NCBI RefSeq assembly: GCF_000716335.1
Contig: NZ_KL591013.1
Span: 264,238 to 328,237 of the forward strand
DNA: 64,000 nucleotides
DNA from: Streptomyces sp. NRRL S-118
GTDB taxonomy: Bacteria; Actinomycetota; Actinomycetes; Streptomycetales; Streptomycetaceae
Reading direction: 5' to 3'
The notes under the pieces are model-generated. The model searched no databases and was not told the origin of the DNA. It saw only the letters and a list, made by a program, of their open reading frames with translations. Below are positions 1-64,000 of the stretch, piece by piece (within the stretch, counting starts at the first letter, position 1; each line of letters opens with the position of its first letter). A program made the position numbers and the translations under genes.

Positions 1-8
1 GAGAGGCC

Positions 9-530
9 CTAGCCCTCCGGGGGCGGGTCGTCGTGCAGGATGCGCTGGAAGAGGTGGTGATCGCGCCACTCGCCGTCGATGTGGAGGTACCGCGGCGCGG
101 TGCCGATCCGCTGGAAGCCGCTCTTGGCGAGGACGCGCTGCGATGCGGTGTTGGAAAGGACGGTGCCCGCTTCGACGCGGTGCAGGCCCAGTTCCTCGCG
201 AGCGGCCCGGCACACCGCGCCCACGAGCCGGGTGGCCAGGCCCTGCCCGGTGTACTCCGCGTCCACCCAGTACCCGAGGGACGCGCTGCGGAAGGGGCCC
301 AGCGCGATCCCGGACAGCGTGGCCCCCGCGACGACCCGTGCCGCGGGCTCGTCGACGGCGAGCCACAACCGGCTGCCCGGGGCCGTGATCCGCGCGAGCT
401 GCGTCCCGGCGGTGTAGTAGTCCGCGGGCCGCCGCGGCTCCCAGGGCCGCATGTACGCCCGGTTGCGGGCCAGGGCGGCGGCGAGGGCGGGCGCGTCGGC
501 GGGTTCGGCGGGGCGCACGGTGATCGTCAT
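9..530 (-). CDS. GNAT family N-acetyltransferase (RimJ/RimL-like)
   Basis: A complete 173-residue protein from ATG to TAG. The fold of GNAT acetyl-CoA-dependent N-acetyltransferases is recognisable: an N-terminal beta/alpha unit, a central strand ending LGYWVD, the acetyl-CoA pyrophosphate-binding loop YTGQGLATRLV near residues 93-103, and the C-terminal motif ending SQRVLAKSGFQRIG. This arrangement is typical of RimJ/RimL enzymes that acetylate protein N-termini or small amines. The substrate cannot be told from sequence. It lies 19 bp downstream of nnaR on the same strand and may be read through from the narK-nnaR operon, although nothing ties it functionally to nitrate use. Confidence 0.85.
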   Translation of the reverse strand: MTITVRPAEPADAPALAAALARNRAYMRPWEPRRPADYYTAGTQLARITAPGSRLWLAVDEPAARVVAGATLSGIALGPFRSASLGYWVDAEYTGQGLATRLVGAVCRAAREELGLHRVEAGTVLSNTASQRVLAKSGFQRIGTAPRYLHIDGEWRDHHLFQRILHDDPPPEG

Positions 531-549
531 CCGGCCACCGTAGCGACGC

Positions 550-1758
550 TCAGGCGTCGGCGTACTTGGCGTCCGCGCCCGGGTCCAGGGCCAGCCGGTA
601 GCCGCGTTTGACGACCGTCTGGATCAGCTTGGGGGCACCGAGGGCGGAGCGGAGTCGGGCCATCGCCGTCTCGACGGCGTGCTCGTCGCGGCCGGCGCCC
701 GGCAGGGCGCGCAGCAGGTCGGCACGGGAGACGACCCAGCCGGGGCGGCGGGCCAGCGAGTGCAGCAGGGACATGCCCGCGGGCGGTACGGGACGCAGGT
801 CGCCGTCGACCAGGACCGCGTGGCCCCGGATCTCGATGCGGCGCCCGGCCACGGGCAGCGTCCGGGCCCGGGCGGGCAGCTCCTGGCACAGCAGCTGGAC
901 CAGCGGGCCGAGCCGGAAGCGGGCGGGCTGGATCGTGTCGATGCCGTGGGCCTGGAGCGGCAGGGCGGTGACCGGTCCGACGCAGGCCGCCAGCACGCCG
1001 TGGTGGAGGGCGTCGAGCAGCTCGGGCAGCAGACCGCGGTTCTCGGCACGGTTCAGCAGTGACGCTCCGGCCGGGGCGCTGGTGAACGTCACCGCGTCCA
1101 GCGAGCGGGCCACGGTCGCGTCGATGAGCCGGTCCAGCGGCGCGAGGTCCTCCGGCGGCATCCACCGGTAGACCGGGACGACCACGACGTCCGCCCCGGC
1201 GTCCCGCAGCGCCTCGACGAACCCGGGCAGCGGCTCGCCGTGCAGCTGGAGGGCGATGCGCCGCCCGGAGACGTCCTGGCCGAGGAGCCGGTCCAGGACC
1301 TCGGCCATGGAGTCCGAGCCGGGCGACCAGTCCTCGGTGAGCCCGGCGGCCCGCACCGCGCCCTTGACCTTCGGGCCGCGGGCCAGGACCTGCGCGCCCC
1401 GCAGACGGGCGAGCAGCTCCTCCCCGTGGCCCCACCCGTCTGCGGCCTCCAGCCAGCCCCGGAACCCGATCGCGGTGGTCGCGACCACGATGTCCGGGGC
1501 GTGGCGGATGAGGCTCTCGGTGGCCTCCAGGAGCTCCGCGTCGTCGGCGAGCGGCACGATCCGCAGTGCCGGGGCGTGCAGGACCGCGGCTCCGCGACGT
1601 TCCAGCAGCGCGCCCAGTTCGTCCGCCCGGCGTGCCGCGGTGACTCCGACGGTGAACCCGGCGAGCGGGCCGTGTGCTTGCTCGTGCATGACATCAGAGG
1701 GTGGCAAGGGTGCGTGACGGTCCTGGTTCACCGAGATTTCTCCCCCGTTACGTCCCAT
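550..1758 (-). CDS. nnaR: NnaR-type nitrate/nitrite regulator: uroporphyrinogen-III synthase domain plus winged helix
   Basis: A 402-residue two-domain protein. Residues about 30-290 match the HemD (uroporphyrinogen-III synthase) fold, beginning GFTVGVTAARRADELGALL. The last ~95 residues form an OmpR/PhoB-type winged helix (GMSLLHSLARRPGWVVSRAD ... VETAMARLRSALG ... VVKRGYRLAL). This HemD-DNA-binding fusion next to narK is the layout of NnaR in S. coelicolor, a GlnR target that co-activates nitrate/nitrite genes. I therefore read it as a regulator rather than the housekeeping haem enzyme, which is an inference from family and synteny. The first ATG (1758) is preferred because a GAGGTG ribosome site lies 9 nt upstream, inside the end of narK. 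A second ATG at 1689 lacks one. The gap from narK is only 6 bp, so the two are probably co-transcribed. Confidence 0.82.
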   Translation of the reverse strand: MGRNGGEISVNQDRHAPLPPSDVMHEQAHGPLAGFTVGVTAARRADELGALLERRGAAVLHAPALRIVPLADDAELLEATESLIRHAPDIVVATTAIGFRGWLEAADGWGHGEELLARLRGAQVLARGPKVKGAVRAAGLTEDWSPGSDSMAEVLDRLLGQDVSGRRIALQLHGEPLPGFVEALRDAGADVVVVPVYRWMPPEDLAPLDRLIDATVARSLDAVTFTSAPAGASLLNRAENRGLLPELLDALHHGVLAACVGPVTALPLQAHGIDTIQPARFRLGPLVQLLCQELPARARTLPVAGRRIEIRGHAVLVDGDLRPVPPAGMSLLHSLARRPGWVVSRADLLRALPGAGRDEHAVETAMARLRSALGAPKLIQTVVKRGYRLALDPGADAKYADA

Positions 1759-1764
1759 GCCGGA

Positions 1765-3096
1765 TCACACCTCGGAGTAGCTGAGCTGCCGCTTGGCGGG
1801 GATCTCCACGGGGCGGCGAAGGTATACCGCCCAGGTGACGGTCAGGCAGGCCGCGTAGAAGACGAGGAAGGCGACGAAGGCGGCGGTGCCGGTGCCGGCG
1901 GTCTGGAAGGACTGCCGGAAGGCGAGGTTGATGGCGAGCCCGCCGATCGCGCCGATCGCGCCGATCAGTCCGATCGCGGCGCCGGAGAGCCGCCGGCCGT
2001 ACGCGTCGGCCTCCTCTCCCGCCAGGCCCGAGGCGTGCGCCTTGGCCTGGAAGATGGCGGGGATCATCTTGAACGTGGAGCCGTTGCCGAGCCCGCTGAG
2101 GATGAACAGGGAGATGAAGCCGACGAGGAAGACGGCGAGCGACTCGATGACGGAGGCGTAGACGACCACACCGGTCGCGGCGGCCATGGCCACGAAGGTC
2201 CACAGCGTGATGCGGGCGCCGCCGTGCTTGTCGGCGAGGGAGCCGCCGAGCGGGCGGATCAGGGAGCCGAGCAGCGGGCCGATGAAGGTGAGGGACGCGG
2301 CCTGGAGCGGCGTACGCCCGAACTGGGTCTGGAGGACGAGGCCGAAGGCGAAGCTGTAGCCGATGAACGAGCCGAAGGTGCCGATGTAGAGGAACGCCAT
2401 GATCCAGGTGTGGGCGTCCTTGACCGCCTCCTTGACGGCGCCGGTGTCGTTCTTCACGGGCGCCAGGTTGTCCATGTAGAGCGCGGCGCACACGGCGGCG
2501 ATCACGATCAGCGGGATGTAGATCCCGAGCACGACCCGCGGCTGGGCCGCGCCCGCCGTACCGATGACGAGCAGGCCGACGAGCTGGACGACGGGGACGC
2601 CGATGTTGCCGCCGCCCGCGTTCAGCCCGAGGGCCCAGCCCTTCTTGTGGAGGGGGAAGAAGGCGTTGATGTTCGTCATCGACGAGGCGAAGTTGCCGCC
2701 GCCGACGCCGGTGAGCGCGGCGACCAGCAGGAAGGTGGTGTACGACGTCCCCGGCTCCATCACGGCGTACGCGGCGCCCGTGGGCAGCAGGAGCAGCAGC
2801 GCGCTGAAGATGGTCCAGTTGCGTCCGCCGAAGCGGGCGACGGCGAAGGTGTAGGGCACCCGGATCAGGGCCCCCACGAGCGTCGCCACCGCGATGAGGG
2901 AGAACTTGCCGGCCGGGTCGATGCCGTACTCCGGTCCCATGAACAGGACCATCACGGACCACAGCGTCCAGATGGAGAACCCGATGTGCTCGGAGAGGAC
3001 GGAGAAGAGGAGGTTGCGCTTGGCGATGCGCTCACCCTTCTCCCGCCAGAAGGTCTCGTCCTCAGGGTCCCACTGCTCGATCCACCGGCCGCTCAT
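1765..3096 (-). CDS. narK: Nitrate/nitrite transporter, MFS NarK type
   Basis: A 443-residue polytopic membrane protein with about 12 hydrophobic segments. Two glycine-rich nitrate-signature-like stretches are visible: LTGVGGGNFASSMTNINAFF near residues 130-150, and ISLFILSGLGNGSTFKMIPA near 330-350. The charged N-terminus (WIEQWDPEDETFWREKGERI) is characteristic of actinobacterial NarK proteins. It should move nitrate and/or nitrite across the cytoplasmic membrane; uptake versus export cannot be settled from sequence. The ATG has a clean GGAGG site 6 nt upstream. It is the first gene of the narK-nnaR operon and carries two dyads upstream (3120-3137 and 3157-3193). Confidence 0.92.
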   Translation of the reverse strand: MSGRWIEQWDPEDETFWREKGERIAKRNLLFSVLSEHIGFSIWTLWSVMVLFMGPEYGIDPAGKFSLIAVATLVGALIRVPYTFAVARFGGRNWTIFSALLLLLPTGAAYAVMEPGTSYTTFLLVAALTGVGGGNFASSMTNINAFFPLHKKGWALGLNAGGGNIGVPVVQLVGLLVIGTAGAAQPRVVLGIYIPLIVIAAVCAALYMDNLAPVKNDTGAVKEAVKDAHTWIMAFLYIGTFGSFIGYSFAFGLVLQTQFGRTPLQAASLTFIGPLLGSLIRPLGGSLADKHGGARITLWTFVAMAAATGVVVYASVIESLAVFLVGFISLFILSGLGNGSTFKMIPAIFQAKAHASGLAGEEADAYGRRLSGAAIGLIGAIGAIGGLAINLAFRQSFQTAGTGTAAFVAFLVFYAACLTVTWAVYLRRPVEIPAKRQLSYSEV

Positions 3097-3119
3097 CGCG
3101 TACCTCCACTGCTGTCAGA

Positions 3120-3137
3120 TCCTGAATCCCGTCAGGA
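3120..3137. promoter_or_regulatory. Inverted repeat close upstream of narK
   Basis: TCCTGA-N6-TCAGGA, a perfect 6-bp dyad with a 6-bp spacer, 24 to 41 bp upstream of the narK ATG. The position would overlap a transcription start or early leader, so it is a candidate operator. No regulator is identified. Confidence 0.35.
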
Positions 3138-3156
3138 CCGACGCTAGGGAGGATGC

Positions 3157-3193
3157 GTTTCAGCCCGGTCATACGACGTGACCGGGCTGAAAC
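3157..3193. promoter_or_regulatory. Mirror-image GlnR-type box (or hairpin terminator) upstream of narK-nnaR
   Basis: A perfect 15-bp inverted repeat around a 7-nt centre. Read on the plus strand its right half is GTGAC-N6-GAAAC, exactly the a-site/b-site spacing described for Streptomyces GlnR (gTnAc-N6-GaAAc). The left half is the same motif on the other strand (ATGAC-N6-GAAAC). It lies 61 bp upstream of the narK ATG, and narK/nnaR are nitrogen-regulated in S. coelicolor, so a GlnR site is the favoured reading. The classical box has its two half-boxes in the same direction, so the inverted layout is unusual. The dyad also lies 77 bp past the stop of the upstream minus-strand operon and could act as its terminator; both roles are possible. 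Confidence 0.55.
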
Positions 3194-3270
3194 CTTGCTC
3201 TCACGGGCGGGCGGGAGCGGCGGTGAGGAGTGGCCGCCTCCGCCCCTCGGGGCCTGCCCCGGGACACCCC

Positions 3271-4164
3271 CTAGGACGCGCGGAAGGTCTCCCCGTACAT
3301 CTTCCAGACCAGCGGCGTCCTCAGGGTGAGGTTGCCGTCGCGCAGGAAGGCGCGCTGGGCCGTGTCGATGCGGCTGGTGTCCTGGTCGGCCTTCGACTCC
3401 GTCATCGCCTGGCGGCAGGCGTCGAGGAAGGCGTCCAGGTACTCCTTCTCCTTGCCGCCCTCCGCCTTGGTCTTGATCATGCCCCGGACCCGCTCGCGGA
3501 TCTCGTAGAAGCCGTTCTTGTCGATGCCGGGGCCGTGGAAGACCATGGCGTCGTAGTAGATGAACTGGCCGAGCGTCCCCAGGCCGTCCAGCTTGGCGAG
3601 GTCGACGGCGGGCTTGAAGTACATGCTGTCGCGGACCGCGTCCTGCGCCTTGCGGAAGGCGGGCTTCTCGCTCTCCGCCTGCCATGCCTCGACGAACCCG
3701 GTGCCCAGGCCCTCGTGCGAGTCCGTGCCGTCGACCGCCCGCAGTGCGGGCACGTACGGGGCCAGCGCGTTGTCCGGGTGCTCCTTGGTGTACGACTCGA
3801 CGAGGATCCGCATGTCCCTGGTGCCGGAGCAGAAGCCGATCACGCCTCCGCAGTAGCCGTCGCCGTCGGCGCTGTCGGCGATGTGGCCGTACAGCGTCCG
3901 CCAGTCCTTGGTGGAGTTCATGGCGGAGCCGAGGATCTGGTGGGCCAGCTCCTTCTTGTCCGGGGCCGCGAGCCCCGGCGGCATCTTGGCGAGCAGCTCC
4001 TCGGCCGACTCCAGCTCCTCCTCGGCGCGCTTGGCCGCGCCCTGGCTCTCCGACGCACCGGCCGCCTCCGACGCCTCGGGCTTCGGGGTGGGGGTGAGGG
4101 TGAAGATCGCCAGGACGAGGAGCGGGGCGACGGCGAACAGCAGCCACCTGGCACGCAGCATCAT
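3271..4164 (-). CDS. Membrane-anchored GH46 chitosanase homologue lacking the catalytic Glu
   Basis: A 297-residue protein. One N-terminal hydrophobic segment (WLLFAVAPLLVLAIFTL) acts as signal or anchor, followed by an Ala/Glu-rich linker, then a full-length GH46 domain from about residue 70. Against the Streptomyces N174 chitosanase as I remember it, the match is continuous: MNSTKDW, GGVIGFCSGTRDM, GLGTGF, LGQFIYYDAMVFHGPG and DTSRIDTAQR. The catalytic acid Glu22, found in the chitosanase motif AENS, is Met82 here (codon ATG, 3919-3921). Asp40 is kept as Asp100, exactly 18 residues later. Thr45, which positions the water, is Cys105, and Arg42 is Asp102. A glycan-binding or structural role is therefore more likely than hydrolysis. 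The start overlaps the acyltransferase stop (ATGA at 4161-4164), so translation is coupled. It is the last gene of the aminoglycan operon. Confidence 0.9.
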   Translation of the reverse strand: MMLRARWLLFAVAPLLVLAIFTLTPTPKPEASEAAGASESQGAAKRAEEELESAEELLAKMPPGLAAPDKKELAHQILGSAMNSTKDWRTLYGHIADSADGDGYCGGVIGFCSGTRDMRILVESYTKEHPDNALAPYVPALRAVDGTDSHEGLGTGFVEAWQAESEKPAFRKAQDAVRDSMYFKPAVDLAKLDGLGTLGQFIYYDAMVFHGPGIDKNGFYEIRERVRGMIKTKAEGGKEKEYLDAFLDACRQAMTESKADQDTSRIDTAQRAFLRDGNLTLRTPLVWKMYGETFRAS

Positions 4165-5816
4165 TTCTCGAGGCCCTTCCTGCTCCGCGACGCCGTGCCC
4201 GACGGCCACAGCCTGGGCCGCCGCTTGGCGGCCACGTCCTCCAGCCAGCCGAACATCAGGATGCAGTACGCGATCAGCGACCAGCTGAAGAGCAGGGTCG
4301 GCCACGGGCTGTTCATCAGCCACGGCAGGTCGCGCCACATCACCTCCAGCGACCACAGCCGGTTCCACATCGTCACGGCGATGGCGATGCACACGTTGTG
4401 CCAGAGGTAGACGGTCACCGCACGCGAGTTGAGGAGCGTGATGGCACCGTCGAAGCGCCGCAGCAGCCGGGGCCACTCGGACCACGACGGGCTGAAGTGC
4501 AGCAGCAGGAGGACGAAGCCCAGGCCCCAGAAGGCGGAGGCGAACGGCATGTTCCCCAGCTGGTTCTCGGCGCTCAGCCCGTGGTCGACCGCCCACCACA
4601 TGCCGAAGCCCATGATGAACGGCGCGACGGACGGGATCACGTAGGCGGGCAGCCGCTGCAGCACGCCCAGCTGGTGCGCCATGCCGAGGATCCAGCAGGC
4701 GCCGAACTCGCCGATCCCGTACAGGATCGGCGCGACCGACTCACCGGCCTCGAGGTAGCCGAAGTTGAGCGCGGCCATCAGGACGAGCGGCGCCGCGATC
4801 GTCAGCCAGGGCTGCTTGCGCAGCGCCACGAGGAACAGCGGGGACAGCAGCACGAACCACAGGTAGGCGCGGATGTACCACAGCGGTCCGGCGAACGGCT
4901 CCGCCCACGTGCCGGGCAGGATCCCGGGGACGCCGGCCAGTTCGGCGGCGTTCGGCGGGTCGCTCAGCGGCAGGACCCAGAACAGCAGCTCCAGCCACCA
5001 GGTGAGGGTGTCCTCGCCCTCGGCCGGGCCCCAGCCCTGGACGAGCATGCCGGTCACGCCGATGGCACCGGCCGCCCACAGCGGGGGCAGCAGGCGCCGG
5101 ACCCGGCTCTTGATGACCTGGACGGGCGGGCGCTTGAGGGACCGCGCCATCAGGTTGCCCGCAAGGGCGAACATGACGCCCATGGACGGGAAGACCAGCG
5201 GGAGCCACATCCAGCCGGTCAGGTGGTACAGCACGACCCGGAAGAGCGCGAGCGCCCGCAGCAGGTCGAAGTACCGGTCCCGGCCCGGCGCCTTGGGCGC
5301 GGCGGGGGCGGCGGTGTCCGTGGCGGCGGGCCCGGGGTCCGCGGTCTCCGGTGCGGCGAGGGTCGCGGTGGACGGCCCGGCCGGCGCGAAGGTGTCCGGT
5401 TCGGTCCCGTACCGCGCGTACGGCGACGGGGCGGTCCGCGCCCCGGCCGCCGGGCCCGGGTCCGGTTCCGTGCCGAACGGCGCGTACGGCCGTCCGCCCT
5501 GCTCCGCCCCGCTGGGCGCGAAGGGGTCCGGTTCCCGGCCGAACGGCGCGTACGGCGAGGAGGAGGCGGACTGCGTCCCCGACGGTGCGAAGGGATCGGG
5601 ACCCGGGGCCGCCGCCGGGTACGGCCGCGTGCCCTCGGGCTGCGCGGCGTGCCGGTCGTACGGCCGGTCGTCATGACCGCCGCCGCCGTACGGATCGTCG
5701 TTCCGCTGCTCGGTGCGGCGGCCGGCGCGGCGGTCGTCGAAGAAGCCGCCGGTGCCGTCACCGCTGCCGCTCCCGCGGCGGTCGTCGAAGAAGCCGCCGG
5801 TGTAGCCGTTCGTCAT
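4161..5816 (-). CDS. Acyltransferase-3 family membrane protein with a repetitive cytoplasmic N-terminus
   Basis: A 551-residue protein. Residues 1 to about 195 are low-complexity. They start with two copies of TGGFFDDRR (an exact 28-bp DNA repeat at 5727-5754 and 5775-5802), followed by several imperfect ~25-residue units containing PYAPFGTEPDPFAPSG. The C-terminal ~350 residues are an acyltransferase-3 (OafA/IcaC-like) domain: it opens DRYFDLLRALALFRVVLYHL with the conserved Arg and His, followed by about 10 membrane helices. Such proteins O-acylate extracellular polysaccharides. IcaC in the poly-GlcNAc operon of staphylococci belongs to this family, so O-acylation of the MatB product is a reasonable inference. 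The ATG shares an ATGA overlap with matB (5813-5816), and the stop overlaps the GH46 start in the same way. Confidence 0.88.
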   Translation of the reverse strand: MTNGYTGGFFDDRRGSGSGDGTGGFFDDRRAGRRTEQRNDDPYGGGGHDDRPYDRHAAQPEGTRPYPAAAPGPDPFAPSGTQSASSSPYAPFGREPDPFAPSGAEQGGRPYAPFGTEPDPGPAAGARTAPSPYARYGTEPDTFAPAGPSTATLAAPETADPGPAATDTAAPAAPKAPGRDRYFDLLRALALFRVVLYHLTGWMWLPLVFPSMGVMFALAGNLMARSLKRPPVQVIKSRVRRLLPPLWAAGAIGVTGMLVQGWGPAEGEDTLTWWLELLFWVLPLSDPPNAAELAGVPGILPGTWAEPFAGPLWYIRAYLWFVLLSPLFLVALRKQPWLTIAAPLVLMAALNFGYLEAGESVAPILYGIGEFGACWILGMAHQLGVLQRLPAYVIPSVAPFIMGFGMWWAVDHGLSAENQLGNMPFASAFWGLGFVLLLLHFSPSWSEWPRLLRRFDGAITLLNSRAVTVYLWHNVCIAIAVTMWNRLWSLEVMWRDLPWLMNSPWPTLLFSWSLIAYCILMFGWLEDVAAKRRPRLWPSGTASRSRKGLEK

Positions 5817-7999
5817 GCGACCGGTCTCCGATCGTCGCTGCGGGCGCCGCGCTGCGTGGGGATGGAGCCCGGTGCCTCCACGGCTCCGGTGCGGCGCAGC
5901 TTCTGCCAGCGCAGCCGGCCGCCGGTGAGAGCGGTGATCCAGGATTGGAGCAGCACCACGTACATCAGCTGCCGGTAGAGGATCTGCTGGAGCGGGAGGG
6001 AGATGAGGTGCGTCATCTTCTCCTTGTCGAGCCGGAACGCGTATGCCGCACACACCGCCTGCACCAGGAGGACTCCCAGCCACGCCACGATCGTCTTCTG
6101 GGTGGGCCCGAAGACCAGGCCGTAGAGCAGGAAGACGTCGATGAGCGGCGCGAGCAGCGGAGTGATGACCATGAAGAGCGACACCAGCGGCAGACCGACG
6201 CGGCCGAACCGGCCGGACGGGCCGCGGTCGAACACGGACCCGCGGTGCTTCCAGATGGCCTGCATGGTGCCGTAGCTCCAGCGGTAGCGCTGCGACCACA
6301 GCTGCTGGACGGACTCGGGGGCCTCGGTCCAGGCGCGGGCGTTCTCCGCGTACACGACGTGCCAGCCGTCGCGGTGGATCGCCATGGTGATGTCGGTGTC
6401 CTCGGCGAGGGTGTCCTCGCTCATGCCGCCGACCCGCTCCAGCGCGGTGCGGCGGAAGGCGCCGACCGCACCGGGGATGGTGGGCATGCAGCGCAGCACG
6501 TCGTACATGCGCCGGTCGAGGTTGAAGCCCATCACGTACTCGATGTGCTGCCAGGCGCCGATCAGGGTGTCGCGGTTGCCGACCTTGGCGTTGCCCGCGA
6601 CCGCGCCGACGCGCGGGTCGCCGAACGGCTGCACCAGCTCGCGGACGGTGGACGGCTCGAAGACCGTGTCGCCGTCCATCATCACGATGATGTCGTGGCT
6701 GGCGTGCGCGATGCCGTTGTTGAGGGCGGCGGGCTTGCCGGAGTTCTCCTGGCGGACGACCCGGACGTTCGGCAGCCACATCCGCTCGACGATGTCCGCG
6801 GTGCCGTCCGAGGAGCCGTCGTCGATGACGATGACCTCGACCGGGTGGTCGCTCGCCATGAGGGAGCGGACCGTGTTCTCGATGCACTCCTTCTCGTTGT
6901 ACGCCGGGACCAGCACCGTGACCGGTTCCGTGACGGGGTCGCCCCAGCGGAAGCCGCGCCGGCGCACCTTGCGGGCGTGCGCGAACGCCAGGACGAGCAT
7001 CAGCCCGAAGCGCCCGATGACGAGGACGCCGACGATGGCGAGGCCGCCCACCAGCACGCCGGTGATGTTCTCGGAGATGCCGACGGCGTAGACGAACGCC
7101 TTGCCCTTCCACAGCTCCGCGCCGCTCACCTCGGTGTGGGCGCTGGGCGCCCCGAGGGCCTGGGTGAGCGTGGTGAACTCGTAGCCCTTGGCCTTCTGCT
7201 GCGGCAGGAAGCGGGCGAGCGCGGCGACGGTCTGCTCGCGGTTGCCGCCGGAGTCGTGCATCAGCACGATCGCGCCCTTGCCGGACTTCGGCGTGGCGTT
7301 CTTGATGATCGTGTCGACGCCCTGGCGCCGCCAGTCGTGGCTGTCGGTGTCGTTGAAGGCGGAGATGTAGCCGCGGCTGCCGACGTACTTGATCAGGCCC
7401 CAGTTCTTGTTGTCCAGGTGCCAGACGAAGTTGGAGTACGGGGCGCGGAAGAGGGAGGAGCGCACACCGGTCGCCCCGGCGAGCGCCATCTGGTTCTGGG
7501 ACAGCTCCCAGTCGATGCGCTCCTCGGACTGGAGCGAGAGATCCGGGTGGTTGAAGGTGTGCAGGCCGACCTCGTGGCCCTCCTTGACCATCCGCTCGAC
7601 GAGGTCGGGGTGGCGGGCGGTCATGGCGCCGGTGACGAAGAAGACCGCACGGGCGTCGTGCTTCTTCAGCTCGTCGAGGACCTTGGGGGTCCAGACCGGG
7701 TCGGGGCCGTCGTCGAAGGTCAGGACGATCTTGTCATCGGGGACGTTGAGGCTGGCGGGCTTCTCGGGGTCCCGCGCGTCGATGACCGGGCCGCCCTTGT
7801 GCACGGCCGAAGGCACCTGGTCCCGCTCCTCCAGGAGCCGGATCCGGTGGTCGGGCCGGATCTCGTTGTGCACGTAGCCGCGCAGCATGAGCATCGCGAA
7901 GAGAGCGACCAGGAAGAGGGAGGGCAGCAGATAGCGCATGGGCAGCCTGCGCCGGACGGCGCGCACCTTCGTCGCGCGCCGTCTGCCTGAGGTCGTCAT
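5813..7999 (-). CDS. matB: MatB: polysaccharide deacetylase fused to GT2 processive N-acetylglucosaminyltransferase
   Basis: A 728-residue membrane protein. There is an N-terminal anchor (residues 22-39). The NodB-type deacetylase domain has metal and catalytic motifs TFDDGPD (94-100) and HTFNHP (147-152), and a later GAIVLMHD. A membrane pair lies near 305-340. The family-2 glycosyltransferase domain (about 358-620) has PAYNE, DGD (442-444), AEDTD (532-536) and QRYRW (570-574), the full D, DxD, ED, QxxRW set of processive synthases. The C-terminal helices probably form the glycan channel. All catalytic motifs are intact. It matches MatB of S. lividans/S. coelicolor, needed with matA for mycelial pellet formation, and is equivalent to staphylococcal IcaA plus IcaB in one chain. 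Its ATG directly follows the TAA of the upstream gene. Confidence 0.92.
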   Translation of the reverse strand: MTTSGRRRATKVRAVRRRLPMRYLLPSLFLVALFAMLMLRGYVHNEIRPDHRIRLLEERDQVPSAVHKGGPVIDARDPEKPASLNVPDDKIVLTFDDGPDPVWTPKVLDELKKHDARAVFFVTGAMTARHPDLVERMVKEGHEVGLHTFNHPDLSLQSEERIDWELSQNQMALAGATGVRSSLFRAPYSNFVWHLDNKNWGLIKYVGSRGYISAFNDTDSHDWRRQGVDTIIKNATPKSGKGAIVLMHDSGGNREQTVAALARFLPQQKAKGYEFTTLTQALGAPSAHTEVSGAELWKGKAFVYAVGISENITGVLVGGLAIVGVLVIGRFGLMLVLAFAHARKVRRRGFRWGDPVTEPVTVLVPAYNEKECIENTVRSLMASDHPVEVIVIDDGSSDGTADIVERMWLPNVRVVRQENSGKPAALNNGIAHASHDIIVMMDGDTVFEPSTVRELVQPFGDPRVGAVAGNAKVGNRDTLIGAWQHIEYVMGFNLDRRMYDVLRCMPTIPGAVGAFRRTALERVGGMSEDTLAEDTDITMAIHRDGWHVVYAENARAWTEAPESVQQLWSQRYRWSYGTMQAIWKHRGSVFDRGPSGRFGRVGLPLVSLFMVITPLLAPLIDVFLLYGLVFGPTQKTIVAWLGVLLVQAVCAAYAFRLDKEKMTHLISLPLQQILYRQLMYVVLLQSWITALTGGRLRWQKLRRTGAVEAPGSIPTQRGARSDDRRPVA

Positions 8000-9028
8000 T
8001 TACTGTGCGCCTTCCGCGGCCATCTGCTGGCCGTCGCTCTCTCCGACCGGCGGCTCGGTCGGTTCGTCCGTCGGGGTCGTCGGGGGGTCCGTGGGATCGC
8101 CCGGTTCCGGCGTCGGGACCGGCGGCTGGGAGGGGCCGCCACTGGTCGGCCTGACCGGCGTCGGCTGCTCGCCCGTGCCGGGTTCGGCCGGACGGCCGGT
8201 GTCCGCGCTGGGCCCGGTGGCGGGCGAGGCGGAGCTGCGGGGGTCCGCCGGGCCGGCCGGGATGCCGTCCGAGGAGGCGGGGCCGGAGGGCCGCGGGATG
8301 ACCGCGCCCGTGGAGTCGGTGGGCGCCGGGGCGCCGGGGGTGTCGCCGGTGGTGTCGTCGGCGCCGGGGCTGGCGGAGGTGGCGGGGACGACCTGCGTGG
8401 TGTCGGCCTTCTCCTCGCCGGCCGGGCCGGGTATCAGGAGCCAGGGTGCGCTGGAGTTGCCACCGATGACGGCGACGACGAGCGTCACGGCGTACACGGC
8501 GCAGGCGGCGGCCAGCACCCAGCCGAGCCTGCGGAGCTTCTTGCTCCGGCGGCCGCTCTCGTCGACGAAGACGGGGCCGTCGGAGGGCTCCTGCGGGGCG
8601 GGGCCGGCGGGCCCGGGGGCGGTGTGCGCGGCGGGGCCCGGCACGGACGCCGGTATGAGGGCCGTGGCGTCGGCGTCGGGGCCCGGCGCGGCGCCGGGCC
8701 GGAGGGGGCGGTCGAGCTGGACGGTCAGGTCGAGCGCCTGGGTGCCCGCGACCGCCGCGGCGCCGGCCGGGACCGGCCGGTCGAGCTGGACGGTCAGGTC
8801 GAGCGCCTGGAGCGGCTGGGTGTACGCCTCGGCGGACGAAACGGCGGAGGGAACGGCGGGCGAGCCGGCGTCCGGGCCGCCCGACGCGTCCTCGCGGGGC
8901 TCGCCGTGGGTCTCCGGGTACGTCTCGCTGTACGGGGATATGTAGGGCTGATCGAACGGCTCGTCGAACGGGTCCCGGTACGCGGCGTCACCGGGACGGG
9001 CGACGGCGTCGTCGTACGCGTCGTTCAT
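8000..9028 (-). CDS. matA: MatA-position single-pass membrane protein with proline/threonine-rich outer part
   Basis: A 342-residue protein. An acidic, proline-rich cytoplasmic part contains two exact copies of QALDLTVQLDRP, 23 residues apart. A basic SKKLRRLGW stretch precedes one membrane helix (VLAAACAVYAVTLVVAVIG), and an outer ~140-residue tail is rich in Pro, Thr, Ser and Gly. No catalytic domain is recognisable. The name matA rests on position directly upstream of matB and is only moderately secure. The ATG at 9028 is chosen because the DNA just before it (9035-9065) is AT-rich and promoter-like; GTG codons at 9064, 9076 and 9085 are alternative starts that would add up to 19 residues. 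The TAA stop directly abuts the matB ATG. Confidence 0.7.
   Translation of the reverse strand: MNDAYDDAVARPGDAAYRDPFDEPFDQPYISPYSETYPETHGEPREDASGGPDAGSPAVPSAVSSAEAYTQPLQALDLTVQLDRPVPAGAAAVAGTQALDLTVQLDRPLRPGAAPGPDADATALIPASVPGPAAHTAPGPAGPAPQEPSDGPVFVDESGRRSKKLRRLGWVLAAACAVYAVTLVVAVIGGNSSAPWLLIPGPAGEEKADTTQVVPATSASPGADDTTGDTPGAPAPTDSTGAVIPRPSGPASSDGIPAGPADPRSSASPATGPSADTGRPAEPGTGEQPTPVRPTSGGPSQPPVPTPEPGDPTDPPTTPTDEPTEPPVGESDGQQMAAEGAQ
8709..8810. repeat. Two identical 33-bp repeats inside matA
   Basis: The 33-bp sequence at 8709-8741 recurs without change at 8778-8810, a 69-bp (23-codon) period. It encodes QALDLTVQLDRP twice. DNA-level identity over 11 codons, wobble positions included, points to recent duplication or gene conversion. 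Confidence 0.9.
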
Positions 9029-9220
9029 CTGCCCGCCATAGGCATTTTCTCGCCACTTTTCCACTGCAGTACGCACATCCCCCACGGAGCCTGATCAAGG
9101 TGCGTCCGCAGCTGTCCGGTGTCACTCCCGGACCGGGCCCCCACCCTGTCCGGGCGCCCCCGCCCTCGTCGCACCCGGGTCATGAATGTAGCGCACGCGG
9201 CTGACAGCCGGGCTCACGGT

Positions 9221-10186
9221 TCATTTCTTGGTGCACATCTGCAACAAATCAGCGTCGGGCAGCCAGGAGCCGGGCGGCACCCTCAGCCATCCTTCCTGGT
9301 CGGCGAGTTGTGCGGCCGCGGCACGCAGCGCGTCGACGCCCGGGTGCTTCAGCCCCCTGCGCCACACCAGGGAGACCGGCGACAGCGGGACGGGCCGGAC
9401 GAGGGGGCGCAGCACGCAGCCGGGCATCACCGGGAAGTCGACGCCGACCAGCACCGGCGTGCGGGTTTTCGTCATGACCCTGCGAAATTCCTCGTGCCCG
9501 ATCGCCACCGGAGCGGGTGGCGCGATCTTTATCCCGCGCCCGTCGAACAGCCGCTCTGCGAGGTCGGTCCACTCGCGCGTGCGCGGGTTGCCGGCCCCGG
9601 CGTACAGGGACTCCCCGGCGAGCGCGTCCAGCGGCACCTCGGGGCAATCAGCGAGCGGGTGCTCCTCCGGCAGCAGCACGGCCATCGGCTCGTACCGCAC
9701 GGGCTGGGCCTCCAGCCGGGCCCGTACGGACGGGGCCAGGCCGGCGAACCGCCCGAAGGACACGTCGAGCCGCCCGGCGAGGATCTCGGCGGCCGCGCCG
9801 GTCAACCCGCTCTCGTAGCGGGCCATCAGCTCGCACTCGGGTGCCCGTTCCCGGGCCCGCGCGAGCACCCGCCGGGTGATCATGCCGTCGGTGTTGAGGT
9901 CGACCAGCAGCGGCCGCGTCTCGCCGGTGAACGCGGCGGCCAGTTCGTCGTGGGCCGCGAGCACGGCGTGCGCGTGGGGCAACAGCCGCTCGCCGTCACC
10001 GGTGAGCGCCACCTGCCGTGTGGTCCGTACGAACAGCTCGGCCCCCAACTCCCGCTCCAGGCGCCGGATGTCCCGGCTGAGCGCCTGCTGCGCGACGTAC
10101 AGCCGCGCGGCGGCACGCGTGAAGTGCAGCTCCTCGGCGACGGCCACGAAGGCGCGCAGGAGCCGGGGGTCGACGTGGTGATTCAC
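9221..10186 (-). CDS. LysR family transcriptional regulator
   Basis: A 321-residue protein. The N-terminal winged helix-turn-helix (residues about 6-65: [20 protein letters not shown] ... [18 protein letters not shown]) is followed by the LysR effector-binding domain (about 90-300). It starts with GTG, preceded by the shared intergenic region, and is divergent from the MFS gene at 10270. The usual inference is that it controls that transporter and itself in response to the transported compound. It also lies upstream of the mat operon on the same strand (193 bp to the chosen matA start), so read-through or regulation there cannot be excluded. The effector is unknown. Confidence 0.9.
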
Positions 10187-10198
10187 GCCGCGAACTTA

Positions 10199-10258
10199 CA
10201 ACACATCTGCGTCAATGGGCTGCGCTCAGGTGTTGGACCGCCGCGGGCCCCCGCGGCG
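10199..10258. promoter_or_regulatory. LysR/MFS divergent regulatory region: two dyads
   Basis: CAACAC at 10199-10204 is mirrored by GTGTTG at 10230-10235, a LysR-style dyad close to the lysR start. A second, GC-only inverted repeat (9-bp arms, 10239-10258) lies in the leader of the MFS gene, 12 bp before its ATG, and could fold over the ribosome site. Both are seen directly; their use is inferred. Confidence 0.35.
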
Positions 10259-10269
10259 AGGCTCGGAGC

Positions 10270-11610
10270 ATGCCGAAAACGACGCGCACCCCGCAGTTCG
10301 CCCTCACCTCCGAGTCCCTCGTGCCGGTCCCCCGCTACGACGGCCTGCCCCGGACACCGGACGCCCCGCCCGGAGCCGGAGCACGCTCCCGGTCCGGCGC
10401 CCCACCACGCCCCCGGCCGCGGGCGCGGCCCTTCGGCCGCTACGCACGGCTCTTCACGCTGCCCGGCACCCGGGCGTTCACCCTCGGCAACCTCGTCGCG
10501 CGGCTGCCCATGGGGATGTTCAGCGTGAGCGCCGTCATCATGATCGCCGGCGCCTACGGCTCGTACGCCCTCGCCGGCGCCGTCACCGCCACCGGGCTGG
10601 CCGCCACGGCGGTGGTCGCACCGTTCACGGCGCGGCTGGTCGACCGGTACGGGCAGGCGCGGGTCGCCGTGCCCGCCACCGCGATCGCCGTGTGCGGCTC
10701 GCTCGCGCTGCTGCTGTGCGTGCGCCTCCACGCACCCGCCTGGACGCTGTTCGCCGCGTACGCCGCGACCGCGACGACCCCCAACACCGGCGGCATGTCC
10801 CGCGCGCGCTGGGCCCACCTGTACCGCGGCGACCCGGCCCGCGTGCACACCGCCAACGCCTTCGAGCAGGCCGTGGACGAGCTCTGCTTCATGCTGGGCC
10901 CGGTCCTCGCGGCGTTCCTGTGCGCCGCGCTGTTCCCGGAGGCGGGGACCCTGACCGGCGCGGTCCTGCTGCTGACGGGCACGCTGCTCTTCGCGGCGCA
11001 GCGCGCCACCGAGCCGCCCGTCGCGCCGCGCACCGCGGTCCGGGTGCCCAGCCCCCTCCGTACGGCCGGCATACCCGCTCTCATGGCGGTGTTCCTGGCG
11101 ACCGGGGCGGTCTTCGGATCGATGGAGGTCGTCACGCTCGCGTTCGTGGACGGCCCCGCGGCCGGTGCGGTGCTGGCGCTCCAGGCGGCCGGGTCGTGCG
11201 CGGCGGGACTGCTGTACGGGGCGCTCCCCGCACCCGCCGGGGGCCCGGGCCGCCGCCTGCCCGGCTGCCTCGCCGGGATGACCGCGCTGATGTCGCTGCC
11301 GCTGCTGGCGGCGGCCGGCACGGGCTCGGTGCTCGTGCTCGCGGGCGCCCTGCTGCTGGCCGGCATGGCGACCGCGCCGACCATGGTGACGGGCATGGGC
11401 CTGGTGCAGCACCTGACGCCCGCGGACCGGCTGAACGAGGGCATGACCCTCGCGGTCACCGCCCTGCTGGGCGGCATCGCGGCGGGCTCGGCGGCCGGCG
11501 GCTGGACGGTCGAGCACGCGGGCGCCACGACCGCGTACGCGGTACCGGTGGCCGCGGCGGCGCTGGCGCTGGTCCTGGCGGCGGGTACGACGAAGGCCCG
11601 GCCGTCCTGA
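10270..11610 (+). CDS. MFS transporter
   Basis: A 446-residue protein. A ~55-residue hydrophilic N-terminal extension is followed by about 12 membrane segments from residue 60 onward (TRAFTLGNLVARLPMGMFSV). Charged loops such as ARLVDRYGQARVAV fit the MFS-1 motif A region between helices 2 and 3. The substrate is not apparent; related actinobacterial proteins are annotated as efflux carriers. It is divergent from and probably controlled by the LysR gene at 9221-10186. Its stop codon lies inside a strong hairpin (11591-11626) that ends transcription in the convergent space with ssrA. Confidence 0.85.
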   Translation: MPKTTRTPQFALTSESLVPVPRYDGLPRTPDAPPGAGARSRSGAPPRPRPRARPFGRYARLFTLPGTRAFTLGNLVARLPMGMFSVSAVIMIAGAYGSYALAGAVTATGLAATAVVAPFTARLVDRYGQARVAVPATAIAVCGSLALLLCVRLHAPAWTLFAAYAATATTPNTGGMSRARWAHLYRGDPARVHTANAFEQAVDELCFMLGPVLAAFLCAALFPEAGTLTGAVLLLTGTLLFAAQRATEPPVAPRTAVRVPSPLRTAGIPALMAVFLATGAVFGSMEVVTLAFVDGPAAGAVLALQAAGSCAAGLLYGALPAPAGGPGRRLPGCLAGMTALMSLPLLAAAGTGSVLVLAGALLLAGMATAPTMVTGMGLVQHLTPADRLNEGMTLAVTALLGGIAAGSAAGGWTVEHAGATTAYAVPVAAAALALVLAAGTTKARPS

Positions 11611-11626
11611 GACGGCCGGGCCTTCG
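11591..11626. terminator. Bidirectional hairpin between MFS gene and ssrA
   Basis: A perfect 16-bp inverted repeat with a CTGA loop. The left arm uses the last codons of the MFS gene, and the TGA stop falls in the loop. No T-run follows, as is common in Streptomyces terminators. Confidence 0.8.
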
Positions 11627-11645
11627 CCCACATGGGATGACGGGA

Positions 11646-11665
11646 TCCGGGGGCACGCCCCCGGA
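11646..11665 (-). terminator. Hairpin just past the ssrA 3' end
   Basis: An 8-bp perfect stem (TCCGGGGG/CCCCCGGA) with a CACG loop, starting 12 nt beyond the tmRNA discriminator base. It is the likely primary terminator of ssrA, backed up by the larger hairpin at 11591-11626. Confidence 0.6.
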
Positions 11666-11676
11666 GGTACCGCTCG

Positions 11677-12043
11677 TGGAGATGGCGGGAATCGAACCCG
11701 CGTCCAACGGTGCAGAACCAGGGCTTCTCCGTGTGCAGTCCGCTGCGCTTTTCTCGGCCCCGGAGATCACGCGGACAAGTCTCCGACGGGCTCAGTCACT
11801 GTTCGATTTCCCTCTGTGCCCCGTGACCGGGCTCAGAGGTTTAGTTCCCTAGCTGATGCCAGGATCCGGGTCGGGAACAGCCCCGGGCTGACACTTCGCG
11901 AGTCGCTACTTAGGCAGCGAGGGCGAAGGAATCGCGCTTGGTGTTGGCGATTATTGGTTGCGACATATGGTTTACGAGATCATTGCCGCTTCCTCGACAC
12001 GCTTCCCCTGCTTCGACATCCGCTGTCGAAACCGATCATCCCC
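11677..12043 (-). ncRNA. ssrA: Transfer-messenger RNA (tmRNA)
   Basis: A 367-nt RNA that rescues stalled ribosomes with SmpB. The 5' end GGGGATG pairs with CATCTCC at the 3' end to form the acceptor stem. The T-arm GGTTCGATTCC lies near 11688-11698, and the D-arm-like GGTTTCGACAGC follows the 5' end. The tag reading frame (11910-11948) encodes ANTKRDSFALAA and then TAA, with the usual ALAA degradation signal; the resume codon is GCC. The genome reads A-CGA after the acceptor stem, so the CCA end is not encoded and must be added enzymatically. It lies 212 bp downstream of smpB on the same strand. An AT-rich stretch just before the 5' end (GATTGATAAATC) may hold its -10 region. Confidence 0.97.
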
Positions 12044-12255
12044 ATGTTGATTTATCAATCGGCGTCCCTGCCGTGAGGGACATGCGCCATCGTACGTGAC
12101 CGACGCGCGCCGGTGCCAGCGCATTACCGCGCCCGTGATGGTGTCCTCCGGAGAACCGGCCCGGTCCACCGCCGGCGACGGCGTACGGAACCCTCAACGC
12201 ACCGGCGCGGCGGGTTGTTCCCGCGGCCGCCGCGGGCCGGGCGGCCGGCCCCCGC

Positions 12256-12735
12256 TCACGCCCGCTGGCGGCGGCGCACCGCGGACATCGCCCGCTCGGC
12301 CTCGCGCCGGTCCTGCTTCTCGCGGAGCGTCTGGCGCTTGTCGTACTCCTTCTTGCCCCTCGCCAGCGCGATCTCGACCTTCGCCCGGCCGTCCTTGAAG
12401 TACAGCGCCAGCGGGACCATCGTGTGGCCCGTCTCCTGGGACTTGGACTCCAGCTTGTCGATCTCGGCCCGGTGCAGCAGCAGCTTCCGCTTGCGCCGTG
12501 CGCTGTGGTTCGTCCAGGTGCCCTGGCTGTACTCCGGTACGTGCACGTTGTGCAGCCACGCCTCGTGCCCGTCGATCTGCACGAAGCCGTCCACCAGCGA
12601 GGCCCGCCCCTGACGCAGCGACTTCACCTCGGTACCGGTCAGCACGAGACCGCACTCGTAGGTGTCCAGAATGTGGTAGTCGTGCCGCGCCTTCTTGTTC
12701 TGCGCGATCAGCTTGCGCCCTTTTTCCTTTGCCAT
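12256..12735 (-). CDS. smpB: SsrA-binding protein SmpB
   Basis: A 159-residue protein, the normal length. The conserved SmpB core is present: [36 protein letters not shown] and the C-terminal basic tail [19 protein letters not shown] (here [10 protein letters not shown]). The tail enters the mRNA channel during trans-translation. SmpB binds the tRNA-like end of tmRNA and delivers it to stalled ribosomes. It starts 18 bp after the S41 protease gene and precedes ssrA, so partner protein and RNA are adjacent. Confidence 0.97.
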
Positions 12736-12753
12736 AGTGCCGCCATTTTCGCA

Positions 12754-13956
12754 CTACGAGGCGGGGCCGAGGCCACTCAATACCGTGCGCGCCCGCTCCT
12801 CGGCGCGGTCGCGCGCCGTCACGTCGGGCGTGATGCCCCGGCCGTCGACGCCGCGCCCGGCGGGGGTGCGGTAGTGGCCGACGGTCAGCTCGGCGACCGA
12901 GCCGTCCGGGAGCCGGCTGGGCATCTGGACGGAGCCCTTGCCGAAGGTGCGGGTACCGACCGTGACCGCCCGGCCGCGGTCCTGCAGGGCGCCCGCGAGG
13001 AGCTCGGCCGCGCTCATCGTGCCGCCGTCCACCAGCGCCACCAGGGGCCGGTCGGTGGCCCCGCCCGGCTCGGCGTACAGCGCCCGCTCCTCGCCGTGGA
13101 CGTCGTAGGTGGCGACCAGCCCGCCGTCCAGGAACGCGGAGGCCGCGGCCACCGCCTCGGAGACGAGGCCGCCGCTGTTGCCGCGCAGGTCCAGCAGGAG
13201 GCCCGCCCCCTCGGGTGCGTCGTGCACCGCCTGGCGCACCCGCGCCCCGGTGCCCTTGGTGAACGCGGACACCTCGATCCGCACGAGGCGCACGGGCCCG
13301 TCGTCGAGCCGGTGGACGGTGACGTCCTCGGTGGCCAGCCGCGCCCGGTGCAGCGTCCGGGTCCACGCGCGCGAGCCGCGCTCCAGCCCGAGGACGACGG
13401 GCGAGCCGGCCCGGGCCGGCCGGCCCGTCCCCGCGTCGCCGCGCAGCAGGGCGACGACCTCGGAGACGGAAAGGCCCCGCACCGCGCGGCCGTCGATCGT
13501 GCGGATCCGGTCGCCGGGCCTCAGCCCCGCCGCGCCGGCCGGGCCGCCCCGCTGGACGCGGGCCACCTCGACGCCGCCCGCCTCGTCGCGCCGGGCGGAC
13601 AGCCCGACGCCGGTGTACGCGCCGTCCAGTGCCTGCGCGAACTCCTCGTACGCGCGCCGGTCGTAGACCGCGCCCCATCGGTCGCCGCTGCGGCTGACGA
13701 CCTCCTGGGCCGCCTTGGCGGCGGACTTCCCGTCCGCCATGGCCTCGGTGGCCGCGCGGGCGAGCTCCTCCCGGTCGACGGTGGAGGACGACGCCGCGGT
13801 GCGGGTCACGGGGCGCGGCTCGCGCGTCCGCTCCTCGTCCCAGGGAAGGCAGTTGGTGGCCGCTGCCGTGACGAGGACGGTGGCGAAGACGAATGTCAGG
13901 GCCGCCCCGCGGCTGCGTGCGCCGCGGGGCCGGGTACAGAAATCGGGGCCCAGCAT
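12754..13956 (-). CDS. S41 family C-terminal processing peptidase with PDZ domain
   Basis: A 400-residue exported protease. The N-terminal hydrophobic signal segment (GAALTFVFATVLVTAAAT) is followed by a linker and a PDZ domain (about residues 125-190: GVEVARVQRGGPAGAAGL, GDRIRTIDGRAV). The S41 catalytic core has the nucleophile Ser in GGTMSAAELLAGAL and the general-base Lys in RTFGKGSVQ. CtpA-type enzymes trim or degrade extracytoplasmic proteins from their C-termini, and here the neighbours are ftsEX. The ATG at 13956 is preferred over a GTG 9 nt upstream. It lies after a hairpin that separates it from ftsX and is probably co-transcribed with smpB. Confidence 0.88.
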   Translation of the reverse strand: MLGPDFCTRPRGARSRGAALTFVFATVLVTAAATNCLPWDEERTREPRPVTRTAASSSTVDREELARAATEAMADGKSAAKAAQEVVSRSGDRWGAVYDRRAYEEFAQALDGAYTGVGLSARRDEAGGVEVARVQRGGPAGAAGLRPGDRIRTIDGRAVRGLSVSEVVALLRGDAGTGRPARAGSPVVLGLERGSRAWTRTLHRARLATEDVTVHRLDDGPVRLVRIEVSAFTKGTGARVRQAVHDAPEGAGLLLDLRGNSGGLVSEAVAAASAFLDGGLVATYDVHGEERALYAEPGGATDRPLVALVDGGTMSAAELLAGALQDRGRAVTVGTRTFGKGSVQMPSRLPDGSVAELTVGHYRTPAGRGVDGRGITPDVTARDRAEERARTVLSGLGPAS

Positions 13957-13980
13957 GGCGCCCACTCTAGGACAAGCGAA

Positions 13981-14013
13981 TGGCGCCGTACGGTCGTTGA
14001 CCGCACGGCGCCA
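13981..14013 (-). terminator. Hairpin between ftsX and the S41 protease gene
   Basis: A 15-bp inverted repeat with one A/C mismatch and a GTT loop, 11 nt past the ftsX stop. It should end or attenuate the ftsEX transcript. Confidence 0.65.
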
Positions 14014-14023
14014 GGGGCAATCG

Positions 14024-14941
14024 TCACACCTTCAGGTACTTGCGCAGCGCCACGGCGGCGGCCAGCGAAGGCATCAGCAGACCGATGACCACGACGAACG
14101 GCAGGACCTCGATCACCGCGTCCCAGCCGATGAAGTTGACCAGGGGCATGGACTGGGCGAGGTTCAGGCCGGCGTCGATCATGAAGTACCGCCCGATCAC
14201 GAGCAGTACGCAGGCGACCAGGCCGCCCAGAAGGCCGGCGACGGCGGCCTCCATGATGAACGGCATCTGGATGTAGAAGCTGGACGCGCCGACGAGCCGC
14301 ATGATGCCGGTCTCGCGGCGCCGGCTGAACGCCGACACCCGCACGGTGTTGACGATCAGCATCAGCGCGATGACGAGCATCAGACCCATGACGCAGAGAG
14401 CGGCGACGTTCATGCCGCGCATCATCTGGAAGAGGCTCTCCAGCGTGTCGCGCTGGTCCTCGACGGAGTACACACCCGCCCGCCCCGCGAAGGCGGTGGC
14501 GATGACCTGGTACTTCTCCGGGTCCTTGAGCTTGACCCGGTACGACTCCTGCATCTGGTCCGGCGTGATGATGCTGGCGATCGCGGTGTCGCCGTACTGG
14601 TCCTTGTAGTGCTTGTACGCCTGGTCGGCCGTCTCGTGATGGACCTTGTCGACGATGTCCATCTTCTCGAGGTCGGTCTTGATCTCCTGCTTCTGCTGGG
14701 CGGTGACCGCGCCCTTGGCGCAGGTCTCCCCGTTCTCCGCGTCGTTCTTGTTGCAGAGGAAGATGGAGACGTTGGCCTTGTCGTACCAGAAGTCCTTCAT
14801 CACGCTGACCTGCTCGCGCATGAGCAGCGCACCGCCGAAGAGCGCGAGCGACAGGGCCACGGAGACGATGACGGCGAACGTCATCGTGAGATTGCGACGG
14901 AGGCCGACACCGATCTCCGAGAGTACGAACTGGGCGCGCAT
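14024..14941 (-). CDS. ftsX: Cell division protein FtsX
   Basis: A 305-residue membrane protein with the FtsX layout. There is a cytoplasmic N-terminus (MRAQFVLSEIGVGLRRN), a first helix at about 20-42, and a large extracellular domain of ~130 residues containing two Cys (SIFLCNKNDAENGETCAKGA). Three C-terminal helices carry the permease-like FtsX domain (about 190-300). With FtsE it forms an ABC-type complex that activates peptidoglycan hydrolases across the membrane. It follows ftsE after 71 bp on the same strand. The two extracellular Cys may form a disulphide; this is an inference. Confidence 0.95.
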   Translation of the reverse strand: MRAQFVLSEIGVGLRRNLTMTFAVIVSVALSLALFGGALLMREQVSVMKDFWYDKANVSIFLCNKNDAENGETCAKGAVTAQQKQEIKTDLEKMDIVDKVHHETADQAYKHYKDQYGDTAIASIITPDQMQESYRVKLKDPEKYQVIATAFAGRAGVYSVEDQRDTLESLFQMMRGMNVAALCVMGLMLVIALMLIVNTVRVSAFSRRRETGIMRLVGASSFYIQMPFIMEAAVAGLLGGLVACVLLVIGRYFMIDAGLNLAQSMPLVNFIGWDAVIEVLPFVVVIGLLMPSLAAAVALRKYLKV

Positions 14942-15012
14942 CGCGTGCGTTCAGCCTTTCTTGCTGATGCTGGTGCTGCTGGAGCGGGAGCCGGGGACGC
15001 CCGGGGTCCCGC

Positions 15013-15702
15013 TCAGTGCTGGTAGCCGTAGACGCCGCGCGCCTGGTCGCGTACGAGACGGCCCTGTTCGAGCTCGATGACGCGCTTGCGCATCTGGTCG
15101 ACGATGTTCTGGTCGTGCGTCGCCATGACCACCGTCGTACCGGTGCGGTTGATCCGGTCCAGCAGCTTCATGATGCCGACGGAGGTCTGCGGGTCCAGGT
15201 TGCCGGTCGGCTCGTCGGCGATCAGCAGCATCGGGCGGTTGACGAACGCACGGGCGATGGCCACGCGCTGCTGCTCACCACCCGACAGCTCGCCGGGCAT
15301 CCGGTCCTCCTTGCCGCCCAGGCCGACGAGGTCGAGGACCTGGGGCACGGCCTTGCGGATCTCCCCGCGCGGCTTGCCGATGACCTCCTGGGCGAACGCC
15401 ACGTTCTGCGCGACGGTCTTGTTGGGCAGGAGGCGGAAGTCCTGGAAGACGGTGCCGAGCTGGCGGCGCATGTGCGGCACCTTCCAGTTGGACAGCCGGG
15501 CGAGGTCCTTGCCGAGGACGTGCACCGTGCCGTGGCTGGCGCGCTCCTCGCGCAGCAGCAGCCGCAGGAAGGTGGACTTTCCGGAGCCGGAGGACCCCAC
15601 CAGGAAGACGAACTCGCCCTTCTCGATCTCGAGGGAGACATCCCTCAGCGCGGGGCGGTTCTGCTTCGGATAGGACTTGGAGACGTTGTCGAATCGGATC
15701 AC
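15013..15702 (-). CDS. ftsE: Cell division ATP-binding protein FtsE
   Basis: A 229-residue ABC ATPase, the standard length. Walker A is GSSGSGKST (about residues 36-44), the Q-loop lies in TVFQDFRLL, the signature is [14 protein letters not shown], Walker B is [13 protein letters not shown], and the H-loop is MATHDQ. It binds FtsX and couples ATP hydrolysis to wall hydrolase activation. It is the first gene of ftsEX; the 270-bp space upstream holds its promoter and that of the divergent microprotein gene. Confidence 0.96.
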
Positions 15703-15975
15703 GGGTGCACCACGGTCGGCCGGGAGTAGGTGTGCGTGACCATACGCGACTGGGGATGCCCCGTGCAGTCACCGTACGCCCTTGCACCTTTTGTCCCGGC
15801 GCCGCCCGGCGATCGGCCGCGGAACCGGCCGGGCGTCCATCCGGTGGGGCGCGCCTAAATGCGCCGGACCTGGCAGAGTGGTAGGGGGAACGGATGCGTT
15901 TCCCTGAGCGTTGTGCGGAGAGAACTTGTGCACAGTCCGCGCTTGCGGCTCCGCCGCGCGGGAGGAGGAGAGCGC

Positions 15976-16176
15976 ATGACCTATGACCGATTGGTGTGCG
16001 CCAACTGCGCGGCGCCCGTCAGCGAGGGCCGGTGCCCCGTCTGCCGGGCCAGCCGGGAGCGGATGCAGCAGGAGGGGCCGTTCGGCGGGCTGAGCCCGGC
16101 GGCCCTGCTGATGCTGCTGGTCGTCCTGGTGGCGATGGTGGCGCTGCTGGCCGCCACGGCCCAGCAGACCGTATGA
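15976..16176 (+). CDS. Zinc-ribbon membrane microprotein
   Basis: A 66-residue protein. Residues 8-21 hold two CxxC pairs (CANCAAP and CPVC) typical of a rubredoxin-like zinc ribbon. A short polar linker and one C-terminal hydrophobic helix (AALLMLLVVLVAMVALLAAT) follow. The ATG at 15976 is chosen because GGAGGAG lies 8-9 nt upstream; an in-frame upstream extension to 15859 has no ribosome site and atypical sequence. Small proteins of this design next to ftsEX are seen in other streptomycetes as I recall, but no function is known to me. It ends before a strong bidirectional hairpin. Confidence 0.75.
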   Translation: MTYDRLVCANCAAPVSEGRCPVCRASRERMQQEGPFGGLSPAALLMLLVVLVAMVALLAATAQQTV

Positions 16177-16216
16177 GGCTGCGCCGTACGCCTCACCACC
16201 TTTAGCCCACTCCGGT

Positions 16217-16255
16217 AAGGGCTCCGGAGGCCGCTGAGCGGCCTCCGGAGCCCTT
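16217..16255. terminator. Bidirectional hairpin, 18-bp perfect stem
   Basis: Arms at 16217-16234 and 16238-16255 are exact complements around TGA. It lies between two convergent genes (zinc-ribbon plus, LAXTG protein minus) and can serve both. Confidence 0.85.
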
Positions 16256-16273
16256 CCGCGTGCGCCGTGACGA

Positions 16274-16308
16274 CTGCGGGCCCCGCGCCATCGGCGCGGG
16301 GCCCGCAG
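16274..16308 (-). terminator. Second hairpin, 16-bp perfect stem, downstream of the LAXTG gene
   Basis: Arms at 16274-16289 and 16293-16308 are perfectly complementary around ATC. It is the first hairpin met by transcripts from the minus-strand LAXTG gene, 32 nt past its stop, followed by the 16217-16255 hairpin. Confidence 0.8.
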
Positions 16309-16340
16309 AGGTGATGCGTGAAGGTACCCGGTGGTACGGG

Positions 16341-16910
16341 TCAGGCGGCCGTACGGCCACCGGCGACGAGGCGCGGCAGCATACGGAAGCCGATACCGCC
16401 GGCGATCATCGTCGCGGCGCCGACCAGCAGGAACGTGGTCTCGGCGGCGCCGGTCGCGGCCAGCTCCTCCTTGGCCTGGCCCTGCTCGACCGGCTTGGAG
16501 CCGGCGGAGTCGGTGTCGGTGTTGTCGACGCAGTCGGCGCCGTCGAGGTCGACGGTGCAGGCGCCGGCGTCACCGGTGGTGGAGCCACCGGTCGCGGCCG
16601 CGCCGCCCTGGTCGCCGGAGCCACCGTTGTCGCCGGAACCGCCCTGGTCGCCCGTACCGCCCTGGTCACCGGTACCGCCCTGGTCGCCCGTGCCCTCGGT
16701 GGTGCCGACGACCGTGTTGCCCTCGGTGGCGCCCTCGACCGCGTTCACCTCGACACCGGCGTCGTTGACGTCGGCGCTCACGCCGAGGCCCGCCACGTTC
16801 ACGTCCACGCCCACGGCGGAAGCGGCGCCCGCGGCGGTCAGGGACGCACCGGCTGCGATCACCGCACCGGCTGCGATCCGCGCCACGCGGACCCGCGTCT
16901 TCTTGGTCAT
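16341..16910 (-). CDS. LAXTG sortase-anchored surface protein with Gly-rich repeats
   Basis: A 189-residue secreted protein. The signal peptide (TRVRVARIAAGAVIAAGASLTAAGAASA) is followed by a short Val/Asn-rich region (VGVDVNVAGLGVSADV). Next is a block of tandem GTGDQG/GSGDQG hexapeptides, then a low-complexity stretch with two Cys (ACTVDLDGADC). It ends with the sorting signal LAATG, a hydrophobic helix (TTFLLVGAATMIAGGIGF) and a basic tail. LAXTG is the motif used by Streptomyces class E sortases, also found in the long chaplins. The protein should be covalently linked to peptidoglycan. The ATG follows a GGGGG ribosome site. Its biological role is unknown. Confidence 0.88.
   Translation of the reverse strand: MTKKTRVRVARIAAGAVIAAGASLTAAGAASAVGVDVNVAGLGVSADVNDAGVEVNAVEGATEGNTVVGTTEGTGDQGGTGDQGGTGDQGGSGDNGGSGDQGGAAATGGSTTGDAGACTVDLDGADCVDNTDTDSAGSKPVEQGQAKEELAATGAAETTFLLVGAATMIAGGIGFRMLPRLVAGGRTAA
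16606..16695. repeat. Five 18-bp tandem repeats in the LAXTG gene
   Basis: Units begin at 16606, 16624, 16642, 16660 and 16678, with consensus ccctggtcgcccgtaccg. They encode the GTGDQG-type hexapeptides. Most differences are single bases, so copy number may vary between strains. Confidence 0.85.
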
Positions 16911-17090
16911 CTGCCTGCTACCCCCAGTAGCTGATTCGTCAGTGGAGCAGCGCTCGGGGCAACGGACACTGGGGGTCGCGCTTCTGGTTGCCCCCGATCG
17001 CACGCGCCCCAGTCATGCGCATGCCGCGCGTCAGCTTTCCCAGTTTTCGGACAAGCGTCAAGGTCGTTGCGCGTGCTATGCCCGAAATGA

Positions 17091-17125
17091 TCACAGTTGC
17101 CGCGCGTGCAACGATGCAACTGTGA
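17091..17125. promoter_or_regulatory. Perfect 10-bp inverted repeat with 15-bp spacer
   Basis: TCACAGTTGC (17091-17100) is mirrored by GCAACTGTGA (17116-17125). Inside it a smaller dyad GTTGC-N7-GCAAC is nested, and GCAAC is also directly repeated. It lies 181-215 bp upstream of the LAXTG gene start, beyond the prfB terminator, so an operator for the surface-protein gene is the simplest reading. Confidence 0.45.
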
Positions 17126-17231
17126 CGTAGACCCCGAACAACCGCGCGCCAACAGGCCGTTCACTTGTCGACAAAGCGCTGAAGCGGCCTACTCGCCGCT
17201 TGCGGCCGCGAATTGACGGACCCTATGCAAG

Positions 17232-17264
17232 CGGCGCCGGAACCCCTGCGGGATTCCGGCGCCG
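17232..17264 (-). terminator. prfB terminator hairpin
   Basis: An 11-bp perfect stem (CGGCGCCGGAA/TTCCGGCGCCG), with a further CCC/GGG pairing possible in the loop, 25 nt past the prfB stop. Confidence 0.75.
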
Positions 17265-17288
17265 AACGGCCCGTCGTACTGCGGGACG

Positions 17289-18401
17289 TTACTTCGTCTG
17301 CTCCTGCTGCTTGCGCCAGCGGATACCGGCCTCCAGGAAGCCGTCGATCTCGCCGTCCAGCACGGCCTGCGGGTTGCCGACCTCGAACTCCGTGCGCAGG
17401 TCCTTGACCATCTGGTACGGGTGCAGCACGTAGGACCGCATCTGGTTGCCCCACGAGTTGCCGCCGTCGCCCTTGAGGGCGTCCATCCTGGCCTGCTCCT
17501 CCTGGCGGCGGCGCTCCAGCAGCTTCGCCTGGAGGACGTTCATGGCGCTGGCCTTGTTCTGGATCTGCGAGCGCTCGTTCTGGCAGGAGACCACGATGCC
17601 GGTCGGGATGTGCGTGATGCGCACGGCCGAGTCGGTGGTGTTGACGCCCTGGCCGCCGGGGCCGGAGGCGCGGTAGACATCCACGCGGAGCTCGGACTCG
17701 TCGATGTCGACGTGGTCGGACTGCTCGACGACCGGGAGCACCTCGACACCCGCGAAGGACGTCTGACGCCGGCCCTGGTTGTCGAACGGGGAAATGCGGA
17801 CCAGGCGGTGCGTGCCCTGCTCCACGGAGAGCGTGCCGTAGGCGTACGGCGCCTTGACGACGAAGGTGGTCGACTTGATGCCGGCCTCCTCCGCGTACGA
17901 CGTCTCGTAGACCTCCGTGCCGTACCCGTGGCGCTCGGCCCAGCGCAGGTACATGCGCTGCAGCTGCTCGGCGAAGTCGGCGGCGTCGACGCCCCCCGCC
18001 TCGGCGCGGATGTTGACCAGCGCCTCGCGCTCGTCGTACTCGCCGGACAGGAGGGTGCGCACCTCCATCTCGTCCAGCGCCTTGCGGACGGACTCCAGCT
18101 CCGTCTCGGCCTCGGCGCGCGCGTCGGCGTCGCCCTCGGCCTCCGCGAGCTCGAAGAGGACCTCGAGGTCGTCGATGCGACCACGCAGTGCCTCGGCCTT
18201 GCGCACCTCGGCCTGGAGGTGCGAAAGCTTGCTCGTGATCTTCTGCGCCGCCTCCGGGTCGTCCCACAGGGACGGGGCCGCGGCCTGCTCCTCGAGCACG
18301 GCGATGTCTGCCCTCATCCTGTCGAGGTCCAGGACGGCCTCGATCGACCCCATGGTCGAGGAGAGGGACTTCAGCTCTTCGGATACATCGACGACTGCCA
18401 C
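17289..18401 (-). CDS. prfB: Peptide chain release factor 2
   Basis: A 370-residue class I release factor. It carries the RF2 stop-codon-reading tripeptide SPF (in [14 protein letters not shown]) and the peptidyl-tRNA hydrolysis motif GGQ (in [16 protein letters not shown]). SPF, rather than the PxT of RF1, means it reads UGA and UAA. The frame is continuous from GTG to TAA: the in-frame UGA that autoregulates E. coli prfB by +1 frameshifting is absent, so that control does not operate here. It stands alone with its own terminator; the kinase gene pkaB ends 49 bp upstream. Confidence 0.96.
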
Positions 18402-18450
18402 GACACCAGCGTAACGGCTGCGTGCGACAGCCCGGCCCTCCCGGCGGCCG

Positions 18451-19686
18451 CTAAGGCCGGGAAGGGGCCGACTGGCGGGAGTCGCGGGGAGGCGCCGTTT
18501 CGTCGTCGCCGCTGGTCATCACGTACCCGCCCACCCCGGCGGCGGCCACCAGCGCGGCGGCGGCGATACCGAGCGTGATGCGGCGCTTGCGCACGGCCTC
18601 GGAGCGGTGGCGCGCGGAGCCCGGGCGCCGGCCGCCGGCCGGGCGGGGGGCGCGGGCGGTGCCCAGGGGGCCTCCCGAGAGCTCGTCCGGTGCCGGGACC
18701 CGCATCGAGGTGTGGGTGTCGCGGTTGGAGTCGGGGGACGAGCCCGGCACCAGGGGCACGGCGGCCCGGCGCGGCGCATCGGTGAGGGTCGGGTAGGGGT
18801 CGTCCTCGTACGGCTCCGCGGAGGGCTCGGCATCCGGCTCGTCGACGTCCAGCGGGGGCATGCCGGCGACGAGCGGCAGCAGGTCGTGCAGGCGGGCGGC
18901 GAGCTCGGAGGCGCGCAGGCGGGAGGCGGGGGCCTTGGCCAGGCACTGGACGATCAGCTGCCACAGCTCGTCCGGGATGCCGGGGAGCGGGACCACCGTC
19001 TCGGTGACGTGGCGGCGCAGGACGGCCCCGGGGTGGCCGCCGCCGAACGGCGTGAACCCGGCGAGCAGCTCGTAGAGGACGGTCGCGAGGGCGTAGATGT
19101 CGACGGCCGCGCGGGGCGGCAGTCCCTCGACGATCTCGGGGGCCACGTAGTCCGGCGTGCCGATGACGCGCGTCGTCCTGGTGCGTTTGGGGGTGTCGAT
19201 CAGCTTGGCGACGCCGAAGTCGGTCAGCAGGGCGGGGTGGGCGCCGCCGGGGCCCAGCGGGCCCTCCATGTCGAGCAGGATGTTCTCGGGCTTGACGTCG
19301 CGGTGCACGATCCCGGCGGCGTGCGCGGCGGCCAGGCCCTCGGCGACATCGGCGGCGATCGAGACGGCCGCCTCCGGGGCGAGGCGGCGCTCGCGGTCCA
19401 GACGGGTGCGCAGGTCGGTGCCGCGCACCAGGTCCATGACGAGCGCGAGGTCGTTGCCGTCGACGACCAGGTCGTGGACGCCGACCACGCGCGCGTGGTC
19501 CAGCCCGAGCAGGGCGGTGCGCTCCTGGACGAAGCGGCCGACGAGTTCCTGGTCGGAGGCCAGGTCCTCGCGCAGCAGCTTGATCGCTACGGGGCCCTCC
19601 GGGCCCTCACCGAGCCACACCGTGCCGGCGCTGCCCCGCCCCAGGATCTGGTGGGCCGTGTACCGGCTGCCGATTTTCCGTGCCAA
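18451..19686 (-). CDS. pkaB: Ser/Thr protein kinase PkaB-like, C-terminal membrane anchor
   Basis: A 411-residue protein. The kinase domain fills about residues 1-265: glycine loop [12 protein letters not shown], lysine in VAIKLL, catalytic loop [12 protein letters not shown] and DFG in [11 protein letters not shown] basic Pro/Arg-rich juxtamembrane stretch precedes a single helix ([20 protein letters not shown]) and a short polar tail. All catalytic residues are intact. The TTG at 19684-19686 is chosen: GGGAG lies 5 nt before it and the protein then starts LARKIGSRY, as expected for this family; no ATG or GTG fits. Order next to prfB and pkaA matches S. coelicolor pkaB. It sits 107 bp downstream of pkaA on the same strand. 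Confidence 0.9.
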
Positions 19687-19793
19687 GACTGCTCCCTCAG
19701 CGGCTGGCGTTCCCGACCAAGTTACGCGGACGCGGGCGCCGGTACTCACTTCCGAGGGGAAATCACCCCTCGGAAGTCGACAAATCGGCAGAG

Positions 19794-21464
19794 TTACTGC
19801 CCGGTGCCGGAAGGCGGCGTGGGCGTGCCGCTGTCTCCGCCGAGCTGGGAGATCCAGTCGGTGACCGTGGACACGGCGTCCCCGATGGCCTGCCAGTAGC
19901 TCTTGCCCTGGGCGATCCAGTCCTGCAGCGGGGTCAGCTCCCAGATCAGCCAGCCCGCCACGAAGAGCAGCACGAGCGTGAACAGGCACCCCTTGAGGCA
20001 GCCCAGACCGGGGATGCGCATCGGGTTGGCGCTGCGCTGGCGGGGCTGGCGCGGCTCCCGCGGCGGGCGCGGGGCCTGCTGCGGGGGCTGCTGGGGCTGC
20101 GGGTGACGCGGCTGGTGGTGCTGCGGGGGCTGGGGTGCGTACTGCTGCGGCGGGGGCGGCGGCGCGTACTGCGCAGGGCGCTGCGGCGGCCGCTGCTGGG
20201 GCTGGTGCTGCGGCTGAGGCGCGTACTGCTGCTGCGGGGGCTGCGGAGGCTGCGGGCGTCGCTGGGGGCGGCGGCGCAGCGGGTCCTGGCTCGGGTCGAG
20301 GTACTGGACCTGCGTCTGCTCGTTGCGGTCCCGGGCCGCGCGCAGCTGGGTCTGCCAGGGGTGCGGCTCCTCCGGCCGCGGCGGGCCGTCGGGGCCCGGC
20401 GGGACCGGCGGCATGACGGTGGTGGGGTCGGCGCCGCCCGCGCCGCTGGTGGGCATCACGCTGGTGGCGGCGTTGGGGTCGTACTGGCCGGCGTTGCTCG
20501 GCAGCACCTGGGTGGGGTCGGCGGCGCCCGGGGTCTCCGGGACGGGGGCCGGCGCCGGGTCGGGCGCGAGCAGCGCGCCGACGCCCTCCGCGGCCTCGAT
20601 CTGCGCGGGCGTGGCGTGCACGCCGATACCGGCGGCGACGACGCGCAGACCGCGGGCGAGGTTCTCGGCGCTCGGGCGCCGGTCCGGGTCCTTGCTCAGG
20701 CAGCGCTCTATGACCGTCCACAGCGGTCCGGGGACCGTGGAGGGCCGGCGCGGCTCCTCGCTGAGGTGGCGGTGCAGGACCTCCAGGGCGGTGCCGCCGG
20801 CGAACGGCGGGCGGCCGGTGACGAGCTCGTACAGCAGGATGCCGGCGCCGTAGATGTCCACGGCGGAGGTCTGCGGGCGGCCCTCGGCGGACTCGGGCGC
20901 GACGTACGCGGGCGTGCCGACGAATTCGTGCGTACGGGTCAGGCCAGGGCTGTCGGCGAGGCGCGCGATGCCGAAGTCCGTGAGCATCGGGTGCATCCGG
21001 CCGTCCTGCTCGGCGACCAGCACGTTGGCCGGCTTGAGGTCGCGGTGCACGATGCCGTCGGCATGGCTGGCGGCGAGCGCGTCGGCGATCTGCGCCGTGA
21101 GCAGCGCCGCGGCGACCGGGGTGAGCGGGCCGTTCTCGCGGATGTAGCGGTGCAGGTCCGGGCCCTCGACCAGGTCCATCACGAGGGCGAGCAGATCGCC
21201 CTCGACGACGAGGTCGCGGGTGCGGACGATGTTGGGGTGGGTGAGGCGGAGGAGGACGGAGCGCTCCCGCAGGAAGCGCATCACCACGTCCGCGTCGTTC
21301 GCGAGCTCCTCCTTGAGGACCTTGATCGCGACGGTCTCGCCGGGCTGGCCCGGCACGGCGGCCTCGGCGCCCGCCGTCTCCCGCTGGCGGGCTCGCCAGA
21401 CGGTGCCCGTGGCGCCGCGCCCGAGCGGCTCCTCGAGCAGGTACTTGCTGCCTACCGGCCGCAC
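19794..21464 (-). CDS. pkaA: Ser/Thr protein kinase PkaA-like with Pro/Gln-rich linker and membrane helix
   Basis: A 556-residue protein. The kinase domain lies at about 1-280: LGRGATGTVWRA, VAIKVLKEEL, IVHRDLKPANVL and LTDFGIARL are intact, with an activation loop of several Ser/Thr (LADSPGLTRTHEFVGTPAY). Then comes a ~190-residue low-complexity region rich in Pro and Gln (repeated QQYAPQP, PPQRPAQ), a membrane helix (GCLFTLVLLFVAGWLIWEL) and an extracellular tail of ~50 residues. The GTG at 21462-21464 is chosen: GGGAG lies 8 nt before it and the protein begins RPVGSKYLLEEPLG. The S. coelicolor PkaA is a kinase of similar length with a Pro/Gln-rich region, so the name is well supported by order and architecture. 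Confidence 0.9.
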   Translation of the reverse strand: MRPVGSKYLLEEPLGRGATGTVWRARQRETAGAEAAVPGQPGETVAIKVLKEELANDADVVMRFLRERSVLLRLTHPNIVRTRDLVVEGDLLALVMDLVEGPDLHRYIRENGPLTPVAAALLTAQIADALAASHADGIVHRDLKPANVLVAEQDGRMHPMLTDFGIARLADSPGLTRTHEFVGTPAYVAPESAEGRPQTSAVDIYGAGILLYELVTGRPPFAGGTALEVLHRHLSEEPRRPSTVPGPLWTVIERCLSKDPDRRPSAENLARGLRVVAAGIGVHATPAQIEAAEGVGALLAPDPAPAPVPETPGAADPTQVLPSNAGQYDPNAATSVMPTSGAGGADPTTVMPPVPPGPDGPPRPEEPHPWQTQLRAARDRNEQTQVQYLDPSQDPLRRRPQRRPQPPQPPQQQYAPQPQHQPQQRPPQRPAQYAPPPPPQQYAPQPPQHHQPRHPQPQQPPQQAPRPPREPRQPRQRSANPMRIPGLGCLKGCLFTLVLLFVAGWLIWELTPLQDWIAQGKSYWQAIGDAVSTVTDWISQLGGDSGTPTPPSGTGQ

Positions 21465-21839
21465 GTCATGCGCTCCCTGCGATCGTGGTCCTTGCCTGGC
21501 CCGTGCCTCCCTCTCGGGCCCGCCCGGGTGTCCGACCCACTGTAGTGCCGCGGGGCGGCACACCGGTCGGTCATCTTCCGGTCTCGTACGGTGCCGAAGA
21601 CGCACACTTCGCGTCCATGGTTGCCATACATGATCCCAAGGTGGGCGCAAGCTGGCATTTTCCCGATCGACGGTGAGCATTCAAGATCATTTGATGCCGG
21701 TTCCCGGGCGTGTTGTCCGTCGCAGGTGCGAGGATGCACCCAGCACTGAACCGGACGACGCGTCCGCAGTGGAGGGGGATCGCCGGGCCGTTCCCCATTC
21801 CTTGCCGGGCGCGCCGCGCAGAAGGGACCGCTGACGGCG
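21465..21839. other. 375-bp divergent promoter region, pkaA / FHA-ATPase gene
   Basis: A non-coding stretch between two divergent genes. Its middle (about 21600-21700) is AT-richer than its surroundings (for example GCATTTTCCC and AAGATCATTTGATG), as expected of promoters. No clear dyad, RNA or reading frame was found. Confidence 0.5.
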
Positions 21840-24800
21840 ATGCAGATCCGGCTGACCGTCCTCGCGGCGCCGCTCGGCGGCCAGACCGCGGGACGCGCCT
21901 GCGACGTGCTGGTCACCGCCCCGGCGGGGACCGCACTGGCCGCCGTGGCCTCCGGGCTGGCCGCCGCGGTCGCCGGCCCCGACGTCTCCGGATCGGTCGT
22001 GCTGTACGCGGGCGGGGAGCGGCTGGACGCGCAGCGCCGGGTGCTGGGCGAGCCGCCCCTGGTGGACGGCGCGGTGCTCTCGCTCCAGGCCCCCGCCGAG
22101 GACCACGCCCCCGCGGACGGCGCCGCGGTGCGGCTCCACGTGGTCGCCGGACCGGACGCGGGCGGCGTCCACCTGCTGCACGGCGGCCAGATCCGCATCG
22201 GCCGCTCCGCCGACGCGGACGTCCCGCTGGACGACCCGGACGTCTCGCGCCTCCACTGCGCGGTGACGGTCGCCGAGGACGGCCGTGTCACGGTCGCGGA
22301 CCTCGGCTCCACGAACGGCACCTCCCTCGACGGCACGGCCGTCGGCTCCCGTCCGGTCCCGCTGCGGCCCGGCGCGCTGCTGCGGCTCGGCGAGTCCACC
22401 CTGCGGCTGAGCCAGGGCGCCCCGGACACCACGCCCCTGCCGGCCGCGCCCGACGGCGAGGGGCACCTCCGCGTCCCCTCGCGCACCGCCCCGGCCGCCG
22501 GCGCCTCCCCCGGTCCCGCCGCCACGCCGGACGGCCTTCCGTACGCCGCACCCGCCGCACCCGCGCCGAGCGGTCCTCCCGCCGCGATCGCCGGCCCCAC
22601 CCGCAGCGCCGACGCCCACCGGGACACCGCGGAGCGCGGGCCCCGGATCCCGGCCGCCCGCGCCGGGCAGGCACCCGCCGGGACGGCCGGCCCGGCGGGC
22701 GGGGGCGACGCCTCCACCCACGGGCAGGGCGCCGCCCGGTTCCCGCACGCCCCCGCCGGCCCCGGGCAGGCCCACGGGGAGGCGCCGGCCGGCCCGGACG
22801 GCTTTCCGGGGGACGGGCGCGAGGCGGAAGCGGTCCCCGCCGGCAGGGGTGCCCGCAGACGGGGCATAGGCGCCTGGGCGCGGCGGCTCGCGGGCGGCCG
22901 CGGTGACGACGCCGCGGGCGCCGCGGCACCCGGGCCGCCCGGGACGCGGGGCTCCCGCGGCAGCGGGGGCGAGACGTGGCCCGATCCCTCCGCCGTGCTG
23001 CTCACGGCGCTCGGCCCCGGGCCGAGGCTCTGGGAGCGCGGCCCCGGCCACCCCGAGGAACTCGTCGTGCGGCTCGGCACGACCGACCGGGCCGACCTGC
23101 CGTCCGTACCCGTCACGGTCGGGCTGCGCGAGGCGGGGTCCCTCGCCCTGGCCGGGCCCCGGGCGCGGCTCATGGGCCTGGCCCGCTCCGTCGTGGCGCA
23201 GCTCGCCGCGCTGCACGCGCCCACCGACCTGGAGATCGTGCTGATCGGCAGCGCAGCCCGCAAGCGGGACTGGGCCTGGCTCGGCTGGCTGCCGCACCTG
23301 CGGCCTGCCCACGGGCAGGACTGCCGGCTGCTGCTGGCGTACGACCGGGACCAGGCGGCCGCCCGCGCCGCCGAGCTGACGCGGCGCCTCGACGACGGGC
23401 CGCTCGGCCCCGGCTGGGCGAGCGCCGAGCGGAAGGCGGTCGCGGAGGCGGCCGAGCGGTACGACGGGCCGCGCACGGTCGTGATCGTCGACGGCGACCC
23501 CGGCTCCGCGGCGCTGCGCGAGACGTCCGCCCGGCTCGCCGGGGCCGGCGCGGCGGCCGGCATCCACCTCGTCTGCCTCGCCGAGACCCCGGCGGCCTCC
23601 CCGCTCTCGCCGGTCGGCGCGACCTACGAAGCGGCGTGCGCCGCGTCCCTGGCCTTCCGCGAGTGCGGGGCGGTCGCCCTGCTCTCCGGTGATGTGGCGA
23701 CCGCGCTGCGGCTGATGCGGACGGCGGGCGGGCAGCCCGCCGGGCACGGAACCGTCGGCACGGTCGACGCCGTCTCGCCCGCCTGGGCGGAGCGCTTCGC
23801 GCGGGCGCTGGCGCCGCTGCGCACCGAGGGCATCGCGCCGCGGGGCCGGGCGGCCGCCATGGCGCTGCCCCCGTCGGCACGCCTCCTCGACGAGCTGGGC
23901 CTGGCCCGGGCCACGCCCGCGTCCCTGCTGGCCCGCTGGGCGTCGGCGCCCGACGGTACGGCCGTGCTGGGCACGGGCCCGCGCGGCCCGCTCGCCGTGG
24001 ACCTCACCACCGAGGGCCCGCACCTGCTGATCGAGGGCCCGGCGGGCAGCGGCCGTACGGAGCTGCTGCGCGCGGTCGCCGCCTCGCTGGCCGCCGCCTC
24101 CCGGCCCGACCGGCTGGCGCTGCTGCTGGTCGACGGCGCGGGCGGTGAGCGCGGCGAGGGGCTCGCGCCCTGCATGGAGCTGCCGCATGCCACGGAGCAC
24201 CTGATGGCCGCGGATCCCGTGCGGATGCGGGCGTTCGCCCAGGCGCTCGGGGCGGAGCTGAAGCGGCGGGCGGAGCTGCTGGGCCGCCAGGAGTTCACCG
24301 AGTGGCACACCCAGCGGGAAGTGGCGGACCGGCTGATCGGCCCGCGCCGCCCCACGGACGGCGAGCAGGCCGCCCGTGAGCCACGCGATCCCCGCCCGGC
24401 CGACCGCCGGCCCCCCGACCCCGGGGCCGACGACCACACCGCCGCCGACCTCGACGCCGCGGCGACGGGCGGCACCCTGCGCCTGCGTCCCGCCACCGCG
24501 CGCACCGGCGGCGCCCCGGCGGACGGGCCGCCCCCGCTGCCGCGCCTGGTCGTCCTGGTCGACGACTACGACGCGCTGGTGGCGCCCGCGCTCGGCAGCC
24601 CCGGCCGGCCGGCCGCCGGTTCGGTCGTCCGGGCGCTGGAGGCCGTGGCCCGCGACGGCCACCGGCTCGGCGTGCACCTGGTGGCGTCGTCCGCCCGCCC
24701 GGACCGCACGGCCGACACGGAGCTGGCACGGCGCGCCCGGCTGCGCGCCGTGCTGGACGCCCCGCCCGCCGCGCCCGGGCCCGACGAGCCGGCGCCGGGC

Positions 24801-25067
24801 CGCGGCCGGCTCGGACACCCGGACGGCCGGGTGACGCCGTTCCAGACGGGCCGGGTCACCGGCCGCATCCCGCGTACGGCGACCCAGCGGCCGACCGTCG
24901 TCCCGCTGGACTGGGAGCGGATGGGCGACCCGCCGACCCGCCGGCCCGTGCGCGAACTCGGCAACGGCCCGACCGACCTGGCGCTGCTCGCCAGCGCGCT
25001 GGACCGGGCGGCCCGCTCGCTCGATGCGGCCCCGATACCACCGCTGACGACTCCCAGCCATCGCTGA
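21840..25067 (+). CDS. FHA domain-containing FtsK/SpoIIIE-type ATPase
   Basis: A 1075-residue protein. A ubiquitin-like/EssC-type N-terminal region (1-90) is followed by an FHA phosphothreonine-binding domain (about 98-200: RIGRSADADVPL, VSRLHCAV, DLGSTNGTSLDG) and a long Pro/Ala/Gly-rich linker (200-380). Two FtsK/SpoIIIE-like ATPase modules follow. The better one has a P-loop GPAGSGRT at 733-740, where the usual Lys is Arg739, and a Walker B LVVLVDDYDAL near 903-912; the first module has no clear P-loop. FHA plus FtsK modules recall EssC/EccC of type VII secretion, but no ESX genes are nearby and no membrane helix is obvious. It is divergent from pkaA, so a kinase-responsive role is an attractive inference. 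Confidence 0.8.
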   Translation: MQIRLTVLAAPLGGQTAGRACDVLVTAPAGTALAAVASGLAAAVAGPDVSGSVVLYAGGERLDAQRRVLGEPPLVDGAVLSLQAPAEDHAPADGAAVRLHVVAGPDAGGVHLLHGGQIRIGRSADADVPLDDPDVSRLHCAVTVAEDGRVTVADLGSTNGTSLDGTAVGSRPVPLRPGALLRLGESTLRLSQGAPDTTPLPAAPDGEGHLRVPSRTAPAAGASPGPAATPDGLPYAAPAAPAPSGPPAAIAGPTRSADAHRDTAERGPRIPAARAGQAPAGTAGPAGGGDASTHGQGAARFPHAPAGPGQAHGEAPAGPDGFPGDGREAEAVPAGRGARRRGIGAWARRLAGGRGDDAAGAAAPGPPGTRGSRGSGGETWPDPSAVLLTALGPGPRLWERGPGHPEELVVRLGTTDRADLPSVPVTVGLREAGSLALAGPRARLMGLARSVVAQLAALHAPTDLEIVLIGSAARKRDWAWLGWLPHLRPAHGQDCRLLLAYDRDQAAARAAELTRRLDDGPLGPGWASAERKAVAEAAERYDGPRTVVIVDGDPGSAALRETSARLAGAGAAAGIHLVCLAETPAASPLSPVGATYEAACAASLAFRECGAVALLSGDVATALRLMRTAGGQPAGHGTVGTVDAVSPAWAERFARALAPLRTEGIAPRGRAAAMALPPSARLLDELGLARATPASLLARWASAPDGTAVLGTGPRGPLAVDLTTEGPHLLIEGPAGSGRTELLRAVAASLAAASRPDRLALLLVDGAGGERGEGLAPCMELPHATEHLMAADPVRMRAFAQALGAELKRRAELLGRQEFTEWHTQREVADRLIGPRRPTDGEQAAREPRDPRPADRRPPDPGADDHTAADLDAAATGGTLRLRPATARTGGAPADGPPPLPRLVVLVDDYDALVAPALGSPGRPAAGSVVRALEAVARDGHRLGVHLVASSARPDRTADTELARRARLRAVLDAPPAAPGPDEPAPGRGRLGHPDGRVTPFQTGRVTGRIPRTATQRPTVVPLDWERMGDPPTRRPVRELGNGPTDLALLASALDRAARSLDAAPIPPLTTPSHR

Positions 25068-25090
25068 CGTAACGTCACGAGCCCATCACG

Positions 25091-25118
25091 ATACCGCACT
25101 TGACACACAAGGCGGTAT
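25091..25118. promoter_or_regulatory. Operator-like dyad over a TTGACA promoter element
   Basis: ATACCGC (25091-25097) is mirrored by GCGGTAT (25112-25118). A perfect -35 hexamer TTGACA (25100-25105) lies inside the spacer, about 100 bp before the solute-binding-protein gene. No good -10 was found at the standard spacing, so promoter assignment is weaker than the dyad itself. Confidence 0.4.
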
Positions 25119-25202
25119 TGCGGCACCCGTGCGCCCGGCGTAGACCTGACCGGACGGGACGCGTACGCGCACGGGTAAGTGCACGCAGGAGACGGGGCAG
25201 TG

Positions 25203-26606
25203 ATGCGCACAACTCTTCGCACGAGCACACGCACGGCACGGACGGCACTGAGGGCACGCACGGCACTCACGGCGCTGGTGGCCGCCGGAGCCCTCACCCT
25301 GGCGGGGTGCGGGGACGGGGGCGGCGGGAAGGGCGGCGGCCCCGGCGCGAGCAAGGAGCCCGGCGGGGCGGCGGCGACCGTCGACCTGCCGCGGCTCGAC
25401 GGCCAGAAGCTCCAGGTCGTCGCGGTCTGGACCGGTCCCGAGCAGGCGGCCTTCACCAAGGTCCTCGACGAGTTCGAGAAGCGCACCGGCGCCGAGGTCG
25501 CGTACGTCCCGACCCAGGACGCGATGCTCAACTACATCGGTACGAAGATCGCGGGCGGCGCGCCGCCGGACGTGGCGATGCTCCAGCAGGTCGGCGCACT
25601 CCAGCAGGCCGTGGAGCGGAAGTGGGTCAAGCCGGTGGGCCCCGGGGCGAAGACCCAGCTGGCCAAGAACTACTCCCGAGGCTGGCAGGACCTGGGCGCG
25701 GTCGACGGCACCCGGTACGGCGTGTACTTCAAGGCCGCCAACAAGTCGCTGATCTGGTACAACACCGCCGTCTTCGAGAACGCGGGCGTCTCCGAGCCGA
25801 AGACCTGGAAGGAACTGCTCACCACCGCCGAGACGATCTCCGCCTCCGGTGTGACGCCGTTCTCGGTCGGCGGCGCGGACGGCTGGACCCTCACGGACTG
25901 GTTCGAGAACATCTACCTCTCGCAGGCCGGCCCGGAGAAGTACGACCAGCTCGCCCGGCACGAGATCCCGTGGACCGACCCGTCCGTGAAGCAGGCCCTC
26001 ACCACCCTCGCCGAGCTGTTCGGCAAGCCGGCCCTGATCGCCGGCGGCGCGGACGGGGCGCTGCAGACGGAGTTCCCGGCCTCCGTCACGCAGACGTTCT
26101 CCGGCGGCGACCGGCCCAAGGCCGGCATGGTCTTCGAAGGCGACTTCGTCTCGATCAACATCGGTCAGACCGACGCCAAGATCGGTACGGACGCGAAGGT
26201 GTTCCCCTTCCCCGCGGTCGGCACCGAAGCCCCGGTGGTCACAGGCGGCGACGTGGCCGTCGCGCTGACCGACAAGCCCGCCGCGCAGGCCCTGTTGACG
26301 TTCCTCGCCTCGCCCGACGCGGCGCGGATCTGGGCGGGCGAGGGCGGGTTCATCTCCCCGAACAAGTCCCTGGCCCCGTCGGCGTACCCGAACGACGTGC
26401 AACGCGACATCGCCGAGGCGCTCATCGCGGCGGGCGACGACTTCCGCTTCGACATGTCGGACCAGATGCCGCAGTCGTTCGGCGGCACCCCCGGCAAGGG
26501 CGAGTGGAAGGCGCTGCAGGACTTCCTGAAGAACCCGAAGGACATCGCGGGCACCCAGGCCCGCCTGGAGGCCGACGCGGCCAAGGCGTACCAGAACGAG
26601 GGCTGA
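25203..26606 (+). CDS. ABC transporter extracellular sugar-binding lipoprotein
   Basis: A 467-residue family-1 solute-binding protein. The Arg-rich N-terminus, hydrophobic stretch and lipobox LAGC (Cys near residue 35) mark it for lipid anchoring outside the membrane. The mature part has the family pattern, e.g. LQVVAVWTGPEQAAFTKVLD, IGTKIAGGAPPDVAMLQQ, GTRYGVYFKAANKSLIWYNT. The ligand is probably a sugar or oligosaccharide but cannot be named. The ATG follows GGAGACGGGG; a GTG one codon earlier is an alternative start. It is the first gene of the importer operon, 4 bp before the first permease. Confidence 0.9.
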   Translation: MRTTLRTSTRTARTALRARTALTALVAAGALTLAGCGDGGGGKGGGPGASKEPGGAAATVDLPRLDGQKLQVVAVWTGPEQAAFTKVLDEFEKRTGAEVAYVPTQDAMLNYIGTKIAGGAPPDVAMLQQVGALQQAVERKWVKPVGPGAKTQLAKNYSRGWQDLGAVDGTRYGVYFKAANKSLIWYNTAVFENAGVSEPKTWKELLTTAETISASGVTPFSVGGADGWTLTDWFENIYLSQAGPEKYDQLARHEIPWTDPSVKQALTTLAELFGKPALIAGGADGALQTEFPASVTQTFSGGDRPKAGMVFEGDFVSINIGQTDAKIGTDAKVFPFPAVGTEAPVVTGGDVAVALTDKPAAQALLTFLASPDAARIWAGEGGFISPNKSLAPSAYPNDVQRDIAEALIAAGDDFRFDMSDQMPQSFGGTPGKGEWKALQDFLKNPKDIAGTQARLEADAAKAYQNEG

Positions 26607-26610
26607 CGCC

Positions 26611-27945
26611 ATGGCCACGCCCGCCACCGCCCCGAAGCGCGCCCCGGGCCGCAGGAGCGTGACCGGCACCCGCGGGATCGTCGCGGCCGGCTTCCTGCTG
26701 CCCGCGCTGGTCCTGCTCGGCGCGCTCGTGGTCTACCCGATCGCGTACTCGGTCCAGCGGTCGTTCTTCGACCGGTCCGGCGACTCGTTCGCCGGGTTCG
26801 CCAACTACGTGGAGATCTTCACCGACGACACGATCCTCACCGCCGTGAAGAACAACGCCGTGTGGGTGGTGGTGGCGCCGACCGTCGCCACCGCGCTCGG
26901 CCTGATCTTCGCGGTGCTGACGGAACGGGTCCGCTGGGGCACGGCGTTCAAACTGGTCGTCTTCATGCCGATGGCGATCTCCATGCTCGCCGCGGGGATC
27001 ATCTTCCGGCTGGTGTACGAGCAGGACCCGGACCGCGGCGTCGCCAACGCCGTCTGGGTGGGCGTGCACGACACGTTCGCCGAGTCGGCCGGCTACCCCA
27101 GGGCCCGCCCCCTGCCGGTCCACCCGCTCGAAGCGGCGGGCGGCGGGGCGTTCATCACGGAGGAGCCGGTACGGGCCGGCACGCCGGCCGAGCTGCCGCT
27201 GGTCGGCGTGGCACCCGCCGACATGCCGGAGGACGCGAAACCCGCGACGGCGCCCCCGCCCGCCGCCGACGGCCGGATCACCGGCACCGTGTGGCTGGAC
27301 TTCACCCGGGGCGGCGGCGGTACGCCCAACACCATCGACGCCCGGGAGCTCGGACTTCCCGGCATCGAGGTGGAGGCCGTCAAGGACGGCAAGGTCGTCG
27401 CCACGGCCACGGCGGCCGCGGACGGCACCTTCAGCCTCCCCGCCGAGGCCGACGGCGCCCGTCTGCGCCTGCCCGAGTCGAACTTCCGCGAACGCTACAA
27501 CGGTGTCGACTGGCTCGGCCCGTCCTTCGTCACCCCGGCGATCATCGGCAGCTACGTGTGGATGTGGGCGGGCTTCGCGATGGTGCTGATCGCGGCGGGC
27601 CTGGCGGGCCTGCCCCGCGAACTGCTCGAAGCCGCCCGCGTCGACGGGGCCAACGAGTGGCAGGTCTTCCGCCGGGTCACGGTGCCGCTCCTCGCACCGG
27701 TCCTCGCGGTCGTCCTCGTCACCCTGATGATCAACGTCCTGAAGATCTTCGACCTGGTCTTCATCATCGCGCCGGGCTCGGTCCAGGACGACGCCAACGT
27801 CCTGGCGCTCCAGCTCTACCGCTCCTCCTTCGGCACGGACGCCCACCTCGGCGTGGGCAGCGCCATCTCCGTCCTCCTCCTGCTGCTGGTGATCCCGGTG
27901 ATGTGGTTCAACATCAGGCGCATCCGGAAGGAGACGCGACGGTGA
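26611..27945 (+). CDS. ABC sugar permease 1 with a large extracytoplasmic insert
   Basis: A 444-residue protein with the six-helix core of MalF/UgpA-type permeases. TM1 is at about 24-46, TM2 86-110, TM3 118-140, TM4 297-322, then the EAA loop ELLEAARVDGANEWQVFRRV, and two more helices. It is about 145 residues longer than usual. Residues about 146-292, between TM3 and TM4, form a soluble insert that by topology faces outside. Part of it (GRITGTVWLDF ... LGLPGIEVEAVKDGKVVATA ... DGTFSLP) reads like a Cna-B/SdrD-type beta-sandwich repeat. The insert could contact the binding lipoprotein. The 3' end, from 27913, is duplicated downstream. Confidence 0.88.
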   Translation: MATPATAPKRAPGRRSVTGTRGIVAAGFLLPALVLLGALVVYPIAYSVQRSFFDRSGDSFAGFANYVEIFTDDTILTAVKNNAVWVVVAPTVATALGLIFAVLTERVRWGTAFKLVVFMPMAISMLAAGIIFRLVYEQDPDRGVANAVWVGVHDTFAESAGYPRARPLPVHPLEAAGGGAFITEEPVRAGTPAELPLVGVAPADMPEDAKPATAPPPAADGRITGTVWLDFTRGGGGTPNTIDARELGLPGIEVEAVKDGKVVATATAAADGTFSLPAEADGARLRLPESNFRERYNGVDWLGPSFVTPAIIGSYVWMWAGFAMVLIAAGLAGLPRELLEAARVDGANEWQVFRRVTVPLLAPVLAVVLVTLMINVLKIFDLVFIIAPGSVQDDANVLALQLYRSSFGTDAHLGVGSAISVLLLLLVIPVMWFNIRRIRKETRR

Positions 27946-28039
27946 CCGGCGCGCTCGCGCCCGGCGCACCCTGTCGGGGGTCCGGGGGTCGTCCCCCGGG
28001 CCGGCACAGCAAGATCAGGCGCATCCGGAAGGAGACGCG
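27913..28039 (+). repeat. 26-bp direct repeats flanking a palindromic insertion between the permease genes
   Basis: The 26 bp at 27913-27938 (last codons of permease 1) recur exactly at 28014-28039, just before the permease 2 ATG; similarity continues for a few bases (acgGTGA versus gcgATGA). The intervening DNA contains a GC-rich hairpin (CCGGGGG-TCGT-CCCCCGG near 27982-28000). The ancestral junction was probably a four-base stop/start overlap, and a 101-bp unit has been inserted by duplication. The second copy carries the GGAAGGAG ribosome site for permease 2. Confidence 0.85.
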
Positions 28040-28042
28040 GCG

Positions 28043-28909
28043 ATGAGCAGCGGTACCGAGCAGAGCCTTGCCACCCGCCTCGCCGCCGGCGCCGCCGGGG
28101 GCGCGCTGCGGGTGTTCCTCGTCCTCGTCGGGCTGTTCTGGCTGATGCCGACCGTCGGGCTGCTGCTGTCCTCGCTGCGGGACCCGGCCGACATCAGCTC
28201 CTCCGGCTGGTGGCGGGTCCTCACCGCGCCCGCGCAGCTCACGACCGCCAACTACGCCGCGCTCCTCGACAACGGGACCATCACCGGCTCGCTCCTCTCC
28301 ACCGTCCTCATCACCGTCCCGTCGACCGTCCTCGTCATCGTCATCGGGTCGTTCGCCGGGTACGCCTTCGCCTGGATGGAGTTCCCCGGCCGGGACTGGT
28401 GGTTCCTGCTCGTGGTGGGCCTGCTCGTCGTGCCCGTGCAGGTGGCGCTCGTCCCGGTGTCGAAGCTCTTCGGCGAGATCGGCATCTTCGAGACGACACT
28501 CGGCGTGGTCCTCTTCCACGTCGCCTTCGGCCTGCCCTTCGCCATCTTCCTGCTGCGCAACTTCTTCGCGGAGATCCCCCGCGAACTGCTGGAGGCGGCA
28601 CGGCTCGACGGTGCCGGCGAGGTGCGGCTGTTCACGCGGGTGGTCATGCCGCTCGGCGGCCCGGCCATCGCCTCGCTCGGCATCTTCCAGTTCCTGTGGG
28701 TGTGGAACGACATGCTGATCGCGCTGATCTTCGCCGACTCCGACGCGCCGCCGATCACGGTCGCGCTCCAGCAGCAGGTACGGCAGTTCGGCAACAACAT
28801 CGACGTCCTCGCGCCCGGGGCGTTCGTCTCGATGGTGATCCCGCTCGCCGTCTTCTTCGCCTTCCAGCGGCAGTTCGTGTCGGGGGTGATGGCGGGCGCG
28901 GTCAAATGA
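28043..28909 (+). CDS. ABC sugar permease 2
   Basis: A 288-residue MalG-type permease. It has six membrane helices, an EAA loop (ELLEAARLDGAGEVRLFTRVVMPLGGPA) and the typical C-terminus (VSMVIPLAVFFAFQRQFVSGVMAGAVK). It pairs with permease 1. No ABC ATPase gene lies next to it; in streptomycetes such importers usually share the MsiK ATPase encoded elsewhere, which is the expected partner. Its ATG follows the duplicated 26-bp repeat, which supplies GGAAGGAG. Confidence 0.92.
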   Translation: MSSGTEQSLATRLAAGAAGGALRVFLVLVGLFWLMPTVGLLLSSLRDPADISSSGWWRVLTAPAQLTTANYAALLDNGTITGSLLSTVLITVPSTVLVIVIGSFAGYAFAWMEFPGRDWWFLLVVGLLVVPVQVALVPVSKLFGEIGIFETTLGVVLFHVAFGLPFAIFLLRNFFAEIPRELLEAARLDGAGEVRLFTRVVMPLGGPAIASLGIFQFLWVWNDMLIALIFADSDAPPITVALQQQVRQFGNNIDVLAPGAFVSMVIPLAVFFAFQRQFVSGVMAGAVK

Positions 28910-28995
28910 CGTACAGGCCGGCGGACGTACACCCGCCTGTCCCCCGTATGCCACGGGACGCGTAACCCGGTCGGTCCACCGGAAGTTCCCGGGCC

Positions 28996-31257
28996 ATGCC
29001 CCGGTTCAGCGTCATCGTCCCCGCGTACCACGTCCAGGCCTATCTGCACGCCTGCCTGGAGTCGGTGCTCTCCCAGTCCTGCGACGACCTCGAACTGATC
29101 GCCGTGGACGACTGCTCGGCCGACGGCTGCGGCGCGATCATCGACGAGTTCGCCGCCCGTGACCGCCGGGTCATCGCCGTCCACCTGCCGGAGAACACCG
29201 GCCTGGGACCCGCCCGCAACGCCGGACTCGCCCACGCCACCGGCGACTACCTGGTCTTCCTCGACGGCGACGACACCCTCGCCCCCGGCTCCCTCCGGGC
29301 CGTGGCGGACCGCCTCAAGGAGACCGGCGACCCGGACGTGCTGGTGTACGACCACGTCCGTACGTACCCCACCGGAGAGGTCGTCCCCAACGAGTTCCGC
29401 GCCCACCTCGCCGAGTCCGGCCCGGCGCCCTTCGTGCTCGCCGACCGCCCCGGGCTGCTGAAGGTCCTGATGGTGGTGTGGAACAAGGCGTACAAGCGGG
29501 AGTTCGTCGCACGTGAAGGCTTCACCTTCCCGCCCGGGTTCTACGAGGACACCCCGTGGACCTACCCGGCGCTGATGGCCGCCGGGTCGATCGCCACGCT
29601 GGACCGGGTGTGCGTGCACTACCGCCAGCGCCGCACCGGCTCCATCCTGAGCACCACGAGCCTGCGCCACTTCGACCTGTTCGACCAGTACGAGCGGCTC
29701 TTCGCGTTCCTCGACGCACGCCCCGAGCTGGCGTGCTGGCGTCCGGTGCTGCGCCGGCGCATGGCCGACCACTTCACGTCCGTGTTCATGGCCCCCGGGC
29801 GGCTGCCGCGCGGCACCCGCGCCGCCTTCTTCCGCCGCGCCCGGGCCCACTACCGCCGCCACCGTGCCCCCGGCGTCACCCCGGCACCGGCCGCCCGCGC
29901 GTTCGCCGTCCCGCGGCTCACCACCCGCCTGCGCCACGCCCTGGTGCGGTCCGGCAGCCACCGCACGTACCGCGCGCTGATGGCGGCGCGCACGGCGAAG
30001 CGGCGCGCCGCGGCGGGCGGCCGCCGGGTCGCGGGCGCGGTGCGCGGCGCGCTGCTCCAGCTGCACTACCGGATCCAGCGGTGCCTGCCGGTGCGGGACG
30101 ACCGCGCCGTCTTCAGCGCCTACTGGAGCCGCGGTTACGCGTGCAGCCCGGCGGCGATCGAGGAGCGGGTGCGCGAGCTGGCGCCGCACGTGCGCACCGC
30201 CTGGATCTGCTCCCCCGCGCACGCGCACACCGTGCCGCCGGGCACGCGCGGGGTGCGGCCGGGGTCGGCCGCGTACTGGACGGCCCTGGCCAGGTCCAAG
30301 TACCTCGTCAACAACGTCAACTTCGACCGGCGGCTGGTCAAGCGGCGCGGACAGGTGGTCGTGCAGACGCAGCACGGCACTCCGCTGAAGCACATGGGCC
30401 TGGACCTGATGCACCGCCCGGCCGCCGCCCGCGGCACGGACTTCGCCGGGCTGCTGCGCGCCGTCGACACCTGGGACTACCTCGTCTCCCCCAGCCGCCA
30501 CGCCACGCTCGTGTGGGAGCGGGTCTACCCGGCCGGGTACCGCACGCTGGAGTACGGCTCGCCGCGCAACGACGTGTTCCAGCGGGCGGGGGCCGCCGAC
30601 GTCGCCCGGCTGCGCGAGACGCTCGGCATCCCCGAGGGCCGCACGGCGATCCTGTACGCGCCCACCCACCGGGACTACATGACGCCGCAGCCGCGCCTGC
30701 TCGACCTGGAGCGGGTGCTGCGGGCGCTCGGCCCGGGGTTCGTGATCCTCGCGCGCCCCCACCCGACGCACGGCGACGGCCCGCCGCCGCCCGCCCACCC
30801 GCGGGTCATCGACGTCTCCGCGCACCCGTCGGTCGAGCAACTGTGCCTGGCCTCGGACGCACTGGTCACGGACTACTCGTCCCTGATGTTCGACTACGCG
30901 AACCTGGACCGGCCGATCGTGGTGCACACCGAGGACTGGATGGCGTACGAGGCGGCCCGCGGCACCTACTTCGACGTGCGGACCTTCCCACCGGGCGCGG
31001 TGGCCCGCTCCGAGGACGAGCTGATCGACATCTTCGTCACCGGGCACTGGCGGGGCTCGCGCTCGGCGCGGCTGCGCGCCGCCTTCCGGGCGCGGTTCTG
31101 CCCGTACGACGACGGCGGCGCGGCCGAGCGGGTGGTGCGGCACGTGTTCCTGGGCGAGGACCCGCAGCGGCTGGCCCCCGTCGTCCCGCTGGAGGAGCGC
31201 CGCCCCGCCCCGTCGATGGGCGAGGCGGTGTCGGTGCTGTTCCCGGCGCCCCGGTAG
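28996..31257 (+). CDS. Bifunctional GT2 glycosyltransferase / CDP-glycerol glycerophosphotransferase-type polymerase
   Basis: A 753-residue protein. The N-terminal GT2 domain (about 1-230) has FSVIVPAYHVQAYL, VDDCSADG and the DxD in VFLDGDDTL. A basic linker is followed by a C-terminal TagF/TarF-type domain (about 365-735). The TagF active-site signatures are present: QTQHGTPLKHMGLD and VTDYSSLMFDYANLDRPIVV. Such enzymes add glycerol- or ribitol-phosphate, or related units, to wall teichoic-acid-like polymers; the sugar added by the GT2 half is unknown. It follows the importer after 86 bp and is probably transcribed separately. It is closely similar in design to the enzyme at 35529-37748. Confidence 0.88.
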   Translation: MPRFSVIVPAYHVQAYLHACLESVLSQSCDDLELIAVDDCSADGCGAIIDEFAARDRRVIAVHLPENTGLGPARNAGLAHATGDYLVFLDGDDTLAPGSLRAVADRLKETGDPDVLVYDHVRTYPTGEVVPNEFRAHLAESGPAPFVLADRPGLLKVLMVVWNKAYKREFVAREGFTFPPGFYEDTPWTYPALMAAGSIATLDRVCVHYRQRRTGSILSTTSLRHFDLFDQYERLFAFLDARPELACWRPVLRRRMADHFTSVFMAPGRLPRGTRAAFFRRARAHYRRHRAPGVTPAPAARAFAVPRLTTRLRHALVRSGSHRTYRALMAARTAKRRAAAGGRRVAGAVRGALLQLHYRIQRCLPVRDDRAVFSAYWSRGYACSPAAIEERVRELAPHVRTAWICSPAHAHTVPPGTRGVRPGSAAYWTALARSKYLVNNVNFDRRLVKRRGQVVVQTQHGTPLKHMGLDLMHRPAAARGTDFAGLLRAVDTWDYLVSPSRHATLVWERVYPAGYRTLEYGSPRNDVFQRAGAADVARLRETLGIPEGRTAILYAPTHRDYMTPQPRLLDLERVLRALGPGFVILARPHPTHGDGPPPPAHPRVIDVSAHPSVEQLCLASDALVTDYSSLMFDYANLDRPIVVHTEDWMAYEAARGTYFDVRTFPPGAVARSEDELIDIFVTGHWRGSRSARLRAAFRARFCPYDDGGAAERVVRHVFLGEDPQRLAPVVPLEERRPAPSMGEAVSVLFPAPR

Positions 31258-31348
31258 CGGCGCGCGACCGGGGCGCCGGCCCGCGTTCTCCCCCGGATTC
31301 CCGGTGGTGTGCTCCCGTACCGCCGTGGGCCCGCGCGGCGCTACGGGG

Positions 31349-32098
31349 TCATGCCGTGGGCGGCGGTCCCGCCTGGAGGCGCAGGGCCAGGCCGTCGAGC
31401 ATGACCTCCAGGCCGTAGGCGAACTTGGCGTCGCGCACGCCGGTGGGGTCGAACTCCGTTCCCGAGGCGTGGGCGTATCCCTCCGCCAGGTTGCCGTGCT
31501 CCTGGGCCGCCTGCTGTGCGGCGGGCATCAGACGGGCGATGAGGCCGGCTTCCGTCTCGCCGGACCGGGCCACCGTGGTCAGCCAGGCCGCCTCGGTACC
31601 GCTCATGCCGATCACGTAGGCGAGGAGGGAGTCGATCGCCCGGGAGGGTTCGGGGAAGCCCGCCGTGGAGAACAGGTCGGCGAGGCGGCTGGAGTAGGAC
31701 ATGAGGTTGGGGCCGAGGTAGGCGAGGCCGGCCTGCCCGAGCACCGAGGACAGCCACGGGTGGCGCAGGGATGTCGCGCGGAAGGAGGCGGCGGCCTCGG
31801 CGGCCGCCGTGCGCCAGTCCCCGGTGCCGGCGGGCGGCACGGTCATCTCCCCGAACACCTCGTCGACGGCGAGTTCCATCAGCTCGTCCTTGGTGGCGAC
31901 ATGGCGGTAGAGGGAGGTCGCTCCGGCGTTCAGGCGGGCGGCCAGCTTGCGCATGCTCAGGGCTTCGATGCCGTCGGCGTCCAGCATGACGATCGCCTCC
32001 CGGACGATCGCCTCCTGGGACAGTCCGGGCTGTTCCGCCGCCCGCCGGCGGCGGGCCCAGACGGAGGGGATCTGCTGGGGCTTGTCGTCCTCGGCCAT
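31349..32098 (-). CDS. TetR family repressor of the adjacent DHA2 efflux gene
   Basis: A 249-residue protein. The helix-turn-helix lies at about 25-70 (IVREAIVMLDADGIEALSMR ... LYRHVATKDELMELAVDEV), preceded by a ~24-residue N-terminal extension, with a TetR_C-type ligand domain after it. The ATG at 32098 follows AAAGGAG by 9 nt. It is divergent from a QacA/EmrB-type exporter and separated by a 147-bp space packed with operator-like repeats, the classical layout of a drug-responsive repressor with its pump. The inducer is unknown. Confidence 0.9.
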   Translation of the reverse strand: MAEDDKPQQIPSVWARRRRAAEQPGLSQEAIVREAIVMLDADGIEALSMRKLAARLNAGATSLYRHVATKDELMELAVDEVFGEMTVPPAGTGDWRTAAAEAAASFRATSLRHPWLSSVLGQAGLAYLGPNLMSYSSRLADLFSTAGFPEPSRAIDSLLAYVIGMSGTEAAWLTTVARSGETEAGLIARLMPAAQQAAQEHGNLAEGYAHASGTEFDPTGVRDAKFAYGLEVMLDGLALRLQAGPPPTA

Positions 32099-32131
32099 CG
32101 GCTCGCTCCTTTGCGTACGTCGTGCGCACAC

Positions 32132-32228
32132 AGCGTACAGAGTTCTTGTGTTGCGAACAGTGTACGCAGAGGAGTACGGTGTTCGCATCGCCCGGAACAG
32201 TGTGCGCACAACGGGAACGGTGTGCGCA
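32132..32228. promoter_or_regulatory. Array of phased operator repeats between tetR and the DHA2 exporter
   Basis: Four direct copies of GAACAGTGTNCGCA lie at 32155-32168, 32174-32187, 32195-32208 and 32215-32228, starting 19, 21 and 20 bp apart, about two helical turns each. An inverted copy at 32132-32145 forms a dyad with the first direct copy (13-bp arms, two mismatches, 9-bp centre). More TGCGCAC fragments lie further left. The array fills the space between the divergent genes and ends 17 bp before the exporter ATG, so it should block both promoters. Confidence 0.75.
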
Positions 32229-32245
32229 TCCCGAAAGGAACCCCG

Positions 32246-33781
32246 ATGACAGCCGAAGCCGCAGCGGCCCCGACCCGCAGCCCGCACCGCTGGTGGATCC
32301 TGATCGTGCTGTGCCTCAGCACGCTGGTCCTCGTCGTCGACAGCATGGCGCTGACCGTCGCCGTCCCCGCCATGACCGAGGACATCGGCGCGAGCCCCCA
32401 GCACATCCAGTGGATCCTGGACTCCTACGTCCTGGTCTTCGCCGGCCTGCTGCTGACCTCGGGAAGCCTCGGCGACCGCTTCGGCCGCCGCAGAGTGATG
32501 ATCATCGGCCTGCTGCTCTTCGGAGCGGCGTCACTGGCCGCGGTGTTCTGCACCGACCCCGGCGAGGTCATCGCCGTCCGCGTGGCCATGGGCGTCGGCG
32601 GTGCGCTGATCATGCCCTCCACCCTGTCGATCCTGATCACCGTCTTCGACGAGGACGAGCGCCCGAAGGCGATGGCCGCCTGGGGCTCGGTGTCGATGCT
32701 CGGCCTGGTCGGCAGTCCGGTCCTCGGCGGTGTCCTGATCGACCACTTCTCCTGGCACTCGATCTTCCTCATCAACGTCCCCGTCGTCGTCCTCGCCGTC
32801 GCCGCCGGTCTGCTCCTGATGCCCGAGTCCAAGGCCCCCTGGCAGCGGCCCGACCCGCTCGGCGCCGTCCTCTCCGCCGTCGGGATGACCGCCCTGGTCT
32901 GGTGGATCATCGAGATCCCGCAGCACGGCGCCTTCGAGGGCCGCGGCCTGCTCACCCTCGCCATCGCCGTGACCTCCCTGGCGGGATTCGTGATCTGGCA
33001 GAACACCACCGCCTCTCCGATGGTCCCGCTCGCCCTCTTCAAGCACCGCGACTTCACCGGCGGCTCCATCTCGCTGGCACTGGTGCAGATCGGCAACGGC
33101 GGCCTGCTCCTGGTCCTCACCCAGTACCTCCAGTCGGTCCTCGGGTACTCCCCCGTCAAGGCCGGCCTGGCCTTCACCCCGCTGGCCGTGGCGGCGCTCA
33201 TCGGCAACGGCGTCGGCGCCAAGCTGGCCGCCAGGACCGGCCACCGCCCGCTGATCCTGGCCGGCATGCTCATGATGGCGGCCTCCTTCGGCCTGCTGAC
33301 CACCGTCACCACCGACAGCGGCTTCGCCGTCCCGGCCGTCGCCCTCGCCCTGCTCGGCCTCGGCGCCGGCACGGCCATGCCGGCCGCGGTCGGCGCCCTG
33401 ATGAGCACCATCCCCGCCGACAAGGCAGGCGTCGGCTCCGCCCTCAACGACACCATCCAGCAGGCCGGTACCGCCCTCGGCATCGCCATCCTCGGCTCGC
33501 TCCTCACCAGCACCTTCTCCGCGAAGATGCCGGCCGACGCCCCCGAGCAGGCCAAGCAGTCCATCGGCGGCGCACTGGCCGCCGCCCACGACGACCCGGG
33601 CCTGGTCCAGGCGGCCAAGGACGCCTTCACCGCGTCGATGTCCACCACCCTCACCGTCAGCGCCATCGGCGTCCTCGCCGCAGCCCTCCTCGCCGTGGTG
33701 GTCATGCGCGGCGGCAGCAACGGGGCCCGCGCCGAGCAGGCGGAGCAGGCCCCGGAGAAGGAGGTCGTGCCGGCCGCCTGA
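32246..33781 (+). CDS. DHA2 family drug:proton antiporter (EmrB/QacA type, MFS)
   Basis: A 511-residue membrane protein with about 14 helices. DHA2 hallmarks are present: motif A GSLGDRFGRRRVMIIGLLLF after helix 2, MALTVAVPAMTEDI in helix 1, and motif C-like LVGSPVLGGVLIDHFSW. It should export a toxic compound in exchange for protons. The ATG follows AAAGGAA by 5 nt. It is divergently paired with the TetR gene. A strong hairpin (33816-33861) follows the stop. Position among wall-polymer genes may be incidental. Confidence 0.92.
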   Translation: MTAEAAAAPTRSPHRWWILIVLCLSTLVLVVDSMALTVAVPAMTEDIGASPQHIQWILDSYVLVFAGLLLTSGSLGDRFGRRRVMIIGLLLFGAASLAAVFCTDPGEVIAVRVAMGVGGALIMPSTLSILITVFDEDERPKAMAAWGSVSMLGLVGSPVLGGVLIDHFSWHSIFLINVPVVVLAVAAGLLLMPESKAPWQRPDPLGAVLSAVGMTALVWWIIEIPQHGAFEGRGLLTLAIAVTSLAGFVIWQNTTASPMVPLALFKHRDFTGGSISLALVQIGNGGLLLVLTQYLQSVLGYSPVKAGLAFTPLAVAALIGNGVGAKLAARTGHRPLILAGMLMMAASFGLLTTVTTDSGFAVPAVALALLGLGAGTAMPAAVGALMSTIPADKAGVGSALNDTIQQAGTALGIAILGSLLTSTFSAKMPADAPEQAKQSIGGALAAAHDDPGLVQAAKDAFTASMSTTLTVSAIGVLAAALLAVVVMRGGSNGARAEQAEQAPEKEVVPAA

Positions 33782-33815
33782 CCGAGGCACTCACCTCTCC
33801 ACCGCACGACCGTTC

Positions 33816-33861
33816 CGCGCCGGGAGGCCGGCACCCGCCAGGGTGTCGGCCTCCCGGCGCG
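33816..33861. terminator. Bidirectional hairpin between DHA2 gene and GT2 gene
   Basis: A 19-bp stem with one G/T wobble, loop about 8 nt (CCGCCAGG). It lies between convergent genes ending at 33781 (plus) and 33892 (minus). Confidence 0.8.
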
Positions 33862-33891
33862 AGCGACTCGGACGACGCCGGCTGCACCCGC

Positions 33892-35532
33892 TCAGCCGCG
33901 TACGAGGGCCCGGGCGACCCGCCGTACCGCGCCCCGCTGCGCCACCGGGGCCAGCAGCCGCCCCACGGTGCCGGCGGGCCGCCACCGCACCTGCAGCCGC
34001 CCCGCACCGTGCCCCTCCGGCTCCACGGTGATCCGGTGCCGCGCGGGCCCCGCCACCTCGAACGGCGTGAAGTCCGTCGGCGCGAGCAGCACGCCCGTGC
34101 TGCTCGTACGCCCGTCCGTCACCTCCAGGACGGGGTGGCGCACGCCCCAGAAGCCGTGGACGGGCAGGGCCACGGCCGAGAGGTCGAGCCGTGCGGTGCC
34201 CTCGAAGACGCCGCGTCCCGCCGGGTCCAGCCGTACCGGCACGGTGGTGCGCCGCCCGCCCGGCGCGAGGTGCAGGGACGCGGGCTGCGGCGCGAGCGGC
34301 AGGCGCAGCCCCGGGTCGTACGTCCGTACCGCCAGCTCCACGACCGCACCCGCGTGGACGAGCCCGGTGATCTCGTGCCGGAAGCGGGCGGCGCCGAACG
34401 GGCAGCCCCCCGGATCCAGTTCCGTCACGTCGAGGTCCTCGCGCGCCGCCGCGCCCACCGGCAGCGTGCCGCCCCAGTAGATGCGGCCCCGCGCCGGGTC
34501 CGTCACCGTCCGGCGCGGCCCCACGCCGTGGCCGAGGCCCCGGGCGGCCAGCCGCGCCTCCTCGTAGCGGCCCTCGCGCAGCAGCCCGATCACGACCCGC
34601 TCGTCGCGGCCCAGCCGCTCGTGCGCGGCGGCGCACAGCCCGTCCAGGTAGGGCACGGTCTCGGCGGCGAACCCGGCGACCCACGCCGGCTCGCGGTGGG
34701 GCAGGTCCCCCGCGTACAGCCGGAAGTCGTGGGAGAGGAACTTGAAGTCCTTCTCCTCCCGGACGGCCGCGGGGACGCCCTGCTCGGCCAGGAACGCGTC
34801 GATGAGCCGCGCGATCCGGATCCGGTCGCGCACGTTGGACATCAGGTGCCGCCGGTTGGAGATGGTCGCCGCTTCGCGAGCGGCGTGGGGGGCGATGTAC
34901 CAGCGGTAGACGGGTTCGGTGATGACGGTGAAGGCGCGGGCGAGGGTGTACGCCTGGGCCGAGAAGAGCTGGTCCTCGTAGTGCAGGCCCTCGGGGAAGC
35001 GCAGGCCGTGCCGGTCTAGGAACTCCCGGCGGTACATCTTGTTGGTCGACAGCGGCTCGAAGAGCATCCGCGGCTCCTCGGCGATGCCGTGGACCGTGCG
35101 GCGGTGGCCGAAGAGCGGTGCCATCCAGGTGGTGGTGGCGCCGGTGTCGGTGCGCACCCGCTCCACGGCGCCCATCACGAAGTCCGCCTCCGTCTCCCGG
35201 TGGGCGGCGAGCAGCAGTTCCACCGCCCGCGGGGGCAGTTCGTCGTCGCTGTCCAGGAACATCAGGAACGGGGCGCGGGCGATCTCCAGGGCGCGGTTGC
35301 GGGGCGCGGAGCAGCCGCCGCTGTTCTGCTCCAGGCGCAGCACGCGGATCCGGTCGTCCTTGGCGGCGAGCGCGGCCGCGACGTCGGGGGTGGCGTCCGT
35401 GGAGTGGTCGTCGCTGATGACGATCTCCAGGCCGCGGTGGGTCTGCGCGCGCACGGAGGCGACGGCGCGCGGCAGCCGTGCGGCGTCGTTGTGGACGATG
35501 ACGGTGACGGTGACGTCGGGGAGGGTCGTCAT
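33892..35532 (-). CDS. GT2 family glycosyltransferase with C-terminal beta-rich domain
   Basis: A 546-residue protein. The GT2 domain is at about 1-230: VTVTVIVHNDAARL, ISDDHSTD, and the DxD in LMFLDSDDELPP. A helical middle follows, then ~200 residues rich in beta-type sequence (VVELAVRTYDPGLRLPLAP, RTTVPVRLDPAGRGVFEGTA) reminiscent of the accessory region of TarS/TarP-like wall teichoic-acid glycosyltransferases; that comparison is tentative. It likely decorates the polyol-phosphate polymer made by the upstream enzyme. Its ATG overlaps the upstream stop (ATGA at 35529-35532), so the two are coupled. Confidence 0.85.
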   Translation of the reverse strand: MTTLPDVTVTVIVHNDAARLPRAVASVRAQTHRGLEIVISDDHSTDATPDVAAALAAKDDRIRVLRLEQNSGGCSAPRNRALEIARAPFLMFLDSDDELPPRAVELLLAAHRETEADFVMGAVERVRTDTGATTTWMAPLFGHRRTVHGIAEEPRMLFEPLSTNKMYRREFLDRHGLRFPEGLHYEDQLFSAQAYTLARAFTVITEPVYRWYIAPHAAREAATISNRRHLMSNVRDRIRIARLIDAFLAEQGVPAAVREEKDFKFLSHDFRLYAGDLPHREPAWVAGFAAETVPYLDGLCAAAHERLGRDERVVIGLLREGRYEEARLAARGLGHGVGPRRTVTDPARGRIYWGGTLPVGAAAREDLDVTELDPGGCPFGAARFRHEITGLVHAGAVVELAVRTYDPGLRLPLAPQPASLHLAPGGRRTTVPVRLDPAGRGVFEGTARLDLSAVALPVHGFWGVRHPVLEVTDGRTSSTGVLLAPTDFTPFEVAGPARHRITVEPEGHGAGRLQVRWRPAGTVGRLLAPVAQRGAVRRVARALVRG

Positions 35533-37748
35533 CGGCGTGCGGCCTCCTCGGGGGTGGGGGCGGGGGTGCGCCGGCCGACCGGCAGCACGGGCGGCAGGCC
35601 CTCCTCGCCCTCGCCCAGGAAGACGCGGCGTACGACGCGCTCGGCGGCGTGCCCGTCGTCGTACTCGCAGAACCGCAGCCGGAAGTCCTGGCGCTGTTTG
35701 CGGGCGGTCTCGTCGCACCAGGCGGTGGAGGTGAGGATGTCGGTGAGGTCGGCCCGGCTGCGGGCGACGGGGCCCGGGGCCTCGGCCGTCAGGTCGAAGT
35801 AGACGCCCCGGACGCGGGTGTACGTCTCCCAGTCGTCGGCGTGGATGACGATGGGCCGGTCGAGGTTGGCGTAGTCGAACATCAGCGACGAGTAGTCCGT
35901 GAGGAGGGCATCGGCGGCGAGCGCGAGCTCCTCGACGGGGTCCCAGCCGGTGACGTCGAGCACGCGGGGGTGGCGGGTGCGTCCCGGCAGCCGGTCGTGG
36001 AAGTAGTGGCCGCGCACGAGCAGCACGGTGTCGTCGCCGAGCCGGTCGGCCAGTTCCGGCAGGTCGAGGCGGGGTGTCCAGCGGGCTTCGTGGTCGCGGT
36101 GGGTGGGGGCGTACAGGACGGCCCGGCGGCCGGGTTCGATGCCGAGGCGTGCGCGGGCGGCCAGGACGTCCTCGGCGGTGGCCCGGTAGTAGACGTCGTT
36201 GCGGGGATAGCCGTAGTCGAGGGACCGGTAGCCGGAGGGGTAGGCGTGGGCCCAGGTCTCGGTGGAGTGGCTGTTGGCCGAGATGCTGTAGTCCCAGCGG
36301 TCGATGCGCTCAAGCAGCGCCTCGAAGTCGAGGCCCTGGGCGGCGGCCGGGTGGTCGCGCTGGTCGACGCCCATGCGCTTGAGCGGCGTGCCGTGGTGGG
36401 TCTGGACGTGGATGCTGCCCGGCCGTTTGACCACGTCGTTGGGGAAGTTGACATTGTTGACCAGGTACTTGGCGCGGGCGAGGACGTCCCAGTAGCGGGC
36501 GCTGCCGGGGACGACGTGGTCGGTGTCGGGCGGCAGCAGCGGGACGCGGTCCTCCTCGGTGATCCACACCTGGCGGATGTCGGGGGCGAGTTCGGTGAGT
36601 TCGGCGGCGATGGCGGCCGGGTTGCAGTGCACGCCGCGCCCCCAGTACGCGGAGAAGACCGCGAGGTCCTCGTCCAGGCGGCGGCGCAGGGTCCTGCGGT
36701 AGCGGCGCCGGGTACGTACGGCCGCCAGCTGCTCGGCGCGGGCCGCCACGGTGGCGCCGGCGGCGCGGCGCCTGTCGTTGGCGGCCCGCAGCGCCCGGTA
36801 GGGAAGGGCGGCGCCCCGGGTGAGGAGGTGGTGGCGCACGCCGTCGAGGCCGCCCGGGCCGCGGTGGCCCTCGGGGCGGAGGCGGGACGCGTGGGCGGCG
36901 GCGCGGCGGAAGTACTCGGGCACCAGGGCGGGGGGCAGTTCGTCGCGGCGGGCGAGCGTGGACAGGTAGTCGCCGGTCATCCGGTCGTAGAGCCGGTGGC
37001 GGACGGCGGGCGGAGCGTCGCGGGCGACGGCCAGCCGGTGGAGCCGCTCGTACTGGCCGAAGGCGGCGAAGTGCCGCTCGGGGCCGGCGGCGCGCCGCTG
37101 GGCGGGGCGGTCCTTGCGGTGGATGAGCGCCACGGTGTCGCAGCAGGCGACGCTCCGCGCCATCAGCAGCACGGCGTACGCCAGGTACAGCTCGTCGTGG
37201 CCCTCCGTGGCGACGAGCTCGGGGTGCTCGTCGAGGAGCCGGGCGCTGACGAGCCGGGCGCCGAGCACGGGGGCCAGGTCCAGCAGCGCGGGCCGCTCGG
37301 CGAGGCGGGCGGGGCCCGGCGGACGGGTGAGGAGCTCGGTGTCGCCGCTGGGGGCGGCGTCGTCCCACCAGTGGGCCACGCGGTGGTCGCACACCAGCAC
37401 GTCGGGCGCGTCCGGCGCCTCCGCCGGCAGGCGCGCGGCGAGGGCGGCCGCCGCCCCCTCGGGCAGCAGGTCGTCGGGGTGCAGGAACTGCAGGTACGTC
37501 CCGGTGGCGGCCCGCACCGCGGCGGCCCGGGCGGTGGCCGCGGGCGCGTGCGGCGAGACGGGCACCACGAGAACGCGCGGGTCGCGCATCTCGTGGGCCT
37601 CGGCGAGCGCGCGGGCCGGGGTGTCGTCGAGCGGGACGGTCACGACGACGTCGAGGTGGGCGTACGGCTGGGCGATGACGCTCTCCAGGCAGGCGCGCAG
37701 CCGGCTGAGCGGGGCGCGGCCGGACACGACGACGCTGAGACGGGCCAT
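35529..37748 (-). CDS. CDP-glycerol glycerophosphotransferase-type polymerase with GT2-like N-terminus
   Basis: A 739-residue protein. The N-terminal domain resembles GT2 (LSVVVSGRAPLSRLRACLES, LQFLHPDDLLPEG) but has HPDD in place of the usual DGDD/DSDD and may be inactive or altered. The C-terminal TagF-type domain is intact: VQTHHGTPLKRMGVD, LDYGYPRNDVYY, LTDYSSLMFDYANLDRPIVI. It is a second copy of the design seen at 28996-31257, probably acting on the same class of polymer. The ATG at 37748 is followed by LSVVVSG as expected. The 227-bp space upstream should hold its promoter. Confidence 0.88.
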   Translation of the reverse strand: MARLSVVVSGRAPLSRLRACLESVIAQPYAHLDVVVTVPLDDTPARALAEAHEMRDPRVLVVPVSPHAPAATARAAAVRAATGTYLQFLHPDDLLPEGAAAALAARLPAEAPDAPDVLVCDHRVAHWWDDAAPSGDTELLTRPPGPARLAERPALLDLAPVLGARLVSARLLDEHPELVATEGHDELYLAYAVLLMARSVACCDTVALIHRKDRPAQRRAAGPERHFAAFGQYERLHRLAVARDAPPAVRHRLYDRMTGDYLSTLARRDELPPALVPEYFRRAAAHASRLRPEGHRGPGGLDGVRHHLLTRGAALPYRALRAANDRRRAAGATVAARAEQLAAVRTRRRYRRTLRRRLDEDLAVFSAYWGRGVHCNPAAIAAELTELAPDIRQVWITEEDRVPLLPPDTDHVVPGSARYWDVLARAKYLVNNVNFPNDVVKRPGSIHVQTHHGTPLKRMGVDQRDHPAAAQGLDFEALLERIDRWDYSISANSHSTETWAHAYPSGYRSLDYGYPRNDVYYRATAEDVLAARARLGIEPGRRAVLYAPTHRDHEARWTPRLDLPELADRLGDDTVLLVRGHYFHDRLPGRTRHPRVLDVTGWDPVEELALAADALLTDYSSLMFDYANLDRPIVIHADDWETYTRVRGVYFDLTAEAPGPVARSRADLTDILTSTAWCDETARKQRQDFRLRFCEYDDGHAAERVVRRVFLGEGEEGLPPVLPVGRRTPAPTPEEAARR

Positions 37749-37975
37749 GGAGTCCTTCCGGGGCTGGGGCCTGCCCTGGGGAGCAGGCCGGATCGTGAGC
37801 GTGGTCCGGGGGGTGCGGATGCGAGGCGGAAGGAGGGTGCCTCCCCCGGCGCCCGATGGACAGCGGGGGCTCGGGCGGCCGGTGTCGGCGCCGGGGAAGC
37901 TCGCGCGGGGCAGCGGGAGAGGCTGCTCGTGCCCGGCCGCCGGCCGCCCGGCCGGCAGCCTCCGCAGGACGTCCC

Positions 37976-38350
37976 CTAATGACGTTGACCGGCGAAGACG
38001 GTGATCAGTCCGATCACGACGAGCAACGAGCCGGCCCAGGTCCACGGGGAGGTCCGCTCGTGCAGCAGGGTCGAGCCGGCCAGCACGATCAGCAGGTAGC
38101 CCAGGGCGTTGAAGGGGTACGCGACCGACAGCGGCACCCGGGCGAGGGTGGACATCCACGCCACGGCGGACACCGCGAAGACGGTGAGGCCGAGCACCAC
38201 CCAGGGTGTCGTCGCGGCGCGGGCGGCGAGGGAGCCGCCGGCCCGCTCGGCGGCGGTGGCGGCGGCGCGCATGCCGTGCTTGAGCATGATCTGCCCGGCC
38301 GCCGAGGAGAACACCGCGAACAGCAGCAGCAGGAGGCTGGCCGGGGTCAA
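37976..38350 (-). CDS. Small multidrug resistance/EamA-like four-helix membrane protein
   Basis: A 124-residue protein with four hydrophobic helices (SLLLLLFAVFSSAAGQIMLK; WVVLGLTVFAVSAVAWM; LSVAYPFNALGYLLIVLAGS; WAGSLLVVIGLITVFAGQ). The QIMLKHG after helix 1 and PLSVAYPF in helix 3 are typical of the SMR/EamA half-transporters, including the ArnE/ArnF group that flips undecaprenyl-phosphate sugars. Co-location with a polyprenyl-phosphate GT2 suggests such a flippase role (inference). I choose a TTG start at 38348-38350, just 10 nt after the upstream stop with GAGAGGCGG before it; no ATG or GTG is suitable. Confidence 0.78.
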   Translation of the reverse strand: MTPASLLLLLFAVFSSAAGQIMLKHGMRAAATAAERAGGSLAARAATTPWVVLGLTVFAVSAVAWMSTLARVPLSVAYPFNALGYLLIVLAGSTLLHERTSPWTWAGSLLVVIGLITVFAGQRH

Positions 38351-38360
38351 CGTCCGCCTC

Positions 38361-39911
38361 TCACACGCCGACGCGGTCGGCGCGACCGGCCGCGGGGACG
38401 TCGGCGGGGACGAACTGACGGTTGAGGATGTCCTGGACATCGATGTGCTCCCCAGCGATGATCGTCCGCGCCGCATGCGGGGTGAGCAGTGCGACGTACT
38501 GGTAGCCGAAGAGGGTGGGCCGGATCCGGGTCAGCAGCTTCGACGGACCGCCGAGCGCCCTGGCGGCCGGTCCGCCGCCGAGCACCGACCAGAAGGGCGC
38601 GCCGGTGGCGCGGATCGACAGCACGTCGTAGCCGGCGGAGCGCACGGTGCGGCGCAGGCTGGCGCGGCTGAAGAAGCGCAGATGCGTCTCGTCGAGGATG
38701 CCGCGCCGGTCGTAGTCGAAGATGCCGAGCGCCACGCGCAGCCGCGAGTACCAGTGCCCGAAGTTCGGTACGGACAGCAGGACGTGCCCGTCGGGGCGCA
38801 GGACGTCGCGCAGCTGGGCGAGCAGCCGTTCGGGCCGGGCGAGGTGCTCGATGACGTCCCCGGCGACGACGTAGTCGTACCCGTCGCCGATGCCGTCGGG
38901 CAGCCCCTCCTCCAGGTCGGCGAGGACGAAGCCGCCGGAGCACCGGTCGCGGACCCCCTCGACCTCGACGCAGTCGATGCCGGTGACCCGGTGGCCGAGG
39001 GCTTCGAGGCGTTCGGCGAACAGGCCGCCGGAGCAGCCGACGTCGAGGACGCGGCCCGGGGCCAGGGAGCGCATCCGGTCGAGGATGACGGCGTGCGAGG
39101 AGCCGTCGCCCTCCTTGAAGGCGTACTCGACCGGCTTGGGGATCCAGCCGCAGGTGCCGAAGCCCTTCTTGGCCAGCCGGTATTCGAGGACGTCCTTGAC
39201 GACGTCCTTGGCGTAGCGCAGGCCGTTGACGTAGCAGATCTCGTCCCCGTAGTAGGTGGGGATGGGGATCTCCTTGATGCGCATCCCGGCGTCGGCCATC
39301 TGCACGATGATCTGGGTGTCGAAGTCGAAGGCGTCGGTGTTGCGCTCGATGGGGAGCCGGCGCAGGGCGTCGACCTTGTAGGCGCGGTAGCCGGAGTGGA
39401 ACTCGGTGAGGGAGGACCCGAGGAGCTTGTTCTCCAGCCGGGTCAGGATGCGGTTGCCGAGCCACTTGTACGCGGGCATGCCGCCCCGCAGGGCGTCCCG
39501 GGGGCGCATCATGCGGGAGCCGAAGACGGCTTCGCACTCGCCGCGTTCGAGCGGCTCGACCATCTGCGGCAGCAGCTCGGGGGCGTACTGCCCGTCGCCG
39601 TGGAGCAGGACGATGATGTCGAGCCCCCGCTCGGCCGCGAGGGCGTAACCGGCCTTCTGGTTGCCGCCGTAGCCGAGGTTCTTGGTGTGGCGCATGACGA
39701 CGGTGGGCGGCATGCCGGCGAGCTGGGACCAGCGGCAGCCGGCGGTGAAGGTCGCGTCGTGGCTGGCGTCGTCGAGGATGAGGATCTCGGCGATCCTCGG
39801 CCGGAAGCCGGCGGGGATGCGGTCGAGGGTCTTCTCCAGGGTGGACTCGGCGTTGTACGCGACGACGAGGATGCCGATGCGGGGGCCGGCGGCGGGGCTG
39901 TCGGGACTCAC
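38361..39911 (-). CDS. GT2 polyprenyl-phosphate-type glycosyltransferase fused to SAM methyltransferase
   Basis: A 516-residue fusion. Residues about 10-235 form a DPM1/DPG-synthase-like GT2 (IGILVVAYNAESTLEKTLDR, LDDASHD, LLHGDGQY, the acceptor motif EFHSGYRAYKV). Residues about 290-440 form a class I methyltransferase (motif I RVLDVGCSGGLFAERL, YDYVVAGDVIEHL, DGHVLLSVPNFGHWYSR). It would transfer a sugar to a lipid carrier and methylate a sugar or related substrate. It starts with GTG (39909-39911) after GGAG. It precedes the small flippase-like gene by 10 nt and follows the GT87-like gene by 37 nt, forming one operon. Confidence 0.88.
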   Translation of the reverse strand: MSPDSPAAGPRIGILVVAYNAESTLEKTLDRIPAGFRPRIAEILILDDASHDATFTAGCRWSQLAGMPPTVVMRHTKNLGYGGNQKAGYALAAERGLDIIVLLHGDGQYAPELLPQMVEPLERGECEAVFGSRMMRPRDALRGGMPAYKWLGNRILTRLENKLLGSSLTEFHSGYRAYKVDALRRLPIERNTDAFDFDTQIIVQMADAGMRIKEIPIPTYYGDEICYVNGLRYAKDVVKDVLEYRLAKKGFGTCGWIPKPVEYAFKEGDGSSHAVILDRMRSLAPGRVLDVGCSGGLFAERLEALGHRVTGIDCVEVEGVRDRCSGGFVLADLEEGLPDGIGDGYDYVVAGDVIEHLARPERLLAQLRDVLRPDGHVLLSVPNFGHWYSRLRVALGIFDYDRRGILDETHLRFFSRASLRRTVRSAGYDVLSIRATGAPFWSVLGGGPAARALGGPSKLLTRIRPTLFGYQYVALLTPHAARTIIAGEHIDVQDILNRQFVPADVPAAGRADRVGV

Positions 39912-39948
39912 GGGACTTCTCCACTCTCGGGTGTCGGGGCACACGGGG

Positions 39949-41181
39949 TCAGGTGGCTGAGGGGGCCGGCCGCGTCTCGGTACGCGGCTTGGCGATGTCC
40001 ACCGCGGGGACCGGGCCGGGGGGTTCCGCCCCGCCGAGGAGGCGGTGGACACCGGTCGCCACGCACACCACGAGCACGGCCCACCCGAGGGCGCCGAAGG
40101 CCATCTCGGTGTCGGTCCAGTGGACGGGCCGCTGCCCGGAGTAGACGGAGGCGGTCACGCCGCCGACGACGACGCCGTACGCCATCCCCTGCCACAGGCC
40201 GATGACGAAGAGCCCGGCGGCCGGCCAGGCCAGGTACTGCACGCCGGACGCGGTGCTCAGGGCGAGAAGGAGGCCGAGCGAGACGGCGACGGCGACGGGC
40301 GTGTCGGCGGGCCGCCGCCAGGCGAGCCACGCCCCGGCGGCCATGATGGCGGCCACGATCAGGAAGTGGCCGTCACCGCGGGCGAGGGCCACGTACGGCT
40401 CCGGCACGCCCGCCCAGCGGGCGAAGCGGATGATGCCCCAGAAGCTGAAGTTGCCGCCCGCGTACTCCAGCACGTTCGCCTTGAGCGCGCCCGGCACGGT
40501 GGCGAGCACCGGCCCCCAGATCACGAGGAACACCGCCGAGAACCCGGCCGTGAACCGGAGCAGGACCGGCCGCCCGGCGCGCAGGGCGGCGACGAACAGC
40601 AGCGGCACCGCCACGACGGGGACGATCTTCACACTGACGCAGAGCGCCGCGGCGACCCCGGCCGCCCTCGGCATCCTCCGGTCGGTGAGCAGGTACGCGG
40701 CGGCGAAGGCGAACATGACGGCGACCGAGTCGGTGTTCCCGTGGTAGCCGGAGGTCGCCACCAGGACCGGGCACAGGGCCGCGCCCAGCGCGCAGGCGAC
40801 GGCCGTCCGCAGCCGGGCCCGCCTCCGTACGATCTCGAACACCAGCAGCACGGTGATGAGGTCGGCCAGGCAGGCCGGGAAGCGGATCAGCGGCCGCCAC
40901 GGGACCCCGTGCTGGGCGAGCCACTCCATGCCGAGCAGCATCCAGCTCGCCAGCGGCGGGTGGTTGTAGACGGGCAGCCACGGCAGCGGTTCGGCGTAGA
41001 CGCGGACGGGGTCCGTCCGGGCGATGGCCCGCGCGAAGCCCCAGAAGAACCGCACATCGGCGGGCCCGCGGGTGGACGCCGCAAGCGCGACCTTCGAGAC
41101 GAACGCGATCGCCGCGACGACGAGGACGGCGATCCGGGCCTTTCGCACGTCCCAGGACAGGGACGACATTCGGACGCTCAT
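39949..41181 (-). CDS. Polytopic membrane glycosyltransferase (GT-C fold, GT87/GT39-like)
   Basis: A 410-residue membrane protein with about 10-11 helices. The first outer loop holds acidic and aromatic residues (RGPADVRFFWGFARAI, PVYNHPPLASWM), as in polyprenyl-phosphate-dependent GT-C enzymes such as mannosyltransferases. It would use a lipid-linked sugar made by the next gene to glycosylate an extracytoplasmic acceptor. The ATG at 41181 is chosen; another ATG 12 nt later and one 42 nt earlier are possible, and none has a strong ribosome site. It is divergent from rmlA across an AT-rich 204-bp space. Confidence 0.8.
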   Translation of the reverse strand: MSVRMSSLSWDVRKARIAVLVVAAIAFVSKVALAASTRGPADVRFFWGFARAIARTDPVRVYAEPLPWLPVYNHPPLASWMLLGMEWLAQHGVPWRPLIRFPACLADLITVLLVFEIVRRRARLRTAVACALGAALCPVLVATSGYHGNTDSVAVMFAFAAAYLLTDRRMPRAAGVAAALCVSVKIVPVVAVPLLFVAALRAGRPVLLRFTAGFSAVFLVIWGPVLATVPGALKANVLEYAGGNFSFWGIIRFARWAGVPEPYVALARGDGHFLIVAAIMAAGAWLAWRRPADTPVAVAVSLGLLLALSTASGVQYLAWPAAGLFVIGLWQGMAYGVVVGGVTASVYSGQRPVHWTDTEMAFGALGWAVLVVCVATGVHRLLGGAEPPGPVPAVDIAKPRTETRPAPSAT

Positions 41182-41385
41182 GGTGGACGAACGTAGCAAT
41201 ACCGACGGTACAACGCGAAGCACCTATAAACACACTTAAACCGCACCAGAGTTAACAGTACGCATGTTATAGCCCCGAAAGGGATTTAATGAATCACACG
41301 TATGGCTCACGGTCGTACGTAATTCGTGGCGCTCAACTCTCTTTCGCGCCCCGCACCTTGTCACCGCCCAGCTGAGGCAGGCCCA
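41182..41385. promoter_or_regulatory. AT-rich divergent promoter region, GT-C gene / rmlABD
   Basis: The stretch 41195-41310 is clearly lower in GC than the flanking genes (CTATAAACACACTTAAACC, GAGTTAACAGT, GGGATTTAATGAATC). CTATAA (41224-41229) is mirrored by TTATAG (41267-41272). It separates two wall-glycan operons and probably holds both promoters. Confidence 0.5.
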
Positions 41386-42456
41386 GTGAAAGCACTCGTA
41401 CTCTCCGGAGGAGCCGGGACCCGGCTGCGCCCCATCACGCACACCTCCGCCAAACAGCTCGTGCCCGTCGCCAACAAACCGGTGCTCTTCTACGGGCTCG
41501 AATCGATCGCCGCCGCCGGGATCCGGGACGTCGGGATCATCGTCGCGCCCGACACGGCCGGGGAGATCCGGGGCGCCGTCGGCGACGGCGCGCGCTTCGG
41601 CCTGCGGGTGACCTACCTCCCGCAGCACGCGCCGCTGGGCCTCGCCCACGCCGTGCTGATCGCCCGGGACTTCCTCGGCGACGACGACTTCGTGATGTAC
41701 CTGGGGGACAACTTCATCGTCGGCGGGATCACCGACCTGGTCGAGGAATTCCGCTCGACCCGCCCGGACGCGCAGATCCTCCTCACCAAGGTGCCCGACC
41801 CGCGCGCCTTCGGCGTCGCCGAGCTCGACGTGGAGGGGCGGGTGGCCCGCCTGGAGGAGAAGCCGGCCCACCCGCGCAGCGACCTCGCGCTGGTCGGGGT
41901 GTACCTGTTCTCCCCCGCCGTGCACGAGGCCGTCCGCGCGATCCGGCCGTCCGCGCGCGGCGAACTGGAGATCACCCACGCCCTGCAGTGGCTCATCGAC
42001 GCACGGCACACGGTCACGTCGACGATCGTCTCCGGCTACTGGAAGGACACCGGGAACGTCGAGGACATGCTGGAGGTGAACCGATCCGTCCTGGAGCTGC
42101 TCTCCCCGGCCAACGAGGGCTCGGTCGACGCCGCCACCGAGATCATCGGCCGGGTCCGCATCGGCGCCGGCGCGCGCGTGCGCGGCTCCCGCATCGTCGG
42201 CCCGGTCGTCATCGGGGCGGGCACGGCGGTGGAGAACTCCTACATCGGCCCCTCCACCTCGATCGCCGAGAACTGCCGGGTGACGGACAGTGAGATCGAG
42301 TACTCCATCGTGCTCAGCGGCTCGTCGCTGCACGGCGTGGGGCGCGTGGAGGCGTCCCTCATCGGCCGTAACGTCGAAATCACCCCCGCTCCGCCCATCC
42401 CGGCCGCCCACCGTCTGGTGCTCGGCGATCACAGCAAGGTGCAGATCTCCTCATGA
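41386..42456 (+). CDS. rmlA: Glucose-1-phosphate thymidylyltransferase, long form with left-handed beta-helix tail
   Basis: A 356-residue protein. The nucleotidyltransferase signature LSGGAGTRLRPITHTSAKQL is at residues 6-25; MYLGDNF and EEKPAHPRSDLALVGVYLF follow. From about 245 the sequence shows hexapeptide-like beta-helix repeats (IIGRVRIGAGARVRGSRIVG). It makes dTDP-glucose from glucose-1-phosphate and dTTP. The 355-residue type is the class seen in antibiotic and actinobacterial clusters (StrD-like), longer than the ~290-residue enterobacterial RmlA. The GTG at 41386 is preceded by GAGGCAGG. It overlaps rmlB by four bases (ATGA). Confidence 0.92.
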   Translation: MKALVLSGGAGTRLRPITHTSAKQLVPVANKPVLFYGLESIAAAGIRDVGIIVAPDTAGEIRGAVGDGARFGLRVTYLPQHAPLGLAHAVLIARDFLGDDDFVMYLGDNFIVGGITDLVEEFRSTRPDAQILLTKVPDPRAFGVAELDVEGRVARLEEKPAHPRSDLALVGVYLFSPAVHEAVRAIRPSARGELEITHALQWLIDARHTVTSTIVSGYWKDTGNVEDMLEVNRSVLELLSPANEGSVDAATEIIGRVRIGAGARVRGSRIVGPVVIGAGTAVENSYIGPSTSIAENCRVTDSEIEYSIVLSGSSLHGVGRVEASLIGRNVEITPAPPIPAAHRLVLGDHSKVQISS

Positions 42457-43445
42457 CCACCCCCGTCACCCGCCTCCTGGTGACCGGCGGCGCCGGATTC
42501 ATCGGCTCGCACTACGTCCGCACGCTGCTGGGGCTCTCGGGGCCCGGCCACCTCGAGGTGACGGTCCTCGACCGCCTCACCTACGCCGGCAACCCCGCCA
42601 ACCTCGACCCGGTCCGCGGTCACCCCGGCTTCGCCTTCGTGCACGGCGACATCCGGGACGCGGACCTGGTCGACAAGCTCGTCTCCGAGCACGACGGCAT
42701 CGTCCACTTCGCCGCCGAGTCGCACGTGGACCGCTCCATCCTCGGCGCCGCCGAGTTCGTCCGCACGAACGTGCTGGGCACGCAGACGCTGCTGGACGCG
42801 GCGCTGCGCCATCGCGTCCCCCGCTTCGTCCACATCTCCACGGACGAGGTGTACGGCTCGATCGAGACGGGCTCGTGGACGGAGGACGAGCCCGTACGGC
42901 CCAACTCGCCGTACGCCGCCTCCAAGGCGTCCAGCGACCTGATCGCCCTCGCGTACCACCGCACCCACGGCCTGGACGTGCGGGTGACGCGCTGCTCGAA
43001 CAACTACGGCCCGTACCACTTCCCCGAGAAGGCCGTCCCCCTCTTCATCACCCGCCTGCTGGAGGGCGGCCGGGTGCCGCTGTACGGGGACGGCTCGCAC
43101 GTACGGGACTGGCTGCACGTCGACGACCACGTGCGCGCGATCGAGCTGGTCCGGACGCGGGGCCGCGCGGGCGAGGTCTACAACGTCGGCGGCGGCACGG
43201 AGTTGTCCAACCGCGAGCTCACCGGCGCGCTGCTCGACGCCTGCGGTGCGGACTGGTCCCGGGTGGACCACGTCGAGGACCGCAAGGGACACGACCGGCG
43301 GTACTCCGTCGACTGGGCGAAGATCCGCGACGAGCTCGGCTACCGGCCGGCCAGGGACTTCGCGACGGGCCTGGCGGAGACGGTCGCCTGGTACCGGGAG
43401 AACCGCTCCTGGTGGCGGCCCCTGCTGAGCCGGGCGGCGCTGTGA
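42453..43445 (+). CDS. rmlB: dTDP-glucose 4,6-dehydratase
   Basis: A 330-residue extended SDR enzyme. The NAD-binding motif TGGAGFIGSHYV is at about 10-21. HISTDEVYGS supplies the catalytic Thr-Asp-Glu, and YAAS KASSD the Tyr-xxx-Lys pair (SPYAASKASSDLI). RCSNNYGPYHFPEKAVPLFI is diagnostic for RmlB. It converts dTDP-glucose to dTDP-4-keto-6-deoxyglucose. Its start overlaps rmlA and its stop overlaps the rmlD GTG, giving tight translational coupling. Confidence 0.95.
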   Translation: MTTPVTRLLVTGGAGFIGSHYVRTLLGLSGPGHLEVTVLDRLTYAGNPANLDPVRGHPGFAFVHGDIRDADLVDKLVSEHDGIVHFAAESHVDRSILGAAEFVRTNVLGTQTLLDAALRHRVPRFVHISTDEVYGSIETGSWTEDEPVRPNSPYAASKASSDLIALAYHRTHGLDVRVTRCSNNYGPYHFPEKAVPLFITRLLEGGRVPLYGDGSHVRDWLHVDDHVRAIELVRTRGRAGEVYNVGGGTELSNRELTGALLDACGADWSRVDHVEDRKGHDRRYSVDWAKIRDELGYRPARDFATGLAETVAWYRENRSWWRPLLSRAAL

Positions 43446-44416
43446 CCTGGCTGGTCACGGGCGCGGGCGGCATGCTCGGGCAGGACGTGCTGGCCTGCCT
43501 CGGCGGTGAGGGGACCGGCCTCACGCGCCGCCGGCTGGACGTGCGCGACCCGTCGGCCGTACGGGCCGCGCTGTCGGCCCTGCGCCCGACGGTGGTCGTC
43601 AACTGCGCGGCCTGGACGGCGGTGGACGACGCCGAGGCGCACGAGGCCGAGGCGCTCGCGGTGAACGGCACGGGTGTGCGGCACCTGGCCGAGGCGTGCG
43701 CCGCGGCGGGCGCGCGGCTGCTGCACGTCTCCACGGACTACGTCTTCGACGGCCGCGCGCGCGTGCCGTACGCCGAGGACGCGGCGCCCGCCCCGCGCAC
43801 CGCGTACGGCCGCACCAAACTGGCGGGCGAGCGCGCCGTCCTGGAGGTGCTCCCCGAGGACGGCTACGTGGTGCGGACGGCCTGGCTGTACGGGGCGGGC
43901 GGCGACAACTTCGTCCGCACCATGCTCCGGCTGGAGGCGTCGCGCCCCTTCGTGGACGTGGTGGACGACCAGCGCGGCCAGCCGACATGGAGCGCCGACG
44001 TGGCGCGGCGCCTGGTGGACCTGGGGCGCCGCGACGCTCCCCCGGGCGTCTACCACGCGACGAGCGCGGGCGACGGCACCTGGTACGACCTCGCCCGTGA
44101 GACCTTCCGGCTGCTGGGCGCGGCGCCCGGGCGCGTCCGCCCCACGTCGAGCGCGGCCTTCCCCCGCCCGGCGGCGCGCCCCGCGTACAGCGTGCTGGCC
44201 CACCGGCGGTGGCGGGACGCGGGCCTGACGCCCCTTCGGGACTGGCGGGAGGCGCTGGCCGAGGCGCTGCCCGCGGTGCTCGCCGGCCGGTTCCAGGGGC
44301 GCGGGCACCGCGGACGGCCCGGGTCGAACACACGTAGTGCTGCCGTACATCCATACGACCGCCTCGTACGTCTTGTATCGGGGTCCGCCTACCGGCCCGG
44401 CCCCTTCTCGACGTGA
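43442..44416 (+). CDS. rmlD: dTDP-4-dehydrorhamnose reductase
   Basis: A 324-residue SDR protein. TGAGGMLGQDV forms the nucleotide loop, STDYVFDG and YGRTKLAGE hold the Ser/Thr and Tyr-xxx-Lys catalytic residues, and RTAWLYG and GQPTWSADVAR are typical of RmlD. It reduces dTDP-4-keto-L-rhamnose to dTDP-L-rhamnose. The GTG start overlaps the rmlB stop as GTGA (43442-43445). The C-terminal ~40 residues after ALPAVLAG are Arg/Ser-rich and unlike the family, so the reading frame may simply run on past the folded domain. The D,D-carboxypeptidase start lies 19 bp after the stop. Confidence 0.93.
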   Translation: MTWLVTGAGGMLGQDVLACLGGEGTGLTRRRLDVRDPSAVRAALSALRPTVVVNCAAWTAVDDAEAHEAEALAVNGTGVRHLAEACAAAGARLLHVSTDYVFDGRARVPYAEDAAPAPRTAYGRTKLAGERAVLEVLPEDGYVVRTAWLYGAGGDNFVRTMLRLEASRPFVDVVDDQRGQPTWSADVARRLVDLGRRDAPPGVYHATSAGDGTWYDLARETFRLLGAAPGRVRPTSSAAFPRPAARPAYSVLAHRRWRDAGLTPLRDWREALAEALPAVLAGRFQGRGHRGRPGSNTRSAAVHPYDRLVRLVSGSAYRPGPFST

Positions 44417-44435
44417 CGAAACGGGAGCATTCCCC

Positions 44436-45368
44436 TTGATATCGACCCGAACCGGCGTGCGCCGCGCCGCCACCGTCGCCCTCACCAGCGGTCTGCTGCT
44501 CACGGCCTCGCCGCTCGCCTCGCCGGCGCAGGCGGCCACCGCGCCGACCATCAGCGCCGCGGGCGGCTACCTGATGGACCAGTCGAACGGCGCGGTGAAG
44601 TACACCAAGGGCGCCGACACGCGCCGCCAGATGGCGAGCACGACGAAGATCATGACCGCCGCGGTCGTGCTCGGCACCCCCGGCGTGGACCTCAACCGCA
44701 AGGTCACCGTCAAGCAGGCCTACCGCGACTACGTCACCCGCAACGGCGCGAGCACCGCCGACCTGCGCACCGGTGACAAGGTCACGGTCCGTCAGCTGCT
44801 GTACGCGACGATGCTGCCCTCCGGCTGCGACGCCTCCTACGCGCTCGCCGACACCTTCGGCACCGGCACGACATCCGCGGCCCGCACCCAGTCGTTCATC
44901 GCGAAGATGAACCAGAAGGCCGTCGCGCTGGGCCTGAAGAACACGAAGTTCGACTCGTTCGACGGCATCTCGTCGGCCGGGAACAACTACACCACCCCGC
45001 GCGACCTGGCGAAGATCGCCCGGCACGCCTACGCGAACGCCAACTTCAAGGCGATCGTGAAGGCCACCTCGTACAAGAGCACGGCCACCACCAGCACGGG
45101 CGGCACCCGCACGTACACCTGGTACAACACCAACAAGCTGCTGGGCTCCTACAGCGGCGCCAACGGCATCAAGACCGGCACCGGCACGGCCGCCGGCCCC
45201 TGCCTCGTCTTCGCCGCCACCCGCGGCACCAAGACGTACATCGGTGTCGTCCTCAACGGCACCGACCGCTACCGCGACGCCGCGAAGATGCTCGACTACG
45301 GCTTCGGCTCCACGACCGCCGCGACCATGAAGCTGCGGTCGCTCCCGGTCGGCGCGCAGCGCGACTGA
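44436..45368 (+). CDS. D-alanyl-D-alanine carboxypeptidase, S11 family
   Basis: A 310-residue exported enzyme. The signal peptide (ATVALTSGLLLTASPLASPAQA) is followed by a DacA-like penicillin-binding fold. Ser-Thr-Thr-Lys (ASTTKIM) is the nucleophile motif, SGC (LPSGCDASYALAD) the second motif, and KTG (GIKTGTGTAAG) the third. It trims the terminal D-Ala from peptidoglycan stem peptides. The TTG at 44436 is chosen: GGGAG lies 8 nt upstream and the signal peptide begins shortly after; in-frame ATG codons upstream would add a stretch that looks non-coding. A strong hairpin follows the stop. Confidence 0.9.
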   Translation: MISTRTGVRRAATVALTSGLLLTASPLASPAQAATAPTISAAGGYLMDQSNGAVKYTKGADTRRQMASTTKIMTAAVVLGTPGVDLNRKVTVKQAYRDYVTRNGASTADLRTGDKVTVRQLLYATMLPSGCDASYALADTFGTGTTSAARTQSFIAKMNQKAVALGLKNTKFDSFDGISSAGNNYTTPRDLAKIARHAYANANFKAIVKATSYKSTATTSTGGTRTYTWYNTNKLLGSYSGANGIKTGTGTAAGPCLVFAATRGTKTYIGVVLNGTDRYRDAAKMLDYGFGSTTAATMKLRSLPVGAQRD

Positions 45369-45374
45369 TCCCGC

Positions 45375-45420
45375 CTCCCGTGACGTGCGGGCACCCCTGC
45401 GGTGCCGCACGTCACGGGAG
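45375..45420. terminator. Bidirectional hairpin between the carboxypeptidase and rmlC
   Basis: A 16-bp perfect stem (45375-45390 with 45405-45420), extended by an inner CACC/GGTG, 7 nt past the carboxypeptidase stop. It serves the convergent rmlC gene as well. Confidence 0.85.
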
Positions 45421-45488
45421 ATCCCGGGAGACCCCGGGGGCGATTTCTCCAGGATCGTCCTTATCCGCCCCTGCCCGGCGGGCCTCCC

Positions 45489-46121
45489 TCAGCGGCCGGC
45501 CGGAACGCGGGGCCGGCCGGCCGCCCGGGACGCGCGCAGCGCCGCGTACCAGGCGGCGCACGCCTCGTACGACGGCAGCAGGCCCGCCCGCTCGGCCTCC
45601 GCGAGCGTGGGAGCGGCCGCGTCCTTGCCGGACAGCACGGGGGCGAGGCCGTCCGGCCACGCGATGGCGAGGTCCGGGTCGAGCGGATGGATGCCGTGCT
45701 CGCGGGCGGGGGCGTAGCCGCGCGAGCAGAGGTAGACGACGGTCGCGTCGTCCGTGAGCGCCATGAAGGCGTGGCCGAGCCCCTCGGCGAGGTACAGGGC
45801 CCGGTGGTCGCGGTCGTCCAGCCGCACCGCCTCCCAGGCCCGGTAGGTGGGCGATCCGGTGCGGAGGTCGACGACGACGTCGAGGACGGCGCCGCGCACG
45901 CACGTCACGTACTTGGCCTGCCCCGGGGGCACGTCGGCGAAGTGGACGCCGCGCAGGGTGCCGCGGCTGGACACCGAGCAGTTGGCCTGCGCGAGGCCCA
46001 GCCCGTGCCCGGCGGCCCGGTGGAGGTCCGGCGCCCGGAACCACTCGTGGAAGCTGCCCCTGCTGTCGTGGAACACCCGCGGCTCCATGACCCACGCCCC
46101 GTCGATGTCGAGTGCACGCAC
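45489..46121 (-). CDS. rmlC: dTDP-4-dehydrorhamnose 3,5-epimerase family protein
   Basis: A 210-residue cupin of the RmlC family. RGTLRGVHFAD carries the catalytic His, KYVTCVRGAVLDVVVDLRTG the core strands, EGLGHAFMALTDDATVVYLC the conserved barrel face, and DPDLAIAWP the C-terminal signature. The usual DYY near the catalytic Tyr reads RGY, so it could be a full 3,5-epimerase or a mono-epimerase relative. With rmlABD 1 kb away it would complete dTDP-L-rhamnose synthesis. The GTG at 46121 has AAAGGACGG upstream. It lies on the opposite strand from rmlABD. Confidence 0.85.
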   Translation of the reverse strand: MRALDIDGAWVMEPRVFHDSRGSFHEWFRAPDLHRAAGHGLGLAQANCSVSSRGTLRGVHFADVPPGQAKYVTCVRGAVLDVVVDLRTGSPTYRAWEAVRLDDRDHRALYLAEGLGHAFMALTDDATVVYLCSRGYAPAREHGIHPLDPDLAIAWPDGLAPVLSGKDAAAPTLAEAERAGLLPSYEACAAWYAALRASRAAGRPRVPAGR

Positions 46122-46176
46122 TGTCGGCCCACCGTCCTTTCGTGACGGCAGGCTCAACCGCCCGGAACGCCCGGCG

Positions 46177-46824
46177 TCACTCCTCGCGCGGCCGAGCGGG
46201 TGACGACCCCTCCCGGGAGGTGAGCGCCGCCACCGCCGCCGCGGCGAGGTCGTCCAGGTATCCCTCGGGGAGCGGGGAGCGGACGACGACGAGCCGCCAG
46301 TACAGGGGCCCGATGATCAGGTCGAGCGCGCGGTCCGGCTCGACGTCCCGCGGCAGCTCGCCACGCGCCACCGCGTCCCGCACGACGGCCGCGGCCACGC
46401 CCTGCTGACTGTCCAGCAGGGCGGACCGGACGGCGTCGGCGATCTCGGGGTGGCGGGCCGCCTCCACCAGCAGGTCCGGGATGACCTGCGAGGCGACGGG
46501 GTGACGCAGGGCGTGGGCCGCGACCTCCAGGAGGGCGCGGACGTCCCCGTACAGCGAACCGGTGGCCGGGGCGGGGAGGCCCTGCGTCGCGAAGGCGGTC
46601 AGCAGGTCGAGGACGAGCGACAGCTTGGACTTCCAGCGCCGGTAGACGGCGGTCTTGCCGACGCCCGCGCGCCGGGCGATGCCCTCGATGGACATACGGG
46701 CGAAGCCGACGGCCGCGAGTTCCTCGAAGACGGCGGCGCGGATCGCCTCCGTCACGTCCTCGCGGAGCACCGCGGCCCCCGCTGGGGCGCGGCGCGGGCT
46801 GCCGGGGGGCGGCGGTGGAGTCAT
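46177..46824 (-). CDS. TetR family regulator next to tagGH
   Basis: A 215-residue protein with a TetR helix-turn-helix at about 25-70 (DVTEAIRAAVFEELAAVGFA, IARRAGVGKTAVYRRWKSK) and a TetR_C-type ligand domain (TetR_C_11-like pattern, e.g. ALDLIIGPLYWRLVV). It is divergent from tagG, so control of the teichoic-acid exporter is likely by position. The ATG at 46824 is chosen; one 12 nt upstream is possible. The gene is followed 55 bp later by rmlC. Confidence 0.88.
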   Translation of the reverse strand: MTPPPPPGSPRRAPAGAAVLREDVTEAIRAAVFEELAAVGFARMSIEGIARRAGVGKTAVYRRWKSKLSLVLDLLTAFATQGLPAPATGSLYGDVRALLEVAAHALRHPVASQVIPDLLVEAARHPEIADAVRSALLDSQQGVAAAVVRDAVARGELPRDVEPDRALDLIIGPLYWRLVVVRSPLPEGYLDDLAAAAVAALTSREGSSPARPREE

Positions 46825-46861
46825 GCCCCGGATCATAGCGCGACAGCTTCGTCACGACGGG

Positions 46862-46926
46862 ACGGTTGCGTTCCGACGTACGAGCGACCTACGCTCCTCG
46901 TAGCGACGATACGGTTCCGTTCCGAC
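46862..46926. promoter_or_regulatory. Paired 16-bp repeats in the tetR/tagG intergenic region
   Basis: ACGGTTGCGTTCCGAC at 46862-46877 recurs as ACGGTTCCGTTCCGAC at 46911-46926 (15 of 16 match), 49 bp apart. Between them lies the dyad CTACG-N5-CGTAG. The second copy ends 13 bp before the tagG GTG. These are candidate TetR operators. Confidence 0.5.
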
Positions 46927-46939
46927 CCGAGGGGCCCGA

Positions 46940-47932
46940 GTGACCACATACACGGCCGACCTGCGGTCCCCGACCGCACCCGCACCGCCCGGGGGCGCGC
47001 GCCCCGCGGACACCGCGCCGCACCCGGCCGTGCGGATGCGGTTCGACGAGGCGCCCGTGCCCGAGGAGGACCTGCGGGAGCTCGCGCTCACTCACGGACT
47101 GACCGTCAGCGGCGCCAGGCCACCCCTCACCGAGTACGCCCGCCGGCTCTGGTCGCGGCGCCACTTCATCACCGCCTTCGCGACGGCCCGCCTCACCGCC
47201 CAGTACAGCCAGGCCAGGCTCGGCCAGGTGTGGCAGCTGATGAACCCGCTGCTCAACGCCACCGTCTACTTCTTCATCTTCGGCGTGCTGATGAACACCC
47301 GGCACGGTGTCCCGGACTACGTACCCTTTCTCGTCACCGGCGTGTTCATCTGGACGTTCACCTCCAGCTCGATCACCGCCGGCACCCGTGCCATCAGCGG
47401 CAACCTCGGCCTGGTGCGCGCCCTGCACTTCCCCCGCGCGAGCCTGCCCGTCTCCCTCGCACTCCAGCAGCTCCAGCAGCTGGCGTTCTCGCTGGGCGCG
47501 CTCGTCGTCATCCTCTTCTGCTTCGGCGTCCGCCCCGGCTGGTCCTGGCTGCTCGCCGCGCCCGTCCTGCTGCTGCAGTTCCTCTTCAACACGGGCGTCT
47601 CGATGACGATGGCCCGCCTCGCCGCCCACACCCCCGACATCGCCCAGCTGACACCGTTCGTCCTGCGCACCTGGATGTACGTGTCGGGCGTGATGTGGAG
47701 CATCGACAAGGTCCTCGCGGACGAGCGCGTGCCGCACGCCGTCGGCGTGGCCCTCCAGTACAACCCGGCGGCCGTCTACATCGACCTCGTGCGCTTCGCG
47801 TTCATCGACAGCTTCACCGCCGACCGCCTGCCGCCGCACGTCTGGGCCGTCGCGGCCGGCTGGGCGCTGCTCGCCTTCGCGGCCGGCTTCATCTACTTCT
47901 GGAAGGCAGAGGAGACCTACGGCCGTGGCTGA
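46940..47932 (+). CDS. tagG: Teichoic-acid/polysaccharide ABC exporter permease (TagG-like)
   Basis: A 330-residue ABC-2 type permease. A ~70-residue hydrophilic N-terminus precedes six helices; the pre-helix stretch LTAQYSQARLGQVWQLMNPL is the classical ABC-2 polysaccharide exporter motif. It forms the channel that moves lipid-linked wall polymer out of the cell. It starts with GTG and overlaps the ATPase gene by 8 bp. Surrounding glycerophosphotransferase and rhamnose genes suggest the cargo; the precise polymer is not known. Confidence 0.92.
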   Translation: MTTYTADLRSPTAPAPPGGARPADTAPHPAVRMRFDEAPVPEEDLRELALTHGLTVSGARPPLTEYARRLWSRRHFITAFATARLTAQYSQARLGQVWQLMNPLLNATVYFFIFGVLMNTRHGVPDYVPFLVTGVFIWTFTSSSITAGTRAISGNLGLVRALHFPRASLPVSLALQQLQQLAFSLGALVVILFCFGVRPGWSWLLAAPVLLLQFLFNTGVSMTMARLAAHTPDIAQLTPFVLRTWMYVSGVMWSIDKVLADERVPHAVGVALQYNPAAVYIDLVRFAFIDSFTADRLPPHVWAVAAGWALLAFAAGFIYFWKAEETYGRG

Positions 47933-48707
47933 CTCCGCGAGGATCCCGACCGTCGTCGTCGACGACGCCCACATCACCTACACCGTCCAGGGCGCGGGCG
48001 CGGCGCACGCGGGCGCGTCCCCCGGGAGCCCCCTCCGGCGCCTGCTGAGCCGCCGCCGGGCGGCACCGGGCACCCGTACCGTCCACGCGGTCAAGGGCGT
48101 CAGCTTCGCCGCGTACAAGGGCGAGGCCATCGGGCTGATCGGGTCCAACGGCTCGGGCAAGTCGACCCTGCTGAAGGCGATCGCGGGCCTGCTGCCCACC
48201 AGCCGCGGCCGCATCTACACCCAGGGCCAGCCGTCCCTGCTCGGAGTGAACGCCGCACTGATGGGCGACCTGACCGGCGAGCGCAACGTCATCCTCGGCG
48301 GCCTCGCGATGGGCATGTCGCGCGAGGAGGTCCGCGCCCGCTACCAGGAGATCGTCGACTTCTCCGGGATCAACGACAAGGGCGACTTCGTCTCCCTGCC
48401 CATGCGGACGTACTCCTCCGGCATGGGCGCCCGGCTGCGCTTCGCCATCGCCGCCGCCAAGAGCCACGACGTCCTGCTCATCGACGAGGCGCTGGCCACG
48501 GGCGACGCCAGGTTCCGCGCCCGCAGCCAGGAACGCATCAACCAGCTCCGCGCCGAGGCCGGCACGGTGTTCCTGGTCAGCCACAGCAACTCGACCATCA
48601 AGCAGACCTGCGACCGCGCCATCTGGCTGGAGTCGGGGACGATCCTGATGGACGGGCCGTCGGCGGAGGTCGTCGACGCGTACGAGGCGTACACGAAGAG
48701 GAAATAA
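47925..48707 (+). CDS. tagH: Teichoic-acid/polysaccharide ABC exporter ATPase (TagH-like)
   Basis: A 260-residue ATPase. Walker A is GSNGSGKSTLLKAIAG, the signature YSSGMGARLRFAIA (the SSGM form typical of polysaccharide exporters), and Walker B VLLIDEALATGD; VFLVSHSNSTIKQTC contains the H-loop. It drives TagG. It begins with GTG inside the end of tagG. Unlike O-antigen Wzt proteins it has no C-terminal carbohydrate-binding domain. A ~30-residue insert (AGASPGSPLRRLLSRRR) precedes Walker A. Confidence 0.93.
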   Translation: MADSARIPTVVVDDAHITYTVQGAGAAHAGASPGSPLRRLLSRRRAAPGTRTVHAVKGVSFAAYKGEAIGLIGSNGSGKSTLLKAIAGLLPTSRGRIYTQGQPSLLGVNAALMGDLTGERNVILGGLAMGMSREEVRARYQEIVDFSGINDKGDFVSLPMRTYSSGMGARLRFAIAAAKSHDVLLIDEALATGDARFRARSQERINQLRAEAGTVFLVSHSNSTIKQTCDRAIWLESGTILMDGPSAEVVDAYEAYTKRK

Positions 48708-48744
48708 GTAAAACAGGCACACAATCGACATAAAGTGCACTGCG

Positions 48745-49989
48745 ATGACGACCACGTACCGGACCGGCGCCGCTGGTCGCACCGCACGCGCCCCCTCCGC
48801 CCTCCCCGCCCCGCTCGCCCTGACGGCCGCGTGGATCCTCACCCGCGCCGGGATGCTCCTGCTGCTGTGGCACGACACGCTCGGCATCGGAGGCGTCGGA
48901 CGCGAGGTGTACGTCCTGTACCGGCACTGGTACGACCTGCTCGCCCTCGGCACCTTCCCGCCGGACGACGTCACCTGGCAGTACCCGCCCGCCGCCGGCC
49001 TGGTGCTGCTCGCCCCCGGCGCGCTCCCCGGGCTGACGTACTACCAGGCGTTCGTCGCCCTCACGCTCGCCGCGGACGCCGCCGTCACCGTCGCGCTCGC
49101 CCGGTCGGGCGGCAGGGGCGAGGGCGGCGGAAGCCTGGGCGCGACCGGCGCCTGGCTGTGGACCTGCGGCCTGGCGCTCCTGCTGCACCTGCCGCTCGCC
49201 CGGTACGACGTCCAGGTCACCGCCTTCGCGGTGTTCGCCCTGCTGGCCCTCGCCGCCCGGCGGCCGAAGCCCCGGCTCGGCGGCGCACTCGCCGGACTGG
49301 GCGCCCTGGTGAAGGTGTGGCCGGTGCTCGCGCTGCTGGGCACGCCCCGCGGGCGCACCACCCGCCGGGCCTGGGCGTCCGCCGCGCTGACGTCCGCCGC
49401 GCTGCTCGCGGCGCTCGTGCTCGGCTTCTCGCACACCCTCGGCTTCCTGCGCCAGCAGGGCAGCCGGGGCGTGCAGATCGAGTCGCTCGGCGGCACCGCG
49501 CTCTCGCTGGCCCGGCTCACCGGCTGGCCGGGAGCGGTCCAGTACCGCTACGGCGCCTTCGAGCTGACGGGCCCTCACGCCTCGGGCGTGGCGCACGCCG
49601 CCCTGGCCCTCACCGCCGCCGCCCTCGCCTGGCTGGTGGTGTGGCGCGTCCGCTCGCGCCGCTGGTCCCCGGCCACCCCGCTGGACGCGGCCCTGGCCGC
49701 GGTGCTCCTCTTCACGGTCACCAGCCGCGTGATCAGCCCGCAGTACATGGTGTGGCTGGTGGGCCTGGCGGCGGTCTGCCTCACCTCCCGGCACACCCGG
49801 CAGCGGCCCGTCGCCCTCCTGCTGCTGCCCGCCGCGGCGCTCAGCGCGCTGGCGTACCCCGTCCTGTACGACGAGGTCATCGCCGTCACGCCGCTCGGCT
49901 GCGGGGTGGTGGCCGCCCGCAACGGGCTGCTGGTCGCCGCGGCGCTGCTGTCCTGCCGCCGGCTGTGGACGTCGACCGTCCGGACCTGA
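48745..49989 (+). CDS. GT87-like polytopic membrane glycosyltransferase
   Basis: A 414-residue membrane protein with about 10 helices. Its outer loop has YRHWYDLLALGTFPPDDVTW and QYPPAAGLVLL; the Asp/Pro pattern and YDVQVTAFAVFALLAL resemble DUF2029/GT87 mannosyltransferases that use polyprenyl-phosphate sugars. It starts 37 bp after tagH and is probably in the same operon. Substrate unknown; it may glycosylate exported wall polymer. Confidence 0.8.
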   Translation: MTTTYRTGAAGRTARAPSALPAPLALTAAWILTRAGMLLLLWHDTLGIGGVGREVYVLYRHWYDLLALGTFPPDDVTWQYPPAAGLVLLAPGALPGLTYYQAFVALTLAADAAVTVALARSGGRGEGGGSLGATGAWLWTCGLALLLHLPLARYDVQVTAFAVFALLALAARRPKPRLGGALAGLGALVKVWPVLALLGTPRGRTTRRAWASAALTSAALLAALVLGFSHTLGFLRQQGSRGVQIESLGGTALSLARLTGWPGAVQYRYGAFELTGPHASGVAHAALALTAAALAWLVVWRVRSRRWSPATPLDAALAAVLLFTVTSRVISPQYMVWLVGLAAVCLTSRHTRQRPVALLLLPAAALSALAYPVLYDEVIAVTPLGCGVVAARNGLLVAAALLSCRRLWTSTVRT

Positions 49990-50032
49990 CATCCCGTCAC
50001 GGCCGGCACCCGCCGACTGCGATCATGAACGT

Positions 50033-50281
50033 ATGAATATCGTTCTGCGCCGCGTCTGCGCGGTGATCGTGCTGGTCACCGGGGCCGCCCTGGGATTCTG
50101 GATCGTCTTCGGAAGTCCGCATCACTGGGAGGGCGCCCTGCGGCTGGGCCGCCTCGCCCTGGGGCTGACGTCGATGGGCCTGATCAGCGCCAGTGCCTGG
50201 CTGATGTTCCCGGGCAGCCCCGAGGACGACGAGGAACCGGTGCACGACCCGGCCCCGGCACCCGGCCCCCTGGACGTCTGA
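50033..50281 (+). CDS. Small two-helix membrane protein
   Basis: An 82-residue protein: an N-terminal helix (VCAVIVLVTGAALGFWIVFG), a short polar loop with SPHHWEG, a second helix (LGLTSMGLISASAWLMF) and an acidic, Pro-rich C-terminus (PEDDEEPVHDPAPAPGP). The Streptomyces codon bias and the pairing with its neighbours suggest a real gene. Function is not recognised. A strong hairpin follows. Confidence 0.65.
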   Translation: MNIVLRRVCAVIVLVTGAALGFWIVFGSPHHWEGALRLGRLALGLTSMGLISASAWLMFPGSPEDDEEPVHDPAPAPGPLDV

Positions 50282-50335
50282 GGAACCCGGGACCCGCCCC
50301 GCCCGGGGACCCCGGCACACGGCGGCGGACACGGG

Positions 50336-50375
50336 CGAGGGGCGCCCACCGGCCGGAACCGGTGGGCGCCCCTCG
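50336..50375. terminator. Bidirectional hairpin between the small membrane protein and gdhB
   Basis: A 17-bp perfect stem (50336-50352 with 50359-50375) around CCGGAA. It ends 30 nt beyond the gdhB stop on the minus strand and also serves the plus-strand gene. Confidence 0.85.
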
Positions 50376-50405
50376 TGTCCGCTCCGCCGCGACGACGGCG
50401 GCGGC

Positions 50406-53400
50406 TCAGCTGTGCTGACGCAGCAGCGTCCGCATCGTGCGCATCGCCACCGACAGGTTCGCCAGGTCGAAGTCCTCCGAGCTCTGGATCTCCTCCAGCG
50501 TCGTACGCGCCCGGCCGAGGATCGCGGCGTTCCGCTGCTCCCAGGCCGCGAACCGCTCCTCGGGCGTCGCGGTTCCGTTCCCGGCCGACAGCACGTCCGC
50601 GGTGAGCGCCGCGTGCGCCGCGTACAGGTCCTCGCGGATCGAGGCGCGGGCCATGGACTGCCAGCGGTCGGCACGCGGCAGCTCGATGATCCGGTCCATC
50701 AGCTGGGTGATGGACAGCCGGTCCGCCAGGTCGTAGTAGACCTCGGCGACCGCCATCGGGTCCTTGCCCGTCCGGTCCGCGATCGCGACGATGTCGAGCG
50801 TCGGGAAGGCCGACGAGAACCCGGCCACGCGGAGCGCGAGCTCGTCCGGAACGCCCGCCGTGGTCAGCTCCTCGACGATCTGCTCGTACCACTCCTGGTC
50901 CGCGCCGCGCAGCATCTTCGGCATCTGCGCCCAGACCAGTTCCACGCGCTCGGCGAAGAACTCGATGGTCTCGGCGAGCTGCAGCGGCTGCGGCCGGTTG
51001 TTGAGCAGCCAGCGCGTGCCGCGCTCCACCAGGCGGCGCGAGTGGAGCCGGATCCGGGTCTGGACGTCGGCCGGGACCTTGTTGTCGAGCGCCTCGACGG
51101 CGTCCCACACCGCGCTGAGCCCGAAGATCGCACGGGCGGCGGCCTGCGCCCGGACGATCTCCTCCGTCGACGCGCCCGTCTCCTCGCGCAGCCGGTGCAG
51201 GAAGGTCGAGCCACCGGTGTTGACGGTGTCGTTGACCATGACCGTCGTGATGATCTCGCGGCGCAGCGCGTGCGCGTCGATCTGCGCCGGGAACTCCTCG
51301 CGCAGCTTCGACGGGAAGTACGCGTGCAGCAGCTCGCGCAGGTAGGGGTCGTCGGGCAGATCCGTGTGGATCAGCTCCTCCGCCACCGTGATCTTGGTGT
51401 AGGCGAGCAGCACGGCCAGCTCGGGCTGGCTCAGGCCGTGCCTGTTGTTGAGCAGCTCACGGATCTGGCGGTCGTTGGGCAGGAACTCCAGCGCCCGGTC
51501 CAGGTGCCCCTCGCGGCTCAGCCGGCGCATGAAGCGCTGGTGGGCGTGGAGGAGGGACGGGGACTGCTCGACCGCGTTGGCCAGGGCCACGTTCTGGGCG
51601 TAGTTGTTGCGCAGCACCAGCGCGCCGACCTCGTCCGTCATCTCGGCGAGGATCTTGTTGCGCTGCTTGACGGTCATGTCGCCGTCCGCGACGAGCGCGT
51701 TGAGCAGGATCTTGATGTTCACCTCGTGGTCGGAGGTGTCCACGCCCGCGCTGTTGTCGATGGCGTCGGTGTTGATCCTGCCGCCGAGGCCATCGGGTCC
51801 GCCCTTGCGGGCGAACTCGATGCGGCCCAGCTGGGTCAGGCCCAGGTTGCCGCCCTCGCCGACGACCTTGACGCGCAGGTCCTCGCCGTCGACCCGGATG
51901 GCGTCGTTGGCCTTGTCGCCGACGTCGGCGTGCGTCTCGGTGACGGCCTTGACGTAGGTGCCGATGCCGCCGTTCCACAGCAGGTCCACCGGGGCCTTGA
52001 GGATCGCCTTCATCAGCTCGGCCGGGGTGAGCTTGGTGACGCCGTCCTCGATGCCGAGGGCCGTGCGCATGTGCCCGTTGACCGGGATCGACTTGGCCGT
52101 ACGGGGGTGGATGCCGCCGCCCGCGGACAGCAGCTCCTTGTCGTAGTCGGCCCAGGAGCTGCGGGGCAGCTCGAACAGCCGGCGCCGCTCGGCGTACGAG
52201 ACGGCCGCGTCCGGGTTCGGGTCGATGAAGATGTGACGGTGGTCGAAGGCGGCGACCAGCCGGATGTGCTCGCTGAGGAGCATGCCGTTGCCGAACACGT
52301 CCCCGGACATGTCGCCGACGCCGACGACCGTGAAGTCCTGCGTCTGCGTGTCGTGCCCGAGCTCGCGGAAGTGGCGCTTGACCGATTCCCAGGCGCCGCG
52401 GGCCGTGATGCCCATGCCCTTGTGGTCGTAACCGGCCGAGCCGCCGGACGCGAAGGCGTCGCCGAGCCAGAAGCCGTACGCGACCGCGACCTCGTTGGCG
52501 ATGTCGGAGAAGGTCGCCGTGCCCTTGTCGGCCGCGACGACGAGGTACGTGTCGTCCTCGTCGTGCCGCACGACGTCCTGCGGCGGCACGACCTCGCCGC
52601 CGACGAGGTTGTCGGTGATGTCGAGCAGCGCCGAGATGAAGGTGCGGTAGCTGGCGATGCCCTCCGCCATCCAGGCGTCACGGTCGACGGCCGGGTCGGG
52701 GAGCTGCTTGGCGACGAAGCCGCCCTTGGCGCCGACCGGCACGATGACGGTGTTCTTCACCATCTGCGCCTTGACCAGGCCCAGGATCTCGGTACGGAAG
52801 TCCTCGCGCCGGTCCGACCAGCGCAGGCCGCCACGGGCGACCTTGCCGAAGCGCAGGTGGACGCCCTCGACGCGCGGCGAGTACACCCAGATCTCGAACG
52901 CCGGGCGCGGCGCCGGCAGGTCGGGGATGGCCTGCGGGTCGAACTTCATCGACACGTACGCGTGCGGCTCGCCGTTCTGCGCCTTCTGGAAGAAGTTGGT
53001 GCGCAGCGTGGCCTTGATGACGGTGAGGAAGGAGCGCAGGATGCGGTCCTCGTCCAGGCTCGCGACCTGGTCGAGCGCTCCGTCGAGCTCCTCCATCAGG
53101 CCGTCGATCAGCTCCGTGCCGGCGCGCTGCCGCTCCGGTGCCATACGGGCCTCGAAGAGCGACACCAGCAGCCGGGTGGTGTGGACGTTGTTGCGGAGGG
53201 TGTCCTCCATGTAGTCCTGGCTGAAGGTGGAACCGGCCTGGCGCAGGTACTTGGCGTAGGCGCGCAGCACCATCGCCTCGCGCCAGTTCAGCCCGGCGCT
53301 CAGCACGAGCGCGTTGAACCCGTCGTTCTCGGCGCGGCCGGTCCAGGTCGCGGCGAACGCCTCCTGGAACCGCTCGCGCGCGTCGTCGGCGAGGTAGTCG

Positions 53401-55358
53401 CCGCCGTTGGCGGTGGACTGCGGCATGCGCAGCCCGAAGTCGTAGATCCACGCATGCGTGCGGTCCGCGCAGCGCAGCTCGTACGGGCGCTCGTCCACGA
53501 CCTCGACACCGAGGCGGTTGAGGACCGGCAGCACGGCGGAGAGGGAAACCTGCGCGCCCGTCTTGTAGATCTTGAAGCGGCGTTCGCCGGGGCCCGCGCC
53601 GACCGGTTCGTACAGCGAGAGGGCAAACTCCTTCTCGCCTCCCACCAGCTGCTCCAGCTGGCTCAGGTCGGCGACGGCCGCGCGCGGCGAGTGGTCGGCC
53701 TTGTAGCCCTCGGCGAAGGCGTTGCCGTAGCGGCGCAGCAGCTCGGCGGCGCGCTCCTCGCCCATCTCGGCGTTGAGCGCCTCGGCGAAGCCGTCCTCCC
53801 AGGAGCGGGCGGCGTCGACGAGCCGGCCCTCGATGCGCTCGACGTCGGCGTCGGTGAGCGGGGTGAGCTCGGTTCCCTGCGGCACGCGGACGACGAAGTG
53901 GAGCCGGGAGAGGATCGACTCGGTGTTCCAGGCGGTGAAGTCGACGCTGGTGCCGCCGAGCTCCTCCTTCAGGATGTCGATGATCCGCAGCCGGACGGTG
54001 GTGTTGAAGCGGTCGCGCGGCAGGTAGACGAGGGCGGAGTAGTAGCGCCCGTACTCGTCCTGGCGCAGGTACAGCCGCAGCCTCCGGCGCTCCTGCAGGT
54101 ACAGCACGCTGGTGGCGATCGCCTCCAGCTGGTCGACGGGCGTCTGGAAGAGCTCGTCGCGCGGGTACGTCTCCAGGATCTGGAGCAGGTCGCGGCCGTC
54201 GTGGCTGTTGGGCGAGAAGCCCGCCTTGTCGAGGACCTCGGTGACCTTGCGGCGGATGACCGGCACGCGGCGGACCGACTCGGTGTACGCGGCCGACGAG
54301 AACAGGCCCAGGAAGCGCCGCTCCCCGATGACGTTGCCCTGCTCGTCGAACCGCTTCACGCCGACGTAGTCCAGGTACGACGGGCGGTGCACGGTGGCGC
54401 GGCTGTTGGCCTTGGTGAGGATGAGGAGCTTGTGCTCGCGGGCCTTGGCGCGCGCGTCACGCGGCAGGCGGTTGAACGACGGCGAGACGGGGTGCGACTC
54501 GTCGCCGCTGTGGTGCGGGTCGGAGCGCAGGATGCCGAGGCCGGTGCCGGGGACGGCGGCCAGCGCGTCCTCGTCGGTGAGCGAGTACTCGCGGTAGCCG
54601 AGGAAGGTGAAGTGATCGTCGGCCAGCCAGCGCAGCAGCTCGCGGGCCTCCTCGATCTCGGTACTGCGCAGGTCGTCGGCGACCGGCTCCCGGGGGAGGT
54701 CCTCGGCGATGCGCAGCGCGGCGTCGCGCATCTTCTCCCAGTCCTCGACGGCCTCGCGGACGTCGGACAGGACGCGCAGCAGGTCGGAGGTGATCTGCTT
54801 GAGGTCGGCGCGGTCGGTCTCGCGGTCGATCTCGACGTGGATCCAGGACTCGGTGAGGGCGTCGTGCGGGCGCGCGTCGCGGGACTCGGGGGTGAGGATC
54901 TCGATCAGCTTGCCGGTGAGGTCACGGCGGACGACGACCTGCGGGTGGATCACGACGTGGATGCCACGGCCCTGCCGGGACAGCTCGTTCGTCACGGAGT
55001 CCACGAGGAACGGCATGTCGTCCGTGACCACCTCGACGACCGAGTGGCTGCACGTCCACCCGTTCTCCTCCACGGTGGGCGTGTGGACGCGGACGCTCGC
55101 GGTCCCCTGGGGACGGTTCTCGGCCAGCCGGTAGTGGGAGAGTGCCGCGCCGAAGACGTCGACCGGGTCCCGGTCCGTGAGGTCCTCGGGAGCGGTGTGC
55201 AGGTAGTAGCGCTGGAGGTAGTCGAGAACGGTGTCCTGGTCCGGACGCTCCCCGTTCTCGGACCCGATCGCGAGTTGCCCCCCGACCGGGCTGTTCTCAG
55301 CTACCCGGGCAGCCCGTTCGAGCAGCTCGGCCTTTGCTTCGTCCAGCTTGGTCTGCAT
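50406..55358 (-). CDS. gdhB: NAD-specific glutamate dehydrogenase, large (180-kDa) type
   Basis: A 1650-residue protein, the length of the L-180 NAD-GDH class first described from Streptomyces clavuligerus. The N-terminal ~650 residues carry ACT-like regulatory segments (VRVHTPTVEENGWTCSHSVV). The catalytic core near 700-1200 has HLRFGKVARGGLRWSDR and IVPVGAKGGFVAKQ (substrate Lys region), followed by a Rossmann part (FTVVGVGDMSGDVFGNGML). It oxidatively deaminates glutamate to 2-oxoglutarate, a catabolic nitrogen-releasing step. The ATG at 55358 is preferred: GGAG lies about 9 nt upstream, and an ATG 57 nt earlier adds an unrelated leader. Confidence 0.93.
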   Translation of the reverse strand: MQTKLDEAKAELLERAARVAENSPVGGQLAIGSENGERPDQDTVLDYLQRYYLHTAPEDLTDRDPVDVFGAALSHYRLAENRPQGTASVRVHTPTVEENGWTCSHSVVEVVTDDMPFLVDSVTNELSRQGRGIHVVIHPQVVVRRDLTGKLIEILTPESRDARPHDALTESWIHVEIDRETDRADLKQITSDLLRVLSDVREAVEDWEKMRDAALRIAEDLPREPVADDLRSTEIEEARELLRWLADDHFTFLGYREYSLTDEDALAAVPGTGLGILRSDPHHSGDESHPVSPSFNRLPRDARAKAREHKLLILTKANSRATVHRPSYLDYVGVKRFDEQGNVIGERRFLGLFSSAAYTESVRRVPVIRRKVTEVLDKAGFSPNSHDGRDLLQILETYPRDELFQTPVDQLEAIATSVLYLQERRRLRLYLRQDEYGRYYSALVYLPRDRFNTTVRLRIIDILKEELGGTSVDFTAWNTESILSRLHFVVRVPQGTELTPLTDADVERIEGRLVDAARSWEDGFAEALNAEMGEERAAELLRRYGNAFAEGYKADHSPRAAVADLSQLEQLVGGEKEFALSLYEPVGAGPGERRFKIYKTGAQVSLSAVLPVLNRLGVEVVDERPYELRCADRTHAWIYDFGLRMPQSTANGGDYLADDARERFQEAFAATWTGRAENDGFNALVLSAGLNWREAMVLRAYAKYLRQAGSTFSQDYMEDTLRNNVHTTRLLVSLFEARMAPERQRAGTELIDGLMEELDGALDQVASLDEDRILRSFLTVIKATLRTNFFQKAQNGEPHAYVSMKFDPQAIPDLPAPRPAFEIWVYSPRVEGVHLRFGKVARGGLRWSDRREDFRTEILGLVKAQMVKNTVIVPVGAKGGFVAKQLPDPAVDRDAWMAEGIASYRTFISALLDITDNLVGGEVVPPQDVVRHDEDDTYLVVAADKGTATFSDIANEVAVAYGFWLGDAFASGGSAGYDHKGMGITARGAWESVKRHFRELGHDTQTQDFTVVGVGDMSGDVFGNGMLLSEHIRLVAAFDHRHIFIDPNPDAAVSYAERRRLFELPRSSWADYDKELLSAGGGIHPRTAKSIPVNGHMRTALGIEDGVTKLTPAELMKAILKAPVDLLWNGGIGTYVKAVTETHADVGDKANDAIRVDGEDLRVKVVGEGGNLGLTQLGRIEFARKGGPDGLGGRINTDAIDNSAGVDTSDHEVNIKILLNALVADGDMTVKQRNKILAEMTDEVGALVLRNNYAQNVALANAVEQSPSLLHAHQRFMRRLSREGHLDRALEFLPNDRQIRELLNNRHGLSQPELAVLLAYTKITVAEELIHTDLPDDPYLRELLHAYFPSKLREEFPAQIDAHALRREIITTVMVNDTVNTGGSTFLHRLREETGASTEEIVRAQAAARAIFGLSAVWDAVEALDNKVPADVQTRIRLHSRRLVERGTRWLLNNRPQPLQLAETIEFFAERVELVWAQMPKMLRGADQEWYEQIVEELTTAGVPDELALRVAGFSSAFPTLDIVAIADRTGKDPMAVAEVYYDLADRLSITQLMDRIIELPRADRWQSMARASIREDLYAAHAALTADVLSAGNGTATPEERFAAWEQRNAAILGRARTTLEEIQSSEDFDLANLSVAMRTMRTLLRQHS

Positions 55359-55387
55359 GTCCTCTGGCTCCTGTCGCGCGCCGTTGC

Positions 55388-55413
55388 GTGACGTAGGTGA
55401 AAGAAAAAGTGAC
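55388..55413. promoter_or_regulatory. GlnR-box-like element in the gdhB leader
   Basis: GTGAC-N6-GAAAG-N5-GTGAC, close to the Streptomyces GlnR pattern (gTnAc-N6-GaAAc repeated), 30-55 bp upstream of the gdhB ATG. The last b-site is not recognisable and one spacer is 5 instead of 6, so it is a partial match. CGTTG/CAACG flank it as a dyad. Confidence 0.35.
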
Positions 55414-55669
55414 ACAACGCCACGACGCGGGGTATCCCGTATGAGGCGACGTTATGCCGTGATGAGAGCTGTCCGGGCCGTTATTGGCCAATTTTGGCGA
55501 GCGGGCCGGATGGGAAAAATCAGCGCTCGCCCGGGCCCTGAGGCGCACCGGGCGCAGGCCGGGGGCTTCGCTGCCCCCATGGCGTATAGCGCTGATCACG
55601 GGTCCAGGCTATCGCCCTTCACCCCGGACCCGTCATGAGCCGTATGTGTACAAAACCCGGTGCGGAAGT

Positions 55670-55698
55670 TTGACACTCTGGACAGCGACACGTGTCCT
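55670..55698 (+). promoter_or_regulatory. Candidate promoter of the DJ-1/PfpI gene
   Basis: A perfect -35 TTGACA at 55670-55675 and TGTCCT at 55693-55698, 17 bp apart, 33 bp before the ATG. The -10 matches the consensus only at three positions. Confidence 0.35.
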
Positions 55699-55731
55699 TC
55701 TGGCAACCACTCCCACCACAGGCAGGCAGTG

Positions 55732-56298
55732 ATGACCGTGAAGATCCTCATCGTCACCGGCGACGCAGCGGAGTCCCTCGAGGTCCTGTACCCCTACCAG
55801 CGGCTGCGTGAGGAGGGGTACGAGGTCCACATCGCCGCCCCCTCGCGCAAGCAGCTCCGCTTCGTGGTGCACGATTTCGAGCCGGGCTACGACACCTACA
55901 CCGAGAAGCCGGGCTACACCTGGCCGGCGGACCTCGCCTTCTCCGAGGTCGAGCCGAGCCAGTACGCGGCTGTGGTGGTCCCGGGCGGCCGGGCGCCGGA
56001 GTACCTTCGCAACGACCCCGAGCTGCGCAAGATCCTCAAGTCCTTCTTCGACGCCGACAAGCCGGTCGCCCAGATCTGCCACGGTCCGCTCCTGACGGCC
56101 GCGGTCGGCGCCCTGGACGGGCGCCGGGTGACCGCCTACCCGGCCCTGGAGCTCGACATGCAGGCGGCGGGCGCCACCTTCCAGGACGCGGAAGTGGTCA
56201 GCGACGGGACGCTGGTCTCCTCCCGCGCCTGGCCCGACCACCCCGCCTGGATGCGCGCCTTCCTGGAGCTGCTGCGCACGCGGACGTCCGGGTCGTAG
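55732..56298 (+). CDS. DJ-1/PfpI family protein
   Basis: A 188-residue protein of the class I glutamine amidotransferase-like superfamily. KILIVTGDAAESLEVLYPYQ starts the fold. AVVVPGGRAPEYLRND precedes the nucleophile-elbow Cys in AQICHGPLLTAA, with the conserved acidic residue in the first strand region. Members act as proteases, glyoxalases or chaperones. The sequence does not decide among these. The ATG at 55732 directly follows a GTG that could also serve. Confidence 0.88.
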   Translation: MTVKILIVTGDAAESLEVLYPYQRLREEGYEVHIAAPSRKQLRFVVHDFEPGYDTYTEKPGYTWPADLAFSEVEPSQYAAVVVPGGRAPEYLRNDPELRKILKSFFDADKPVAQICHGPLLTAAVGALDGRRVTAYPALELDMQAAGATFQDAEVVSDGTLVSSRAWPDHPAWMRAFLELLRTRTSGS

Positions 56299-56306
56299 CC
56301 CCGTGC

Positions 56307-56336
56307 GCCCCGCGCCGGCAGCGTGCCGGCCGGGGC
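56307..56336. terminator. Imperfect hairpin between DJ-1 and HAD genes
   Basis: CCGGCA/TGCCGG core with outer GCCCC/GGGGC across an internal loop, 9 nt past the DJ-1 stop in a convergent space. Confidence 0.45.
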
Positions 56337-56397
56337 ATACCGGCAGTGGTGGAGCCGGGCAGCCCGTACGGCCGCCGCCCGCCCGGGAGAGGCGCCG

Positions 56398-57069
56398 CTA
56401 CGGCACCAGCTCGTCCGCGACCGCCACCGCTTCCTCCAGCGTGTCCACGACCGGCACGCCCACCGCCTCGAGGCTCGCGCGGCTGTGCGAGCCCCCGGTG
56501 TACAGCACGGCCTTCGCGCCCACGTGCGCCGCCGCCACCGCGTCGTCCGCGGCGTCGCCTATGACGACGACCCGCTCCGGCGACGACGTCACGGCCGGGC
56601 CGAGCTCCAGCAGGTGGCGCACCATGTGCGCGGCCTTGCCCGCCGTGGAGGCGCCGACGCGCCCGTCCACCCGGACGAACCGCTGGTCGATGCCGTGCCG
56701 CCGCACGATCGGGACGAGCTGCTCGTGCGGCGCCAGCGAGAGCAGCGACTGCGTGGACCCGGCCTCCTGCCGCGCCGCCAGCAGCTCCGCCGCCCCGGCC
56801 GCCAGCCCGCACGCCTCGGCCCGCACCCAGTAGTGCCGGTGGAAGGCCCCGTCCATCAGGGCCCACTCGTCCTCCGTGGGGAGCCGGCCCAGCAGCCGCT
56901 CGTAGAAGAGCGGGACGGGCACGCAGTACAGCTCGCGGTACCGGGCGAGGGTGATCGGCTCCATGCCTATCTCCTCGAAGGCGGCGTTCGTCGCCCCGAT
57001 GACCGCGTCGATGTCATCGAGCAACGTGCCGTTCCAGTCCCACACCAGGTGCGTGTCGCGTTTCCCCAT
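56398..57069 (-). CDS. HAD superfamily hydrolase (phosphoglycolate phosphatase-like)
   Basis: A 223-residue protein. Motif I reads VWDWNGTLLDD near residues 9-19: the nucleophile Asp is present, but the second acidic residue of DxD is Asn. An alpha-helical cap follows (FEEIGMEPITLARYRELYCV), then motif II Ser/Thr (LLSLAPHEQ), motif III Lys (STAGKAAHM) and motif IV VVVIGDAADD. The fold matches phosphoglycolate-phosphatase-like enzymes; the substrate is unknown. The ATG at 57069 is chosen over a start 30 nt upstream. It is 48 bp downstream of the next gene on the same strand. Confidence 0.85.
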   Translation of the reverse strand: MGKRDTHLVWDWNGTLLDDIDAVIGATNAAFEEIGMEPITLARYRELYCVPVPLFYERLLGRLPTEDEWALMDGAFHRHYWVRAEACGLAAGAAELLAARQEAGSTQSLLSLAPHEQLVPIVRRHGIDQRFVRVDGRVGASTAGKAAHMVRHLLELGPAVTSSPERVVVIGDAADDAVAAAHVGAKAVLYTGGSHSRASLEAVGVPVVDTLEEAVAVADELVP

Positions 57070-57117
57070 GCCGGAAACCGTACCGGGAGCCGCTGACAAT
57101 CGTCCCCGGCCTGCCCT

Positions 57118-57624
57118 TCAGCCCAGGAGCGCGGGGATCTCCTGCACCCCGAACCACAGCAGTTCGTGGTCCTCGGCCCCGTCCACCGTGAACTGCGCGT
57201 CCTCGTCACCGTGGTCCGCCGCGCCCAGCGCGTCCGCCGCGGCCGACACGTCCGCCTCCGCGTCGGAGGAGTCGGCGTGCACCGCGGCGGCCTTGGCCAG
57301 GGCCACCGGCCCGGTGATCCGCACCTCTCCGACCGAGGACGGGTCCAGTCCCGCGTCGGGGTCGGCGCTCACGGCCTTGTCCGGGACGTCGAAGGCGACG
57401 ACGATCCGGCGCCGCGCGGCCCCGGGGTCGCCTGCGATGAGCCGCAGCGAGGCCGCCGCGGCACGGCTCAGCGCGGCGTACTCGAGCTCCTCGATGTCGT
57501 CGGAGACGTACCACTCGCGCAGTCCGGGCGTCACGGCGTAGGCGGTGAGCGGGCCGGGCCCGATCTCGCCCGCCTTGTACGCCTGAGCGAGACCGGGGAG
57601 CGTCAGGGGGACGTACACACGCAT
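57118..57624 (-). CDS. Conserved actinobacterial protein of unknown function
   Basis: A 168-residue protein beginning MRVYVPLTLPGLAQAYKAGE, with an acidic, Ala-rich middle (DSSDAEADVSAAADAL) and a C-terminal ELLWFGVQEIPALLG. No signal peptide or membrane segment. I recognise it as a family common next to this HAD gene in Streptomyces (DUF6912-like, from memory) without a known role. Confidence 0.8.
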   Translation of the reverse strand: MRVYVPLTLPGLAQAYKAGEIGPGPLTAYAVTPGLREWYVSDDIEELEYAALSRAAAASLRLIAGDPGAARRRIVVAFDVPDKAVSADPDAGLDPSSVGEVRITGPVALAKAAAVHADSSDAEADVSAAADALGAADHGDEDAQFTVDGAEDHELLWFGVQEIPALLG

Positions 57625-57898
57625 GGGAGGCCGCTTTCCTCGTCGACGGACGCCCTCAGGATACGTGCGGTGTCCTCTTTCGGGTCCGGCTCCCGCCCCG
57701 TCGCTCCGTCCACACGAGCGCCTCGCACACGCCGCGGAGGCCCGTGTTCACCGCGCCCCACCACCCGGATAGGTGATGCGTGCCCGGCTCCGGTCCGCCG
57801 TCCCGCGCCCGTTGCGGCCGGCCGTGACGTCCCCGTACAAGATCCCCAACCGAAGTTACCGCCCGGTAGACCGCCGGGTCCGACGGAACGGGGCCGCC

Positions 57899-58339
57899 AT
57901 GACCACCGCCGCACCGCGCACTGCGCGCACGACGACCCACGCCAGGACGACCCGCCCGGCCGGGCGCCACGACCAGCGCCGTCCCGGGACGGTACGGCCC
58001 CGCCGGCCGCTGCCCCCGCACGCCGTGTTCGCCGAGCGCCTGCTGGCCGTGCTCAGCGGCGAGCGCCCCGTCCACTGGATGCTCGGCCAGACCGTCGGTG
58101 AGGCGTACGAACAGCTCGTGCAGCTGGCTCCCGGCACGCCCCTGGGCGCGCGGGACGGGCATGCCGCCCGGCCCGTGGTCCGCAGGGTCGGCGTCTTCCC
58201 GCTGCGGCCGGGTGTGGTCGAGGCGTTCGCGAGCATCGCGACCGGGGACCGGGTCCGGGCGATGGCGTTCCGCCTGGAACAGGGACCGGACCGCAAGTGG
58301 CGCTGCGCCGCCGTGGAACTGGGCGGTGACCGCAGCTGA
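57899..58339 (+). CDS. Rv3235 family protein
   Basis: A 146-residue protein. A basic, low-complexity N-terminus (RTTTHARTTRPAGRHDQRR) precedes a ~90-residue conserved part (FAERLLAVLSGERPVHWMLG ... RRVGVFPLRPGVVEAFASI ... RAMAFRLEQGPDRKWRCAAVELG). This matches the Rv3235 family, a small protein near secA in actinobacteria, as in Mycobacterium tuberculosis. Function unknown; the conserved neighbour is SecA. The ATG at 57899 is chosen because upstream in-frame sequence looks non-coding. Confidence 0.8.
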   Translation: MTTAAPRTARTTTHARTTRPAGRHDQRRPGTVRPRRPLPPHAVFAERLLAVLSGERPVHWMLGQTVGEAYEQLVQLAPGTPLGARDGHAARPVVRRVGVFPLRPGVVEAFASIATGDRVRAMAFRLEQGPDRKWRCAAVELGGDRS

Positions 58340-58528
58340 GGTGGCCGGCCGGATCCGGGACCCGGAAGTGCAGGGGGCGGACCCCATGGGGGCTCGGATC
58401 GCCTCCGGGGCACCCCGGCGGGCGTCGGCGGTCGGCCGGTTCGTCCCTGCCGCCTCCGCGCGCTCTCCCTTCCGGCGCCCGCGCACCCCTTCGGCAACCG
58501 CACGCGCGGGCCGCGGGCGACACAGGAA

Positions 58529-58562
58529 GGGGGCCGGGCACGTGTCCACGCACCCGGCCCCC
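58529..58562. terminator. secA terminator hairpin
   Basis: A 10-bp perfect stem (GGGGGCCGGG/CCCGGCCCCC) with a nested CGTG-TC-CACG in the loop, 73 nt past the secA stop, in the convergent space with the Rv3235 gene. Confidence 0.7.
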
Positions 58563-58635
58563 ATCAAGCAGCCTGCATCACTGGCCTCCGCTCGGCGGCG
58601 CAGCGGCCCCGGCAGCGGCGTACCGCCGCCACGGG

Positions 58636-61449
58636 CTACTTCTTGCGGCGACGCCCGCCCTTCTGGGCCTTGCGCCGCTCCGCGCGGGTCAGGCCGTCGC
58701 CGTCCGGCCGGCCCGCCCCGTCGCCGCTCTCGAAGTCGCCCTCGATGATGTCGCCCTCACCGTCGACCTTCGGCGCCGTGAAGTGCAGCCGGTCCGGGCG
58801 CCTCGGCGCCTCCAGGCCCTTGGCCCGGATCTCCGGACGCGCCTGCGCCGGCACGGCGTCCTCCTTGGCCAGCGAGGTCTTCTCGGCCGCGTCCTGCACC
58901 GGGACCTCCTCGACCTGCTGCTCGACCTGGACCTCCAGGTTGAACAGGTAGCCGACGGACTCCTCCTTGATGCCCTCCATCATCGCGGTGAACATGTCGA
59001 AGCCCTCGCGCTGGTACTCGACCAGCGGGTCCTTCTGCGCCATCGCGCGCAGGCCGATGCCCTCCTGGAGGTAGTCCATCTCGTAGAGGTGCTCGCGCCA
59101 CTTGCGGTCCAGCACGGAGAGCACCACGCGCCGCTCCAGCTCGCGCATGATCTCCGAGCCGAGCTGCTTCTCACGCTCGTCGTACTGCCGGTGGATGTCT
59201 TCCTTGACCATCTCGGCGATGAACTCGGCGGTGATCCCGGCACGGTCGCCGGCCGCCTCCTCCAGCTCCTCGATCGTGACGTTGCACGGGTAGAGCTGCT
59301 TGAACGCGCCCCACAGCCGGTCGAGGTCCCACTCCTCGGCGAAGCCCTCGACGGTCTCCGCCTGGATGTACGCGTCGATCGTGTCGTCCATGAAGTGGCG
59401 GATCTGCTCGTGCAGGTCCTCGCCCTCCAGGACGCGGCGGCGCTCGCCGTAGATGACCTCGCGCTGCCGGTTGAGCACCTCGTCGTACTTCAGGACGTTC
59501 TTGCGGGTCTCGAAGTTCTGCTGCTCGACCTGCGACTGCGCGGACGCGATCGCGCGCGTGACCATCTTGTTCTCGATCGGCACGTCGTCGGGGACGTTGG
59601 CCATCGCCATCACGCGCTCGACCATCTGCGCCTTGAACAGCCGCATCAGGTCGTCGCCCAGCGACAGGTAGAAGCGCGACTCGCCCGGGTCGCCCTGACG
59701 GCCGGAACGACCGCGCAGCTGGTTGTCGATACGCCGCGACTCGTGCCGCTCCGTGCCCAGCACGTACAGGCCACCGAGCGCCTTGACCTCGTCGTTCTCG
59801 GCCTTGACCGCCAGCTCGGCCTTCTCCAGGGCGGCGGGCAGCGCCGCGGCCCACTCCTCCGGGTTGTCGACCGGGTCCAGGCCGCGCTGGCGCAGCTCCG
59901 CCTCGGCGAGGTCCTCGGGGTTGCCGCCGAGCTTGATGTCCGTACCACGGCCGGCCATGTTCGTGGCGACCGTGACGGCGCCCTTGCGGCCGGCCTGGGC
60001 GACGATCGTCGCCTCACGGTCGTGCTGCTTGGCGTTCAGCACCTCGTGCGGGATGCCGCGCTTGGACAGCTGCTGCGACAGGTACTCGGACTTCTCGACC
60101 GACGTCGTACCGACGAGGATCGGCTGGCCCTTCTTGTGCTTCTCCTCGATGTCGTCGACGACCGCGGCGAACTTGGCGACCTCGGTGCGGTAGATCAGGT
60201 CCGACTGGTCCTTGCGGATCATCGGCTTGTTCGTCGGGATCGGGACGACGCCCAGCTTGTAGATCTGGTGGAACTCGGCGGCCTCGGTCATGGCCGTACC
60301 GGTCATGCCGGAGAGCTTGTCGTAGAGGCGGAAGAAGTTCTGCAGGGTGATCGTGGCGAGCGTCTGGTTCTCGTCCTTGATGTCCACCCCTTCCTTCGCC
60401 TCGATCGCCTGGTGCATGCCCTCGTTGTAGCGGCGGCCGGCGAGGATACGGCCGGTGTGCTCGTCAACGATCATGACTTCGCCGTCGATGACGACGTAGT
60501 CCTTGTCCTTCTTGAAGAGTTCCTTGGCCTTGATGGCGTTGTTCAGGTACCCGACGAGCGGGGTGTTGACCGACTCGTAGAGGTTGTCGATGCCCAGCCA
60601 GTCCTCGACCTTCTGGACGCCGGACTCGTGGATGGCGACGGTGCGCTTCTTCTCGTCGACCTCGTAGTCGCCGGTCTCCTCGATCCCCTTGAGCGGGTTC
60701 CCGGGCTCACCCTTCTTCAGGCGGGTGACGAGCTTGGCGAAGTCGCCGTACCACTTCGTGGCCTGGTCCGCGGGGCCGGAGATGATCAGCGGCGTACGGG
60801 CCTCGTCGACCAGGATGGAGTCGACCTCGTCGACACAGGCGTAGTTGTGGCCGCGCTGGACGAGCTCGTCCTTGGACCACGCCATGTTGTCGCGCAGGTA
60901 GTCGAACCCGAACTCGTTGTTCGTGCCGTAGGTGATGTCGCAGTGGTACTGCTCGCGGCGCTGCGCCGGCGTCATGTTGGCCAGGATGCAGCCGACCGAC
61001 AGTCCGAGGAACTTGTGGACCCGGCCCATCATCTCGGAGTCGCGCTGGGCCAGGTAGTCGTTGACCGTGATCAGGTGGACGCCCTTGCCGGACAGCGCGT
61101 TGAGGTACGCCGGGAGCGTGCCGACGAGGGTCTTGCCCTCACCGGTCTTCATCTCGGCCACGTAGCCGAGGTGGAGTGCGGCGCCACCCATCAGCTGGAC
61201 GTCGTAGTGGCGCTGCCCGAGGACGCGCTTGGCCGCCTCGCGGACGGTGGCGAACGCCTCCGGAAGCAGGTCGTCGAGGCTCTCGCCGTCGGCGTACCGC
61301 TGCTTGTACTCCTCGGTGAGCGCCCTCAACTCGGCGTCGGAGAGATTGACGAAGTCCTCTTCGATGGAGTTGACCTGGTCCGCGATGCGGTGCAGTTTGC
61401 GCAGGATCTTGCCTTCGCCTGCACGCATGAGCTTGTTGAAGACGGACAC
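58636..61449 (-). CDS. secA: Preprotein translocase ATPase SecA
   Basis: A 937-residue protein. Walker A is in [20 protein letters not shown], the DEAD-like Walker B is [20 protein letters not shown], and the C-terminal motor motif is [17 protein letters not shown]. It drives Sec-dependent protein export through SecYEG. The C-terminus ends in a Lys/Arg-rich stretch ([13 protein letters not shown]) without the zinc-binding Cys cluster of E. coli SecA. The GTG at 61449 follows AAGGAG by 10 nt and the protein then begins [12 protein letters not shown]; longer reading frames upstream are not supported. It is the housekeeping SecA of the chromosome segment. Confidence 0.97.
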
Positions 61450-61702
61450 TGAGGCTGGTCTCCTTGCCGGTCGGGCCTGGCACTGGGTCTTGTCATGGAC
61501 ACTGGCACGGGCACGGCAGGTGGGCCCCACCGCAACGGCCATCGTAAGCGAGGACGCCGCCACGTCGGGAGGTCTGCCGCCACGGGATGCCGACGGCCGC
61601 GCCGACCGCCGCCCGCAAGGAGAACGCACGGGACGCGCCTAAGGTGCCGCCGAACCCGAAAAGTGTTCGCCCCGCGCCACTCCGTAGCAGCAGAATCCCG
61701 TC

Positions 61703-62272
61703 ATGGAGCCCCTCACCCTGACCACCGGACGCCTGTTGCTGCGCCCCTTCGCCCCGGACGACGCCGACGCCGTGCACGCGGCCTGCCAGGACCCCGCCAT
61801 CCAGCGCTGGACGAGCGTCCCCTCCCCGTACGAGCGGGAGCACGCGCAGCACTGGACCCGCGTGGTCGTACCGGACGACTGGCACACCGGCCGGTCCCTC
61901 GACTTCGCCGTGGTGACCCCGGCCGACGGCTCCCTGGTGGGGGCCATCGGGATCCGCGGGACGGGCCCGGTGCGCGAGGTCGGCTTCTGGACGGCCGCCG
62001 GGCACCGGGGCAACGGCTACACCCTCGAAGCCCTCACGGCCCTCGCCCGGTGGGCCTTCACCGAGCAGGGGTGCGGCCGGCTGGAATGGCGGGCCGAGGT
62101 GGGCAACGCGGGCTCGCGCGCGGTCGCGGAGAAGGCCGGCTTCCGGGTGGAGGGCGTGCTGCGGGCCGCACTTCCCAACAAGGGCACGCTGCGCGACTGC
62201 TGGGTCGGCGGGCTGCTCCCCTCGGACCTGGGCCTGCCCGGCGCCGACCCGTACCTCCCGGCCGGGGACTGA
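61703..62272 (+). CDS. GNAT family N-acetyltransferase (RimJ/RimL-like)
   Basis: A 189-residue protein. The pattern LTTGRLLLRPFAPDDADAVH at the start, VREVGFWTAAGHRGNGYTLE (acetyl-CoA loop) and NAGSRAVAEKAGFRVEGVL near the end identifies a RimJ/RimL-type acetyltransferase. The substrate is unknown. It is divergent from secA, with 253 bp between. The AlkX-like gene follows 30 bp later on the same strand, so the two may be co-transcribed. Confidence 0.88.
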   Translation: MEPLTLTTGRLLLRPFAPDDADAVHAACQDPAIQRWTSVPSPYEREHAQHWTRVVVPDDWHTGRSLDFAVVTPADGSLVGAIGIRGTGPVREVGFWTAAGHRGNGYTLEALTALARWAFTEQGCGRLEWRAEVGNAGSRAVAEKAGFRVEGVLRAALPNKGTLRDCWVGGLLPSDLGLPGADPYLPAGD

Positions 62273-62302
62273 CTGTCAGTGCCCCCGTCTATCGTGCCGG
62301 GC

Positions 62303-63487
62303 ATGACGACCGTGCGGACCATGACGCCCCTGCCGCCTCCCACCGCGGAACTCTCCTTTGACGAGGCCCGTCGTATCGCGCTGCGCGCCCAGGGTTTCCT
62401 CGGAGCGCCGGACCGCCGGGCCGGCGTGCGCGGCGTCCTGCGCCGGCTCGGGGCCGTCCAGCTCGACACCATCTCGGTGCTGGCCCGCTCCCACGAGCTG
62501 ATCCCGTACGCACGCCTCGGCGCGATCGGCCGGAAGACGGTCGAGGAGGCGTACTGGACGGAGGGGCACGCCTTCGAGTACTGGTCGCACGCGGCGTGCA
62601 TCCTGCCCGTCGAGGAGTGGCCGCACTTCGCCTTCCGCCGCCGCGCCTACCGCTCCCGCCCGCACTGGTACCACGACCTGCCGGACGGCGCGTACGACGC
62701 GGTGATCGCGCAGTTGCGCGCCGAGGGCCCGCTGACCGCCACGGAGCTCGGCGGCGCCAAGAACGGCGGCGAGTGGTGGGACTGGTCGGAGTCGAAGGTC
62801 GCCGTCGAGCGGGCACTGATGTACGGGGAGGTGGTGTGCACCCAGCGGCGCGGCTGGAAGCGGGTGTACGACCTGGCGGAGCGGGCGGTCCCCGGCCATC
62901 TGCTCCACGACGAGCTGGACGACGCCGAGTGCCTGCGCCGTCTGGTGCGGCTCGCGGGGGAGGCGCTGGGCGTGGGCACGCGCGCGGACATCGCCGACTA
63001 CCACCGGCTCAAGGGCGAGCAGTTCGACGCGGTGGTCGCCGACTCCGGCCTGGTGCCGGTCCGGGTGGAGGGCTGGGACAAGCCCGCCTGGGCCGACCCG
63101 GCGGCGCTGGCGAGCGAGCCGCGCGGCCGCCACCGTACGACGCTGCTGTCGCCGTTCGACTCGCTGATCTGGGAGCGGGCGCGCACGGAGCGGATCTTCG
63201 GCTTCACGCACCGGCTGGAGGCGTACGTCCCCAAGCAGAAGCGCATACACGGCTACTTCGCGATGCCGCTGCTGGCGGGCGGGAAGCTGCTGGGCCGGGT
63301 CGACCCGGCGCGCGAGGGGACGACGCTGGTGGCCAGGCAGGTGTCGCTGGACTCCCCCAAGGCCGTCGGTCCCATGGCGCAGGCGCTGCGCGAGGCCGCC
63401 GAGTGGGTGGGCTGCGACGCGGTACGGGTCGAGCGTGTCGACCGCCCGGAGCTCGCCACCGCACTGGTCGCGGCCCTGGACGGCTGA
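62303..63487 (+). CDS. AlkX/YcaQ-type crosslink DNA glycosylase (HTH_42 family)
   Basis: A 394-residue winged-helix protein of the YcaQ/AlkZ family. The catalytic stretch reads LGAVQLDTISVLARSHEL: Gln-Leu-Asp fits the QxD active-site form of the AlkX/YcaQ branch, whereas the self-resistance enzyme AlkZ has QxQ. Further family features include HAFEYWSHAACILPVEEWPH and PFDSLIWERARTERIFGF. It should unhook interstrand DNA crosslinks or remove bulky N7 adducts. The ATG at 62303 is chosen; another is 18 nt later. It ends next to the convergent response-regulator gene with no gap. Confidence 0.85.
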   Translation: MTTVRTMTPLPPPTAELSFDEARRIALRAQGFLGAPDRRAGVRGVLRRLGAVQLDTISVLARSHELIPYARLGAIGRKTVEEAYWTEGHAFEYWSHAACILPVEEWPHFAFRRRAYRSRPHWYHDLPDGAYDAVIAQLRAEGPLTATELGGAKNGGEWWDWSESKVAVERALMYGEVVCTQRRGWKRVYDLAERAVPGHLLHDELDDAECLRRLVRLAGEALGVGTRADIADYHRLKGEQFDAVVADSGLVPVRVEGWDKPAWADPAALASEPRGRHRTTLLSPFDSLIWERARTERIFGFTHRLEAYVPKQKRIHGYFAMPLLAGGKLLGRVDPAREGTTLVARQVSLDSPKAVGPMAQALREAAEWVGCDAVRVERVDRPELATALVAALDG

Positions 63488-64000
63488 TCACCTGATCTCG
63501 AGGATCTTCTCCCGCATCGCGTAGACCACCGCCTCCATCCGGGAGTGCAGCTGAAGCTTCTCCAGGATGTTGCGGACGTGGTTCTTCACGGTGTTCTCCG
63601 AGATGAACAGCTCCTTGGCGATGTCCTTGTTGTTCATCCCGGTGGCGACGAGCTTGAGGACTTCGAGCTCACGGTCCGTCAGCCGGGGCGCGGGCACCAG
63701 GCGGCGCTCGTCGGTGCGCTGGATCATCGACTTGAACTCGGTCAGCAGCTTGGACGCCATCGACGGGCTGATCTGCGACTGCCCGTCGGCGACCGCGCGG
63801 ATCGCGGTGGCCACCTCGTCGGTGGAGATCTCCTTGAGCAGGTAACCGGTCGCACCCGCCTTGATCGCGTCGTAGAGGTCGGCCTCCTCGTCGCTGATCG
63901 TCAGCATGATGATCTTGGCGCTGGGGGCCACCTCCTTGATGGAGGTGCAGGCCTCGATACCGCCCCGCTTGGGCATCCGCACATCCATCAGGATGATGTC
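63488..64000 (-). CDS. NarL/LuxR family response regulator, N-terminus cut off by the window edge
   Basis: The last 170 residues of a response regulator. The visible receiver part contains [14 protein letters not shown] (phosphoacceptor Asp in MDVRMP), the switch Thr in IIMLTISD, and the conserved Lys in GYLLKEIS. The C-terminal LuxR helix-turn-helix reads [20 protein letters not shown] and [16 protein letters not shown]. The start codon lies beyond position 64000. No sensor kinase is visible, so its partner, if any, is outside. The stop abuts the stop of the convergent AlkX-like gene. Confidence 0.92.

Follow-up and report, generated by a model that had tools for sequence, protein, structure and literature searches.

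A GH46 chitosanase homologue without the standard catalytic residues as the fourth gene of a Streptomyces mat operon

The window, a stretch of 64,000 nucleotides from Streptomyces sp. NRRL S-118, carries a mat operon in which a gene of the GH46 chitosanase family follows those for a MatA-like protein, the synthase MatB and an acyltransferase 3 protein (AT3) (Table 1). All four genes run in the same direction and are tightly packed. The TAA stop codon of MatA abuts the ATG of MatB, and both MatB and AT3 as well as AT3 and GH46 overlap in the motif ATGA, so that the coupling to acyltransferase and MatB put forward in the original prediction is borne out at both junctions. This arrangement was found in three genomes, with the AT3/GH46 overlap present in each. 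The top NCBIfam match of MatB was PgaC_IcaA (E = 2.1e-58) with 198 bits, which is under the cut-off of 422, and the same search assigned neither the GH46 protein nor AT3 nor MatA to a family. From its position, AT3 was taken as the IcaC-like SCO2961 type; SCO2960 appears in one paper as an RT-qPCR target. The hairpin behind the GH46 stop codon is the probable end of the mat transcript, and it is followed by a PF07690 transporter gene, which we take to be narK. A NarK-like gene lies downstream in GH46-containing and in many GH46-less mat loci. Elsewhere in the window, a CDP-glycerol glycerophosphotransferase domain protein (35529-38159, minus strand) and an RmlD-type protein (42290-44416, plus strand) point to a second surface-polymer gene group.

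Table 1. Features of the mat operon and its GH46 gene in the window; residue numbers of the enzyme N174 were transferred by alignment.
Feature	Position	Strand	Basis
NarK-like MFS transporter	1765..3096	-	PF07690, synteny
Perfect 15-bp hairpin between GH46 stop and narK	3157..3193	-	-34.8 kcal/mol, z -5.2
GH46 homologue, 297 aa, mat operon gene no. 4	3271..4164	-	ORF call
GH46 domain, residues 76-285	3310..3939	-	PF01374 profile match
Cys250 codon, at Arg190 (Arg-Asp-Arg network)	3415..3417	-	alignment
Cys105 codon, at water-positioning Thr45	3850..3852	-	alignment
Asp102 codon, at Arg42	3859..3861	-	alignment
Asp100 codon, equivalent to general base Asp40	3865..3867	-	alignment
Met82 codon, at general acid Glu22	3919..3921	-	alignment
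Hydrophobic segment at the N-terminus (residues 8-24), interpreted as membrane anchor	4093..4143	-	hydropathy 2.57
Acyltransferase 3 protein (AT3)	4161..5816	-	PF01757, E = 2.5e-22; ATGA overlap at both ends
MatB, CE4 polysaccharide deacetylase and GT2 synthase	5813..7999	-	PF01522, PF13641
MatA-like protein, ORF start uncertain	8000..9085	-	no Pfam family; MatA match in 37/40 fetched regions

The predicted full-length kinship with the Streptomyces GH46 enzymes was confirmed. The PF01374 profile matches the product over positions 1-210 of 210 (E = 3.6e-83, over the curated cut-off), the alignment with CsnN174 (1CHK) and SACTE_5457 (4ILY) is free of gaps, and the two-lobed, lysozyme-like chitosanase fold agrees with membership in the family. 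No PgaB entry occurred among the structural matches listed for the product. The hydrophobic segment is followed by a charged linker up to about residue 62, and by eye neither a signal-peptidase nor a lipobox site follows residues 8-24 in the product sequence. In the predicted structure, residues 1-40 have a pLDDT below 50 and a helix is found at 35-53.

At the active site, all four residue assignments that had been predicted for the window protein hold: Glu22 is Met82, Asp40 is Asp100, Arg42 is Asp102 and Thr45 is Cys105. Five further changes were not part of that prediction, namely Arg190 to Cys250, Tyr34 to His94, Gln31 to Leu, Glu197 to Ser and His200 to Asp. A sequencing artefact is an unlikely source of these substitutions, since other records carry identical ones. 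In a tree of 147 rows, calculated with the catalytic columns left out, the protein belongs to a clade of ten sequences on a single branch (P0001-P0010, SH-aLRT 100), and operon context is available for three of them, i.e., the window, P0005 from strain CB03234 and P0010 from strain ISL-96. A second draw of genomes from the genus, made to extend the clade, gave largely the same ones. The relatives P0003, P0005 and P0010 are annotated as chitosanase in their source records, and this label in Streptomyces thus also covers proteins without the catalytic set.

Within the clade, Met22 is found in 9 of 10 sequences, compared to Glu in 27/27 canonical rows, while Cys45, Cys190, His34 and Leu31 are fixed in 10/10. 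Residue 42 is Asp in eight cases, Ser in one and Asn in one, and residue 197 is Ser, Ala or Pro. The standard catalytic set is therefore missing, as had been claimed; the retention of Asp40, which was part of the same claim, is true for the window and 9/10 of the clade but not general, with His in ISL-96. On the ligand side, Gly50, Thr55, Asp57 (the -2 subsite residue for GlcN), Tyr122, His150 and Pro152 are retained in all ten sequences. The altered sugar contacts are those at 31, 34, 42, 197 and 200; the -1 and +1 subsites are remodelled and the -2/-3 side is kept. The one sequence that retains Glu22, P0009 (source name S. sannanensis), already has Cys45, Asp42 and Cys190, and this suggests that Thr45 and Arg42 were lost before Glu22. 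When the nine Met22 rows are constrained to a single group, the topology scores better (p-AU 0.86), so the quick tree may misplace P0009, and a single loss of Glu22 in the clade would be compatible with the constrained tree but not established by it. Outside the clade, P0112 combines Cys45 with Arg190, and one cysteine does not strictly require the other there.

The same tree separates 27 canonical rows from a group of 120 rows that includes the clade (SH-aLRT 99). The canonical rows carry Glu22, Asp40, Arg42 and Thr45 throughout, with Arg/Glu at positions 42/197. Since the rows of the larger group were collected for their resemblance to the window protein, its frequencies are not natural ones: among the 110 non-clade rows, Arg42 is found in 7 and Asp57 in 109, and residue 197 is Lys or Arg in 93 and Glu in 9. 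These closest relatives (53-68% identity) share the hydrophobic N-terminus, the linker and the remodelling at 31/34/42/197/200 with the window protein. They differ from it by lying outside the mat operon, by keeping Glu22, Asp40 and Thr45 together in 82/110 rows, and by the Lys/Arg197 that most of them carry. A hydrophobic N-terminal stretch of the same kind was seen in all 15 N-termini examined. When the ORFs of 80 loci were roughly clustered, 30 loci fell next to a gltD cluster (gltD/gltB) and 29 next to a desaturase cluster, where an ABC protein and SsgA are mostly found as well. The residues equivalent to 42 and 197 are reported to be hydrogen-bonded in OU01 (PMC4663542), and their frequent replacement in the subfamily by a neutral residue at 42 and a positive one at 197 would suit a charge inversion better than plain decay. 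This is a tendency only, because Arg42 occurs in 4 and Lys/Arg197 in 9 of 16 further, hand-picked subfamily genomes (14, plus G205 and G361) that were compared by plain tblastn alignment.

Several relatives deserve mention on their own. Eleven rows (L067-L073, L077-L079, L081) keep Glu22 and Asp40 with Thr45 replaced by Ala (9) or Asn (2), and they form a second impaired subclade, mostly by the desaturase/SsgA locus. Six others (L045, L048, L049, L059, L063 and G202, L390) have Asp in the place of the general acid, and this shorter acid might still work. In L374 (G205), the active site is canonical-like, and a lipobox-like Cys was noticed by eye behind the hydrophobic stretch. We also considered whether the Met/Cys/Asp set could be general to such Streptomyces GH46 proteins and rejected this, as 70 of 78 non-mat loci keep Glu22; in this survey of relatives, 78/80 loci show no mat locus, eight of them with only a 28-31% MatB match and a few being short on one side.

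The presence of the GH46 gene in the operon is a local addition and not a general component of mat loci. Three genomes have it there: that of the window, CB03234 (L002, with G005/L143 counted as the same) and ISL-96 (L003 = G448). The original prediction had named an operon copy with Glu22 as the case against it; none was found, and all three copies have Met together with Cys45. Its description of the gene as locked into the operon is correct for this small clade but does not extend to other mat loci. Forty mat regions were hand-picked from the MatB matches (G005 contributed one, G347 two and other Streptomyces 37). The GH46 gene sits between AT3 and narK in G005, and none of the 37 other Streptomyces regions shows a GH46 match, the L172 region spanning only 5.2 kb. 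AT3 and narK were both found in 26 of these 37, at a distance of 123-253 bp in 16 and 318-5019 bp in 10. With gaps of 3.4-5 kb without GH46 in L163, L147 and L174, the site may accept other genes too. Among 110 genomes with both GH46 and matB places among the matches listed, GH46 is closer than 20 kb to matB in three, and one of these is divergent.

The hairpin is common to the window and G005, and was not found downstream of GH46 in ISL-96. As a nearly identical 37-nt hairpin follows AT3 in L144 and L145, which have no GH46, the GH46 gene was most likely inserted between AT3 and a pre-existing hairpin. In all three genomes with the operon arrangement, the operon copy is the only GH46 match, and relocation is therefore as likely as duplication. 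The divergent case is G347 (L142:3941-4834), where a GH46 gene with Val22 and retained Arg42 points away from matA, with a tRNA-like sequence recognized by eye about 0.7 kb past it. Its interpretation as convergence was rejected, since the sister row from G023 (L192), whose matB was not among the matches listed, also has Val22; the change to Val22 probably preceded the adjacency to matA.

With regards to the subfamily as a whole, its co-occurrence with MatB was followed across 393 genomes of the genus, with thresholds of E <= 1e-88 for a subfamily match (143 genomes) and E <= 1e-290 for MatB. MatB is present in 140/143 subfamily genomes, compared to 59/142 genomes with only other GH46 genes and 42/104 without any GH46 (101/246 combined). 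Four borderline genomes with a canonical active site, one of them with MatB, were excluded from the count. GH46 genes outside the subfamily are not associated with MatB and serve as an internal control. The raw p of 9e-35 ignores relatedness. Independent pairs were drawn on a single-gene secA tree of 140 genomes; in the window, secA and mat are about 50 kb apart. Of the changes in 17-18 pairs, about 5.9 were concordant, 0.2-0.4 discordant and 11-12 uninformative, equivalent to a corrected median p of 0.03-0.06 with a range of 0.008-0.375 over the pairings. The association is thus suggestive. It concerns the subfamily and not the window clade, for which it is partly trivial, the gene being in the operon. 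The three MatB-less subfamily genomes are G015 (Ala22/Leu42, L194), G205 with its canonical-like site and G361 (Asp42/Ala197).

GH46 chitosanases cleave beta-1,4 linkages. Their general acid is described as "invariably a glutamate", Ser as a tolerated replacement of Thr45 and Asp57 as the GlcN determinant, although one active chitosanase from Janthinobacterium is reported to be without the Asp and Arg (PMC4663542). In CsnN174, any change of Arg42 is stated to cause a drastic loss of activity, and with R42E and R42K the Tm shift on chitosan rises three- to four-fold, from about 4.5 to 15-19 °C (PMC3848431). For these two mutants, our calculation from the tables of that paper gives a Km raised 8- to 17-fold and a specific activity reduced to 1.7-2.6%, so losing Arg42 does not by itself abolish activity, nor does it simply make binding tighter. 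The combined loss of the acid, of Arg42 and of the Thr that holds the water should stop the inverting reaction, and we infer strongly that the proteins of the window clade are inactive. Binding can outlast catalysis in GH46, judging by analogy from general-acid mutants that were crystallized in complex with GlcN oligomers (6lwu and 7c6d by their titles; OU01 in PMC4663542), and polymer binding by the window clade is inferred with moderate confidence. Of the proposed conversion from an enzyme into a binding module, the loss of the catalytic set next to a kept -2/-3 side stands, and the binding itself is putative.

In S. lividans, the matAB product is reported to be PNAG, which drives pellet formation (PMC5972031, PMC4391728). 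Our best reading, on which we are evenly divided, is that the window protein is a non-catalytic, GlcN-binding and membrane-tethered accessory of PNAG synthesis, encoded by the fourth operon gene. A membrane-tethered GH46 protein from a MatB-associated Streptomyces subfamily would have become gene no. 4 of a PNAG operon and lost catalysis. It would most likely be located next to MatB and the acyltransferase, at the external face of the membrane, and its GlcN-reading -2/-3 half-cleft may hold or guide the nascent, partly de-N-acetylated polymer, a role comparable to that of the C-terminal domain of PgaB in Gram-negative PNAG export. Holding the nascent chain would be the simplest role for an anchored protein whose operon also encodes a deacetylating synthase. 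The ligand may be something other than chitosan, since the -1/+1 contacts are remodelled and the MatAB polymer is described as beta-1,6-linked (PMC5972031). A beta-1,6 PNAG in a cleft that serves beta-1,4 chains is the main chemical doubt about the polymer-holding reading, and the relaxed dN/dS, the many changed contacts, the restriction to three genomes and the borderline association of the subfamily also count against it.

The gene could instead be a decaying remnant that landed in the operon under weak selection, with Met22, Cys45 and Asp42 as products of drift, and we consider this rather unlikely. The Nei-Gojobori dN/dS of GH46 is 0.41 between the window and CB03234 and 0.54 and 0.57 in the pairs with ISL-96, compared to 0.18-0.30 in four pairs of unlinked relatives; this comparison weighs more than the absolute values, because the high G+C content probably pushes the latter upward. 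Neighboring genes reach 0.10-0.30 (MatB), 0.16-0.21 (NarK), 0.42-0.64 (AT3) and 0.67-0.74 (MatA). The higher values of the clade speak for decay, as do the additional loss of Asp40 in ISL-96 and the 11 changes of the Glu22 state on the tree, which imply repeated loss in the subfamily. However, dN/dS stays below 1, the GH46 matches in the window, CB03234 and ISL-96 genomes contain no stop codons, the ATGA coupling is retained in 3/3, and the replaced residues are uniform across the clade. The fold sites also resist change: with the functional residues left out, 31/93 positions fixed in the canonical rows vary in the clade, versus 67/118 of the others (Fisher p=0.0008). Constraint on the GH46 protein is relaxed but real. 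The expected conservation of the new residues alongside purifying selection is accordingly found in part, with Met and Cys in 3/3 operon copies and dN/dS below 1, but with a constraint weaker than in the unlinked relatives.

A different role for the intact fold would be that of a protein-protein scaffold, a rigid body fastening MatB or the acyltransferase to which sugar binding is irrelevant. An anchor with a charged linker helix, two membrane proteins as operon partners and the lost -1/+1 contacts would fit such a scaffold, but -2/-3 contacts that are invariant in the clade are unexpected for an unused cleft, which makes the idea improbable. The fixation of new residues, together with Asp40 in 9/10, could also be read as the mark of a hydrolase, or a transglycosylase, whose mechanism or substrate (e.g., PNAG) has changed, working via Asp100 or His94/Asp102; a changed mechanism had been the second option of the original prediction. 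The positive charge that often shifts from 42 to 197 in the subfamily is a hint of a possibly active, changed chemistry there. Within the clade, however, residue 197 is Ser, Ala or Pro, Arg42 is gone, 9/10 members have no acid at 22, Cys45 is universal and ISL-96 lacks even Asp40, and we regard retained activity as the least probable of these explanations.

Beyond the polymer-holding reading of the single gene, a wider one can be offered tentatively, and we consider it possible but doubtful. The tethered, MatB-dependent GH46 subfamily would serve PNAG synthesis as a Gram-positive, PgaB-like counterpart with often inverted 42/197 charges, and the window clade would have moved into the operon and gone from cutting to polymer holding, perhaps with a cleft reshaped by Cys45/Cys190. 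This MatB-linked subfamily is the broader lead and worth more than the single gene. Pellet formation is a trait of industrial importance, and if the anchored subfamily belongs to the PNAG machine, it would supply a concrete missing factor for it. The window clade would then represent a natural experiment, with catalysis given up and the cleft kept.

No description of a GH46 pseudoenzyme, a GH46 gene in a mat locus or an anchored, Arg42-less subfamily was found in the open-licence literature. Compared to the GH46 chitosanases CsnN174 (1CHK), SACTE_5457 (4ILY) and OU01 (4OLT/4QWP), which are catalytic, the window protein is without the general acid, Arg42, Thr45, Arg190, Glu197 and His200, appears membrane-anchored by its sequence and lies in a PNAG operon. 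The C-terminal domain of PgaB (GH153, pgaABCD) is likewise a glycoside-hydrolase domain of a PNAG synthesis and deacetylation machine, and is reported to bind PNAG and to be critical for export (PMC5933820). The window GH46 belongs to another family, is a separate polypeptide not fused to the deacetylase and has a Gram-positive membrane anchor; PgaB hydrolyses dPNAG, whereas the window protein has no GH46 catalytic set. For MatAB, no PgaB-like hydrolase domain is named in the accessible text of PMC4391728 and PMC5972031, and the word chitosanase has 0 occurrences in their main text. With matAB of S. lividans and S. coelicolor and with icaADBC, as described there, the locus shares matA, matB (CE4 and GT2) and a downstream IcaC-like acyltransferase gene, and it differs from them by the addition of GH46 as a fourth gene.
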